Shown here piece by piece: positions 1 through 64,000 of a DNA stretch of 64,000 nt; the first letter of the stretch is position 1, and every line of letters begins with the position of its first letter. The position numbers and the translations under genes are program-made. Location: NCBI GenBank assembly GCA_019321725.1, contig CM033124.1:9672001-9736000 (forward strand), read 5' to 3'. Origin of the DNA: Paulownia fortunei (Eukaryota > Streptophyta > Magnoliopsida > Lamiales > Paulowniaceae). Under the pieces are notes generated by a model. The model did not search any database, was not told the DNA's origin, and saw nothing but the letters and a program-made list of their open reading frames with translations.

Positions 1-1482
1 TTATTAACAAAACAAATCCAAAGAACCAAAATAATTGGTAATTTACAAACTGAACCAATTATTTTTTTTCGGTATTCATTTAGGAAAATACTATACTGAA
101 TTTTGTGTTATTTGCTTAACTATGGTAACAAATTCTAAACAATATGTAAATTTTATAACGAAATTTCTTATCATGCAATATTTCGAACTTAACCAATATG
201 CTTACATAAGTCATTAATATATGAATCACTTATCTAAAATGTGAATTTTGGATTTTGTGGTTTAAATATAATCGAAATACAAGAGAACCCAAAAAAAATT
301 ATTTGCTTTTATGCTTAGTGGAAATGATTGAATGTTCTTTGCATGTTACCCACAAACCCACACCACATACATATATACTAGCATAAATCACTTACTTACT
401 ATTATCTTAATTAAAGATAAATGATTATAAAATAATTAAGGTTATTCTTTGCATGGTATCAATATTGCATAGTAACTAACAAACTATAAACATTTGAGTA
501 ATATTTTCATTAATCGTACACATGTTCAACTTAATGAAAGGATTATATGTTTTAGTTCAGTCGAATAATGAATGTATCATCTTACATTTTGTTAAATATA
601 TTATTTTAAAAGAAATGATTAAGCTAGCATTTTCAATGGAAGAAAACTAATATCAATTTTCTGAAAGGAATTTGATTAGCAAGTGTCAAAATAAACTCTT
701 AAACGATAATAGTTTATTAAACAATGTAACGGAACACTATAAATAGAGAAAGTCTCGTCTCTCTAATAAGGATTCAATAAAATGTAGAATCAGGCATTAC
801 TTAAAACGATAGTATCATAGATTATTAAAGTTAATGGAACAGATTAAGGATTTTACTTTTTCAACTTCAATTTAAAAAAAAAATAGTTTTGACTCTAATT
901 ATTGGAATGTGGATGTTTTCAATCTAGATATATACATACATATATATATATATATGTATATATTGGAGGAGCTGCAGACATCTAATGTGAAAAAAAATAT
1001 TATTAAAGTAAATAAATTTTCACATTTTTTGTAGGACTCGAATTTAACACGTCTTAATTATAAAATTTGGGGATTTCAAATATATGAGTTGAACAAAACC
1101 ACATCAGTAATTTTTATCTACATTAATGGGAGAGAAATGCATCACCATCATTGTACGATAAAATAATGCAAGTGACTCTTAAATAACTAATTGAAATTTA
1201 TTTAATAAAAAAGAGTTTACTCAAACTTGTATTTAAGAACATTGAAGTAAATAATCATTTATTATTTATTTATTTATTTATTTTGTTGTTGTAAATCAGT
1301 TCCATTTTAACTTGTACAAGTTTGATTGGTTTTGACAGCGATGAAGTGCTGCATACTTTCATTTACGTCATTTCGTTAGGCAGTCTTTTTTGATGGAGTA
1401 TGCAGGACATTGGAAGTGTGTTCTTCAAAATTTATTCACATATTTTTTCTTTTTTCTTTTTTCTTTTTTTTTTAAAGTACCA
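1..1482. other. AT-rich spacer without a recognisable gene
   Basis: No open frame here looks like a protein. The stretch holds simple repeats: a (TA)n tract at about 938-955 and a TTTA/TTTAT run at about 1259-1282, then a pyrimidine tract at about 1444-1472. Nothing else could be supported. Confidence 0.6.
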
Positions 1483-1984
1483 TTGCAAGAAAGAACAAAA
1501 CAATATTAATAGCAAAATGTAAAATGACAAAATCAAGTGTTGTCACTAGCTTTATGTAATGAGCGACAATAATTTTTATTTTGTCAAAATAATAATTTTT
1601 ATCAATTTAATATTATAGCAATTGTGTCCAATGACTATTAATAACATATATATATATATATATATATAACGATAATGAATGTTACTACAAATTTATTGCG
1701 AGACTTTTTCAATGATTCATAATGATAACATAAATATTGTCATAGATTCATTCTATCAATTTTATTCACTATACATTAGTTACTAATTATTAATAGTGAC
1801 AACATATACGTAATCATTTTGTCATTAATTTTCAATAATGATAATTTATACACAATAGTAACCAATTTGAGAAAAGTTATTATTTTAAAAAAATAAAAAT
1901 TCTTATCACTTAGTATACATAATTAGTAATAATGTTGACATTGTAGTTAATATTTAGTCAGTAACATTCTATTATCTTGTAGTG
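1483..1984. mobile_element. Candidate CACTA-type MITE, copy A
   Basis: The right edge read on the minus strand begins CACTACAAGATAATAGAATG at 1984. CACTACAAGAAA-like ends are typical of plant CACTA (En/Spm) transposons. The left edge near 1483 carries a weaker match (GCAAGAAAGAACAAAACAAT). The interior is AT-rich and non-coding and contains a (TA)n tract at 1646-1668. The interior and right end resemble the element at 20304-20754, sharing ATAATGATAATTT and a terminal TAACATTCTNTTNTCTTGTA, so the two are probably copies of one non-autonomous family. The left boundary and the 3-bp target duplication were not settled. Confidence 0.5.
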
Positions 1985-2089
1985 TATCCTCTTTAATTTT
2001 TTGATGGTCTATAAAAACCATAGATAGTTGGTTTTAGGTTGGCCTTGGGAAGGATTTTACACTCTTTTAGTAGTAAGTTGAGGCCTTTA

Positions 2090-2643
2090 ATCGGTTTATT
2101 ACAAAATTTAAGAAAAAAATATATGATTAATGTGAATTGAGTGAATTTAAAATTATAGATAAAATGTGATTGAGTCCACACTTCCAAAGGCGTTAACTCA
2201 ATTCAAGCCTCTTTAAATTTTTATTTATTTTTATTAAGAGATTGAAGGCGCGGATTGAATCATGCCTTCACCTTTTTATTTTATATATTCCCCTTTAAAA
2301 AGGTGAAGGCGTGAATTTTTTTTTCGTGTTTTTAATTTTAATTTTATTTTTTAAGTGAAAAATATGATGATATTATATTAATGGACGATGTGTTATGATG
2401 ATATGAGGATTTTTCACCGACCTAAAATAATATGGTGATGCTTAGGATGCTGGTTATGTGCATATATTATGTAAATGTGACACTAAAGAGTAATGACATT
2501 TACAGTCGATAAATTGATTGAACCGAACCAAAATAAAAAATTCAGTACATATTGAAATTTAATCGAAAATATTTAATTCAGTATTCGTTAAAAAATTTAT
2601 GATAATTTAATTTTTTATTTTTGGTTTATCGAACTGCACCGAA
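2090..2643. repeat. Left part of split fold-back element
   Basis: This is the outer left arm of a long inverted repeat whose partner lies at about 13760-14360. Matching blocks, read as reverse complements, include the GGTGAAGG blocks (about 2268 and 2300 against 14090 and 14145) with the adjoining GATTCAAT, the block around 2370-2420 against 13985-14040, and the stretch ending GAACTGCACCGAA at 2643 against TTCGGT-type sequence near 13770-13800. The arm is cut at 2643 by the gypsy retrotransposon and continues at 13081. The outermost end near 2090 is approximate. It is non-coding. Confidence 0.65.
2639..2643. repeat. Target-site duplication (left) of gypsy element
   Basis: CCGAA lies directly left of the LTR and pairs with CCAAA at 13081-13085 (4 of 5 bases). 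Removing the retrotransposon and one copy restores GCACCAAATACC, which matches GTACCAAATACC in the opposite arm of the fold-back element. That independently supports this as the insertion site. Confidence 0.75.
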
Positions 2644-3974
2644 TGCTTCAACTTTAGGGTTACAAACTCAAGTGCAAGTTGTGTCAGGTAATAAATTTCT
2701 TGTGAGTTCGAGATCGATCTACAAGGAAGTTGTTTGAAAAATTCAGCATTATATTTCTAAAAAAAAGATATGGGCTTAATTTGATTTGGAATGTATATAA
2801 AAAATATTGTATGCTATAACTAAAAAAAATCAAAGTAATAAAATATTGAGGATTAGGGATTCGCTCTTGAGTTTTGGATAGGGGAATAATTATTTATTAT
2901 TTTTATCTCTTTTAATTGCCACTATTGGAATCCATATATCAAATAGCTCATGTACTAAGAAAATCATGATATTGTCTTACTATTTGCAAATAATCTCTTA
3001 ACGACAACACTTGTATATGAGATCAAATATTTATGCACATATTTCTTTACAACAAATCAAGGTTCACATTAATGATTGATGTAGTAAAACCAAACATCTA
3101 GCTAAATGAACCCAATTATTTATTGTGCTACTAGTAATACATAAATCAAAAATCACCACAAAACAAGAAGGGTTTATATAAAAAATTAAACAATAATACA
3201 ACAAACTCAAACATTTTCTACCCTTATAACTATTCATTTTCCTCCATCAAGAGGTTCACCCTTTTTCCTCAACAAAATAAAATTTAGAAAGACATAAAAA
3301 AAGTAAAAAAAAAATAAAAATAGAAGAGAAACTAGAAAATACATTTCTATTACTACTAAAAAAAACTTACACTATTACTAGAATTTGGCTGTCGGATGAG
3401 GGAGATATGGTCAAATTACCGAATCATGTTTAAGAGTCATCCTTCAACATTAGTAGTGTATTGAAACATATTTATTAACTATTTTTATATATTTTCTCAC
3501 CATCTTGTTTTCAGCAAACTTGTTTATCTATCTCTTACATATAACATATCCAAATTTCATTCTAAAAACATTTCTGGTTTAAAAAATATGACCCAATTGG
3601 TAAAATAAGTCAGGATTGAGCTTAACTCTCATTCGAATTTTTTATAATTTATTTTATACAACCACTTATAATCCAACTTTTTTTATCTTTACACATTTAG
3701 TATGAGATCCAAAATTTACATGAACTTATAAAAGAATAACTTAGCAATCCATAACCTCAAGAATTAATACAAAATCATTTCATTATTAAAAGTTACGCCA
3801 GTTTCTTTAAAACCTACACAAAAGAATATAGAACTTTTTAATCTCATTTTTTAAGTTGATTTCTCATTTTATTCCTAAAATACAAAATACTTTAATTGGG
3901 AGTTCTAATGATAATTTCAAAGTGAAAAAATTTATATAAATTCTAATTAATTGTACACTTTTAAATGCTCATCA
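2644..3974 (-). repeat. 3' LTR of gypsy element
   Basis: It is a direct repeat of 11437-13080, readable from TGCTTCAACTTTAGGGTTAC to TTAAATGCTCATCA. Shared blocks include GTATGCTATAACTAAAAAAA, GAGTTTTGGATAG, GGCTGTCGGATGA and ATTCTAATTAATTG. It is about 300 bp shorter than the other LTR because the equivalent of about 12211-12509 is missing near 3383. The two LTRs differ at many positions by eye, so the insertion is old. Confidence 0.85.
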
Positions 3975-3986
3975 CACCCCCAACTA
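3975..3986 (-). promoter_or_regulatory. Polypurine tract next to the 3' LTR
   Basis: On the minus strand the sequence abutting the LTR reads GTAGTTGGGGGTG, a short purine-rich run in the position expected for the plus-strand DNA primer of an LTR retrotransposon. The position supports the LTR edge at 3974. Confidence 0.6.
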
Positions 3987-5304
3987 CTTTATTACCAGTC
4001 CCTAGTAATTATAGCATAATGAAATACAATACAAATAAAAATGAACATGACATGATGATCAGAATTTAAAAAAATTTTGTAAAATAGTATAACAATCACG
4101 AACAATCATTTGTCAGAAATCACAGATACTGTCGTATTTTTTTTCCAAAAGATGTTGTGCGTATGTGCACTAAGCCAACTTTTTATTCTACAGACCAAAA
4201 TACATATAACTTCAAAATCAATTATGAAAAAACCTCAACTCCATATCCTCGCAGGTAAGTGTTTGCCATTTAAATTGGTAAGGTGTTTATTCATCGAGTT
4301 AGAAAACAGTTAAAACACTCAGGAAAATGACTTAAATGATTTAGGACAAACATTCAAACTAAAATTGAGTATAAGATAGGTAGTTACAAAATTTGAAATA
4401 TATAGTCTGTCTTACCAAAATATGCCTCGAAATTTCATTGGTTAACCTAAAATGAAATGGTATTTTTTTGTTTTTTGTTTTTTTTTTTGTTTTTTTTTAA
4501 CAACATGACTCGCATGATAATAGAAGATCAATAGAAGGATTTATAATTATACTCACATTACTGGCTATAAAGCAAAATATTTCAATAAAAATAGATAACT
4601 ATACAGGTTTACCCAATTCATTTCTCCACATGCAAAGTAGACATAATTAAGCATCTCAAGTTGCTACGAAATCAATTCAAATGATTAATTAAAGTTCAGA
4701 ATGCTTGTTTTCTCAAACTCTCCACTTATTCACAAAAGATGTGTGAATATTAAAAAGTAAACACTTTAACATGGTCGAATTTTTCAATTATATATATCGC
4801 AATTAATCTTTCCACAAGGCATAGGATGTACATAAGATTAATTTCATTTTTTTTCTTATTTTTTTTTAAGATAGGACCCATGGACTTTAACAAAAAAAAA
4901 AAAGAATTGCAATTATGTTTTAACAATTTATAAATTTTAGTTAAAAACTTCACAAACATGCTATGTTATCAAAATAAAAATAAAAATGGGGGTATGTCTC
5001 AAGAGTGCCAAAAGATTACCCTTTACTCTGGTCAAGTCATGGTTTCAACTAATCCAAATGAAAACATGTTTGATTTTTTTTTAAAACTAGAAAAATACAT
5101 ATTGAACACATAAGATATAATATCAACTAACCCCTCAACCAACCTAATCTCGACATTGTCCCCAACATAAAAAATAGATAGAAAAGTAGAGTTTAAAAGA
5201 TATCACTAGAAATATAGGTTATTGAAAAAATAAAGCTGAAACAATACAAAATACACTATTAGTTGAAACCATTAAGGATAAATTTCACGAGTTGAGAGTC
5301 AAAT
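3987..5304. other. 3' internal region of gypsy element, no gene seen
   Basis: AT-rich sequence lies between the LOG-like copy and the 3' LTR. Plus-strand T-rich runs occur at about 4466-4499, 4848-4868 and 5073-5084. The last could be the complement of a poly(A) tail of a retrocopy, but this is not shown. No open frame here resembles a known protein. Confidence 0.5.
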
Positions 5305-5934
5305 TCATTTTGCATTTTTGACCACTTTCCTGTTGGACTAATCCACACAAGCTAAGGTTGGATCAGGTTTTGGCACATATGCTAGAAGTTGATCAATTAG
5401 TTGGCTAGGTATTGGAGCAGAAATAAGGATTCATCTTGCAGACAGTGAAATAAAATATTTTTTCATAGCATGATCAACAAAAGATAACAAACTATCATAG
5501 AAACTATTAACATTAAGAATATCTATAGATTTCTGGTGAATGTTGAGTTATGCCCAAAAGACAATTTGGAATAATTCTTCCAGCGTACCAAAACCACTAG
5601 GTAGAGTGATGAATATATCCACATTATTTAACATGTTAGGCATTTTATCCTGAACATGTGATGCTTTAAGTTCATCTCCGATTGTCATACATGTGATATT
5701 CTATATTGTTTAAGGTTTTAGGATAACTCTTAAAACTTTGACTCCTCCTACAAGAGCAGAAATAGCAACAATCTCCATTAACCCCAAACTGCCTTCTCCA
5801 TATATTAAATGAATTTTTCTTTTTGCTAATGTTCTATCAAGGTTATAGGTTGCCCCTATAAACTTATCATTTTTTCATGGATTAGATCCACAAAAAACAT
5901 AAATACAGTTGAACTTGTGAGTGGAAGAGAATTC
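5305..5934 (-). pseudogene. Intronless LOG-like (cytokinin riboside 5'-monophosphate phosphoribohydrolase) pseudogene
   Basis: One minus-strand frame of 210 codons, with no net frameshift, reads as a LOG family protein and ends at a stop at 5305-5307. LOG enzymes release active cytokinin bases from their ribotides in the cytosol. Visible blocks, in order, are YVFCGSNP (nucleotide-binding start, about 5898-5875), KRKIHLIYGEGSLGLMEIVA (the family's GGGSxGLMG region, with two Gly changed), TIGDELKASHVQDKMPNML, LPSGFGTLEELFQIVFWA (the family's PGGxGTxxE catalytic motif, first Gly changed to Ser), LNVNSFYDSLLSFVDHA, and a C-terminus with YVPKPDP. Six premature stops break the frame, so it is dead. 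The match covers about 203 codons, nearly the whole length of a LOG protein. The normal genes have several introns and none remain here, so the copy came through RNA. It lies inside the gypsy element in the same orientation, between integrase and 3' LTR. Confidence 0.85.
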
Positions 5935-5989
5935 TATTTTTTTTTCTTTTTGACAAAAATAGAGTGGGTACGGTGATTGAGGTGTGAAC

Positions 5990-6715
5990 AAGGAATGCAT
6001 TTATTACAAGTTTTTTTCTTTTGTTAGAAAGTTTGAAAATAAGGACGCACAAAATTTAAAAATTATCTACGTACACGTGAATGTATATGTAATTTGATTA
6101 TGACTCATATCTTCCTCTGATTTTATGTCTAATAATGACTTAAACGCCCTATGTGGGTCGAGGATATGCTTCCCACCTAATTTTCTTATAAATTAGCAAA
6201 CAATGTCTTTTAATGTCAGATTTTCAAAACTATAACGCTCATATTCATCCCAAAAGTGATTCCATAAATCAAGAATTGCAAGATGTACTAATCCACATGA
6301 ATGCTTCTCAAGAGTCAATATAATGTCATCTAAAGACTCCTTACTCAATCCATCCATAATGAATTGAATTTTATCTTCTCAATTTTTAAAAATCATTCAT
6401 AAGGGACGACACTTTGTGTTGCAAGTCCATCGAGTACATTTGTGATAAATTTGCATTTTTTTTGCCTTTCTTCTTTCTTTTTTAATATATGCTTTTACCA
6501 AAATCAGACATATATCTAGTAAGTAAGTTTGAAAACTCGCATGGAAACTCACCTGCTACTCTTACTTTTGCTTCAATTATCCATTGTATGTCCCCTAAAA
6601 TGCCCTTGTGTATAAGCATCCTTAATCTTTCAATCTTAGTTTTATAAATTTTCAAAATTACATTTTTAGGAAGAAAATGAAAATGCTTCTTGAGAGTTAG
6701 AAGAATGTCATCCAT
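5990..6715 (-). pseudogene. Two unrecognised decayed reading frames, mutually similar
   Basis: Minus-strand frames lie between the integrase and the LOG-like copy. One begins with Met at 6357 and runs about 115 codons with a single stop; its blocks include LDDIILTLEKHSCGLVHLAI and LDLWNHFWDEYERYSFENLT. The second starts with Met at 6715 and runs to 6482; it begins MDDILLTLKKHFHFLPKNV. Their shared DDI(I/L)LTL(E/K)KH start, with matching DNA (AATGCTTCT at about 6301 and 6681), suggests two copies of one module. I do not recognise the family. They could be an env-position frame of the retrotransposon or further captured host sequence. Confidence 0.4.
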
Positions 6716-6897
6716 TTTAAAAAGAACGAAAAAATAAAAAAGAGAGAAACTTTGTACAAAGATTTCAGTTATTTGAAAAACTGATAAGTCAGATTTTAAT
6801 AGCCCTGGAGTACCGTTATCCGCCACTTAATCAGGAAAAAAAAATAAAAAAAATAAAGCCTACAAAATAAATAAAGCTAGATAAAATAAGTATATAT

Positions 6898-6919
6898 ACA
6901 CACACACACACACACACAC
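6898..6919. repeat. (CA)n microsatellite
   Basis: A run of about eleven CA units follows a short TA run, inside the gypsy element just beyond the integrase 3' end. Confidence 0.9.
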
Positions 6920-6959
6920 TAATCATAACAAGGGTTAGAAAGAAAAAGAATTTTTTCTT

Positions 6960-7930
6960 GTGAAAATTGATTCTTTAGAAACGATTTGAGTTTTTGTCCA
7001 TTTACTTTAAATACATTACCATTTTTAGGATTCTCAATGTCAATCACACCATAAAGATATACCTCTTTTACAACAAAAGGACCACTCTACATTGATCTCA
7101 AATTTTTAGGAAACAAATGCAATCGAAAATTATAAAGCAAAATATTTTGATCAACCTCAAATATTTTTCTTGAAATTTTATTATCTTGAAAATCTTTGAT
7201 TCTTATGAATTTTAGAATCGCATATGCATCATTTCTCAATTTTTGAAGTTCATTGATTTACAATTTGCACAATTTTGAAGTTTTATCAAGGTTAAAGTTA
7301 AACATTTTAACTGTCCAATAAGCTTTATGTTCAAGTTCAACAGGTAAATGATAAAGTTTTTCATAAACTATTACATAAGAAGACATGCCTAATGATGTTT
7401 TGAAAGCAGTTCTATATTTCTAAAGTATATTGGTAAGTCTAAGAGACCAATCCTTGCGATTTGGGTTAACTGTCTTTTCCAAAATTTATTTTATTTTTCT
7501 ATTTGCAAGTTCAACTTGGCCATTTGTCTGAGGGTGATAAGGGATTGCAACTTTATGTATGATTTCATATTTCTTCATTAAAGTTCCAAAAACTTTATTA
7601 CAAAAATATTTTTCCCCATTATTGATAATGGATCAAGGAATTTTAAATCGACTTGAATTATTTTCTTTCAAAAATTTATCACTATTTTGTGATTATTATT
7701 TCGATAGAAAATTGTCTCGATCCAATTTGAGACATAATCTATAGCGATCAATATGTAAGTAAAACCAAATGATAATGAAAATGATCCCATGAAGTCAACA
7801 CCCCAACAATCAAAAATTTCAATCACTAAGATAGGGTGTAAGAGGATTATGCTTCGCTTTGAAATGGACCTTACTTTTGACAATTTTCACAATTTTTGCA
7901 GAAAGTGTAAGTGTCTTTGAAAAAACTTGG
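6960..7930 (-). pseudogene. Gypsy integrase remnant
   Basis: Minus-strand frames read as a Ty3/gypsy integrase. Near 7900-7880 there is a CENCQK-type zinc-domain remnant. Then comes GVDFMGSFSLSFGFTYILIA with the first catalytic Asp (about 7800-7740), then VAIPYHPQTNGQVELANRKI (about 7555-7490), which carries the Gln-rich loop and the catalytic Glu region. Next is a KDWSLRLTN block, then LPVELEHKAYW (about 7350-7310), and a C-terminal KVNGQKLKSFL block near 7010-6975. The spacing and wording are those of Athila/Tat-type plant elements. Stops occur throughout (for example after ANRKIK), so no enzyme can be made. The upstream linker to RNase H lies at 7931-8238 and is cut by the hAT MITE. Confidence 0.88.
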
Positions 7931-8149
7931 CCAATAAAATCTAAATTATAAGATCTTTGCAGCAGTTTTTTTTAGGTTTTTTGTTTTTGCTGAAAAGTGA
8001 CAACCACATGCTTCTGAATGATAAAATTTAACAATATTACCTCGTTCTTTATTGAATATGTATGGATCATCCCAATAAAAGTTTTCACCTTAGTCAAAAA
8101 TTTCTTTTTGTTTTGGGAGTTCCAATGCAATGGTATCACAAAATTAATA

Positions 8150-8157
8150 ATATCAGC
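8150..8157. repeat. 8-bp target-site duplication, left
   Basis: ATATCAGC is repeated exactly at 8686-8693 on the other side of the MITE. Joining the flanks with one copy restores a continuous minus-strand gypsy frame reading WFADIINFVIPLHW. Confidence 0.9.
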
Positions 8158-8685
8158 TAGGGGTGTACATAATTCGGTTAACCGATGAATTGAACCAAAA
8201 TTAAAATTTTGGTTCGCACCAAAATCGAATGGAACCAAAAATTTTGGTTCGATTTTTGGGTTTTTTTTTTAATTTTTTGATTTTCAGTTCGATTTTGATT
8301 TTTTTTAAATTCGGTTAACCGAACCGAATCGAAAACCAAATTAATATTTTTATATATTATTTTTATATTATATTTTATACTATTTTTTATTTTAAAATTT
8401 ATATTTTTATATTTATTATTTATTTTTATACTATTTTTTGTGTTTTTATCACTCATAATAAGTAAAAAACATATTTAAAATAATATTATTTAGTTTTTAT
8501 TTATTTATTATTTATTTTTAAAAAAATTTGGTTGACTAAAAATTGAACCGAAAAACCAAAATTTTTTTTGGTTAAAATCGAACCGAATTAATTCGGTTTT
8601 TGATTTTTAATTTTGACGAACCAAAATTCTGGTTAACCAAAATTTCAATTCGGTTTGGTTCGATTGAACCAAATATGCACCCCTA
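8158..8685. mobile_element. hAT-type MITE nested in gypsy pol
   Basis: A 528-bp non-coding element with terminal inverted repeats: TAGGGGTGTACATAATTCGG at the left and, reversed, TTAGGGGTGCATATTTGGTT (about position 8686) at the right. An exact 8-bp duplication ATATCAGC flanks it. TA(G)GGGTGT ends and 8-bp duplications are typical of the hAT superfamily. Both ends are rich in self-complementary GGTTAACC and GAACCGAA-type motifs, so each arm can also fold on itself. The middle is A/T-rich. The element interrupts the linker between RNase H and integrase, so it is younger than the retrotransposon. Open frames crossing it are shadows. Confidence 0.88.
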
Positions 8686-8693
8686 ATATCAGC
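8686..8693. repeat. 8-bp target-site duplication, right
   Basis: ATATCAGC, an exact copy of 8150-8157. Confidence 0.9.
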
Positions 8694-8794
8694 AAACCAA
8701 GATAAAATAAAAATATTAAATAGTTGTTCATGAGGAAAATTGTCATTAATGGATGTGGTTTGAAACGACTATTTAATTTTTATTAAATATTACA

Positions 8795-8880
8795 ATTAAG
8801 TCTTGACAAATGATCAGCCACAATATTTTCTTTCTTATCTCGAATCATAATGTTGATTCCTAGAGTAAAAAAATCCAAGA
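8795..8880 (-). pseudogene. C-terminal RNase H/linker tail of gypsy pol
   Basis: The minus strand reads WIFLL and, after a frameshift, IR(D)KKENIVADHLSRL. This is the characteristic end of the gypsy RNase H region (usually RDKKGxENxVADHLSRL). The preceding several hundred bases, where reverse transcriptase should be, give no recognisable RT motif, including the YxDD box. Confidence 0.75.
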
Positions 8881-9309
8881 AAGAGTATTTCAAATTAAAT
8901 GACAAAGTTTCAAATCAATCACGAGAGCTTTAATACTTGATGGAATAGACTGTATTGTTGATGATGAAATTTCTTCAAACCTTGGCTTTCAAATTTTTTT
9001 TTTAACCTACGAAAATTCAGAGAGATTATTATAGTGTGTCTTTTCACAAATACTTTCACTTTCAAAACAAGTCTCCAAAGAATCTAAAGAGTTAGTGGTA
9101 GTAAAGTATTCATGAATAAGTTCCTCAATTGAATCCATTTCATATACTTCAACATCTTATGTAGGTTGCTTACAAACATTAAATATATTTAGTTCCAAAA
9201 TCATATTTTCAAAAGATAACTTCAAAATTCCATTCCTACAATTAATCAAATCATTTGAAGTTGCAAGAAAAGGACGACCCAAAATGATTGAATCTATATA
9301 TGTGTATGT

Positions 9310-9620
9310 GTAACAGACTTTGTGTCCAAAATAATAAAATTTATTGGAAAGTAAAACTTATCAATTTGTACCAATACATCTTCTACTACTCCCTTTGAAA
9401 CTTTAATCAAACAACCAGGTAGTTGGATTACAACAGAAGTTATTTTAAATTCTTCCAAACCTCACTATTCATAAACTAAAAAAAGTAGAAGATTTACAGT
9501 AGCACCAAAATCAAACAAAACACGCTCTATTCTAGTGTTTCCTATGGTACATAAAATGGTTGGACAACCTGAATCTTTGTACTTGGGTGGATTGAATTGT
9601 TAAATGATTAAACTAATACT
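9310..9620 (-). pseudogene. Gypsy aspartic protease remnant
   Basis: The minus strand reads PPKYKDSGCPTILCTIGNTR (about 9600-9535), followed by RVLFDFGATVNLL with the catalytic Asp at 9510-9512 (a D-x-G-[AS]-[ST] retropepsin motif). Further on is VSKGVVEDVLVQIDKFYFP (about 9405-9345), a usual block after the active site. Stops separate the pieces. It belongs to the same gypsy element as gag on its 5' side. Confidence 0.82.
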
Positions 9621-10279
9621 TTCAGTTAAAAATATCTTCTTTTGTACATAATGTTTTCTTTTGATTGTACACAAATCTTTCAAAAATTTGGCATAAAATG
9701 AAACTTGCTTGATTGCATCCAATAATGGAATATTAATCTTGACTTATTTAAAAATTTCAAAGATTTCAGCTTTTAAGTTCAATTTCTAAGTTAGTTGCAA
9801 TCTTTGAAAAAAGGGTGTTGGAGGTAAATATTTTTTTTTTCATCATTTTTAAACTTACCTTAATCAAACTTACATTTATCGTCAAGACTATTTTCATTTT
9901 TCATTTCTAAAGGTGGATTATAAACTTTCTCCTTGGGATAAATAGTCTTATCAATAACTTTTTCATTCTGAAGAGTTGTGACCGAAGTAGCATCATTGAT
10001 TGAATTTTCACCTGAAGAAGAAACATGACACTGAGTGAAAAAATGAGGTTAAGGTTGAGCTGGAAACTTACCTTTTTCCTGAGTGTGCAAAGAGACGATT
10101 AATATTAAAAGTGTATTTTTGATCTCATTGATGGCTTGTGAAGTTTGAACACTGATGTTTGTTTGTTCATGCATAAATGCTTGTAAAGTTTTCTCAAGGG
10201 ATTTTATATGTAGAGTTGGATACGAAGGAAAGTTTGATGGTTTTTGTGAATGTAGCGGTTGGGCATGATTATTATCTCG

Positions 10280-11226
10280 TCAATTAAAATTGAAATGATT
10301 TCTCCATTGTGGATTGTAAGTTTTGGAATATAGAGAATGAAAAGGCTTTTTGAATGTGTTCATGAAATTTGTTTGTATTGGAATGTTTGAACATTTATTG
10401 GTGGAGTACCACACAAGTTCACAATTATTACAAACTTCTTTCTCTTGCACATATTTGATTTTCTTTACTTTTTTAAATTCCATGACTTCAACTTTTCTTG
10501 TTAAACTAGCAATCATAGCATTTACATCTTCTTTTTTACTAAGGTAATATTTTTCTTTATTGCTATTGACAAGATTGGATTTAATAGAACCTTCGAAAGA
10601 ATTAATACTATGTCATAATTGGGAGTTTTCTGTCAAATGCTTTAGATAGTTTAGGGTTTCATCATGTTCTTTATCAAAAAACTCATCATTACATATTATT
10701 TCAACAAATTATTTTATTTTAGGAGTTAAACCTTCATAAAAAAAACTAATTAAGCACCATTTTTTAAAACCATGATATGGGGATAAATTCAATATATCTT
10801 TAAATCTTTGCCAACATTGAAAGAAAGCTTCTTTAGAATTTTGAGAAAAATTTTCAATTTGTCTTTTCAAAGTATTAGTTTTATGAGTTGAAAAAACCTT
10901 TTTCAAAAATTCAGTTTATATTTCTTACTAAGTATCAATTGACCTAGGTTTTAAATAATTAAGCCAATTTTTTTACTTTATCTTAAAAAAAAGAAAGGAA
11001 ATAATTTGAGTTTAACAATTTCATTTATATAAGTTTGATCATCAAAAGTGGCATATACTTCATCATATTCTTTTAGATGCAAGTAAATGCTTTCAGAGTC
11101 TAAACTATGAAAATTAGAAAGTAAAATAATCATACCTGCCTTTAATCGAAAGTTATTTGCATTGAGAGGAAAAATGAAATAAAAAAGAGAAGAATTTCGA
11201 AGAGTTTGCAAGTAATAACGCATGGT
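10280..11226 (-). pseudogene. Gypsy gag remnant
   Basis: Minus-strand frames give the retrotransposon gag domain in pieces. They are FRLKAGMIILLSNFHSLDSE with LHLKEYDEVYATF (11223-10978), then KTNTLKRQIENF, FFQCWQRFKDILNLSPYHGF and FFYEGLTPK (10906-10709). A final frame (10516-10280) has a zinc-knuckle remnant CNNCELVWYSTNKC, in which the His of the C-x2-C-x4-H-x4-C pattern is Tyr, followed by a YNPQWRNH block. Several frameshifts and stops separate the blocks. Gag would form the virus-like particle of the retrotransposon. It lies directly downstream (minus strand) of the primer site and 5' LTR. Confidence 0.85.
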
Positions 11227-11412
11227 ACGGACCTGGTGGAAGTGCGTGGGGGTGACTCAAATAAATTTTCAAACAAAGTTTTAAAATTATTTTTAACTAA
11301 ACACCGAGAATTATGACTACTATACTATATAACCATATAATCATAAAGAAAATAAATACACAATATTTACAAAGAAAAAAAACATAAACATACCTGAATA
11401 CTTACCTTGCCT

Positions 11413-11430
11413 TCTCCGGCAACGAGGCCA
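11413..11430 (-). promoter_or_regulatory. Primer-binding site, tRNA-Asp type
   Basis: On the minus strand the site reads TGGCCTCGTTGCCGGAGA. It is complementary, with few mismatches, to the 3' end of plant tRNA-Asp (usual form TGGCGCCGTTGCCGGGGA). It sits six bases inside the 5' LTR edge, the normal position for priming first-strand cDNA. tRNA-Asp primers are typical of Athila/Tat-like and related plant gypsy elements. Confidence 0.85.
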
Positions 11431-11436
11431 AAAATT

Positions 11437-13080
11437 TGCTATAACTTTAAAGTTTTAAACTCAAGTACAGATTGTGTTAAGTAATAAATTTCTCATAAGT
11501 TTAAGGTCAATCCATATGAAAGTTGTCTAAAGAATTCAGGATTATAAATCTAAAAAAAAAAACAAAGATGGGCTTTATGTGATTTAGAATATGTAAAAAA
11601 TAATAATGTATGCTATAACTAAAAAAAAACAAAGTAATAAAACTATTTAGTATTAGGGATCCGCTTTTGAGTTTTGGATAGAGGAACAATTATTTATTCT
11701 TGTTACCTATTTTAATTGTCATTATTAGAATCCATACATAATGAAAGTTCTAATAGGAAGATGTTGTCAAATAGATCATACGATAAGGAAATCATGATAT
11801 TGTCTTACTATTTACAAATAATATCTTTACGCCAATACTTATTTATGGGATCAAGTATTTATACATACCTTTATTTACAACAAATTAAGGTTTCACATTA
11901 ACAGTTGGTGTAATAAAATCAAACGTCTAGCTAAATGAACCCAAGTATTTGTTGTGCCACTAGTGATACATAAATAAAAAATCACCACAAAATAAATAGG
12001 GTTTAGATAAAAAATTAAAATAATAATACAACACACTTAAATATTTTCTACCCTTATAATCGTTCATTTTCCTCCATTAAGAGGTTCACCACTTTTTATC
12101 AATAAAATAAAATTTAGAAAGATATAATAAAAGTAGGAAAGACTAAGAATAGAAGAGAAACTAGAGAATATATTTCTATTACTACTAAAATAAACTTACA
12201 TTACTACTAGACATTACTATTAGACAACTTAACTTAAAAGAATCCTCTATCCCCGAACTCTTACAACTTAATACATGGCATATTTATAGTGCTTGAAGTA
12301 TGGTAGAGGCTAAATATATGATAGAAAAGTTAAACAATCAAGTGGTATGCTAGTTGTTAAAAGCTAGTAAGTTGTTACACCAAATTCTTCAAATTTTCAA
12401 TTACCCAATTAAATTATATTTTTTGGCTAGATACATCTATATTTTGATGATGGCTAAAGAATAAAAGTTGTAAATTTTTATTTGCTGATATATTTTGATA
12501 TATTATTTGGCTGTCGGATGAAAAAAATATGGTCAAATTACTGAATCATATTCAAGGGTCATCCTTTAATATTAGCAGCACATTGCAGCATATTTATTAA
12601 CTAATTAGACATATTTTATCACCATCTTATCTTCATCAAACTTGTTTATCTATTTTTTGTGTATAACATATCCAAATTGTAGATCAAAAATATTTTAGTT
12701 TAAAAGATATGACTTAATTAGTAAAATAGGTCAGAATTGGACTTAACTTTAATGTGAATTTTTTATGATCCATTTTGTACAACTTCTTTGATCCTTATAC
12801 ATTTAGTATGAGATTCAAAGTGTGCATGAAAATTATATATGAATGACTTAGCAATCCATAGCCTCAATAATTAACTCAAAACTATTTGAGAATCAAAAGT
12901 TGCGTCAATTTTTCCAAAACCTGCACAAAAGAAGATAAAATTTTTTAATTTTATTTTTTTATGTTGATTTTCCATTTTATTCTTAAAACACAATACTTCA
13001 ATTGGGAATTCTAATAATAATTTCAAAGTGAAAATAATTATATAAATTCTAATTAATTGCACATTTTTAAATGTTCATCA
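11437..13080 (-). repeat. 5' LTR of gypsy element
   Basis: A 1644-bp direct repeat of 2644-3974. It starts (plus strand) TGCTATAACTTTAAAG and ends TTAAATGTTCATCA. It contains a segment at about 12211-12509 absent from the 3' LTR. On the minus strand it precedes the primer site, so it holds the element's promoter, but no TATA box could be assigned with confidence. Confidence 0.85.
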
Positions 13081-14360
13081 CCAAATACCTATTTATTATT
13101 CTTAAATTTAATTTTTATATACATATTTTTAAATCTATTATTTATATTGATACATCTTTTTGTGTTTTACTTAACAAACTAAAAAATAAAAAATATACAA
13201 TTATGATTTAATATTTATTTTTTAGAGTTTTTTCATTTTAAAAAAATCAATTAATCAAAATATCAAAAACAATTTGATAATAACTGAACCGAACTTATTA
13301 ACTCGACATAACATTTTGGCGTGTCGAAATTTCAGTTCAATTCAATTTTATTAGATGGAAATTCCTTCTAAAGAGGCATGAACTAGTAAAGTTTAACAAC
13401 ATGAGTTTCGTGAATTAAGTTGTCATCTTAATTTGGTATTTTATTTTGGAAAAAAATATTTTTGAATTATTTACTTTTTCAAAACATAATAAAAATTATT
13501 TTCTAAATCAAAAACTCAATATGTCAAAATATCATACCATATACCCAATTGAATAAATCAATTCCCTTTGGTTATTATCGACTTTTTTTTTGTATTTTGA
13601 TTAACTATTTTTTTTAAAAAATAAAAAATAGTTAAAAAATAAATAGTAAAATCATAATTGTATTTTTATTTTTTATTTATCATTTATAAATAAAAAATAC
13701 AATTAGTATAAAAGTAAATCACGGATAGAAAACTATGTATATAAAAATTAAATATAGGAATAACAATATGGTATTTGGTACGGTTCAGTAAACCAAAACA
13801 AAAAATCAAAACTGAACTTAATACTAGAGTTTTATAAAAAACTAAATTTGAATACCACATCAATATTTTTGGTAAGTAGTGATTTTTTTATTTCAATTTC
13901 GCATAGTCAGCTCATTGAACTATAAACACTCTTACTCTTTAGTGTCATAATATGCTGCATAATTTTATGATACACATAATTTGCCTCCAAAGATCCCCAT
14001 ATCACCATAAAATATTGCCCGATGCATACTTCTCATTTAAAAACCTAATTACAAAAATTAAAAAAAAAACTAAAAAATAGTAAAATAAAGGTGAAGGCTT
14101 CCCTTCATTTTTCTATAGGAAAAAAAAAATAAAATAAAATAAAAGGTGAAGGTGTTGATTCAATACATCTCTTCAATATTTTACTGAAAAAAAAATTGAA
14201 TATGATTTGAAGGAGTTTAAAATTTAGAAATGTGACATTAAAGAGTACAAGTGTCATCCGAATAAAATTATATTTCAGAAGGCGTAGAGTCATCCACATT
14301 TAACCAAAATTTTAAACTCCTTCAAATCACCAAAAAATTTCTTAAATTTTTTGATAAATT
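13081..14360. repeat. Right part of split fold-back element
   Basis: It begins with CCAAA, the second copy of the gypsy target duplication. 13081 to about 13300 continues the left arm, pairing as an inverted repeat with about 13560-13780: the stretch ACCAAATACC...TTTAATTTTTATATACATA and the ACAATTATGATTTA block occur on both strands. 13560-14360 is the right arm, which pairs outward with 2090-2643. Rejoined, the element is about 1.8 kb, nearly all inverted repeat, with a short loop near 13300-13560. Outer ends are approximate and no target duplication was identified. There is no coding capacity. Confidence 0.65.
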
Positions 14361-17300
14361 ATGAAATTTGATCAATATACTCGTCCTACTCTATAAATTC
14401 AGTATATTCATTCATTCGAAAGCCTCCTTCTTCTTTTTTTGCCATTTGCATTAAATACAATGATATATCTTTTAATGGAAAGAAGCCATTGAAACCAAAA
14501 ATCAACGCCATGTTTAAATTCATTTGGCTAAATAATTTCCTTTTTAGACAAGGGGTAGATTTCTTTCCTGTATATCATATCCCCTAGTAATGAGTTTGGT
14601 TTGGCATAAATTTTGAAAACATTTTTAAAAAACAATTCTATTTTCAAACCCTACACCTTAATTTCTAACTTTATTTTCAAAGCCTACACTCTATTTTTAG
14701 AAAATATTATTTATTTCGCATTCAGAATTAAGTAACCCAATATATTTTCTCAAAATAAAATATCAAATCAACACATCAGCATATTAATCAAAGTTTGCAA
14801 CTCATTTATCCAAGCTCATTTTTTATTTTCACATATTCCTAAAATCTTCTCTAAACATTTTCAGAAAATACTTTCAGAAAAAGATAGTGAAAATGATTCC
14901 AAAAAGAACATAAGCCTTCCATTCAAATAGTCTGTGCATGCAAAAGAAGCTACCCTTAAGAATTCCTCGTTCACGTAATCAACATGTCATTTTATTTTAA
15001 ATGAAAATTCCTTGACTGTAGAGTTCGATTTAGCTCTCATGTTTTGCACCTTTTATAAAAGGAAGATTTTAAAAACTTCAAAATTTGACTTTCTTATTTA
15101 ATAGAAAAAAAATGTGAAATATATCACATTATATATGGGATTGAGCGAGTAGAATTTATAATCAATGGTCAGGTTATTGCCACTTATACCCAACAAACCC
15201 AATAATATGAAAATATTTGCTATATTGGAATTGAATGCAAATAATCAATCATATGAATTGCATATTCATATTTAAATAGATAGTAGATCTGGTATATTTA
15301 TATTCATCAAAATCGAATCACGAACATATTTTCAAGATCCATTCATTTCAAGCAACATGGAATATTCCTTACTCACAGTGGTGAATAATAACTAGAGTCA
15401 TTCTTATATTTACACACATCAAATCATGGTCCAAAGAAGATATAGAGAGAAAACATGCTGAGAGATTGTTTTGGAAGATGTTGATTATCTTATTCTGAAT
15501 AAGGATTTGTTATATGTAGATATATATTTCTTCTATACAAAGAAGAATTTCAATTTTAATTAACAAACTTAATCCCGCCCAAATTGTAAAATTATTCCAT
15601 ATCAAATTTGCATGTCAATTGGGTCTTGAATCCTAAACCCAACCTAATCTCCAATATGAATATTTCATACCAATAAATAAGGGCATTTCGATTTTGGTCC
15701 CATAATACTAAGGGCATTTCGATTTTGGTACCATAGGATCGCTTTTATTCCCAAAGGAAATATTTATCTATAATTATAGCCCCGTTCATAAAAAAACTGA
15801 GAAAACCATGGGCAAAACATGTGGATATTAACTACATGGGACTAAAAGTGATCGTGGGACTTAAATTGCAACGCTCCTAGTCTCATGGGATCAAAAATGA
15901 AATTTACATGTTTAATTCATTTATTTTAAATTACAATTATCTCTACTACAACTTAAGTATCTAAAAATTAAAAAATAATAATAATAAACAAATTTTGATT
16001 GATTAAAATTAAAACTATCACTACAACAAATCAGTAATCATCATTACTACAACTCAATTTGAAAGATTAAAAAAAAAAATCTATTCAAAGAATCCATTCA
16101 TTAAATTGACAGTTGCGTTTTTTAAAATAAAAGGTTAATGGAATGTATTTTTTGGATTGAAAAATATTTTTATGAGTTTTTTGGATAGAAGTATTTATTT
16201 TAAGAATTTTTTTATAATTCCCCCTAAACTGTTTTTCAAATTATATATAAAATAGTGAAATTGAATATGCAACTAAAGTGCATTCACGTTAGTAAGTGGA
16301 TATATTTTGGCATCCAATAATTTGGATATACTTATTTTATTAAATTTATAAAAATACATATCTTTATCTAAAACAGTCTCATATTTGTCTAAAATCCAAG
16401 AAAAGTTAGTTTATGTTTTAATTTTAATTCGAGTACTCACAAGAAATATTATGAATGTTGTTTGAAGAAGTGTATAGGAGATTTCAATGACCCCAGTGGC
16501 TAATATATCTGTACCACGTCACATACAAATTAATTATTGGAATAGAAGATCTGAGATGTATAAATTTTATTTTAATTAAAATATACAAGCTAATTTGAAA
16601 TTTAGTGTTGTATTAATGCTTTTATTTGAATTAATTAGTTTTCAATACAATATTGGATAAATTATATGATTTACTTAAGAATATTCACTAATATCAAACA
16701 ACATAATAAGTACAAATGTGATTTAAAAGTTTAACAATATCAAAATTACATAAAAATAAAATAATAAATCAGTCAAAAATTAAATAATTTGACTTAGTAT
16801 TATAGCAAACTATATAATTTATAAATACAATGCATCAAATTGATCAGCCACATATATTTTGTTTTAAAAAAAAAATATTTTTTTAGAAATTGAAATTAGT
16901 TCACCATAATTAAAAACAATAATTTGCCCCTCCCATTTCACATTTTAAGGCGGACATTAAGTTTTTAATGATCTTTGTTGCAAGAAAAAAGTTTTTACTG
17001 GTCCATTTTGAAATATAGAGACCAAAACTGTAACACCTCAAATCTCTGAGATCAAAAATGACATTTGCCTATTATAATGTAAATTCCAGTGGTAAAATTT
17101 TTCCCCTTCACAAGAAAGTTAAAACGGTAAAAGTAAACAAATGACATGAAAAAAGGTTTTCGTTTCCATCTGATCCCATGTGAGCATCTCTCGAACTATG
17201 CGACCTTTTCCCAACATAGAATTAGACAAAGAACACCTGTGTTTTCTCAGCCTTTTACTATTTATTTCACAGTCTTGTTTTGTAAATGTATGTCTACTTA

Positions 17301-17629
17301 TACGGATACACACTTATAAATACACTGTATTTAAGATATATGTACGTGGTTTGCCTGTCACCAGTTATTGAAGTGCTTCTTTACATGAGATTATCCATAT
17401 TTGGTAGCAATTATTTGTAATGAATCTTGACCCCTTTTTCAGCATTGTGCAGATTATGATCATCTCTAAAAGGAGAGTTTTTCTTCATTCCTTTGTGTGT
17501 TCCCCTTGAAGTTTTACTCTTGAAGTTCCTAGTAAAGAAGCATATATTGGTCTAAATTTTGGAGTTCCAAATAGAGGGATGGTGTAAAGTTTTCATCTTA
17601 TATAGTAATTTCAAGAGAGAGTTGAGAAG
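14361..17629. other. Spacer between fold-back element and membrane-protein gene
   Basis: AT-rich, no recognisable gene. A 31-bp tandem duplication (TAAGGGCATTTCGATTTTGG...) lies at 15678-15739. A TATA-like TATAAATA at 17316-17323 lies about 310 bp before the next start codon and a TATATAG at about 17599 lies only 30 bp before it, so the promoter is not resolved. Confidence 0.5.
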
Positions 17630-18589
17630 ATGAAATCCTTAAGTGGAGTGGGGCTTGGTTTGAGTCTTGTTTTTGGGTTTCTTTTACTGGCTCTTATAGC
17701 TGAGCTGTACTATTTGCTGTGGTGGAAGAAGAGATATATTGGGAAGAGAAGCAATGAAGAAGATGGCAGCCATATCCAACAAGAAAGAGCAGAATTTTTC
17801 TACATTTTCTTTTGCTGTTGGAAAAAGCCCACTTCTTCTCTGAGATCCACTGCTCAAGAATTGTGCTCTTCTGCCACTCTTGTCCATGAACCACAATCTT
17901 CTTCAAACTCAAATAAGGACTTGTGGCTCAAGCCCTTTGGAGAAGAAAACATGGACAATTTTCCAGGCCTGCCCAGGTTTCTCTTCACAATCACAGAAGA
18001 AACAAGGGAAGATTTGGAGTCTGAAGATGGGATTATCAGGAACAGGAAACAGTCCACAAGCAGGAGCAATTTGAGTGATTTACTTCAAATCTTGGAGACT
18101 CCATTCTTAACCCCTCTTGGTTCCCCACCTTATTTCACCCCACCTCTGACTCCATCACTTACTACTGATCATCAACAAAACTTTGGTCCATTCTTTGAAT
18201 CAGAAAGGGATGCTGCATTCAACAGGCTGAGGTCTTCTCCACCTCCAAAGTTCAAGTTCTTGAGGGATGCTGAGGAAAAGCTGATTCACAGAAGAAAAAT
18301 CATGGAACAAACTGAAAATGGCGTCCTAAAAAATGACAATCCTTCAGCTTCACTGTTTCATAAAGATGAGGAAAATGGGCCATTTATCTCACTCACTGTT
18401 GCTGAAAACCAACAAGATAAAGAAGAAGAAGAAGGGATTTGCCTGCATAATCATAGTAATAATTTGGAACAAGAGTATTTTTCATCAAGCTCTTCACAGG
18501 TACTTCCTCTGGTTTCTTCCCTTCCAACCATCAAATCACTATTGGAACAGCAAGCCCACAAACCAGAAATAAGATTGAATGGTTGTTAG
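17630..18589 (+). CDS. Single-pass plant membrane protein of unknown function
   Basis: A single-exon gene for 319 residues. The N-terminus is a strong membrane anchor (about residues 7-32), ending in a basic WWKKR, so the rest probably lies on the cytosolic side. The remainder is Ser/Pro/Glu-rich and probably disordered. It has conserved-looking blocks: LPRFLFTITEETREDLESED (about 112-131), LSDLLQILETPFLTPLGSPP (about 147-166) followed by a TPPLTP run, and SSPPPKFKFLRDAEEKL (about 203-219). I recall the same order of blocks in an uncharacterised land-plant family, but no biochemical role is known to me. There is an acidic tail region with a KEEEEG run. The first Met is in a good position and no earlier in-frame start exists nearby. 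The codon pattern and absence of stops mark it as a real gene; smaller frames on both strands are shadows. Confidence 0.88.
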   Translation: MKSLSGVGLGLSLVFGFLLLALIAELYYLLWWKKRYIGKRSNEEDGSHIQQERAEFFYIFFCCWKKPTSSLRSTAQELCSSATLVHEPQSSSNSNKDLWLKPFGEENMDNFPGLPRFLFTITEETREDLESEDGIIRNRKQSTSRSNLSDLLQILETPFLTPLGSPPYFTPPLTPSLTTDHQQNFGPFFESERDAAFNRLRSSPPPKFKFLRDAEEKLIHRRKIMEQTENGVLKNDNPSASLFHKDEENGPFISLTVAENQQDKEEEEGICLHNHSNNLEQEYFSSSSSQVLPLVSSLPTIKSLLEQQAHKPEIRLNGC

Positions 18590-20302
18590 ATAAGTTTTGT
18601 TCTCCTGCCAATTTTCTTTTTCTTTGATTTTATCACTATTTTGATTAAAAAACAATAACCTTTCTTATTTAAGAATAATATATGGTTTTACTTCATTCTA
18701 ACTTTGGGTGCTAATTTATACTCTTTCTGTGCTAAATTTATCGCCTTTCTTTTTCTTTTTTTTTGTTTTTTGAATGTTTTAAAATAACATTTTATTGTTT
18801 AAATAAAATATTTTTTTTATTTTAGAAATATTCGTCGTTTAAATTAATAAAGCAACGCTGCTAACCCTTAACCCTTAACATAATTAATTGTTACTTTTGA
18901 AAACAATAATATAAAATATACAGAAAACTTTTATTTTTCCAATTCTCATATATTTATATATCAAGTTAAATAGATATAACAAAAGGAGTATATACTTGTG
19001 CATAGAACATAAATTGAAAAGGACAAAATAACTTGGCTTATTACTTTATTATACAGCAAGAATTTGTTTGTGATTATCTGTGCAAACAGAAACTGATGTT
19101 GAGAGATTGTCGAGCCCAGTCCCCCACTGCGACTGGAGTAATATAGGTAGAAGTTGGAAAAATATTTACAGCGTATTTTTATATTAAATGATAAAAATTA
19201 TATCTCGTTAATATTAATATTATGTGAGTTCCTTCACTAATATGACGTAATAATTCTCATCATTTATTATTCATGTAATTAACTGTAGCATAAAGTAATT
19301 TACAATAAAGAAATAGTAAGACTTAAATCGAGTGTTAATAAAAGGTCATTATTTAATGATTATGCTTTTTTAATAATTATTTTCTCTAGCTGGTCAATTT
19401 TTCTATTTCCCCTTTAACTAAATAAACTTCCACATAACTTTATCTTTTGTTGCTATAAATATAATTTGTTCTCATAAATTAGAGGCATAAAAATAGTTTG
19501 CTCTCATAATTAAGCTTCCATTTCAACACTATTTTGATGTTTTATTTAATTTAATTTAATTTATCCTACTTTTAAATTGAAAGCTACAAATGAACCTTCC
19601 AATTGAAAAGGTGGGTCCACAATGATATCCTTTGTAAAGCAAAAGTGCAAGCAGAATGAGATATGATATAAATTCTTATAAACCATTTTGATATGATAAA
19701 ATGTACCATAAAATAAATAAATAACAATTATTTGTATAGTATTTTTTCACAAAACGATTGAGAATCATAATATTTCATTATTAAAACATTAAATATATTA
19801 AATAATGAGAATCATACTACATCAATATATTTTGAAATAATACCATTTTTATTTATTGAGTGTCAAAACATTAAGTTTTAATAAGAAAAATAAATTTATT
19901 TATTTAGTTCTCAAGTGGATATTGGTCTTATAAAGATTGATGGACACTATATAAATTTATAATGGCAAAGAGCGACTTTTGGCCTTTTCATAAAGAACAA
20001 GATGGACACTTTCCCGTGACTCGGTCTCGTGCATGCTAACCGAAAGTACCCAACTTGAAGAATCATTTGGTCGTTACCTTTTCTTGGACATTTCATTATT
20101 TTAAGATATTATGTCCCATCAAAGGATAAAGAGAAAATAGAAGTCTTAAATGTTTTAAGTTAAAAAAAAAAAAAGAGTTTATTATTCGAATTTCTCCTTA
20201 AATATCAATTTAATAAATGTCTGAGTTACACGTTAATTCTGCCCTAATTGTCACAATACTATCCAAAATCCGGCCAATATTCATCCAAATGTTTCTACAA
20301 AA
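18590..20302. other. Spacer downstream of membrane-protein gene
   Basis: AT-rich, with AATAAT-like candidates for the 3' end at about 18673. A T-rich run follows at about 18750-18770 and a TTTAAT repeat at about 19545-19563. No gene recognised. Confidence 0.5.
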
Positions 20303-20303
20303 G

Positions 20304-20754
20304 TTGCTACAAGAAACAATAATAGTAATAACAAACTATAAAGTAATAATGTAATATTATCAGTAATGATATGTATTTATTGTCAAAAAAATTATTTTGT
20401 TAATTTTTTCACAAATTAAATAATAATAAGAATTGTATCTAAATTATTACTATAAAATTAATTAATAATATATGAATGGTGACAACTTAGCAACAGGAGA
20501 AATACTATCAAACTTATCGTAATAATTTTTATTGTTAAGTTGTTATCATTATACATATCAATAATGATAATTTTATACATTATTCTTATGTCACTAACTT
20601 TACTAACTTTTACTAGTGGACAACTTCTTCATTTTTCTAGTTATTATTATAATTATAAATAATAGTATTATATTTTTGTCACTATATAAATACATATAAT
20701 TAGTTCCTACTCACATAAATTTAATTTATCACTAACATTCTGTTTTCTTGTATT
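20304..20754. mobile_element. Candidate CACTA-type MITE, copy B
   Basis: About 450 bp of AT-rich non-coding DNA. The left end TTGCTACAAGAAACAATAAT and the right end, reversed, ATACAAGAAAACAGAATGTT are imperfect inverted repeats around CTACAAGAAA, as in CACTA transposons. The right end closely matches that of the element at 1483-1984, and the two share interior blocks. The terminal CACTA bases are degenerate and no target duplication was identified. Confidence 0.5.
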
Positions 20755-23700
20755 CCTCTTTTTCAAGCAACAATTACATAAATTTCATCAACTAAGCTTC
20801 AAAGTTGCCAAAACTAGCCTAAACAACTTAATAGTGGTTTATGTTCAAGAATAAAGCTTTTAAAATTATGGAAAAAGGGCTGCAGTGAAGATATGTAAGA
20901 GCAGAATCAATCCAAAGAAACTATATTTATTTAATTTATTTTTTTTTTTTTTTTTGTGAAACAATGATATGTATATTTCATATTTTTTGTGGGCCTACAT
21001 GCACAAGAATTGAATCCATGCATCAATTACCACCACTAATAAGTATGCAGTTAAACTCATTGCATGATGCATTTGACATGTTGGAAGAAAGAAATCCAGA
21101 TGGAGATGAAGCAAATGATGATGGTGCACATGATAATAATGAGTATCATAATTGCGATTGAATGACACATTCATTCTCAAAATTGATTTTATGAGAAAAA
21201 GTGACAAAAGTAATTTAGAAGAAATAAATAAGTAAAATCAAATATGTATTTGGATTTTATTTTTATTTTTTTGAAAAAATAGTATAATGATGACATCTAA
21301 TATATATATATTTTTGGAGATGGTATTTGATTGGGTTGTTTTAAGATAAAAAAAAAAGTAATAAAATATATTTTGTTAATAATGGATGATTGATTTTTTT
21401 ACGAGAAAAAATGTAATAATAATATTTAATGTAACATGTCTTATTTATGAAATGGTGTTTGGTTGAGTTATTATTTTATATAAAAAAAAAAAAATTAGGC
21501 AGGTGAAGATATGTGATTTTCCAAAAAAATCTCTTAAAAAATGCCAAACAAGCATCAATTTCCCCAAAAAATAATATGTGAAACACAATTTCGTGAAATA
21601 AAGTGGGCAAACAATCGCAACCTGTATCCTATTCTCAAGCTTTTTTAATGTTCTAATGCACTAATGCCTTGCATTCTTGCATTAATTTTTAAATATTGGT
21701 TCGTCTGAAAATAACAAGTCTATTTTGATATGATGTGAGTTTTAGATAAAATTAAAAAAGTATAAATTATATATAATTTTAATTTATTATTTGTAAAAAC
21801 AATAGTTAATAGTTAATAGTGTTATGTCGTTATTTTAATTGAGATCATAGTTTTATAAAATTTATTTTTATTTTGAAAAATAAAATCTTATTTTTGAATC
21901 ATCATAAAAAAAGAAAGAATAATAATAAATTAAGAATAGGGGGAGTATGAAGCATGGAATGAAAAACTTTTGCGTTGATGTAATATCTTCAGTGGATTTC
22001 ATAAATAACTTATGAATTGTCAAGAGTATTGTCTACATGTCAATTAGACTCTGCAATGAATAAACTTTCAACACGAAGGAAAACAACAAATATATGAATA
22101 ACAAAAATTAGATATACAATTTATGTGGTTTTCTTCAATTAAAAAGCTTATATCCACGAGTAAAAAGACATTGAGTTCAGTCTATGAAAGATATACATAC
22201 ATTTTGATATTCACTCACCCACTGACAGAGCCATAATTTTAATAAAGGGGTAACGAGAGATTCGATTGCCAAATTATTATTTTTTATATATATATATAAT
22301 TATTTTTTATTAATTTTTTTTCTTAACTAATTGTTATAAACTAAAATGTAAATATAAATATAATACGTTATACTTACACATAAATATTTTATATCTATTA
22401 TATTTATATAAGTATTTAAATAAAAACTAACTTCAAAATAAAAATATTAATCAATTATAATTCAACCCAATACAAAATAAAAATTAATTTACAAGAATTT
22501 GAATATTATTTTATAATCATTAACCAAATCAAATAATTTTTATATCATGAAAAATATACACTTATATTTTTTGCGAAATAGTATAACCTAAAATAATAAG
22601 CAATAAAAGTGGAATCAAATAAGTTCAAAATTAAAAAATAAAATCAAAAAATCACAATAAAAAGTATTTTTTGATTAAAATATTCATATTTTTAGAAATA
22701 AAATTATAATAAATTTTAAAGGTCGGTACAAATACTTTTTAAAATTTTATATCAATAATAAATTATATTACCTAATTTTAAAAAAAAATTAAAAATAATA
22801 TTAGAACATCTCTAAATTTAATAAATTTACATATTCGATATAGAATTATAAAAATTCAAAGGACGACTGGAATCATTTAATTATTTTTTAGGGGATTAAT
22901 TTTTAAATTTATTAAAATTTATATATTAAAATTATAGATATACAAAATTGAGGGATTAATTTTTATTTTTTTTTCCACTTGAAGCTATGCAAAATAAAAA
23001 TCAGATCAAGTCGCAAATCGGATCCGAATGCAAGATATCTCAATATATTAGTCTTGTAAAATCTAAATAGATATACATTGGTATTCAATCAATATCAATA
23101 AAATAGCTAACTATTATATTCATTTGCATTTGCATTTGCATTAGATGAAATTCATATGCCATACATGGCTATTGGATATAATCTCGTGCATATTGTATAG
23201 GATGCAAAATGGCCAGGACGATAAATAGATAGAAGTACGAAAAATTACAACAACTATGCTGTTAATAATTTTTATTTATCCCAATTTTGAAGAGATGAAG
23301 TCAATTTGATTTTTTGCTTAGAATAGTTTTGATAATGATACATTGATATAGACTAAAATTTAAAGACGATCATTTATATTACAAGATTTATGCTGGTAAA
23401 TTGAAATTCCGCAACAATTATGGACAAGATTCAAACCCAATATTAGCATTCTCTTTCTCTAAATTCACAGCCATTTCTGATATTCAGTTTGTATTATTCA
23501 CACCCAAAATGTATATTAGAACATAAAATATTAAATAAAATATCAACTTGAGATTAATTTATTATATGGCTCTTGTAAATATGTCCGCCTTGCTCCATAT
23601 TATATATGAACCGTCTGATGGGAAAATGACTATTGAAAGAAGCACTTACGAAGGAAAATCTCAAGCTCTAGGCCTTCCTTTCTCCCAAAAACCAAAAAAA

Positions 23701-23943
23701 AAAAAAAAAAAAAGATAGAGCACAGAGATGAACAGTGAAAAGACCTCCTTGGTCTCAAAATACCATCATTCAACAATTCATATAGACATTACCTTCAGAG
23801 AACAAACGTTGTTGGTTGATTTCATTTGGCTAAGCCTAAGAAGCCAAAAAGAACCATACAAAAACATACTGTAAACAAAAATAAACTTGCAGACGACAGT
23901 TTGCCAAACTCCATATATAGTATCAAACACAGAATTTTTATGC
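20755..23943. other. Spacer with decayed repeats
   Basis: No gene recognised. 21310-21490 contains two loosely similar GGT(A/G)TTTG(A/G)TTG(G/A)GTT segments followed by A-runs, possibly a decayed MITE. About 22225-22985, starting near GACAGAGCCATAATTTT, is AT-rich and looks like an old non-autonomous transposon, but its ends are unclear. A (CATTTG)n run is at 23121-23142 and an A-run at about 23694-23713 lies downstream of the HSC70 stop codon. Confidence 0.4.
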
Positions 23944-26505
23944 TCAATCAACTTCCTCAATCTTGGGGCCTGCACTGCTGCCACCAGAAGAGGGGCCATC
24001 TTCATCCACGCCTCCAGCCATGTCGGCACCACCAGCACCCTGGTACATCTTTGCAATGATTGGGTTGCAAATGCTCTCAAGCTCTTTCATCTTATCTTCA
24101 AATTCATCAGCCTCAGCGAGCTGGTTACCATCCAACCATTGAACAGCCGACTCAATAGCATCCTCAATTTTCTTCTTGTCAGCTGGCGGAAGCTTGGAAG
24201 CAATCTTCTCATCCTTTATCGTGTTCCTCATGTTGTAGGCGTAATTCTCCAGCTCATTTTTGGCCTCAACCTTCTTTTTGTGTTCCTCATCCTCAGACTT
24301 GTACTTCTCAGCTTCTTGTACCATCTTCTCGATCTCTTCCTTCGACAGCCTACCCTTATCATTGGTTATGGTAATTTTATTCTTCTGACCGGTTGTCTTG
24401 TCCTCAGCTGAGACGTTCAAGATACCATTGGCATCAATGTCAAAGCAAACATTGATCTGAGGAACACCCCTGGGTGCTGGAGGAATACCAGTGAGCTCAA
24501 ATTTTCCAAGCAGATTGTTATCTCTCGTTCTGGTTCTTTCACCTTCATAAACCTGAATCAACACGCCCGGCTGGTTGTCCGAGTATGTGGAGAACACTTG
24601 CTCCTTCTTGGTAGGAATAGTTGTATTCCTTGGAATCAAGACAGTCATGACACCTCCAGCTGTCTCCAAACCAAGAGACAAAGGCGTAACATCCAAAAGA
24701 AGAAGATCCTGCACCTTCTCATTGCCTTCACCACTCAAGATTGCTGCTTGTACCGCAGCTCCATAGGCAACAGCTTCATCAGGGTTAATGCTCTTGCATA
24801 ACTCCTTACCGTTGAAGAAATCCTGCAGTAGTTGTTGAACCTTTGGAATCCTAGTTGAGCCACCAACAAGGACAACATCGTGGACACTGCTTTTGTCCAT
24901 CTTTGCGTCCCTCAAGCACTTCTCAACGGGCTCCATGCACTTTCTAAACAAATCCATGTTAAGTTCCTCAAATCTAGCACGAGTAATGGTAGAGTAGAAA
25001 TCAATACCCTCATACAAAGAATCAATTTCAATGGTTGTTTGGGCAGTTGACGAGAGAGTTCTCTTCGCCCTTTCACAAGCAGTCCTTAATCTCCTTAGAG
25101 CTCTGGGGTTCCCACTAATATCCTTCTTGTGTTTCCTCTTGAACTCCTGAACAAAGTGATTCACCATTCTGTTATCAAAGTCCTCTCCTCCAAGGTGAGT
25201 ATCACCCGCGGTCGCCTTGACTTCAAAGATGCCCTCCTCAATAGTGAGAAGTGAGACATCAAAAGTACCACCACCAAGATCGAAAATAAGCACATTCTTC
25301 TCACCAGCACTGCTCACCTTTTTGTCAAGACCATATGCAATGGCTGCAGCAGTGGGTTCATTAATGATGCGCATAACATTAAGACCAGCGATAACTCCAG
25401 CATCCTTAGTGGCCTGACGCTGAGAGTCATTGAAGTATGCAGGCACCGTCACAACAGCATTCTTCACTGTCAATCCAAGGTATGCCTCAGCAATCTCCTT
25501 CATCTTAATGAGGACCATGGAAGAGATCTCCTCAGCAGAAAATTGTTTCTCCTCACCTTTGTAGGATACTACAATCATGGGCTTGTCACCAGGCCCTGGA
25601 ATAACCTTGAAAGGCCAGAGTTTCATGTCACTCTGGACAGACGGGTCACTGAATCTTCTACCAATCAACCGCTTGGCATCTGCGTCACAAAGCAAACACC
25701 AGTAAGCAACTTGACTACCATAACAGGCATTAAGCACAAGACACCAATCACAGAAATAAATACTATTGTTTCAAAGAATTAAACCCTGCAGTCTATAAGA
25801 ATATAAGTCATAATTTGTTCAGAATCTAATAAATAAGATACAATTCAATAAACATTTCACTCAATCACCATAGAATTTTGTGCACAGCCACAGAAAAAGA
25901 GCTAGCTTAAACCTTGCAACAGGAGGCAATTCAATGGTAATTCAATCATCAGTAATATAATCCTAATAGCATTATCATATTTTTTATGCACCAACCACTT
26001 CCGCAATTTTTTTAATAAAACCACACCCTTTCCCTTAGATTAAATGAAGAAACCAGTAAACAAGAATAATACAGAGTTAACAATTCCAAAACATGAGATA
26101 ACCCTCCAAGTCGCATAACAAAATTCAAAAAGGAGATGTCACTAAAACAAGAAACATTGAAGTAAACACAAAAGATATTGAACTAAACAGTGCCGTAAAG
26201 ATCATAAAGTCCCACGAAACAAATTCAGCTACAATCACGAAAATCATCAGCAAAAAAGCGGGTACAGAAAAAAATAAAAATAAAAACTCACCAAAGACAG
26301 TGTTGGTGGGGTTCATGGCGACCTGGTTCTTGGCGGCGTCGCCGATGAGACGCTCAGTGTCGGTGAAAGCCACATAAGACGGCGTCGTACGGTTGCCCTG
26401 ATCATTGGCTATAATCTCAACGCGGTCATGCTGCCACACTCCCACGCATGAATATGTGGTTCCCAAATCGATCCCAATCGCGGGTCCTTCGCCCTTTCCA
26501 GCCAT
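23944..26505 (-). CDS. HSC70: Cytosolic heat shock cognate 70 kDa protein (HSC70), two exons
   Basis: Spliced from 26505-26292 (exon 1) and 25679-23944 (exon 2), 1950 nt, 649 residues. The intron (26291-25680, 612 bp) is GT-AG and splits the codon of Asp72, the known intron position of plant cytosolic HSC70 genes. It is an ATP-driven chaperone of cytosol and nucleus that binds unfolded clients with J-protein and nucleotide-exchange partners. Visible HSP70 signatures are IDLGTTYS (residues 12-19), [14 protein letters not shown] (about 200), [16 protein letters not shown] (about 340), the interdomain linker [16 protein letters not shown] (about 390), and the C-terminal GPKIEEVD, the EEVD tail that binds TPR co-chaperones and marks a cytosolic form. 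There is no signal or transit peptide. The length matches the family. No break or missing key residue was seen; I judge it functional. Whether it is constitutive or heat-induced cannot be told from the protein. Confidence 0.97.
25680..26291 (-). other. HSC70 intron
   Basis: Donor GGTGAG... at 26291, acceptor ...GACGCAG ending at 25680, phase 1. Reading into it from either side gives false extensions of the exon frames. It is AT-rich with no internal feature. Confidence 0.95.
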
Positions 26506-26637
26506 TCACAACAGCAGCAACAGATCAATTAAACAAAAACTTGGACAAAAAACAATATAAATTGAAGAATTCAACAGAGCGTTTGTATTGCTGAATTTCC
26601 TTTCTGGTACTTAAGAAGAGAAGGGGAGGAAGAGGTG

Positions 26638-26645
26638 TATAAATA
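26638..26645 (-). promoter_or_regulatory. TATA box of HSC70
   Basis: The minus strand reads TATTTATA, 133-140 bp before the start codon, leaving room for a 5' leader of roughly 100 nt. It is the only good TATA-like site at a sensible distance. Confidence 0.7.
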
Positions 26646-26737
26646 GCGTGGGCGTTGTGTTGTCTAGAGTATTCTACTCTCTGCCTTTTTCCATTGAAGT
26701 TGGAGAATAGAGGTTTGATTTTTCTCTGTCTGGTTTC

Positions 26738-26750
26738 TTCCAGAGATTTC
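26738..26750 (-). promoter_or_regulatory. Possible heat-shock element
   Basis: TTCCAGAGATTTC fits the TTCnnGAAnnTTC heat-shock factor pattern except for GAG in place of the central GAA. It lies about 95 bp upstream of the TATA box. A second weak GAGTATTC pair lies at about 26668. Imperfect elements like these would fit a weakly heat-responsive cognate gene. Confidence 0.4.
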
Positions 26751-27950
26751 TTTTCCATCAACTGAATTACCAGTATAGGAATTTTCATATTATTTACCAA
26801 TTTTTTTATGATGTTATAGATACTACGTATGGTTGTATATATATTTTATATATATTTATCGATATTTTATCTTTTACAACCTAAAAAATTAAATTTATAT
26901 TTATATTTCAAGTATACCGTACACAAAGTACAATATAGATACTATCTTATTTTTCACACGTAATTATATTTACAGTCCTTCGTCTTTTGAGGTTCTCTAC
27001 ATTTGGCTCCAACTTTTTCCTTTTTTCCTCTTTTCTTTTTTTGGTCATATCATGGTTCTGTTTTAACATAGTTTATGACTCTTAAATTATGATTCCTAAC
27101 TTTATTGTTGAAGTTTTTATTCATGCAGTAACTTATGGACTTTTATAATTGAATTGCTCAAAATTAAAATTTCAAAATGTAAGAGGCATATTAAATATGT
27201 TAGCGATCAAATTGTAGTATTGATATGATATCATTTCAATTTGTTGAATTTTAAGTTGGATGTTGACTTCAAAGTGGGTCACTTCCTACGTTGCAAAAAT
27301 TGTTGAATTAGATTGTAAAAAATGTGAATAATTTTTGTATTTTATAAAAATTGAAACATGAGGTATTTATAAATTTTTATGAAAGGATAAATAATGTTCA
27401 ACAGTGTGTAGACCATGTAGGTCTTCTAGGCCCATTTGAGTGAATCAATTAGATGGGCTTCTTCCAGTTGGCTTGTTGGACTTTGTTTCATGTGTTAATA
27501 TTTTATTCAAATCATAAACTCCAACTCGAGTTTGATTCAGAGTAATTGGGGTGAACAGTATCTAACATTTTAGGTTATAGGCGCCGAAAAATAAATTTTA
27601 TTTAATAATTTCAAAACTGTATTTTTTAGCATATACGGAAATTAGTCTATACTCCATATAATATTGAATATAGCCTTAGAATTTGAATTTTATCTAATCA
27701 CTTCTTGGTAAAGATCTTGCATTTCAAAAAACTAAGTTTATTTTTTAATTTTATTTGAAAATTAATTGACATTTTCTGGGTCAAAAAACAAATCTACAGT
27801 CTGCGTAGTTAAAGAGGCCTTAGAATCTAAAATTTGGTATACCTCTTCTTTTTTTAATTGAATTTTAGATTTCCGGGAAAAGCTTGTGTTTGATTTTGTG
27901 AAGATGATGTATTTTATTTCCATATATAAAAGCCACCATTATTATTATGA
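26751..27950. other. Spacer upstream of HSC70
   Basis: AT-rich, with a pyrimidine-rich stretch at about 27010-27045. A TATAAA-like site and GC-richer sequence at about 27370-27560 resemble part of a decayed LTR but show no defined ends. No gene recognised. Confidence 0.4.
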
Positions 27951-27959
27951 TTAAATATA
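27951..27959. repeat. 9-bp target-site duplication, left
   Basis: TTAAATATA, repeated exactly at 29119-29127. Confidence 0.85.
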
Positions 27960-29118
27960 AGGTTAATTTTATTTTACCCCTTCTAATCTTGTTAAGTATT
28001 ATTTTACTACTTTATACTTTTAATTGTTTCTCTTTATTATCTTATATTCTCATTTTATCTCATTTTACCCTCTTATATTTTCATTGTCTCACTTTACCTC
28101 CTATATACTTTAAAAAAATTAATTAAATTACCCTTACCTATAAATTACTTTAAAGCGTTCTAAAATTAATAGACTTGTATTTATATTCTAATATTTTTTT
28201 CATCTTAATCAATTAGAACATAATATTATTTTATTGTAATAAATTTTAATATCTATGTTTTTATTAACATAGTTTCTATTAAATGTCTATGTCGTATGAT
28301 GTTTTTTATTAGCTAATATGTTTTACTTATCATAATAGAAAAATATATAACATATTTCTTAAAAATATTTTGTTAAATACATAAAATATTAGTAATAAAT
28401 TTCTCATTGTTAATAGAAATATCAAAATTTCATAAAATAAAAAAAAGTCATTTTTGGATTTAATTTATTACTATTAAATAAATTATAAATAGTCGAATTA
28501 TCGTAATTTAATATATACTATGTTCAATTTTAAAAAATATAATCATTTTAGTATTTAATTTTGTTACTAATACTTAATTATAATGACTATTTTTGAATTT
28601 AATATATTTTATATGAACTTATGATAATTCTATCATAATTAAAAATTTATTACTAATATCTTACGTATGTATTAAATATTATTTATAAATATTTTATATA
28701 TTTTTTAGATTTTTAATGAGTAAAAAAATTATAAGTAAAGTATATTAACTAATAAAAAATATCTGATTATATAGTGATTTAATAGGAACTAATTTAAAAA
28801 AATAACTACTAAAACTTAAGTATAATAAATTTAAATGAATTTAATGTAAAGTGTTATTAACGAAGTTGAAAAATTATTAGAACATAAATATAAGTCTATT
28901 AATTTTAAAATATTTTAAATTAATTTTATCATAAATAATAAATAAGGGTAATTTGATTATTTTTTTTTAGATTACAGAGGTAAAGTGAGACAATAAGAGT
29001 ATAAAAGGTAAAGTAAGATATAATGAGAATAAAATAAAATAAAATGGATTAATTAAAAGTATAAGAGAATAAAATAATTCTTGACAAAAATAGAAGAAAA
29101 TAAAAGTAAAATTAACCT
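27960..29118. mobile_element. Mutator-like fold-back MITE
   Basis: A 1159-bp element bounded by AGGTTAATTTTATTTTA at the left and its inverted counterpart ending TAAAATTAACCT at the right. It is flanked by exact 9-bp duplications, the length made by Mutator-like transposases. The inverted repeat runs through almost the whole element. For example, TGTCTCACTTTACCTC (28084-28099) pairs with the GAGGTAAAGTGAGACA block at about 28977, ATTAATAGACTTGTATTTAT pairs with about 28890, and the AGTAATAAATTT block near 28390 pairs with about 28650. Each arm is roughly 550 bp. It has no coding capacity, so it needs a transposase from elsewhere. Confidence 0.85.
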
Positions 29119-29127
29119 TTAAATATA
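29119..29127. repeat. 9-bp target-site duplication, right
   Basis: TTAAATATA, an exact copy of 27951-27959. Confidence 0.85.
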
Positions 29128-29980
29128 ATATGAGAATTTAACTTCAATCTATCACTTATTGAAAAAAAATTGCACTCCTTAGATGGGCTAAAATCCTTAA
29201 ATTCCCCAACATTGATAGTTTGAACTCCTCAAATCAACTTTAAAAGCCGGTTCATTTCCACCCCTAAAATGTCATAAATGCCCCCAAGTCAAAAAGAAAA
29301 CCCCACTTTACCATTGACAACAACCACCACCCCCCTTTTCTTTCCCCAAAATTGCTCAAGGATTCCCTCTTTTACCCGAATCCTTTCCCTTCTTCGACTT
29401 GTTGACTTTGCTAACTATTTTCCTCATTTCTTCTTTAAAATAAATATTTTATTTTTGTTATCTTTATCCTTGTATTCATCTCTCTATTCCTCCCACTCGT
29501 TGTTCATCAACCACAACAGCCTCCACCATCGATTTCTCGAGTAGAAATATGTAGGCCGCTGATTACCACCCATAATTTCATTTTTTTTATTAGTATTTAA
29601 GAAAAAACTAATCTAATTTATACACTACTATGCATCATTCTTAGTAAATTTGACCTTGAGTTTTGAAATGTTATGAAATGTAATACTCCACAATAATTGC
29701 ACTAGAAACGATGGCTTTGCTGAAGATTTTGAACCCAATATCGTTTCTTATGGTTTATGGAGAATATAATTGCTAACCTGCTTGCGTATATCATATTACT
29801 AGCAACTCATCTTTTTTTTTAAAAAAAAAATAAAAATTGAGAGTAGCAAGTATATAGTTGGCATTTATGGCAAAACTAAATATCAAAAATGTTGGACTTG
29901 CAATATATAAACAAGAACAATCTATTGATTTAATTGATAATTTAATTAATTAGTTTTTTTTACTCGATTTTGTGCATATT
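29128..29980. other. Spacer
   Basis: AT-rich to pyrimidine-rich; about 29275-29545 is open by chance because of C/T-rich composition. No gene recognised. Confidence 0.5.
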
Positions 29981-30751
29981 TGTTGAGATAAATATGGAAG
30001 ATTGCAAAGACGTGGGTTTTGTGGAATAATATATATTCAGAAGATTTTGTAAAGATATTTTGTAATTAAGGTAGGAAAGAATCCTTAAAATAAGGATGGA
30101 AGAGTCCAACTTGTTAAGGAAAGGATCATGAATAGATGTATAAATATCCTACCACATCTAGGAGATGTATAAATATGGCAATCATCCGTGTTTAGTCTAA
30201 GCTTCGGTTACACAAGCTTAGTGAGAAAATTTTGATATTTTGTGTCTTCAAGGCAATACTTGAATTGAGTTTACTTAAATTCATGAGATCTAGTGAGGGT
30301 TGTTTCATTGCAAACCAGATTGCAATGTCATTGTTGACATGACAATGACATGCACTCTTCGAGAGAAGAGGTAACTTGCTACGTCATTGTTGGCATCCAC
30401 TGTCTTTAGGAGAAGAAGTGAGTTACAGGAGAAGATAAAAAATTTCAACATTAAGTGAATTACAGTGCAAAATTCAAGTCAAATAGATTTTGCAAAACAA
30501 GTTCAATTAATTGGTTCGATACATGAATGACGTCAATTAAAAGATCGAGTCTTTTATTGTTTAAGTCCTAATATTATATTTGTAATTATTTTTAATTAGT
30601 GAATTGTTATTTTTCTAAACGTATAAAGTATTTGATATTCTAATTATTTTTAATTAGTGAGTTGTTATTTTTCTAAATGTATAAAGTATTTGATATTTGA
30701 AGCACCTTAAAAATAGATGTATCATTTTTTATTTTCTGTCTCTGCATAACA
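29981..30751 (+). mobile_element. Candidate solo LTR
   Basis: The segment begins TGTTGAGATAAATATGG and can be ended at ...CTGCATAACA, giving the TGTT...AACA form of a plant LTR. Inside are TATAAATA at about 30140 and 30169, followed by ACACAAGCTTAGTGAG and TTTTGTGTCTTCAAGG, an arrangement like a promoter and leader of a copia-type LTR. There is no primer site or coding sequence beside it, and the flanks (ATATT, AATGA) are not duplicated. The edges, and the identification itself, are therefore uncertain. Confidence 0.4.
30583..30698. repeat. 58-bp tandem duplication
   Basis: Two copies (30583-30640 and 30641-30698) of TAATTATTTTTAATTAGTGA... ending GTATTTGATATT differ at only a few positions. 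They lie inside the candidate solo LTR. Confidence 0.9.
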
Positions 30752-33211
30752 AATGACAAATGGCATAGCAAGAACATCAGATCTAACACGGAGAATCTGT
30801 TGGACTACCTTCTTCTACTCCTTTAGCTCTCAAAGAACTATTTTTTCAGTTTCCTAGTGAATCCTCAAACTCCCTTCTTTGTTACTTTCAAACTCCTTGT
30901 CTTAAAGTTTTTCCTAGCAATAATATCTTATTATTAATTTGCTACACTTTTTCAATATTATGAATCACTTTTGCATATTCAGCTAACTTTCATCAACTGA
31001 GAATATATCTGGTTATACTACTTTACAAAATATCATGCTGAAAGCACATGTTTTAGCAAATTCAAAAGTTGATTAATCCTGATTCTGACCTGATTTCATA
31101 ACTCACGCAATTTGACCTAATGTGTCCTTGTGTACATCTAGAAAATTTAGGCTTATGAAACTTTTGACTCAAAGAACTTCTACTTAAATAGTGTTAGAAA
31201 TTTGTTCTTCATTTTGTAGTTGTAAGTATCTTGATTTTGCACCGACAGAACAATTGATTTGTTATGACTACCGGTTGGGAACTTATAAGATTCAAGTATA
31301 ATGGGCTCGACTAGCATTAGTTTGCAATCGTTCTTATTTTACGAAGACGACTGATTCTTACAAAACAAGATCACTATATCCACTTACTCCAAATTTTCAT
31401 CTCATAAATAGTATAAAATATCACAATCAATACCTATTAGACATGCTAAGTGATGTTATCGAGTAGGAGCTCACAAGTAAGATTACGGCATAAGCGCTCC
31501 ACTAGCAACTATTTCGCATTCTTCTTTACTTTTGTGAAAATGAATAGTTCAAATTATTAGAGCAGTCAATTACGTCCATTCATAACTATTTCAAATTTTC
31601 TTCAATAATTAATTTCGGATATCACACAATTATTCTTGATGTTTTGCCTTATTTTTCTCATATATCCCAACATTATGAACTTATATAATACTTAATATCA
31701 AACAAAACTCATCAAATGGCCCCCAATGTTATAAGTGACAATAGAGACGAGTTCATCACATTAACATCCAATGTTTAACAAGTTACAATTAGCCTACATT
31801 TAGTACATCTTGCGGCTCCTGGCCAACGAATTAAGTATGGTAGTGCATCAACATGCTGATATTTATGATGAAAGGTATGGAATTAAGTCCAACTACATTT
31901 TGTTCATATTTGCTTGATATAAAAATTTTAATTTTTAATTTAAAATATTTTCAAGTGAGTGATCTTTTGTCTTGTCTATTTAACGTCTCATTTTCAAGTG
32001 GATCATCTATTTTGCTTAATGTTTATTTTTTAATGTCACTCTATACTTTGTTTAATTGAAGAGGGAATTGATATTAAATTCTCTTATTTTTAAATAATAA
32101 AACATTATACATTTTGAAAAGCATGTCCGGTTTAAATATTTGAAAGTTGTATTTCTCTTTCATTCACTGTGTAGGGGTATTTTGGTATTTTAGGAATGTC
32201 TATGAGAATTTTTATCTCTAGGAAGCTGCTTGCAAAAAATCAATCATTCTCAGAATACTTAAAATGTATAGAAACATTAGTACTTTTATTTATAAAAAAA
32301 AACAACTAATGAGAATTAATTTTTGCATGTTCAAAATTATACTCCAAATATTGATTCTTGCACTTCATATTTGTAGGTTAATAATAGAATATAAAATTTA
32401 TTATTTATAATGTGCATATCAGTTCTCCTACTTTTTCCCATTTCACTTTCCGTGGAATCCTAACAAAACCAGAGTCCAAATAGATGTGGCAAAAACAGTT
32501 GGTTTCCAGATATAAAATGCAGATGATAATTGGCTTCATATGTTTCTATCGAGCAAAATCTAATTTAAACAGCACTTTGAACTTTGAACTTTGTAAGCAA
32601 GTTCACTGTAGCCCATCTCATTCTGACTAGCATTAAAAATTACTAAATAATTTACTTTCACGTAGTTGTCAATAAAGTTAAATAAATTGAGAAGTATCAC
32701 AAAATTCCAGGAGGCCCACCGCTTAGAGGCCAATTGATTTTGATGCTAGTTTTTCCATGGAAGCCAATATTACACAGTTATTTATGCTAGTAAATATATG
32801 AAAAACACAATGTTATTGCTAAACAGAAGCCAATATGACACCCAATAGTTGATTGGAAAATTTAGAAAGAAAAATTGGGGACAAGAATCCAATTGTATCA
32901 GACAAGAAGAATCATCCAAAGCTTCCATTTCAAGATTCAAAGGTACTGGAAACAATATTTTCACTTCTTCCTTTTCAAGTAAATAAGGAATGATATAAAC
33001 CTTAAGATGTTGAAAACGGGATTTCAGGCGAGATATTCTTCTGGCAGCTTGGATTATACAAACCGCTGCAGAAATATAATCTGTTCTTTATTATAAAGCT
33101 ATAACAGGGCTTGAGTGACAAACGTAAATAGCTAATTCTCGTCCCCAATAAGGGGAAAAACGAAGGGAAAACAAAAAAAAAAAAAAAAAATCATTGAATA
33201 ATCTCATTGGC
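30752..33211. other. Spacer downstream of succinate-CoA ligase gene
   Basis: No gene recognised; all frames are short and AT-driven. The 3' untranslated region of the minus-strand ligase gene should occupy the right end; an A-run on the plus strand lies at about 33172-33190. Confidence 0.5.
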
Positions 33212-36200
33212 TCAAACAAGACCCCTCTGTTTGAAGACATCGAGCATTGCAGTGCCTATCTTTGCAGGCGACTCAACCACAGTAGCCCCAGCTTCTCTTA
33301 GGGTCTTAATTTTGTCTTGTGCAGTGCCCTTCCCTCCTGATACAATAGCTGCAAATTCGAGGAGGAGAACTCAGTCAATGTCTACTACCTAAATAAAATT
33401 CTAATATCAAAAGGAAAAAGAAAAAGAAAAAGATAAAACATAAAAAAGCTGGCTCATGCAAGATTATATGTAAATTGAGTTGTAAGCGACTCAAGCCAAC
33501 TAGCAAGTTTTTCAAGCCAATTCAAATAATGTTAGGAGTCAAATTAAACTTCATCCATCTCTACTCTCTAGCCAGCTCAAAAACTGATCCGAACTGAGCT
33601 CAAGCCTAATTCTTGTTCAATAGCTCTCCAGCTTCGACTAGATTTTTTATTTTTTTTATTTCAAGTATTTACTGTATGCTTCTAAAATATTAAAAATAGA
33701 TTAATATAGTGAGAACTTTCAAATTGACCAAAGCTCATGAACTCGAGCTCCATAAGCTCAAGACATGAGCTGAAACAGACAAGCTCAAGCTTCTAGTGTG
33801 GAGGACAAATAAATAGGCTCCAGCTCCACGAATGTGATCAGAGCTCAAGTTTCAAAATTTTCATTCTCTTCACTCATCTTGTGGGTGCAGCCTCAGTAGC
33901 AGTGACATGACTATTGAAGACTAATGCTAGAGCTTCATATTCACAATGAATTTCATAAATTAAATATATAGAGAATGACAACTCATTGGGCATATAAAAT
34001 ATCTTTCTCCAAGGCTCTAGTCAACCTAAATAACAGAGGGGTGTTCAGCAAGAGACACAGTTATTGGAACACAACAGAGAGTGTTACCATAAATGTTGCA
34101 GATATTGACAGATTTCTTACGGAAATCCTTTTAAAAATTGATGAGCATGCTGCTTTGAATAACTGATATGGCTCATACTAATTGTCACAATACCAGGTGC
34201 TGCACAAGTCAACCAGCAACACAAAAGAATCCCAGCAGCACAATCATAACAATTAAATGATCTTTGGTACCCACTAAATGGCTTTGAATGTTTTTTAAGG
34301 CAAAATGGCTTTGGTACTCACAGCATAAAAGAATCTAAATCAATCATCTTCTTATCTATAATCCCACTTATTAATTCTACTTCACGTAGTTGTCAAAATA
34401 GTGGTTGACAAGTAAAATTGAACAAAATGAGAAACAATATATAAGACTATCAATTGCCAGTAGAAAAAACCAAGAGAAGCATACATCAACATCACATATT
34501 TACATATCTACCTACCTCTTACTCATAAATTAGAAACCTTGACCATTTGAACAAAAGGTTCAACAAGGCTCAGTGGCACTATCCTTTTAAAATTACCAAT
34601 GAAAAAATTTAAGGGAGGTCCTAACATATTATGTGTGCAATTCGCTTTCCATCAGAACTTTAAATATTGTCTCACAGTAAAAGCAATTAAGGATCTAAAA
34701 ACTTAAAAGCTCTATGAAAACCCATAATGCAAACATGACTTTTCCTTTCTTTACTAATAAAACAACAAAGTGAATATTTTGGTGTATAAACTAAAAATTA
34801 TGTGTTGGGCATTTGCCAATATGTGTATATATGCATGCCTGTGCATGAATACAAATTACACTTTGTATGCTTACCTACTCTTTTTCTAAATTTTCAGGGT
34901 AAAATAATTAGAAACAGTTCACTTTCCAAAAGGGGAGCTTCAATCTCAAAGATTAATATTGTAATATATGTTAAAGCTTCAAGAAGCCATCATTGCGATT
35001 TTGACAAGTGTAAATAATGCACATATTCCACCATTCTCAGATTTTGGCGTCATATAAACTAAATTTTAAATTCTCCTCTTAACATTATATTGAAATACGG
35101 TTACTCTATTTTTTTATGAGAGACAACATGAACATAAATATTTTGACATCTATAAAACTAAAATTCTCAGATTGCAGGAAGTGACTGTCAAGAAATTATA
35201 AATAAATGAAATAAATACAATACTGCACACTATGAGGTTATACGCACAGGTCAAATATGTTTTCCTGGCCCTTTCACTTGACACAAATATGGATGACAGG
35301 ATATAAGATAGGAAAGGAATATCAAGAAGATACAGAACAACAAAAAATGACATCCTTTCATTAGAAATATACAGCAAAAAAGTCATTTATATACCAAGAC
35401 ATGTCCAAAAAAGAAACAGAAAAAGAGGCCCAGAAGATCTCATTCACATGTACTCTGTCTCTGAATTCATTAGGAATGAGATGAGACAACTAAACACAAG
35501 AAAGAGCGTTAAATTCATAGGAGTTTATGGTAAAACAGTACCTCCTGCATGGCCCATTCTTCGACCAGGTGGAGCAGTGAGTCCAGCAATAAAAGCAACA
35601 ATAGGCTTTTCAGTCCCACTTTCCTGTAGCATTGAACAAAAAAGGACAAGATAATTCAAGTATTAGCAAATAGAAACTGGAAGATATCAACAGTAAGTAA
35701 CCAAAAGTCTTTACCTTTTAAAAAACAAAAGATTGAAGTGTAAGGCATCTAGAAAGATAGCATACAAGCCTAAACAAATAATCATCCAAAGCTACTGCAC
35801 TGTTTAATCTGGTGCAAAATGTTATATTAACAATGCAGAAGAATAGAAAATGTCTGGTCAGACATTCTAAGGCTTGGTTAATGATCCCACATTGCAAACA
35901 TCGATAATCTAGAATGAAAGAATTCATAGGGCTTTCAAGGGTCTAGAACAGTTATTTGAGGGAATGAGCATTCTTTTGTTTTTCTTTTCATCGCCTTGAA
36001 CCAAAATTCCATTTCATGTACAGTTTACTGGATCAAATTATACATAATTTTGCTATGGATAGATACTCGTTTATTTGTTTCCTTTTATTCTCCTCATTGA
36101 CCTCGATTTTCTGCACGGAATATTGACTTACTCACAGAGACCATGAGGGAGAGATAGCAACTCGCTACATCAAGAAGATAACATACTGTTTATCAAACAC

Positions 36201-39200
36201 GATAACTCCCTGAAAAACTTAGCAAAGGAAACAAATTGTTAGGGAGGTTTTCCTTGATACATATATAGAATAATTGCTTTGGCACACATGCAGTCTTCTC
36301 ATGACCTTGAAGCTTGGCCGATCCTTCCATAAAATTTAAAAGCACAAATATTGCATAAATATCTACTAATAAATATCTTTTTCTCACCAAGTTACACAAA
36401 AACAATATATCACAATATATCTTCTACTGTGTTAAGCATGAAGCAGAGCCAAGAAAACAATAGAGCACAAGCAATTTCAGCATGTTGCAGATGTTTGTGG
36501 TCTACTCACCACTACCAAAGAAAACAAGTATCAAATCAAGCTTCTCCCTCCTCATCAAGTTGTCAACAGTAAGAACTATAGCTTCCAAAGTAACAAAGGA
36601 TTTTTTACCATATGATTCAAAGGAAAACAATCCGCTGGTTCACTGTGCAGAATATGATAATAAGAACTAACCACAAAAAGACGTTTTCTGAACCCTTTAC
36701 TTTCATCTTCTTGCCTTCTGCCCATCTTGGCATTTTACAACTTGTTCAACATCAACCACTTTGTAAACCCAAAAGTTTACCCAATAAAGACTCCATATCA
36801 TCCAGGCATTTCTTCAAATCCATCTCAAAATTGAGTACAATTTTCTGCAATCCAAAGAATTGAAATTTGTCTCAGCAGCCTTCAACACACTAAATGTTGT
36901 ACCACAGCTTTCTCCTCCTGAAAACCAACCATCGTTGACAAACAACTCCCTGAACTTATGGATGCTCATCCATAAAAACCCTAAGTGGTAGTCACCACTC
37001 ACCTGTAAGGAGATGCATAGTCCCATCATCAACAGAGTCTTCCAGAATAATAACTCTCAGCCATTGTCTAGTGTCTTGATCAGAAAAGCATCACACCACT
37101 TACCAATCTCCCAGATTGGCTAGATAAAGAAAATACAAAGCACTAAAAGACTTATCTTTTTCTTTTAGCCAAAAGAATAACAATAACCTCAGCTAAAATA
37201 CGAATACTAAGAATAAAGATATAACTGTATATACACATGAAATCTTTTCCAATATTTCATTCTCATTTCCTTTCCAGACCCTTTTCCTGTACCAAATAAG
37301 GTAGGAAAAGCAGTATGCATCCCCATGGGGAAGCATACTGTTCCCTCAACCCTCCCCTTCCCCACCATGAATCAAACAAAGGAAAATCCCACTTGACCAG
37401 TATTCACATCTGAACTCATCTGAATTTCCTATAGAAACTGGCTCATAGATTTGTTCCAATCTATACAAGAGAATAGATTCATCTTTCTCTTCACTGATAA
37501 AAGAGCTATTAACGGCTTTGGTGTATGGAGGGGCCCATATACAAAAGCTGCTAATCAAAAGCATTCTCATGCCACCAAGTAAAAGGTGTTAGGCTACCCC
37601 GAAGCTATATGCAGATAAAAGGAAAAAGACAATTCCATAAACCAGGAAGAATTTCATTTCTATATTTCCACAAAATGTCACAGTTTAACAAAGAAAATCA
37701 ACAAAAAAATTCCAAATTCAAGCCATATTGAACTTTTACGAGCCAAATCTTTTCCCTTGGTTTTTGTCATATATTTTTTGTTTCCCTTTCTATGCATTCA
37801 ACATTCTCATGCTTTTCTCACCAGATATTAGTTTTACCATTATATTATTTTATTCATCAAGATACTGTCAATCAACTACCCAAGCCTCAAGACCTTGGAG
37901 TTTAAACTGCTTGTATGTGGGGTTGCAGCATCAAGAAACTAGTGCAGTAGTGGAACCTAGGGGGATTTTATTTCTTGATTACAGACACAAATTTGATACC
38001 GCTGCTGTCCTGAAAAATACTATAGAACTGAATCATCAAGAAACTAGTGAAGTAGTGGAACATAGGGGGATTTTCTTTCCTGATTACAGACAGAAATTTG
38101 ATATCGCTGCAGTCCTGAAAAATGCCATAGAACTGAATATCCAGTTTTAATAGGACTGCGGATGATCCAACACCATAGGTTTAAGAAAGGAAAGATTTAG
38201 GCTGGTGGTTTAAGTTGTTGGGGCTCAAAGGAAGCTTTTTTAGAAAACTCAAAAAGGCTCAAGTTCTTGAAGCAAGAAAGAAAAGGAAAAATATAGGCAA
38301 TGCACCCACACAGCATCGTTGCCATGGAAAAGCTTCAGAAGCTGAATAAGAACTCAACATTCAATTTCCTAAGTATGAATGTAAACAAGGCTGTATACAG
38401 GGTCTGAGAATAAATACAGGTGGATTCCAAGTTTTTATCAAGGAATGTGTCAAATTGCATACGAAACTAATACAATTACTAGAGAAAACATCCACTAGGG
38501 ACAAGCTGTACTTTTATCATGCAACTGTGAGGACAACATTTACCTTTATAAGGGCCGCAGCATCCTCCTCTGCCGTGCCACCTATCTCACCAATGAGAAT
38601 GATACCTAAAATGTGAAATGCAAATAAATTCAGCAATAGTATCTCACACTGTCAGCAGTATGAATGAGGTGAGATATGAATAAACGTACTTGTACCAAAA
38701 AAATGGAAGAAAAAGAGATGCAGCAAAACCCAAACTACCTATTTTCCCAATGATAGATAAACTTCTAACCCATATTGAGCATAAATACTGCACACTTAAA
38801 TTAATAGTATGTCTGTCTTCCAGTAAAAATATATTTATTATAAGAGAAAATACTAACAACGAGGCGTAGTCATCCAAGGTTGACATGACAAATTAACACC
38901 ACACACAAACATGTGCCCGCAGTTTCATGTCAGTCACTGCAATAGGTTCTGAGCCATGGATGATTGAGTTACTCAAATCAAACAATAACAGACATTCTAT
39001 GCTCCAGTAAAACTTAAATTGAAGGAAAAGGAATGGCACTTGCCAAAGCACAAGAGGAAAGAAACAAATAATAGACCAATCAACATTTCATCAAATGAAG
39101 CATAGCAACACACTTCAACATATATGAGGGGGCCAACGCCTTGCTTGACCTCATTCTTAGACTATTTCTGCATTTAGAGGGAAGCAAAAGAAGTATATTC

Positions 39201-42200
39201 AACCTTTAAATTGTTTACATCAATAACTGCACATAATTCAAAAACTCTTCTGCAACATAATCTAGAGCTGTTATTACTACTTCCAATAAAAGGTGTGTGT
39301 TCCTGAAATCCTCATTTGGTTTTTGCAGTTTTTAATTCCATGTCTGATTATGATTTAAATTTACAATAAGTAATTCATTTTAGATACGATGACAACACAA
39401 GTCCCAAATGGCTGATGGTTTGAAGTTCCCGTTGGTTTTGCTGTCTCCCAGCGCACATAGCAACATCCAATGGTTTATGGTAAACAAAAGTTATTTCTCA
39501 TCAAAGAAAAGGTAATTGAAACAAGTGTTTCCAGAAATTGAGAGAGTACATAAGTAGAGGGCAGGATATTAGTGTATCTCTCAATTCCCCAAGAGGCACA
39601 TTGAAATTTTACTCGGCACTTATTTTGTCTTACATGAATGTCTGTGCATCTTCTACCCCAACTTCATCAGGCTAAGAGAGAGAAAAGAGATCCTAGCAGT
39701 CTTACTACAACTTGAATTCTTTACTATAAGAATTTATATCTATTTACATATAACTGGCCCTCCCGATTGGATGCATAAAAGATGCATTAGAAACAAATAT
39801 ATTTTCATCTCAGGAGATAGTGAGGTCGCAAATGAGAATGAAATTAGTCTGACAAACTTTACCTTCTGTCTGTGGATCCACAAGAAACTTTTCTATGCAA
39901 TCAACAAAATTTGTTCCATTGAAAGGATCCCCACCAATTCCCACACATGTCGACTGCCCAAGGCCAACAGCAGTTGTTTGGAAAACCTGGAAAATACATA
40001 ATTAACAAAGCTATCCACAGTGTCAAGAAGTATATTCTACAACTAGACAAACCATCGCCAACAATTCTCATGTCTGAGGAAATAAGGTATGCTGCCAAAC
40101 AAACAAAGTTCAGACACTGCTTGCTGGTTATCAGTTGCAAGAGTTCATTTAAAAATGGATTCAGTTATTCCTAAAACATTACTTTTTCTTCCATGTGACA
40201 TGTTGGAGAATTTCTGCTACATCAATGAAGCTTCTGATTTTTGGCTTGAACAAGTAAAAGATGCAATGAGTGAAGAATTGAATGTGATACTTTAACAATC
40301 ATATCAAAAAGGTCAGCTACCAATCTCCTAACACGTCCCAGCTTGATAATATAAATTCTGACAGCCACCACGTGTTAAATATACTAGTCTACTTTTGTCC
40401 AGAAGACTTCATCACTTTCATGACTTCAATGATTTCATTTCAGTTTGATCAATACGAAGGCTGGTTTCTACATAACTTCATCACTTTCATGACTTCAATG
40501 ATTTCATTTCAGTTTGATTAATACGACGGCTGGTTTCTACATAACGATTCACAGCCCAAAAAAAAAAAAAGTAAATAGATTAGGACCACCTGAGAAGATT
40601 CATAACCTGTTTAGTGAAAATGATATGCAGCTGCAGTAAAGCCAAACTCAATAAAATCCAGACCAGTTTTTCTATTAAAAAGAATAAAGAAAATAAGTGC
40701 ACACTAATACAATCTAATGGGGACAAACTTTGTTAGCTATTTGAACATTGGATTTGATGACAGTGGACTGCAGGTAATTTGGGGATCAATTTGATTCAGG
40801 GGGGCCATGCATGAAAATGCGGTGAAAGAAGGTTGAGAAATGGAATGGTGCTAAGGAGATATCAGAAAAGAGTATGGATAATTAACGTGGAACGTAATAG
40901 TAAGCTTGTAGATGGGCAATACCAGAGACAACCACAACAAAGTCAATGGTATAATAAGAGATATAGATCTATGTGCTTCATTGCGTAAACTATATACGTG
41001 TGTAAGAAGTAAACAACTCTAACCCTTGTTCGACATAATAAAAATCCAGCATAACCCCCCCAACCCGGTGACCAAGCCCAATATATGTATATAAAAATAT
41101 AAGGAGAAAGGAAGATATTGGTCTTAAACATGGTATTATTTTGCAAAAACTACATCTAAATCCGCAGATTCGCAGAACTTCCCTCGCCTCTCCTGACCTT
41201 ACTAATGAGCTTAACGACTTCAACCATTCAACAAAATGTTGTCAAGAAAAGGAAGCACTACAAGCAATTTTCTATACCAAAAAAATAATAGGCTTCTGTT
41301 TCATTACCATGACTATCAGCAATCTTGTCATCTTAAAGAACTTTTTTAACGGCAGCTGGTTTTGGAGTTTTCATTCAAAAATCAGTTGATTTTCACTATA
41401 CAAGGCAACAGATAAAAGGTAATATATAACGCATAGAATGTCTCTTTCATTATAGATCACTATGCTTTTGAGAGGCCTGAACAGAAAAACATGTTGGTAG
41501 AATATTTAACTTCAAAAAAGATGTAGTCCAACGAAAAATGAATCTCACCGCTTCATAAGTCAATGTACCAGATCGAGAAACAATTCCAATACGTCCTGGT
41601 TTGTGAATGTATCCAGGCATAATTCCAATTTTACACTCCCCAGGCTTGATAATGCCAGGACAGTTTGGACCAATGAGTCGAGTTTTTGACTGCTTATTAA
41701 GAGCAGACTTCACACGAACCTGAAATTTAGAACAGAACTCTTAAAGAACAAGAACATTGACACAGATATAAGCCAATGTAGAAGGGCTATGACCACTATA
41801 TAGTAAGACTTATTCATGAAAATCCACGAGACATAAAACTGTGAGCAATGCAGATTTTCAGAAGGCTAATACAGGGAGGTCGCTGTGATATCATATAACA
41901 GAATGCAAATTATGACATGATCAAACAAGCTTGAAAAATGATTAATGACGCAAACAGGCTATTCTGGGACATCATTCATGCTCAATTCACGCTTCTGATG
42001 TGGTATAAACAACAATTACAACCCTGCAGAGATCAGCAGTAGCAATCATCTGAGAAAGAATGAGTGAAAATAAGAAATAAAAGAGCTAAAATAGTAACGT
42101 CTCTAGTTCCGTAACTTTTATTTGATTATACCAAGTTGAAGGTTCAATAATCAAGGATGTCCAAATTAGAGGAGAGACTGCACCCAAGCATAGTCATTGG

Positions 42201-45200
42201 TGTTACTTCCAAATGAACCAATTAAGATTATAGAAATCAACTCAATAATCATTTTTAAAAGCTTACACCCAATCTTGAGAGATTAGATCTTTTATTTCAC
42301 ATTAGAAGCAAATTAATGCAAAAATGACAACAATCGGCATGTTACATGTTCCGACTTAAAAGTAATATTTTTTTCTGGGACGAAGTATTGTTCTCATTAT
42401 TTCTAAAGTAAGATAAATAATTAGAGAAGTCCAAAGAGAAATCCATGTCAGAACACATGAAGAAGTTTTCCACAATTATAAAAACTGTAAATTTAACGCA
42501 GTCACAGATCCAGATATCAGTGGACTGCAGACAATGTTCAATTTAAAATGATGCAACAGAATCTTCCGTGAAATATCAGCACAGGTGCTCTTCTTCTCAA
42601 GATATTCATCAAGAGAAAGAATATAAAGTCAGACCAGCATTATATATTATGCCTGGCCTCAAAGTGACCCATTTGAAAATAATATACGGATACCAATATT
42701 AGAGCTTTTAACACATAACAACCATACAGAAGCCAAGACAAATCACAGATCTCAGGTACCCATTGTTGATAATACATCCCAAACATCAGAACAAAAGACT
42801 ATACAGTTTTACACACACATATAGATACCATAATTCCTTAAAATATATCATGTCTGTGCATATCTAGAGATACAGGTATTTATGTTCCAGTTATTTACAG
42901 AAGTAACTGAATAGTACATTATGTTGGCAATTTAAGTTTTTGCAATACCAGCTTTCTGGTTAAAGTTCTCAGATTGTAACATCAACTGCTGGAAGCTTGC
43001 ACTAATATGCAAAGTGAACCCATTAGTTATAATAATTCACACTTACTTTTAGATAATAATTAATACAAATAAGGTGTTGGGGATGATGAATTTTATAGAT
43101 TAAATAAGGAGACACAGCCTGGAAATTTGCAGGCCTAGCACAATAAACCAGACTATAGACTTTGTAAACCTCAAAAAGATCGAGTCAAACAAAAAAAAGC
43201 AATGTGGAGCCGTCACAAGTGATAGCTAAATAAAAAGAAAGAATTCCCCAATGCCACAACTTGATTTGTCAGCACGTGTACTTGCAATCAACTTCCACTA
43301 TACCATGCATTCTCCGACCTAATCCAGCTAGTTCAATATTAGCCTCAAACAAATTACAGCTCACAGAACAAAAGAATTATTTGACAGTAATATTAAGTAG
43401 AGGCTAAGCTCTTGTGTACATGGCACACAACTGTCACAGATACTCATGCCAGCCATTACCAACATACTATTTATATTTCCGTGTCAGGTAACAGCATGAT
43501 TTTAACAGTTTAGTCTTTGCTTATAAAGACGATGAAGTCCAGCAGGTATAGAGAGGACTAGATATTTGCTGCTCTTAATACCTCTTGAGTAGAGAATCGA
43601 AATAATTACAAAGGAGAGCCCCTACAATTGAGGAATCTAAAAGTTTCTCTTCCAAACTGTATCCACTTCACTGAGTCAGTAAGCTGCAATGAAAAAGGAA
43701 TTTAATGTGTAATATTTAGATACCAGACCTACTAGCTTCAGCCGTCTAGATGATAAAGGGACAAGCAACTTGTTACGAAACGAATATAATAGAACATAAA
43801 GAAATTATTCCTTCACTAAATCTTTTCTCATATCCCCATGATTAACCACCTCAGCACACTACTTTTTTTAGTATTAAATTTACAGCATACTGGAGATGAA
43901 TAGCTGTATGTTTACCACATAGATTCTGCGGCAATGAAACACACAAATCTTAGAATAGTATTCAAAAGGATGCTTTGAGGCTAACAGAATATATACGTCT
44001 ACTTGGCATGTTTTATTTATACATTAATGACCATAGATGCTATCCCCATAGTTCAACAATATGCCTTATCAAACCTTTCCCTTTTCTAATAACAAGTACA
44101 ACCAGGTTCCCAACCAGCACTGAAATGGCCCCAGCTACTAAACCAATACTCTTGCATCCAAAATTTCACAGTCAAAACATATTTCATGGATGCTTTAAGA
44201 GCAGATTGTTCATCCACAGAAGAAGTGCATGACCCACACACCTAGATGTTTCAAAATACCCAAATTTTCAGAAAAAAACACCGTAAAATTCAAGCAAGAC
44301 ACACAGCAAGCTTATAATATCTTGAACCACAAAGGAATATTGAGGTTCCAGCACCAAACTGAACTATGGGTTAACCAGTGGAATTGAAGCACTAGACTAA
44401 CCCCATCCTCTTATATTCAGTGTTCCTGTGTGCAACAGTTCACAAACATGCAATAATTCCTTCGTGGTTCAAGCAATTTGATGGCACTACGCTTTTTTTG
44501 GTTACCAACTAACAGGAACCAACCTTTAAATGTTAGACAGAAGGGAAAAGTTCCATCTGCTAACCTAATCCAGACCAGAAGATTATGTTATAAGACTGTC
44601 TCCTGTAAATCATTAATTTAACTAGAGACAAGTGACTCGTCATTCTTGTAAACAGTTGGGATAAAATTTATGTGCTATACCAAAAAGATGATTAAACATG
44701 TATATGAAAATCAAGTTTTTATTTTATTAGTGCAATGCCATATAAGACCCTTAATAAGACAACCACATCAATCAGAACAGGTTCCAGAATGATCACTCAA
44801 TTTGTCTTTGTTGAAAAAAAGACAAAGGCACAGCTAATAAATGTGCTACCATGTCATGCTGCGGTATTCCCTCTGTGATGCAAACAACCAAATCTAGTTC
44901 AGCCTCCATTGACTCCAAGATGGCTTTAGCTGCAAAAGGTGGAGGAACATAAATCACTGACGCATTAGCCTTTGTTTCAGCTTTTGCTTCTGCTACAGAG
45001 TTGAAAACGGGTAGTCCCAAGTGCTCCGTTCCACCTTTTCCAGGGGTAACTCCTCCAACCTATGTATGCATACATAATTGATATATGAGAATAATATAGC
45101 AAAACTAGATCCTATTCACACACATTTCGTCCGATATCAGTATGCAAAACCAAAAATTTATTATTCTGGGGCCAAAGTAGATCAACCATTGGCATACTAA

Positions 45201-47961
45201 ACTTAATTAACTATAGAAAGTAGACGTTGCAAATAATGCAAGAAAGAAAGTAAAGCAATAAAAATGCAACTGAATGGCAAAAATATTTTAAAAAAAAAAA
45301 ACACAAACTATCCAAGGTTATTCAATTTAATCATCAGAAACTAATAAACACGATTTCAATAATACTCTTTGATCCTTCATTAAACAATAGTCACATTCAT
45401 ATCAATATAATCAATTTACAACTCTTCCAAAAATAAATCAATCCAACGTATAGACAAGGAAAACTAAGTTCCTAAATGTGGAATTATATAACATGAATAG
45501 TTAGAAAGCAACTGGCACAAATTAGAAAGAGTAAAATCTTAAATAAAGAGAGTTTGATGTAATACCATGAAATATTCAAACAAGTTTTTGAATATATCAG
45601 TACTTGTCTAGCAGTTATGGACAAGGGGCTAGGCGACACCGTAGGCCACCCCCCTCCCCCCCCCCCCCCAAAAAAAAAAAAAAAAGAAGAATTGTAAGAC
45701 ACTATAAGTACATACATACATACACATATATAAATTTATACATATATATGTATGTGAATATGAGTTATTGTATTGTTTGGTCCCTTCATTCAATTACAAC
45801 TCTTCTCAAATTTAAATTGCGTCCAAATAACATTTTAAAATTAATGTTGTAATGATTTTTAAAATAAATGCTCTAAAATATTTCAAAAGCTTGGAATAAA
45901 TATTAAATAATAGGCCTATAAGTTTCAAATTTATTCAATCTATAAAGAGTAGTGAAACATATATTATACAATTTTTTATGCTCTCTTAGTTCACCTTAAG
46001 CTATAAAAAATTGCAAAAAAGAAACAATGGAACTGTTTACTTATACACTATACTGTACAACCAAATAAATGTGACAAAAAAATTGCTCTACAAAATTGGT
46101 TGATTAATCAAGAGAAAAATTAAATAAAACTTAATAAAATCCATTATAGATAAATTTTATGTTATCAAAAAGCACTGTTCACTCAAATAATAAGTATGTA
46201 CATATATATATTTGAAGCATTAATAAAACAATTTAAATTTAATATATTTTTTTACTGAAAGTCAGTTTTGGTAATATCTTTTGTTATCTTTATGTGTCCA
46301 TCCAAATCGAAATTGATTGATATTCGATTTTTGTAAAGATTGCCGAAACTTTCTTGCTAATAATAGCAACTTAGCCTCCCCAAGATTTCAATTCTGGATC
46401 CATCCCTGATGACCAGAGTGTATGTTTATCTATATCGATATAATATTTAAATACAAATGCTACAAGTTTTAGGGGTAGCCACAGCCACTTACTGCCAGCC
46501 CCAGCCCCACTTTCTTGCTAATAATAGCAACTTAGCCTCCCCAACATTTCAATTCTGGATCCATCCCTGATGACAAGAGTGTATGTTTATCTATATCGAT
46601 ATAATATTTAAATACAAATGCTACAACATATATATATTTGAAGCATTAATAAAACAATTTAAATTTAATATATTTTTTTACTGAAAGTCAGTTTTGGTAA
46701 TATCTTTTGTTATCTTTATGTGTCCATCCAAATCGAAATTGATTGATATTCGATTTTTGTAAAGATTGCCGAAACTTTCTTGCTAATAATAGCAACTTAG
46801 CCTCCCCAAGATTTCAATTCTGGATCCATCCCTGATGACCAGAGTGTATGTTTATCTATATCGATATAATATTTAAATACAAATGCTACAAGTTTTAGGG
46901 GTAGCCACAGCCACTTACTGCCAGCCCCAGCCCCACTTTCTTGCTAATAATAGCAACTTAGCCTCCCCAACATTTCAATTCTGGATCCATCCCTGATGAC
47001 AAGAGTGTATGTTTATCTATATCGATATAATATTTAAATACAAATGCTACAAGTTTTAGGGGTGGCCACAGCCACCCACCCCCACCCCCACCCCCACCCC
47101 CACCCCCACCCACCCAACTAGTTCACCCGTCCCATGTGATTGGTTGGTTTAGATCAGAAATACAAACAAGATCCATAGCTTGGCCTATTTTTAACTTCTC
47201 AATACTTTTATGCCCAGTACTTAACAACATAGCCCCTATAAGAAAATCCAAAATACAGTAAGTACTTATAACAAATTTAATTTTAGTTATACCTATTTTT
47301 ATATGGTATAAAGATCATTTACTTAGGATAAAAGCACTAAAGTATTCTAAAGTGCCCAAGGCATCACACAATTTACCCGAGTCAAATATTAAGCATTTCT
47401 CTGCGGATTCAAAAGACAGCACCAAACCTAAAACCATTATGATCCATTTGGACTTAAAATTTTCTAAAGGAAAAGGAAAAGCATTTAATGTAGTTTTAAT
47501 CACATTTTCCTTTTGAGCAAAACAAGCCATCAACTTTAAAAACTTTAGAACAAGTTGAGAACAACTGTAAAAAGGGACAAAATAGATTTACAAACTAACA
47601 CATGACTCTCATACTTAAATTTATACAAGCTTTTCTTTAGAGTTTTCCTTGCCAAAATCCGTAGCTTTAGTGAACTCCCACAGAAAAAAATAAATCACAA
47701 AAGAAGTAAATACAATGAAGTAAATGAATGGCCAATCGAGAGTGAAAAAAATACCATTTTGGTACCGTACTCGATGGCCTGCTCAGTGTGGAAAGTGCCA
47801 TTCTTTCCGGTGATGCCTTGGCAAATGACGCGGGTGTTCTTATCCACGAAGACGGCGGGCGGAGGCGGCAGCGATCCGAAATTGCGGTGTTGCTGGAGCT
47901 GCTTAGGGCACAATAGCCGCCATGACAAGTTGCCGATCAGTCTCCTGGCTTGACGGGCCAT
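33212..47961 (-). CDS. Succinate-CoA ligase alpha subunit, mitochondrial, seven exons
   Basis: Exons: 47961-47755, 45059-44850, 41719-41549, 39986-39863, 38605-38544, 35623-35542, 33348-33212. All introns are GT-AG; the joined frame is 993 nt, 330 residues. The enzyme interconverts succinyl-CoA and succinate with nucleotide phosphorylation in the TCA cycle in the mitochondrial matrix, paired with a beta subunit. Residues 1 to about 35 are Arg/Leu-rich without acidic residues, a mitochondrial presequence. Then come the CoA-binding Rossmann part ([16 protein letters not shown] and GGVTPGKGG), [66 protein letters not shown] and MGHAGAIVSGG with the phosphorylated His at about 283. An in-frame Met at 47985 would add eight residues; MARQARRLI at 47961 is preferred because it resembles other plant presequences as I recall them. 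It looks intact. Confidence 0.95.
33349..35541 (-). other. Ligase intron 6
   Basis: GT at 35541, AG at 33349, after a phase-1 split of the Ala codon following MGHAG. It contains a decayed MITE-like stretch at 33480-33860 (separate entry). The rest is unremarkable. Confidence 0.9.
33480..33860. mobile_element. Possible decayed hAT-type MITE in ligase intron 6
   Basis: Both halves are rich in CTCAAGCC, GAGCTCAAG, CTCGAGCTC and related motifs in opposite senses, as in the plant hAT MITEs whose ends read GTGTAAACGAGCCGAGC. Clear termini and target duplications are missing, so this is a weak call. Confidence 0.35.
35624..38543 (-). other. Ligase intron 5
   Basis: A 2920-bp phase-0 intron. It contains the 105-bp tandem duplication at 37929-38138. 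Between about 36690 and 37570 the minus strand has several longer-than-usual frames in pieces (for example [15 protein letters not shown] near 36950-36905, and [19 protein letters not shown] near 37440-37385). These may be remnants of an inserted coding element that I do not recognise. Confidence 0.7.
37929..38138. repeat. 105-bp tandem duplication in intron 5
   Basis: Units 37929-38033 and 38034-38138 start CATCAAGAAACTAGTG and end CTGAAT, with about nine differences. The unit is a multiple of three, so a plus-strand frame reads it as a 35-residue repeat. Nearly all codon differences change the amino acid, which argues against a protein. Confidence 0.9.
38606..39862 (-). other. Ligase intron 4
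   Basis: A 1257-bp phase-1 intron splitting a Gly codon (G/GT). No internal feature seen. Confidence 0.9.
39987..41548 (-). other. Ligase intron 3
   Basis: A 1562-bp phase-0 intron. It holds the 69-bp tandem duplication at 40406-40543 and an A-run at about 40559-40571. Confidence 0.9.
40406..40543. repeat. 69-bp tandem duplication in intron 3
   Basis: ACTTCATCACTTTCATGACT...CTGGTTTCTACATA occurs twice in tandem (40406-40474, 40475-40543) with only two visible differences, so the duplication is recent. Confidence 0.93.
41720..44849 (-). other. Ligase intron 2
   Basis: A 3130-bp phase-0 intron, the longest. No gene or defined transposon was recognised; open frames inside it are short and AT-rich. 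Confidence 0.85.
45649..45686. repeat. Poly(C)/poly(A) low-complexity tract
   Basis: CACCCCCCTC followed by a long C-run and then about eighteen A. Homopolymers of this kind are also a common place for sequencing-length errors. Confidence 0.9.
46201..47052. repeat. Higher-order tandem repeat: two 426-bp units, each with two 161-bp subunits
   Basis: Units 46201-46626 and 46627-47052 are nearly identical, both starting with CATATATATATTTGAAGC or a one-step variant. Within each unit the block beginning ACTTTCTTGCTAATAATAGC occurs twice 161 bp apart (46348 and 46509; 46774 and 46935). The first and second subunits can be told apart by AGATTTC versus ACATTTC and GACCAGAG versus GACAAGAG, and these differences are kept in both units. 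So the 161-bp duplication came first and the 426-bp duplication later. Confidence 0.93.
47067..47115. repeat. CCACCC-type minisatellite
   Basis: GCCACCCACCC followed by about five CCCCCA repeats ends near CACCCAACT. It begins where the last subunit reads GGGGTGGCCACAGCCAC, the equivalent of GGGGTAGCCACAGCCAC in the other subunits, so it seems to have grown out of that CA/CC-rich spot. Confidence 0.9.
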
Positions 47962-47985
47962 CGATTTGGTTGACTGTTTTTTCAC

Positions 47986-48237
47986 AGATGTATTTTTAGG
48001 TTTAACTGAATTGAAAGAGAGTTGCCTTGGAGGGAGAAATTATACGCTCTTCAAGCAATGGGTATTTTTGATATTTTATGAGGCGCACTGAGCCCATGAA
48101 GTCGTTTGTTTGATTAGTAGCAATTTTGACGGGAGGGGAAAACTTTCATACTTAAACCAATATATATTAAAAATTCCTTTTAAAGTTAAGGCAAAGAATT
48201 AGGCGCAAAAGATGTGGGAAAAAGTAACATATGAATT
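47986..48237. promoter_or_regulatory. Upstream region of ligase gene
   Basis: This should hold the promoter and 5' leader of the minus-strand ligase gene. No convincing TATA box was seen; housekeeping plant genes often lack one. Confidence 0.4.
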
Positions 48238-48577
48238 TAGGATGGCAGCATAGGTTTGGATTTTAAGAATTTAGATTCATTCTAGATTCGTTGGGTCGAT
48301 TAGATATGATAAATCTATTTTATAATTTTAAAAATATTAAAAATATAAAAAAAAATTAGATAACACTACTAAAAACATTTAAAAATATATTTTCTAAAAA
48401 TAATATTATATAAATACATATAAATTAAAATAAAAAATAAAAAAATAATTAATAGGATGAATTTGGAACGAATTTGAAAATAAAAAATCAAAACTCAACC
48501 CCAATTCGTTTACAAGTTTAAAAATCCGCATCAAATGGGACGGGTACGAATTTGAATTCACTCCAATATCATTTCTA
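48238..48577. mobile_element. hAT-type MITE
   Basis: A 340-bp non-coding element. Ends are TAGGATGGCAGCATAGG at the left and, reversed, TAGAAATGATATTGGAG at the right (imperfect inverted repeat). Flanks TATGAATT (48230-48237) and TATAAATT (48578-48585) form an 8-bp target duplication with one mismatch. The arms contain ATTCG-rich blocks in inverse sense. It resembles the element at 49550-50207 in its ends. Confidence 0.65.
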
Positions 48578-49549
48578 TATAAATTTGTTACTTACTAATT
48601 TATGGAAAAAAACTAATATAAATAAATAGTTTAAGAGTAAAGAAATGAGGATTATTATAATATATATGTACATTTTGCTTGTACTCACCTTAAATTATGG
48701 AAAAATTACTCCGTGTATGTGACTAAGTAATTTGGTTTATAATAATTATACAGCATAAAGATAATTGTTTGATAATAATTAACATCTCGTAGGTTATAAA
48801 ATTATATCTTTTAGTTGTGAAACATTCAATAAATACTTATAAATGACTTTTAGATTTCAAATATAAATCATAGAATTATTTTCAAAATATTCGTTGAATA
48901 TCATGTCAAATTTGATATAATAAAACGTGCAGTAGCTAATTCTACTCAAAATTGTGAATATTTTTCATTAAGTTCAAAATATGAGGGTGAAATGGTAGTT
49001 ATACTAAGTACTACCTGTGTTGATGAGATAGGATCAGAATCCCTATTTTTGGTAATGATCCTTTGTTTAACATTTTGACTCTTTTGATGATTGGAACTTC
49101 CCCTAGAAGATCCAACACTGCGTTGAATACAAGCTAGCAACTATTATCCATTGGATGTAATGATAATAATTAGAGAATGAACTATTTATTGCCAAGTTCT
49201 TAGGATGAAATAATTCTGCTCGTCTTGAAAAAGAAATGATATGAGTATAATATTCATATGCTTAGTATTTATAAAAAATAAAAAATAAATGAAATCGTTG
49301 TTCTTTGATTTATTATAATATCATGATTGGTAATTAGAAATAAATAGTAAGAATGAAATAAAATTAATTTTGATAAACAAATTATCCTTCAATAGAAAAT
49401 TTTAAAGTGAAATTATTCAATATGTTGTGCAAAAATGAGTTTGTTACTATTTTAGTCTGTGTTAAATAATATATATGATTTCACACTGATATAAATATAT
49501 TTTCAATAAAAATAACAAGGATGAATTGTTTATATTTGTTTAGTTTTAT
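48578..49549. other. Spacer
   Basis: AT-rich, no gene recognised. A short minus-strand frame at 48946-49140 with SSRGSSNHQKSQNVKQR could be a trace of retrotransposon coding sequence but is too short to assign. Confidence 0.4.
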
Positions 49550-50207
49550 TAGAAATGACAATTAATTTGGATAAAATCGACACCCATCCTGCCCTGTCCC
49601 ACCTCGATTAGGGTGGATTTTTGAAACCACATATGGTGTCTTGGGTTTTAGTTTTCAAACCCTAGTACGACTCGTACTCAATTCGTTAAAATATTGTATA
49701 TATTTTTTATTTATTATATATGATTAATGAGATATAAATTTATATGCATGTATACATGAAATTATATGTATGCTAAATCTATACTCACATATAAAATATA
49801 AAGATAATAATCTTATAAATTGAAAATATAATATAAAATAATAAATAGTTAAATTATAAAAGTAATAATTTTTTTGAAATTTTTAATTTTATAAAAATTA
49901 AAACACGTATATATATATATATGTGTGTGTGTGTGTATAGTTTTAAGTAATTAGTTCTTTAATACACATTTTTAAGTAATTAGTTCTTTGTTGATATTAT
50001 TATTTTATCATATTTAAAAAATTATAATAATATTTTATTTTAAATTATTTTTAATATTTTAAAATTATAAAATGGGTCTAATGGGTCAAACTGTGGGTCT
50101 TGGTTTGGGGCACGTTCGGGTTTGAGGTCGGGTCTATAAAAATCTTAATGCTCAATGATCTTGAGTTTTCTCAAGCCTGCCCAAGACACGATCAGTTATC
50201 ATATCTA
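49550..50207. mobile_element. hAT-type MITE
   Basis: A 658-bp non-coding element. Left end TAGAAATGACAATTAA and right end, reversed, TAGATATGATAACTGA. Flanking AGTTTTAT (49542-49549) and AATTTTAT (50208-50215) are an 8-bp duplication with one mismatch. Both arms have GC-richer sub-terminal blocks (CCATCCTGCCCTGTCCCACC at the left; GGGTCTAATGGGTC, GGTTTGGGGC and similar at the right) around an A/T-rich core with an (AT)n(GT)n microsatellite at 49908-49937. Confidence 0.72.
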
Positions 50208-50215
50208 AATTTTAT

Positions 50216-51558
50216 CAAACACTTTTGTTAAATTTATGAGGATAATTTTGTCAAAAATAAATATATGTTTATTCATAGCTGATTGGGAATAGTTAAACTC
50301 GTATGGAAGGAAATGAATGGCTAAATATATGCTTTTGGGAATGATGATTTGTATAGGAATGGATATTCTTTACACTAAATTATACCAAATCATATGTTTA
50401 GGAATAGACTTGGAAAAATATATTTTATTCTCACTTTATTTTTGCATATCAATTATGTCATAAGTTTCTATAAAATGATTAACTTAAGGTGAAGAAATAT
50501 GAAGTAACCTCACACTTAGAATCAACTATGAATCTACCAATAAATTTGATCATAATTCTTTAAGAATCATAACAAATCTCACAAATAAGCCTTATTTCTT
50601 CAAAAATTTCTCATAGAGTGAAAAACTAATGGTCGTGCCTGAGATTATTCTATTACGCCATCAATTCACACACATAATGAAGAATGTTTTTTTTTATTAT
50701 TATTTCAAGGCTATGTTTTATGACATCCTACCTCAAAATAAGTGGTTGATCATCATGGTCAAATTCTCGTTAGGCGATGTACCAAATTTGCTTGTTAAGC
50801 CACAAGTTTCATTTGTAAAACAAATTCTTGACTCATTTAGCATGGCATAAAACTTAAGGTAATCTTGTAACTTATGCAAGAACTAATGAAAGCATCAGGA
50901 TAATCTATCCTTATAAGAGGAGACATCGACTTCAACTTTTTTTTATGATGTTATTTAAATCACGTATATGAATTATCACTTCACCCCCTATATTTATGAC
51001 GAGCTATTATAATCCTAACATCACAATTTATATCTTTATCAATCCCAACATACAGCCTATATGGGGATATGGGTACTCCAAAAAACATACCTTAGCTTGA
51101 CCTACAAAAGATAACTAATTACAAAAGAGCCTGTGGTGAGGGAAATATGTGTGTTGTAGAAGGCCTCTAATGAGTAGACAAGTGAATCAGTGAAAATGTG
51201 CACTAGATACATGGGAGTCATAGGTCTTATAGCTACTCTGAATCATTTTCCTCACCTTATTCTCCTAATCAAAATTGTCTCTTAAATTTCTCATCCTTAT
51301 GAAAACATTACATACCCTAAATAAGAGTGTTAATATTGTTGCTTGTTATCCAATTTAAGTTCTATTGATACTCTTAAGGCCTCGTTCGATTGGAGGATGG
51401 TATAGATATGAAAATTTTATTGTCAGTTATACATTGATGTGTAATATATTTTTACTTATCAACTTTATATTTTTATTTAATTTTGAAATTATCATTGAAT
51501 TTCAAGATTAAATAGATATTTAATTAATAGACAAATTAAATATTACTGTGTGTTAATT
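50216..51558. other. Spacer
   Basis: No gene recognised. At about 51374 there is GGCCTCGTTCGATTGGAGG after TCTTAA, which resembles a PIF/Harbinger terminal repeat with a TTA/TAA target, but no matching other end was found. Confidence 0.4.
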
Positions 51559-52145
51559 ATAATATTTTGGTAATAAATATCGTATCTTACAAATTATGAA
51601 AGTGAACACCAATATTTTGGTAATTCAAATGTCATTTTGTAATTAACCCTAAACCTTAAACCCTAATTCCAATTAAATCAGGAAGGACCAATTAAATCAG
51701 GCTGCTTTATCAAATAATTTTGGAAAGAATCTCTGTCTTACAAGTATAAATAAGAGTCATTTTCAAGAAAAAAACAACATCAACAAGAAGTGTACATTCA
51801 AACAACAAAGGTGTTAGGGAGGTTCCAAAGTTTTCTCAATCCAACACATTCAAATTTAAGAAGATCCATGACGTTCAATACGGACATCAAGGTGCTTGTT
51901 ATGGAGACTATCAAAATTATAACTTTAATTCGAGATTGTAGTACTAAACCCTAAAATTAATATTATTGAAGGACGAATCAAATTTGGAGGAGATCAAGTC
52001 ATCAATTATACCTTCAAAATTTTGAATTCCAAAATCCTTAATCTTGAGGCGAAGAATCAGAGGGTTAAAGAGAGATTGTATACACATTGATTAAATTCAA
52101 AAAATTTAATATATAATATTTTTGTGTCACAAATGGTATTAGAGG
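51559..52145 (+). mobile_element. Candidate copia-type LTR end with primer-binding site
   Basis: TGGTATTAGAGG at 52134-52145 is one base from the usual tRNA-iMet primer site TGGTATCAGAGC. It directly follows ...GTGTCACA, a possible LTR end. Upstream, TATAAATAAGAG at about 51746 could be the LTR's TATA box, with leader-like sequence after it. The LTR start (near 51559) is a guess. Nothing coding for a copia polyprotein follows, so the element is truncated or is overlain by later insertions. Confidence 0.4.
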
Positions 52146-52249
52146 TAATTGATATCACAATGGATAAATTTTTGGCCCACTAAGATAGAGTAATTTAATA
52201 TGTTTGATATGTAGAATTTAGATTAGATTATGATATTTAATTTTATAAT

Positions 52250-52640
52250 TACACTCTTATAATTTTTATTTTATTTTTTGGACTTTTCCCTCTATTTGTC
52301 TTTATCCCCATTCATTTCTTCTTTTATCTCTTCATCTTTTTCACAACCTCTTTTGTCTCCAACCCTCTCCACCTGTCTGCTTGTTAATGTTTCCTTATCC
52401 AATTCTTCACCCTTTTGTACTCTCCTCTAGAATTTGTGAACTTCAACAGCACTATTGTCTTCAGTCGCCACCACCAAGGTCATTGATTGCCCCTCGTTAC
52501 CCTTGCCCCTTCTTTTTTTTTTTCTTTTGGTCTTCCCTCTTTTTCTCTTCTCTTCACTACCTCGATTCTTTTTTATTTTCTCTTTTGTTCTTCTTGTCAC
52601 CTCTTCTTTATTCTCTTATCTTTAGTTTTAGCCTCCAATG
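52250..52640. other. Pyrimidine-rich tract
   Basis: About 390 bases of mostly C and T on the plus strand, including a T-run at about 52512-52521. Long open frames here are compositional. The purine-rich complement could form unusual structure, but no function is visible. Confidence 0.6.
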
Positions 52641-54189
52641 TTGGCCCCAAAGTTGATGCCTATATTCGCTACAACCAACCAATGCCTATATCTTGAGCAT
52701 ATGATTATAAAAATATTATTCCAATGTGAAATTGAAAACAAGAGTAACAATAAAGATAGTTTGGCCTTTAAAATTCTATCAAGCCTAATATTGTTGGAAC
52801 TTGTTTGCTACACTAGATTAGGAATTGATAGATATATAATCTTATGTAATTTTTTGTTTGGTTCAAATCTCTTCAGTCCAAGAAAAAGGATTAGCTCAAT
52901 AAGTAATCATGGTTCATTATGGATTGTGGATCACATCTTTTAAATGTGATGTATAATCTAAAAAAAAGTCTAGCTCATATTAAATAAAAGGGAAAAAGAA
53001 AAAATCCACATGTCATTTAAAAACAACTAGGCACATAATCTATTCATTCACTATACTTTTTTTCTCTTCTCTATAATGTCAGAGTCTTTTGCATTGTAGT
53101 TTTGCTCGAAAATCTTCTATAAGGTGAGTATCATCCAAAAATCTGCTTGATATTGATATACCCTGCTTGTAGTTTTTAGTTCTTGACTTTGTTTTCCTCT
53201 TTTCCTCATTCGAACGCTTGAATTTTCTTCATTTTCCGTCTGTTGAGACTCAAGATGAGTTATTCCCCTTTCTTATTATTTTGAAATTAAATCAAATATA
53301 TTTTCTTTATTATTTATTTTATGAAAATCAATTTGTTGGAGCTTTTATCGATTTTTAATCTTCAGTCAAGATTGAGTTGGGAATTTTTTAGCCCAATATA
53401 ACTATTTAACCAAAAATCAGTAAACTCTTTTATATTTTGTATATTATATATTTTTGTTTAGTTTGGATTCTTTTTTCTTTTTAATAATTGCTTTGGTGAG
53501 AAATAAGTGTATGAAGCTTTGTATGATAAATAAGTTTTTTTCACTATTTGTTCAACATTTTTTTTAAAATTTAGGATATATGAATTATGAATATGGAAAA
53601 TGATTTGCTATTGATTTCAATTTTTGAAGGTAACAAATAATTATTAATGTCAATTCTTACATTTTGTGGGTGTTCTTAATTATGTTTATGATGTTATCCT
53701 CTAAGTTTCTGGTGCTTGTTTCATGCTTAGATTCTCTATTTAATTTTCAAATTTTTCCTTTGTATGATATAATGATGATTGTTGAATAAATTTGTTAAAC
53801 TCGCAAGTATTGTAATAGGAATAAAGACACTCAGCAAAAGGGGCTTCAGTAAATCTGTAAGAAAATAATTGTTTCATATCATTTTCTTACACAAAATTAC
53901 AATTGAAATGTACTTTACATTTGCAAGGTAGTAATAGTTATTAAGGTTATGTCAAACATGTATAAAAATTTATGAGATGAAGGTCTATAAACATGTTTCC
54001 TTATTTTGTATGACTTACATTAATCCTCTTTTGAGACTGATACTTTGGGACTCATATTTTGATAATAACAATCTATTATTTGTCATTTTGTGTTTAATTA
54101 ATAACTAAGTATCGAAACTGGATTTATGTGCCATTTCTTAATACAATATATTTGCAGTTACACAGATTTAATCCAATGTTTGCAAACAA
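52641..54189. other. Spacer, possibly 5' part of the Harbinger element
   Basis: AT-rich. TGAGACTCAAGATGAG and splice-like sites occur, but no exon could be assigned. No terminal repeat of the downstream Harbinger element was identified. Confidence 0.35.
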
Positions 54190-55629
54190 CAGTCATTATG
54201 GCTCCAAATTCAAAGAAAAATTTGAGATTTTCTTGGTTGGGAAAGAGATTATTCATCAACTATGGTTTTCCTAAACGTAATTCATGCACTACTAAAAAAA
54301 TAAAAGAATTCAGGCATGAACAATACATGATGAGATATAAAATGTTAGATAGAATTCCCAATCAAGTGAAAAACATGAGAAGATTAGTGGAGTTTAGTGA
54401 CGTAGAATGTCTTAACAATCTTTGAATGAACCAAAAATGCATTTGCTCGCCTTTATTTCTTGTTGGAACATATAGGTGGCTTGATTAACTTTAGGTATGT
54501 TTGAGTTGAAGAAAAAGTTGCTATGATTTTATTGATTTTGACCCACCATAAAAAAATGTGATTGTCAAACATTTATACTATCAGGGCAAATAGTGTCAAA
54601 GCACATCCTTGTTGAAACTACATCCACTACTATTGGTTAAGCCTGAACTTGTGCACGATGATTGGATATATCCTAGGTGGAAATAGTTTAAAGTAATTAA
54701 TTTGTTTAGTGTAGTCGCACCTTGCAGTAGTACTATGTACATTAGATTTTTATGCTTGTAATTACTTTATTTTGATAAGATCTAGTTTCATATATTGGGG
54801 ATGCTTAAGTACATTATACGAGACTTATATTGAGCTGAAGGTTCGAGTAGTTGATAAGCCAATGTATAGAATAAGGAAATGAGAAATAGTTGTTAAAGTT
54901 CTCGGTGTATGTGATCAAGAAATGAGATTTATTTGTGTCCTTCTTAGTTGGGAAGGCTCAACTACAGATGTTAGAGTGTTGTGTGACGCTGTCAACCGCA
55001 CTCATGGATTGAAAGTGCTGAAGGGTACAACTTTATTCTTAGTTTCTATTTCGAAACCAAGCTCCATATATTGTTTCCCAAACCTTTTTCTGTATTTTTA
55101 GACCATGAACCTAGTTAAAATAATTTTTCTATCATTACAGGATACGACTATTTGTGTGTTAATGGTTACACAAATGGGGAAGGTTTTTTAACACCTTATA
55201 AAGGTGTTAAGTACCATTTGGATGAATGAGGCACGACCTCAAACATTTCATTAGTATTTTAATATGAGACACTCAAGAGCCCACAATGTCATAAAATGTA
55301 CATTTAGACTGTTGAATTGGAGAATTTTAAGGAGTTCATCATATTATCCTATCAAGGTTCATGATCGAATAATCATGACATGTTGTTTGATTCACAACTT
55401 CATTCAGATAGAAATAATCATTGATCCCTTGAAGCACCTCATAGATGACTTGGTTGGTAATAATCAAGATGAGGGCGACAATAATGACATAATTGACAAC
55501 GTTGAGTCATTAGTAGAATGGAATAATTGGAGAGAGAATTTTGCACATCAATGTTTCACGAGTGGAGACATGTATGGTGATTTGTATATGTTAGTAGAAC
55601 AAATGTCATTCCATTCAATACTTTTGTAG
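54190..55629 (+). pseudogene. PIF/Harbinger transposase pseudogene (HARBI1-like)
   Basis: Plus-strand blocks in family order: LDRIPNQVKNMRRLVEFSDV (about 54340-54400), then LLEHIGGLINFRYV and VEEKVAMILLILTHH (about 54460-54550), LVKPELVHDDW (about 54635-54670), GCLSTLYETYIELKVRV with VDKPMYR (about 54795-54870), LGVCDQEMRFICVLLSWEGS (about 54900-54960), VNGYTNGEGFLTPYKGVKYH (about 55158-55217), and MRHSRAHNVI...CCLIHNFI (55264-55410). Breaks: several stops and frameshifts; the first catalytic Asp of the usual LDGTYI is Tyr; the Asp of the usual VDAGYTNGEGF is Asn; a stop follows YHLDE. Introns are likely (for example 55028-55140, ending TTACAG). A Myb-like partner gene follows downstream. The enzyme is dead. 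Confidence 0.82.
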
Positions 55630-56012
55630 GAATTTTTGAACTTTATCTGTTTTAATTGGAGATGTATTTATATTTAGATTATTTGTTGGACAAGTTCTAT
55701 TAAATCAACTACCATCTATTGAGTGGTAGTTTTCTATTATATTGTGTACTTGTAACTTAATTTAAGCTAAATTATTTTGCACACATTTTGTAACCTATGT
55801 GCACTGGCTACAATTTTTGTGCAGTTGTTACTATTGTCATATTGTCACAAGGAACATGGGTGATATGTTATTTAAAATGAGGAGATATGATTACAAATTA
55901 GACTACAATGTTAATGAAGTGTTAATTTATTGTTGATAATATCTTTCATTTGTTGAATAATCAAATACTTCATTTGTCATCTTTTTTAATTTTTTATAGC
56001 TTAATGGAACTG
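55630..56012. other. Region between the two Harbinger pseudogenes
   Basis: AT-rich, non-coding. It contains GTGCACTGGCTAC-like sequence and a possible 5' leader for the Myb-like frame. Confidence 0.4.
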
Positions 56013-57075
56013 TCAAGTAACAAGTTCAATTGTGGACAAAATAAGAAATTTGAAAAAACAATGTGGCAGAGTCAGAGAGAGGATGAGGTACTTATTGCGT
56101 GCCTGAAAGACATAGTGGCTGGAGGTGGAAAGCTAATAATGGCATCAAAGTTGGGTAACTTCAATTTCTCGAACAAAATATGGCAAAATTATTTCCTGGA
56201 ACCAATCTATGAGCAATTCCCCACACCAACTCCATACTCAATGTTTGAAAAAAAAAACTATGGGTCTTTTGCAAAGATTGCAAAATGGAATTAGGTGGAA
56301 TAACAACAAGAAGATGGAAGAAGCTACTGATGAGCCTTGAGAATCAATTGTCAATGTACTATTTACACATACATGAATGGAATTTAATTCCCTATTCATT
56401 GCTCATTATCTATTTATAGTTGTATGCAATTGTTGGTGTTCTTAGTGACTATTTACATGCATATGATATTGTGTAACAAATTTGAACATAAAAATGATGC
56501 GCTCATTTTGTTTCATAGATAGACTTGAATACATACCTTATGAGATTTAAAGCTTGGACATACAATCAAAATTGGTGCGAGATTTTTGAGAAGGACAGAG
56601 CTATGAGGGAGCAAGCCGAGGATATAATAGATGCAGTCACTAAGTTATTAACTACGAATAAAACCAAGAACAAGGAAATGAGAGCTAATTTCAATATATT
56701 ATTTGATTATTTCAAGTATGAAACTGAAACAAACTCAGTGTGTCAACTTCTCAGTAGCAGGAACGAGAAGAAAAATAGTGATAAGAAGAGAAAGTCAACA
56801 AACAAAAATGAAGGTCTTTTTGAATTATTAAGTACTATCGAAATATTAAAGCTAGATTGGGTATATTGCACGTCGAATCAGGTATGAGTATGATGTGTCA
56901 AGCGCAATGAAGGAAGTGTTTGAGGTTATTGGGAATATTCGTAGACAGACTTTGTAAGGGAATTTTGTTGGTTTTGAGGCTGTTGGTGAAAAATAATGAG
57001 GATTTAGAGTTGTCCTCTAGCTTGCTGGAAGAGGCAAGAGCTGAATTTGTAAGAATGACGCTTGCTAAGAGATTA
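56013..57075 (+). pseudogene. Harbinger-associated Myb/SANT-like DNA-binding protein, decayed
   Basis: The first part reads WQSQREDEVLIACLKDIVAG (about 56062-56121) and, after a frameshift, LQFLEQNMAKLFPG and AIPHTNSIL (about 56158-56240). This matches the Myb/SANT-like domain of the second protein of plant Harbinger elements and its host relatives. After a probable intron (about 56360-56520) comes YNQNWCEIFEKDRAMREQAE with DIIDAVTKLL (56555-56650), the usual second block (IFGKDRA...GxxAxxxxD). Then there is a Lys/Glu-rich stretch and a C-terminal part with SSAMKEVFEVIGNI (about 56898-56940). Frameshifts and stops break it. In this superfamily the protein cooperates with the transposase in DNA binding; both lie here on the same strand. 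Confidence 0.68.
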
Positions 57076-58289
57076 TGACTATTTTTAAGTGACTAATTCG
57101 GAGATTATGTTGCAAACAATATTTATCTTCTATTGACTAGTTTTGAAGCACATATTTTGTATTTTTGGGAACATGTTTTGTTGAGTTTCATTAATTATGT
57201 ATTGACTATTTTTGGGTTAATGTTGGGATAACTAACCAGTTGATGTATGTATATACAAACATGTTGGATTTTCTACCTGTGATGTATTGCACCTTGTTTA
57301 ATCAGTGATGTTTTTTATATTATGACAAACTTTTCTAGTAATGTATTTGCACAATGTTGTATCAATGTTGTTTTTTAACAATGTATTTGCACCATGCTGA
57401 AGCATTTTGTTGACTATCTAGTTGAATTTGTGTGATGTTGTTATGTATTTAGGTTATCTTTATGTATTCATATATCCGTGTGATGTTATATATTTTAGTC
57501 TAAAGTTATGTTTCAAGCTTATGGTTTCATCTTTTATATTATGTGATGCTAAAGTGGATGGAGTAACTCCACACGACCAAAATATATCAGTATATTTTCA
57601 CCATTTATGTGAAAAATAATTACATGATTCAACTAAAAGATGGAAAAAAATAAATACAAACATGTTTTATTTATACATTTTCCTTAAAACTAAACAAAAA
57701 AACCTAACTTGCATACAAAACTCATTAATTAAAACCTAAGTTAAATGAAATGGCATCTAAGCACAAAATACACAGAAAACTCCCACTTGAGTGGCGCTTA
57801 GTCTCCAGGCTCCAGGCTCTAGGCTCCCTGCAATAGCACCGAGGTGCCAATGTTACAATTTTCAGCAGTTAGGCCATGGTGGAATGGTGCCTAGGCGCTA
57901 ACTCTTCCTTAGGTAAATTTTCTTTATTTCATTCATTTACTCTAGGATCGTCACAATTTGGTTCATCTTTCTACTTCTTACAAAATATCAACAAAGACTG
58001 AAATGCCACAATAGTTGCTTGAAAAAAAATCAAATCACATCCATCACTCAGATAATTTTATAAAGTCATTAGTCTCCCATTTTTTTAAAACACAATTAAC
58101 CAAATAGCAAAATACAAAGAAGCAAATAACGACCTACTAAAATGAAAGCGATTTTAACATAAAGAAAAATAAAACACCCCTAAACTTAAATAAGACATCA
58201 AGCAGCATCACAAAGGGCTGGTCTACCCTCATCAACGAAAAAAGATGGTGGAACTAGACAGTAGCAACTCCCATTAATAGGCCAATTAA
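57076..58289. other. Spacer
   Basis: Mostly AT-rich. 57785-57915 is GC-richer with GGCTCCAGGCTCTAGGCTCC and GGTGCCTAGGCGC, the same word set as the tandem array at 60158-60474, so the two may be parts of one element that lies between them. Confidence 0.45.
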
Positions 58290-59095
58290 TTGAAATAACT
58301 AAGTTATAGTTGTGTCACTCTTCAACTTATATGCCCAATGTATCATATTATAACGATGCTCATGACTAGTTTCCCTGCTGAGCTTATGGACCTCTCTACA
58401 AAGGGTATGACTCATAACGAATGTCATGGACCTTGTGACGAAAGTTAGAAATAGATCCTGGTGCCGCAGCTTGTGGAACAATATCCAAATGGGACACGAA
58501 AGCTATTGTTGGCGGTGTTGATGAATCACTGGGAGATATAGCATGAAGTTTAAATAGATTTGCTGGCTCAAACAAAATAATAAACCTTACCCCAAAAGGA
58601 TATAGTGCAGCGCCTTCCCAAGTCATGTAGCACAATGTAGTTTGATAATCCATTATAGTATGTGGATGCTTAAAAATCTCATCATCATCCCACTAAACTC
58701 CTATGTGTTGACATAGATCATAAATTAAAGAAGGAAGAGGTAGATCATCTATCATAGACCCTATATAATGTAGAGAATGAACTACTGAATCACTCTACTG
58801 ACATTAATGATCAAGTTATGTATGATAGCATAAAATAAAATGACTCTATCCTGGGTAACATCACTAGGAAGATTGGTACGCATCAACTTGGGATAGATAA
58901 AAAGTTCCAGGCTCGGCCCCACTGACTAAGGTCCCTGGTGGGAAAAGAAAGTGTGATGGCATAGGTTCAATGGGAAGCTTTCCATTGTGCTCCAAAATGG
59001 AAAATGACTCGAAGGATCTCATCTTTATCATAATTAGCAAAAAGTGTGGAATACTCATCCTCCTCTCTATCTGAAAAGTGATAGTATTCATTGAC
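58290..59095 (-). pseudogene. 'Putative plant transposon protein'-type frame, decayed
   Basis: Minus-strand pieces read, in order, GKLPIEPMPSHFLFPPGTLV (about 58985-58925), then RVILFYAIIHNLIINVSRVI (about 58855-58795), LPLPSLIYDLCQHIGV with WDDDEIFKHP (about 58745-58660), YMTWEGAALYPFG, and SREI/T-x-EHRYNMIHWA (about 58365-58320). The order 'LxYAIxxNxxxNxxxVI ... FPSLIxxLCxxxGV' recalls a domain found in many decayed plant retroelement-like proteins of unknown role. Stops separate the parts. No integrase or reverse transcriptase was seen beside it. Assignment rests on recalled pattern only. Confidence 0.5.
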
Positions 59096-60157
59096 GGTCC
59101 ACCGATAGAAGAAGACCTATTTGCTTCCGAACAAAGACTTTATTTTTCTTGTGATCGAGTGCATTAGTATAGAACTCATTAACAATACTAACAATAGTTG
59201 GCTTATGTTTGCTACTGTCGATGCTCAATGATATTTAATGGCATTAGGAATGTGACTATCACTGCAGTCATCTAACTTAAAGCCTCATTCTAATATCAGA
59301 TTTTTATGCACCAAGAGTTTGTGGTACCGCCTATCTACATCTTCACTAGCAAAACAACTCTCATCATAGGTTTTAGAAGTAGTGGCCTTGGTCTTGCCAT
59401 TACCTTGCTCTGTTTCAGTGCCATTGCAATATTCCTACAAACTAAAAGAAGCACAAGTAAAACATGTGAACAATCTAAAGTTTACTACACGCCAATGCTC
59501 AAATACAAAAAAAGAGTCGGCACAAGACATCAATAAAGCACAATAAGATATAAAGCACATCCAAGCATTAAGCATTTGGTGTGTGAATAAGAAGCATGAC
59601 AGGTCTACAATGAACAGTGGTATAAATAGAAAGTTTCGATCATGCTTGGAGCACAAGGGGTCATTTTCATTACTATTGAAAAAGAAATGGAATAACACTA
59701 AAATAACATGTGTTTAATGTAGTTTTCATGCAAATAATTGTGCAATTTAGCTACATAAGGGAGACTATACACTCTAAAGAACTTAACGTCAACAAACACA
59801 TGGTGTGCACTTTATGTAACTCCCCAAATCATTGTAAATCTTATAAACCTTAACCAAGATTTTTCAAACAAACCACAGCTACACCAACAATATGCCAACA
59901 CACATCAACAATTAAATCCATATCTATTATTATTATAATTACCACAAGGTGTATTAAAACAAAAATGAGAAACTTACCAATGGAAATTAGTTGATGATGG
60001 TGCCTATGGGTGAAAGAATAAGGGAGTGGGATGTATATGCTGGTGTGTGCATGAGTGAGGAAGTATGAATGCTTGGTGTGTGCATGTGCGTGGGTGGTAG
60101 TGTGATATCAAGAATGGAGATGGAGTGTGTGTAACTGAAAAAGGGGTCTCTTGCCCT
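59096..60157. other. Region between transposon frame and tandem array
   Basis: No gene recognised. Short frames at 59306-59698 on both strands overlap and look compositional. Confidence 0.4.
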
Positions 60158-60474
60158 TAATGGCAATAAGTTGGAGCCTAAGCACTATGTTCTCAATTTG
60201 GTTAAACTAATAATGGCACCTAGGTGCAATAGCCAAAGCGCTAAGTTCTCAGTTTTGCTTAACTAATAACAGTGCCTAGGCACAATAAATGGGAGCCTAG
60301 ACTCTATCTTCTCTATTTTACTTAAGAAATTGGTGCTTAGGCATCATCGTGTCAATTTTGTTGGACTAAGAATGGCACTTGGGTGCAATAAGTTGACGCC
60401 TAGGCTCCAATGACTTAATTTTGCTGGACTAAGAATGGCGACTAGGTGCAGTTCCATAGCGCTTAGATGCTGAG
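60158..60474. repeat. Tandem array of about 55-65-bp units with CCTAGG core
   Basis: Five to six diverged units follow the pattern AATGGC.CCTAGGTGCAATA...GGAGCCTAG/GCGCTAAG...TTCTCAATTTTGCTTAACTAA. Each carries one or two short near-palindromes; GTGCCTAGGCAC at 60272-60283 is a perfect 12-bp one. It lies upstream (minus strand) of the transposon-like frame at 58290-59095, a place where sub-terminal transposase-binding repeats or a promoter would be expected. Confidence 0.75.
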
Positions 60475-60660
60475 TAATAATATCATTTATTATAACAAAT
60501 ACCATTTTTATTCGCCATATATATATAATACAAGCAAGCATATGTGACTATCCGACTTGTCTTGGTAACAATAGTAGTGTACACACAACTTGTACTATAG
60601 TGCAATGAAATTTGAAAAAACAACAAACATAACTAAGATATATAGGTAATAAGTAGACGC

Positions 60661-60685
60661 ACTCCATACTCCATACTCCATACTC
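60661..60685. repeat. ACTCCAT microsatellite
   Basis: Three and a half copies of the 7-bp unit ACTCCAT. Confidence 0.9.
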
Positions 60686-60929
60686 TAGTTAAATAAACCA
60701 CAAAAGCTACCAATATTACATAATCCAAGAACACTAGTTCGTCAGGTTGAAAGAGGTTGTCAAGCTTCCAGCTTTGTTTATTAGGCTATATTTATTCATC
60801 TTTACATCAAAATTAATTTTTTTCCCTTTAAACGGACCAAACATATACCTAGCTAGTAGAACATTAGTTGATGCCTCATCAGTTGGTATGTTTTGACCTG
60901 CAACATATCATGACTCTCTTTGGTTGCAA

Positions 60930-61135
60930 TGTTACCAACAAACACTTTGGAAACCACTTCATTTCATCGTCGACAATATGAATGATATTAGGGGGATGTT
61001 GCAGTGGGCTATGGCCTACAAAAGTGTCAACATCGTCACTAGAGATGTTGATGAAATTACCATTGTCATACTGATCAATTTCATCTAATTTCTCAAATAG
61101 GATTCAAAGAGAGTCAAAACCAGGGTCACCTTGGC
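60930..61135 (-). pseudogene. Unrecognised coding-like fragment
   Basis: The minus strand reads a run with one stop that looks protein-like: LFEKLDEIDQYDNGNFINIS and DDVDTFVGHSPLQHPPNIIH followed by DDEMKWFPKC. Acidic and aromatic content and lack of AT-driven Lys/Asn/Phe runs set it apart from neighbours. I do not recognise a family; a transposon or captured gene fragment is most likely. Confidence 0.35.
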
Positions 61136-62138
61136 ATATATAGGCCTTTAACAAAAGAACTTCCTATAATAATACAATTGTACATATATTGTAATTATAA
61201 TATCAAAACATTTAATAGTATGAAATAAACTATCAAGGGTCTTAGAAATACTAGAACAGCGAAAATGCCCTGAAGGGCATAATGATCGAAATTCCATTAT
61301 TTTGTGGAAAATAGGTAAATATGGGAAAAATAATGAGAAAATGCCAAAAATGATGTAGATGGCCTAGAACGACCAAAAATGATGAGAGATGCATGGGTAG
61401 ATGAAAATACCCTTGTTTGGAAAAATCATAAAAAGTATGAAAAATCATAAAGAATGAGAAAATGCATTGAATTGAATAATCAAGCCATATATTATTAACT
61501 ATCTAAAAAAATCAACCATTCTTGGCAATAATACCCCACTTATCAAACAATTACATCTAATCAATCCACCACTCCTAGCCATTTCTTAGGAGTCCATTCT
61601 CCATTCAGGCTTAGAGAGAGAGTTTCTAAGGCTAGAGTTAATAACATATAAAAAGAAAAGTAAAGCATACAATGCTCACGTCTTGTTAGCGAACCCAGAA
61701 TCCACTCTTGTAAAAATATTAAATGGGTTAAAGGATCGTTCATAAGGGCTGACCTGACCTTAAAAGTTCAAAAAGAAGAAAATAGATTTTTGGTTGGAGT
61801 GGTTTTCTTGTAAACTATCTATAATCAATGTAAATAGTTAACTCCCCTAGGATTAAGTCTCCACTTAGACAACAAATAAGAAAAAAAAACTCCATGTAAA
61901 AATAACATTAGAAAATTGAAGAGAAAGAGGGCTATTGTGATCAAGATTTAAATAACACCACCAATTAAAGAAGTTTTTGGATTGTGAATCAAAACCCCTT
62001 CTGTATATGATCAGGTCTAGATGAAAGTGAGCCTTCAAAGATATGAGAAACATCAATGATTTAACCATGGTAAAAGATCTGAATTATGATAAGTTTTCTT
62101 GAACTTGTCTCATGTGTATTGTGTTTAATTTTCGTCAT
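61136..62138. other. Spacer, probably including a copia-like LTR
   Basis: If the primer site at 62139 is real, the LTR should end at CA 62136-62137 and extend leftwards by some hundred bases. A start TG was not identified. No gene recognised. Confidence 0.35.
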
Positions 62139-62150
62139 TGGTATCAGAGT
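62139..62150 (+). promoter_or_regulatory. Copia-type primer-binding site (tRNA-iMet)
   Basis: TGGTATCAGAGT matches the common plant copia primer site TGGTATCAGAGC in 11 of 12 bases, complementary to the initiator Met tRNA 3' end. It lies two bases after a CA that could end the 5' LTR (…TTCGTCA). Confidence 0.6.
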
Positions 62151-64000
62151 CATATATAGTTGACTTCCTGATGTTATGTGGCTCTATTTAATGTATTAAA
62201 ATGCTTCATTTCATGCCATTATGTATGCAACCCGTTTTATAAAAGTTTGTGGGTCTTTAATGGCATATCTTGATATCTTTTATATTACACCGTAATTTTT
62301 TAATAGATGCATGCTTTTACATGGTAGAAGTAATCCGAAAAGTTTCATGATAATCTAGTTTATACATTATGAGATATTTTTATGCCCCAGGTTGAATAAA
62401 AGTTCAATTTTCATTCTATGAAGAATGGTTTTTGTTGTATGATATTTATATTGTTAGATTCCACTCGTCAAGGGCTTTCCAACCACATATTATACACAAA
62501 AATCGGCTTTAAAATGAGTGAGATATGGTCGTTTGAAGTTTATGTCGAATTCTAAATTTTTTGAAGATTCTAAAAAATGGGAAGAAGATGATGAATAGTT
62601 TTTTTCTACCTAATCTCACTCTTGGTGTCGGAGTATGTAGCACACATATTATGATACGATGCTCCAAATTGAAAATGGATACCACCATTGAATTTGAGAG
62701 ATTAAAAAATGGGGAAGTAGCCAATAAAAAATGACCAAAAATTAGAGAAAATGGTGTGTGGAGTACATGCGCTGCCGCGGACAGCAGCCTAGCCAATCTT
62801 GGTCTTAATTTGGTCCCGGCGCATGTAGGCTATTTTCAGTGGCCGTTTTTTACCAAAAAAAATACTGTTATGCTCAAAATTTAATTTCCTATTTTTTTGT
62901 AAATTAAAATTAATTTTTTAGTTGATAAAAATATTGGATAAAAAATTTTATATTGTAAAATTTGGTGAAAATTAAGAAAAATATTTTTTGAGCGAGAAAA
63001 ATTCTAAAATCTTTTTCTGTAAATTTTGGAAAATCATTTTGAGATATTGGATACTCAATGGAGGTATTAGGATACTTACACTTTTTTTTCTCAATTTGTA
63101 GAGCACATAGAAAATTTATTTTCTGTGATAAGTCTATAAAATTGAGTGTAGACTGAAATATTATGATTATAAGTGACAAATACTTGCACAATATGATATG
63201 ATTATTAAGATTGGCTTTGTGGCCAAATCTAATATATTTTTTTCTATTTTTTATATTTATGGTGGTTGTTGGACGAATGTATAATATCTTGAGAATTTTG
63301 AAAGCCTTAATGAAGATAATTGATTGTATGTTAACATATTTATTGACATAAAATAACATATTTAATTTGTACCATGGAATTATGCATTCTATATAATGCT
63401 TGAAATTTATGAGAGCATGATTATGTTGGAATTTATGAAAATTATGAATGCATATTTATTTTGAGTTTCATACATTCAATATGATAGTACATGTTTATCT
63501 ACTTATGTGAATGACAAAATATGTTCTTGTATGTATGATTACATTATGTTATGTAGTTTAGTGGGAGTTTTAAGGTTGGAAGAATTTTAGTAATTCTCAC
63601 CTAAAACTTTTGAGATTTTGTACTATGAAGTTAAATTTGTGATAGTGAACATTTTGATATAGATGATGATTGGGAACTATGTGACCTTTCGAATCTGTAC
63701 ATTATGGCGAATTATCATAAATGTCAATTTGTGAAGTATAAAATCAAATGTATAGATGGACGAATTTATGATCTCTCTATAATTGATGACCATGACAACT
63801 AAATCATATGTGTATTTATTGGCAATAGTTATAACACTAGATGGTAATAGATGTCGCACTTATAATTGAGTTAAATGCTCTAGAGAGTATCAACCAAGTC
63901 ATGTAAGATTTAGTGTGGATCATACTACTCAACAGAGGAAACACCAACAATTTTACCAAAAGTGAAAAAGAGAATACACTACTTATACTATTTAGGTAAA
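62151..64000. other. Possible leader of a copia-like element, no gene seen
   Basis: AT-rich sequence after the primer site. No copia gag or polymerase motif appears before the window ends. Long open stretches here (for example minus strand 62910-63359) are compositional, rich in Ile, Lys, Asn and Phe. Confidence 0.4.

Follow-up and report, generated by a model that had tools for sequence, protein, structure and literature searches.

In the window, by which we mean the whole 64,000-nucleotide stretch of Paulownia fortunei DNA analysed here, one finds the remains of a gene for the cytokinin-activating enzyme LOG. An earlier reading of the same stretch, made from its letters alone (hereafter the sequence-only reading), had described a single intronless frame of 630 nt with six premature stops, and this is what positions 5305-5934 of the minus strand contain: 210 codons, which the ORF reading shows to be interrupted by six stops and closed by a seventh at the end. 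The identity of the frame is equally well borne out, since its translation (stops written as X) matches the Pfam family PF03641 with an E-value of 1.6e-20 (74.1 bits, against a cut-off of 27), spans that domain from end to end (1-131 of 131), and finds AtLOG3 (2a33, E 7.2e-42) and AtLOG8 (1ydh, E 2.5e-38) among PDB sequences. The active-site motif reads PSGFGTLEE, one residue away from PGGxGTxxE. Less accurate was the view that this LOG copy is "nearly full-length" and reaches its natural C-terminus at 5305, because it is actually longer. Homology to relatives of 217 aa begins at 5937 (tblastn), where the ATG is now ATA, and the C-terminal tail continues beyond 5305 after a single-base deletion (the one late frameshift) as far as a stop codon read by eye at 5285-5287, so that the gene was originally full length, with the limits given in Table 1. 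A tblastn search with seven queries detected no further LOG copies within the 64-kb window.

The sequence-only reading had also placed LOG inside the LTRs of a gypsy element, on the sense strand between the integrase and the 3' LTR, and this holds, both LTRs being confirmed (Table 1). The element copy is a dead fossil, lacking RT and RNase H and carrying a 528-bp insertion, which from its inverted ends and 8-bp duplication we take to be a hAT-type MITE. Stretches related to this insertion lie at 13107-13247 and 13686-13821, beside the 5' LTR, and at 48395-48454, and all of these probably belong to one MITE-like family present at several places. An open stretch of 114 codons remains of the extra ORF, at 6482-6826. 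The K2P distance between the two LTRs is 0.188 over 1313 sites which, taking substitution rates of 0.7-1.3e-8 per site per year, would make the element roughly 7-13 million years old. Elsewhere in the window, a complex tandem duplication occupies 46200-47086 (two 300-bp copies, 100% identical at a spacing of 426 bp, with an inner 118-bp unit that occurs four times, 161 bp apart within each pair), and the longest of the 10 listed ORFs, of 597 codons, lies on the minus strand at 23944-25737.

Table 1. Features of the LOG-carrying element and its borders, in coordinates of the window.
Feature	Coordinates	Strand	Remarks
Whole Ty3/gypsy element, old and defective	2644..13080	-	LTR pair, TG..CA ends, near-TSD
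TSD, 3' side	2639..2643	.	CCGAA on the + strand
3' LTR	2644..3974	-	LTR-LTR comparison
Polypurine tract	3975..3984	-	limits approximate; read from sequence
LOG pseudogene, full length	5285..5937	-	ATA for ATG, six stops, 1-base deletion near C-terminus
Extra ORF, decayed	6183..6715	-	limits approximate; carlavirus-NABP-like in sister copies
Integrase remains	7000..8157	-	limits approximate; sister-locus alignment to about 7430, start read from sequence
528-bp insertion	8158..8685	-	inverted ends TAGGGGTG, 8-bp duplication GCTGATAT; sequence features
Junction without RT and RNase H	8857..8908	-	lacks residues 834-1312 of the L039 gag-pol frame; tblastn with L039 frame
gag and protease remains, broken frames	8908..11357	-	tblastn with L039 gag-pol frame, residues 2-833
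Primer binding site, decayed	11413..11430	-	younger copy L039 has TGGCGCCGTTGCCGGGGA there
5' LTR	11437..13080	-	LTR-LTR comparison
TSD, 5' side	13081..13085	.	CCAAA on the + strand; 4 of 5 bases same as CCGAA

The window copy has a great many relatives in the 509-Mb Paulownia fortunei assembly. Searching its DNA with the LOG segment, we obtained 2279 candidate places and scored 40 of them, namely the window and 39 others that are 85-86% identical to it over almost the whole segment. A protein search with P0003, a LOG of Paulownia fortunei, gave 4371, and LOG is free of stops in 93 of the 150 best-matching places that were scored, all at an identity of at least 85% (rows counted by hand); the flank just upstream of LOG gave 2377. 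LOG was present in all 37 sister loci examined (L002-L038), and in 32 of them it is adjoined by the integrase/extra-ORF piece of the window over more than half of the length of that piece, so that sister copies carrying LOG at the same junction, which the sequence-only reading had proposed to look for, do exist. More than half of the 3' non-coding piece of the window, by contrast, is common to only two of the 37, and the window therefore seems to be a member of an older subfamily. Four LOG places were fetched with long flanks, and three of these could be dated by their LTR pairs (K2P 0.0044, 0.0106 and 0.0208); all three have perfect TSDs (ATCAT, CTGAT, GCAAA) and all carry LOG, in agreement with the earlier suggestion that LOG was captured early enough to be spread with the element. 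The fourth (L043/L044) has a complex repeat pattern and carries no date; near its LOG copy are open frames that read as copia-like (L043:6342-7442, L044:4019-4872), probably the result of nested insertion. Across the family, then, LOG occupies the same place, is open in many copies and has spread with the element.

In L039, one of the dated copies, a single frame of 1418 aa encodes gag, protease, RT and RNase H and is followed by integrase, the extra ORF and LOG, whereas the gag-pol frames of L041 and L045 are broken. In L039/L040 the domains come in the order Retrotrans_gag, Asp_protease_2, RVT_1 and RT_RNaseH, then Integrase_H2C2 and rve, and the family is thus an LTR retrotransposon with the PR-RT-RH-IN order of Ty3/gypsy. 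Its primer binding site, TGGCGCCGTTGCCGGGGA in L039, is presumably the complement of the 3' end of tRNA-Asp, and a tRNA-Asp primer binding site is linked to Athila. Neither an additional RNase H (aRH) nor a chromodomain was matched in the L039 frames scanned, aRH being the mark of the Tat clade in a passage of PMC6317226. The Athila ORF-1 domain PF03078 was likewise not matched in these frames; the same passage describes it as not obligatory, being present in 16% of Athila elements. We regard the family as a non-chromovirus that may be Athila-like, judging by the primer site and the missing extra RNase H.

The extra ORF just upstream of LOG scores above the cut-off of PF01623 (20.9 bits) in four Paulownia copies (25.2, 25.8, 22.8 and 25.4 bits) and also in Orobanche gracilis, where it forms a single gene model with LOG (P0130, 23.7 bits). 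For PF05515 (Viral_NABP, cut-off 23) the Orobanche protein reaches 26.0 bits and three Paulownia copies 18.6, 17.7 and 15.5; the short L003 frame has no match to this profile, and the 114-aa piece left in the window has none in Pfam. The match to PF01623 is partial (about 33-72 of 91) and centred on a basic and cysteine-rich stretch, so that descent from a common ancestor with the viral proteins is possible, though unproven.

LOG relatives of the same type, including those among the best 120 of 7998 matches, are annotated or predicted in Orobanche, Reevesia, Diplodiscus, Pterospermum, Populus, Xanthoceras and Acer. In Orobanche they form clusters of 244 and 328 member sequences, and in Reevesia dozens of such proteins are found among those best 120 of 7998. 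Besides P0130, element sequence accompanies LOG in Acer, where residues 25-211 of P0177 align at 50% identity with the gag-side stretch 404-596 of the L039 gag-pol frame and LOG then follows, and in Xanthoceras, where a gag-side piece of 44-48 aa lies between the two LOG domains of P0071 and P0072. Tandem LOG domains occur in four Xanthoceras gene models (P0071, P0072, P0073 and P0176). A search for longer proteins containing LOG gave 10 matches: P0176 and P0177, besides fusions of LOG to a methyltransferase (one) and to ABC transporters (seven, four of them named, fungal), and the fusions were set aside as irrelevant. In the case of Reevesia, Diplodiscus, Pterospermum and Populus, copy number or PMC9289625 leads us to infer the element context. 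A tree was built from 39 hand-picked rows, with AtLOG3 and AtLOG8 as its only host sequences, and one branch (support 98/93) parts these two from all 32 carried-type rows, element context being seen for a minority of the 32. One scan of viral contigs with P0003 gave no relatives.

P0003 as modelled by AlphaFold (mean pLDDT 74, the C-terminal tail being of low confidence) has AtLOG3 as its top Foldseek match (E 1.1e-20, TMt 0.90). From 136 relatives taken, we compared the 115 of 205-235 aa, many of which are near-copies from one genome: PGGxGTxxE is found in 96 and its exact form is missing in 19, a basic pair or similar stands within the last 16 residues of 107, and 81 end in LxLxL. This tail may be a nuclear signal plus an EAR-like motif.

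Taken together, we consider it quite likely (with a probability of roughly 0.85) that this Ty3/gypsy family of high copy number carries LOG as an accessory gene, and that the window holds one of its old, dead copies. The gene order of the family is gag-PR-RT-RH, IN, extra ORF, LOG and 3' LTR. A plant LOG cDNA would have been taken up long ago, before the split of the sampled elements of Lamiales, Malvales, Sapindales and Malpighiales, unless elements have passed between these orders. Where the LTR is active, the element would make LOG enzyme, which in turn would free active cytokinin bases from riboside monophosphates in that cell, and such a local gain of cytokinin could favour cell division or a state permissive for the element. 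The neighbouring zinc-finger ORF may bind nucleic acid and oppose silencing in the manner of its carlavirus relatives, NABP-type proteins being described as silencing suppressors in a passage of PMC12172455. What looked like a single fossil thus becomes a testable system, in which one may ask whether cytokinin changes where the element is active and whether the enzyme is kept because it is useful to the element.

The sequence-only reading had suggested a dN/dS comparison among copies. We used 39 copies selected on resemblance in the upstream flank and not in LOG; a dN/dS of 0.24, obtained from copies ranked by protein similarity, was dropped as biased. The LOG frame is open in 13 of the 39, and in two the 701 bases fetched contain no recognisable LOG, which speaks against taking a need for LOG in cis for granted. 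Most of the breaks come from the loss of one base, several of them at positions hit more than once, and one of the 37 copies with a readable LOG has a stop by substitution. The recurring one-base deletions in L047-L085 (position 215 in six copies, 202 in three, 480 in three) may be assembly errors or inherited frameshifts. Relative to an existing copy, L009, the young set has 55 nonsynonymous and 18 synonymous changes found in one copy, plus the stop, and 17 and 13 found in several; three more nonsynonymous changes, present in at least half of the young copies and maybe L009's own, were counted as shared, against the reading we favour. The old copies (window, L002 and L008) add 66 and 17 private changes, plus six stops, and 22 and 20 shared ones. 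Pooled, private changes stand at 121:35 and shared changes at 42:33 (Fisher p 0.0011), although the contrast within the young set by itself is not significant (p 0.17). As the neutral expectation for this ratio is 2.1-2.7, the shared changes (1.3) fall below it and the private ones (3.5) above, which points to constraint on LOG while the lineage was replicating and to decay after insertion, a conclusion supported by a small sample. Since the private ratio exceeds the neutral range, the contrast may owe part of its sharpness to assembly errors or mutation bias, and parallel changes at hot sites could mimic shared ones.

These counts bear most directly on the alternative that survives best, namely that LOG is hitch-hiking cargo, captured once and amplified with the family without benefit or selection. 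The small proportion of open frames and the non-significant contrast within the young set are what one would expect of such cargo; the relative scarcity of amino-acid changes among shared changes is not, and neither is the persistence of 217-aa frames, with their C-terminal tail, in relatives from several plant orders that are about 53-66% identical to P0003. We therefore regard cargo as unlikely.

Still less probable, in our view, is that a divergent host LOG subfamily (that of LOGL10 in Populus) has been copied into elements repeatedly. Annotations class some members as host genes, and the host sampling of our tree consists of two Arabidopsis LOGs, both of which leave this explanation some room, but the genomes of Paulownia, Reevesia and Orobanche each hold dozens to hundreds of copies, element sequence is adjacent or fused to LOG in Paulownia, Orobanche, Acer and Xanthoceras, and the carried-type LOGs form the one group described above. 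The annotation may itself mislead: the gene lists of Paulownia, Orobanche and Reevesia include carried-type LOGs, and some Populus members bear the name LOGL10, so that counts of LOG genes may be inflated, a warning for which the element context was seen in Paulownia and one Orobanche model, not in Reevesia or Populus.

Finally, that a LINE-made retrocopy landed in the window element, or that transduction of a LOG mRNA was peculiar to this element, is refuted, despite the missing introns and an A-rich run immediately upstream of the start codon, by the 32 of 37 sister loci with the same segment and flank and by copies with LTR K2P of 0.004-0.021 that carry LOG between LTRs and TSDs of their own, and inspection by eye around the window LOG showed neither a LINE-type duplication nor a 3' poly(A). 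The idea of mRNA capture in the sequence-only reading stands in so far as LOG was taken up early enough to spread, but not in the form of a Paulownia LOG mRNA captured recently: the 150 rows scored in a search of the genome with AtLOG3 are long single-exon matches of 47-53% identity, which we take for element copies, and the carried LOGs group with those of other orders in a tree whose host side is just two Arabidopsis LOGs. At such divergence, small RNAs from the element LOG, suggested earlier as acting against the parent LOG gene, would be unlikely to do so.

An extension of the preferred reading, in which LOG is an accessory gene of the element, would make it half of a two-gene kit for handling the host, the other half being an RNA-virus-type zinc-finger protein that may counter silencing; we offer this tentatively and think it rather doubtful. 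As part of the same kit, the basic LOG tail ending in LxLxL may direct the enzyme to the nucleus and to corepressors. If all this were true, the element would raise the hormone level and lower the defence of the cells in which it replicates.

How do these elements compare with what is known? Like AtLOG3 and AtLOG8, the element LOGs have the LOG fold and the PGGxGTxxE motif, and they differ in having no introns, in their high copy number and in the LxLxL tail of most relatives. With the NABPs of carlaviruses and allexiviruses (PF01623, PF05515) the extra ORF shares a basic stretch and a zinc-finger region, whereas the profile is matched only in part, and PF05515 above its cut-off only in Orobanche. 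Steinbauerova et al. reportedly name, in their abstract, two Athila-like elements similar to LOGL4. A passage of PMC9289625, which cites that work and is in line with it, describes gypsy LTR consensus sequences from Citrus sinensis and C. clementina that contain a LOG/YgdH domain and, without the filter of that study, the domain also in those from Populus trichocarpa. Carriage of a LOG-type domain by Ty3/gypsy elements, as in Paulownia, is therefore already in print, whereas that passage gives no genome copy numbers, selection test or partner ORF, and neither Lamiales nor Malvales are among the plants that it names for it. In the literature on LOG-carrying elements we did not find copy numbers, a selection contrast or a carlavirus-like partner reported; what is new here is the scale, the selection contrast, the conserved basic/LxLxL tail and the viral-like partner ORF. 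The gypsy elements of orchids, as described in part of PMC9289625, offer a parallel with a different enzyme: there too a host-type enzyme, an m6A demethylase (2-ODD) confined to Phalaenopsis in that screen, is an extra ORF across element subfamilies, and the activity of the purified protein was demonstrated. Similar in architecture are the extra ORFs of Athila, which a passage of PMC7264820 places between pol and the 3' LTR, in the same position and orientation as those of Paulownia; these are described as env-like, whereas the Paulownia family has a zinc-finger, NABP-like ORF together with LOG.
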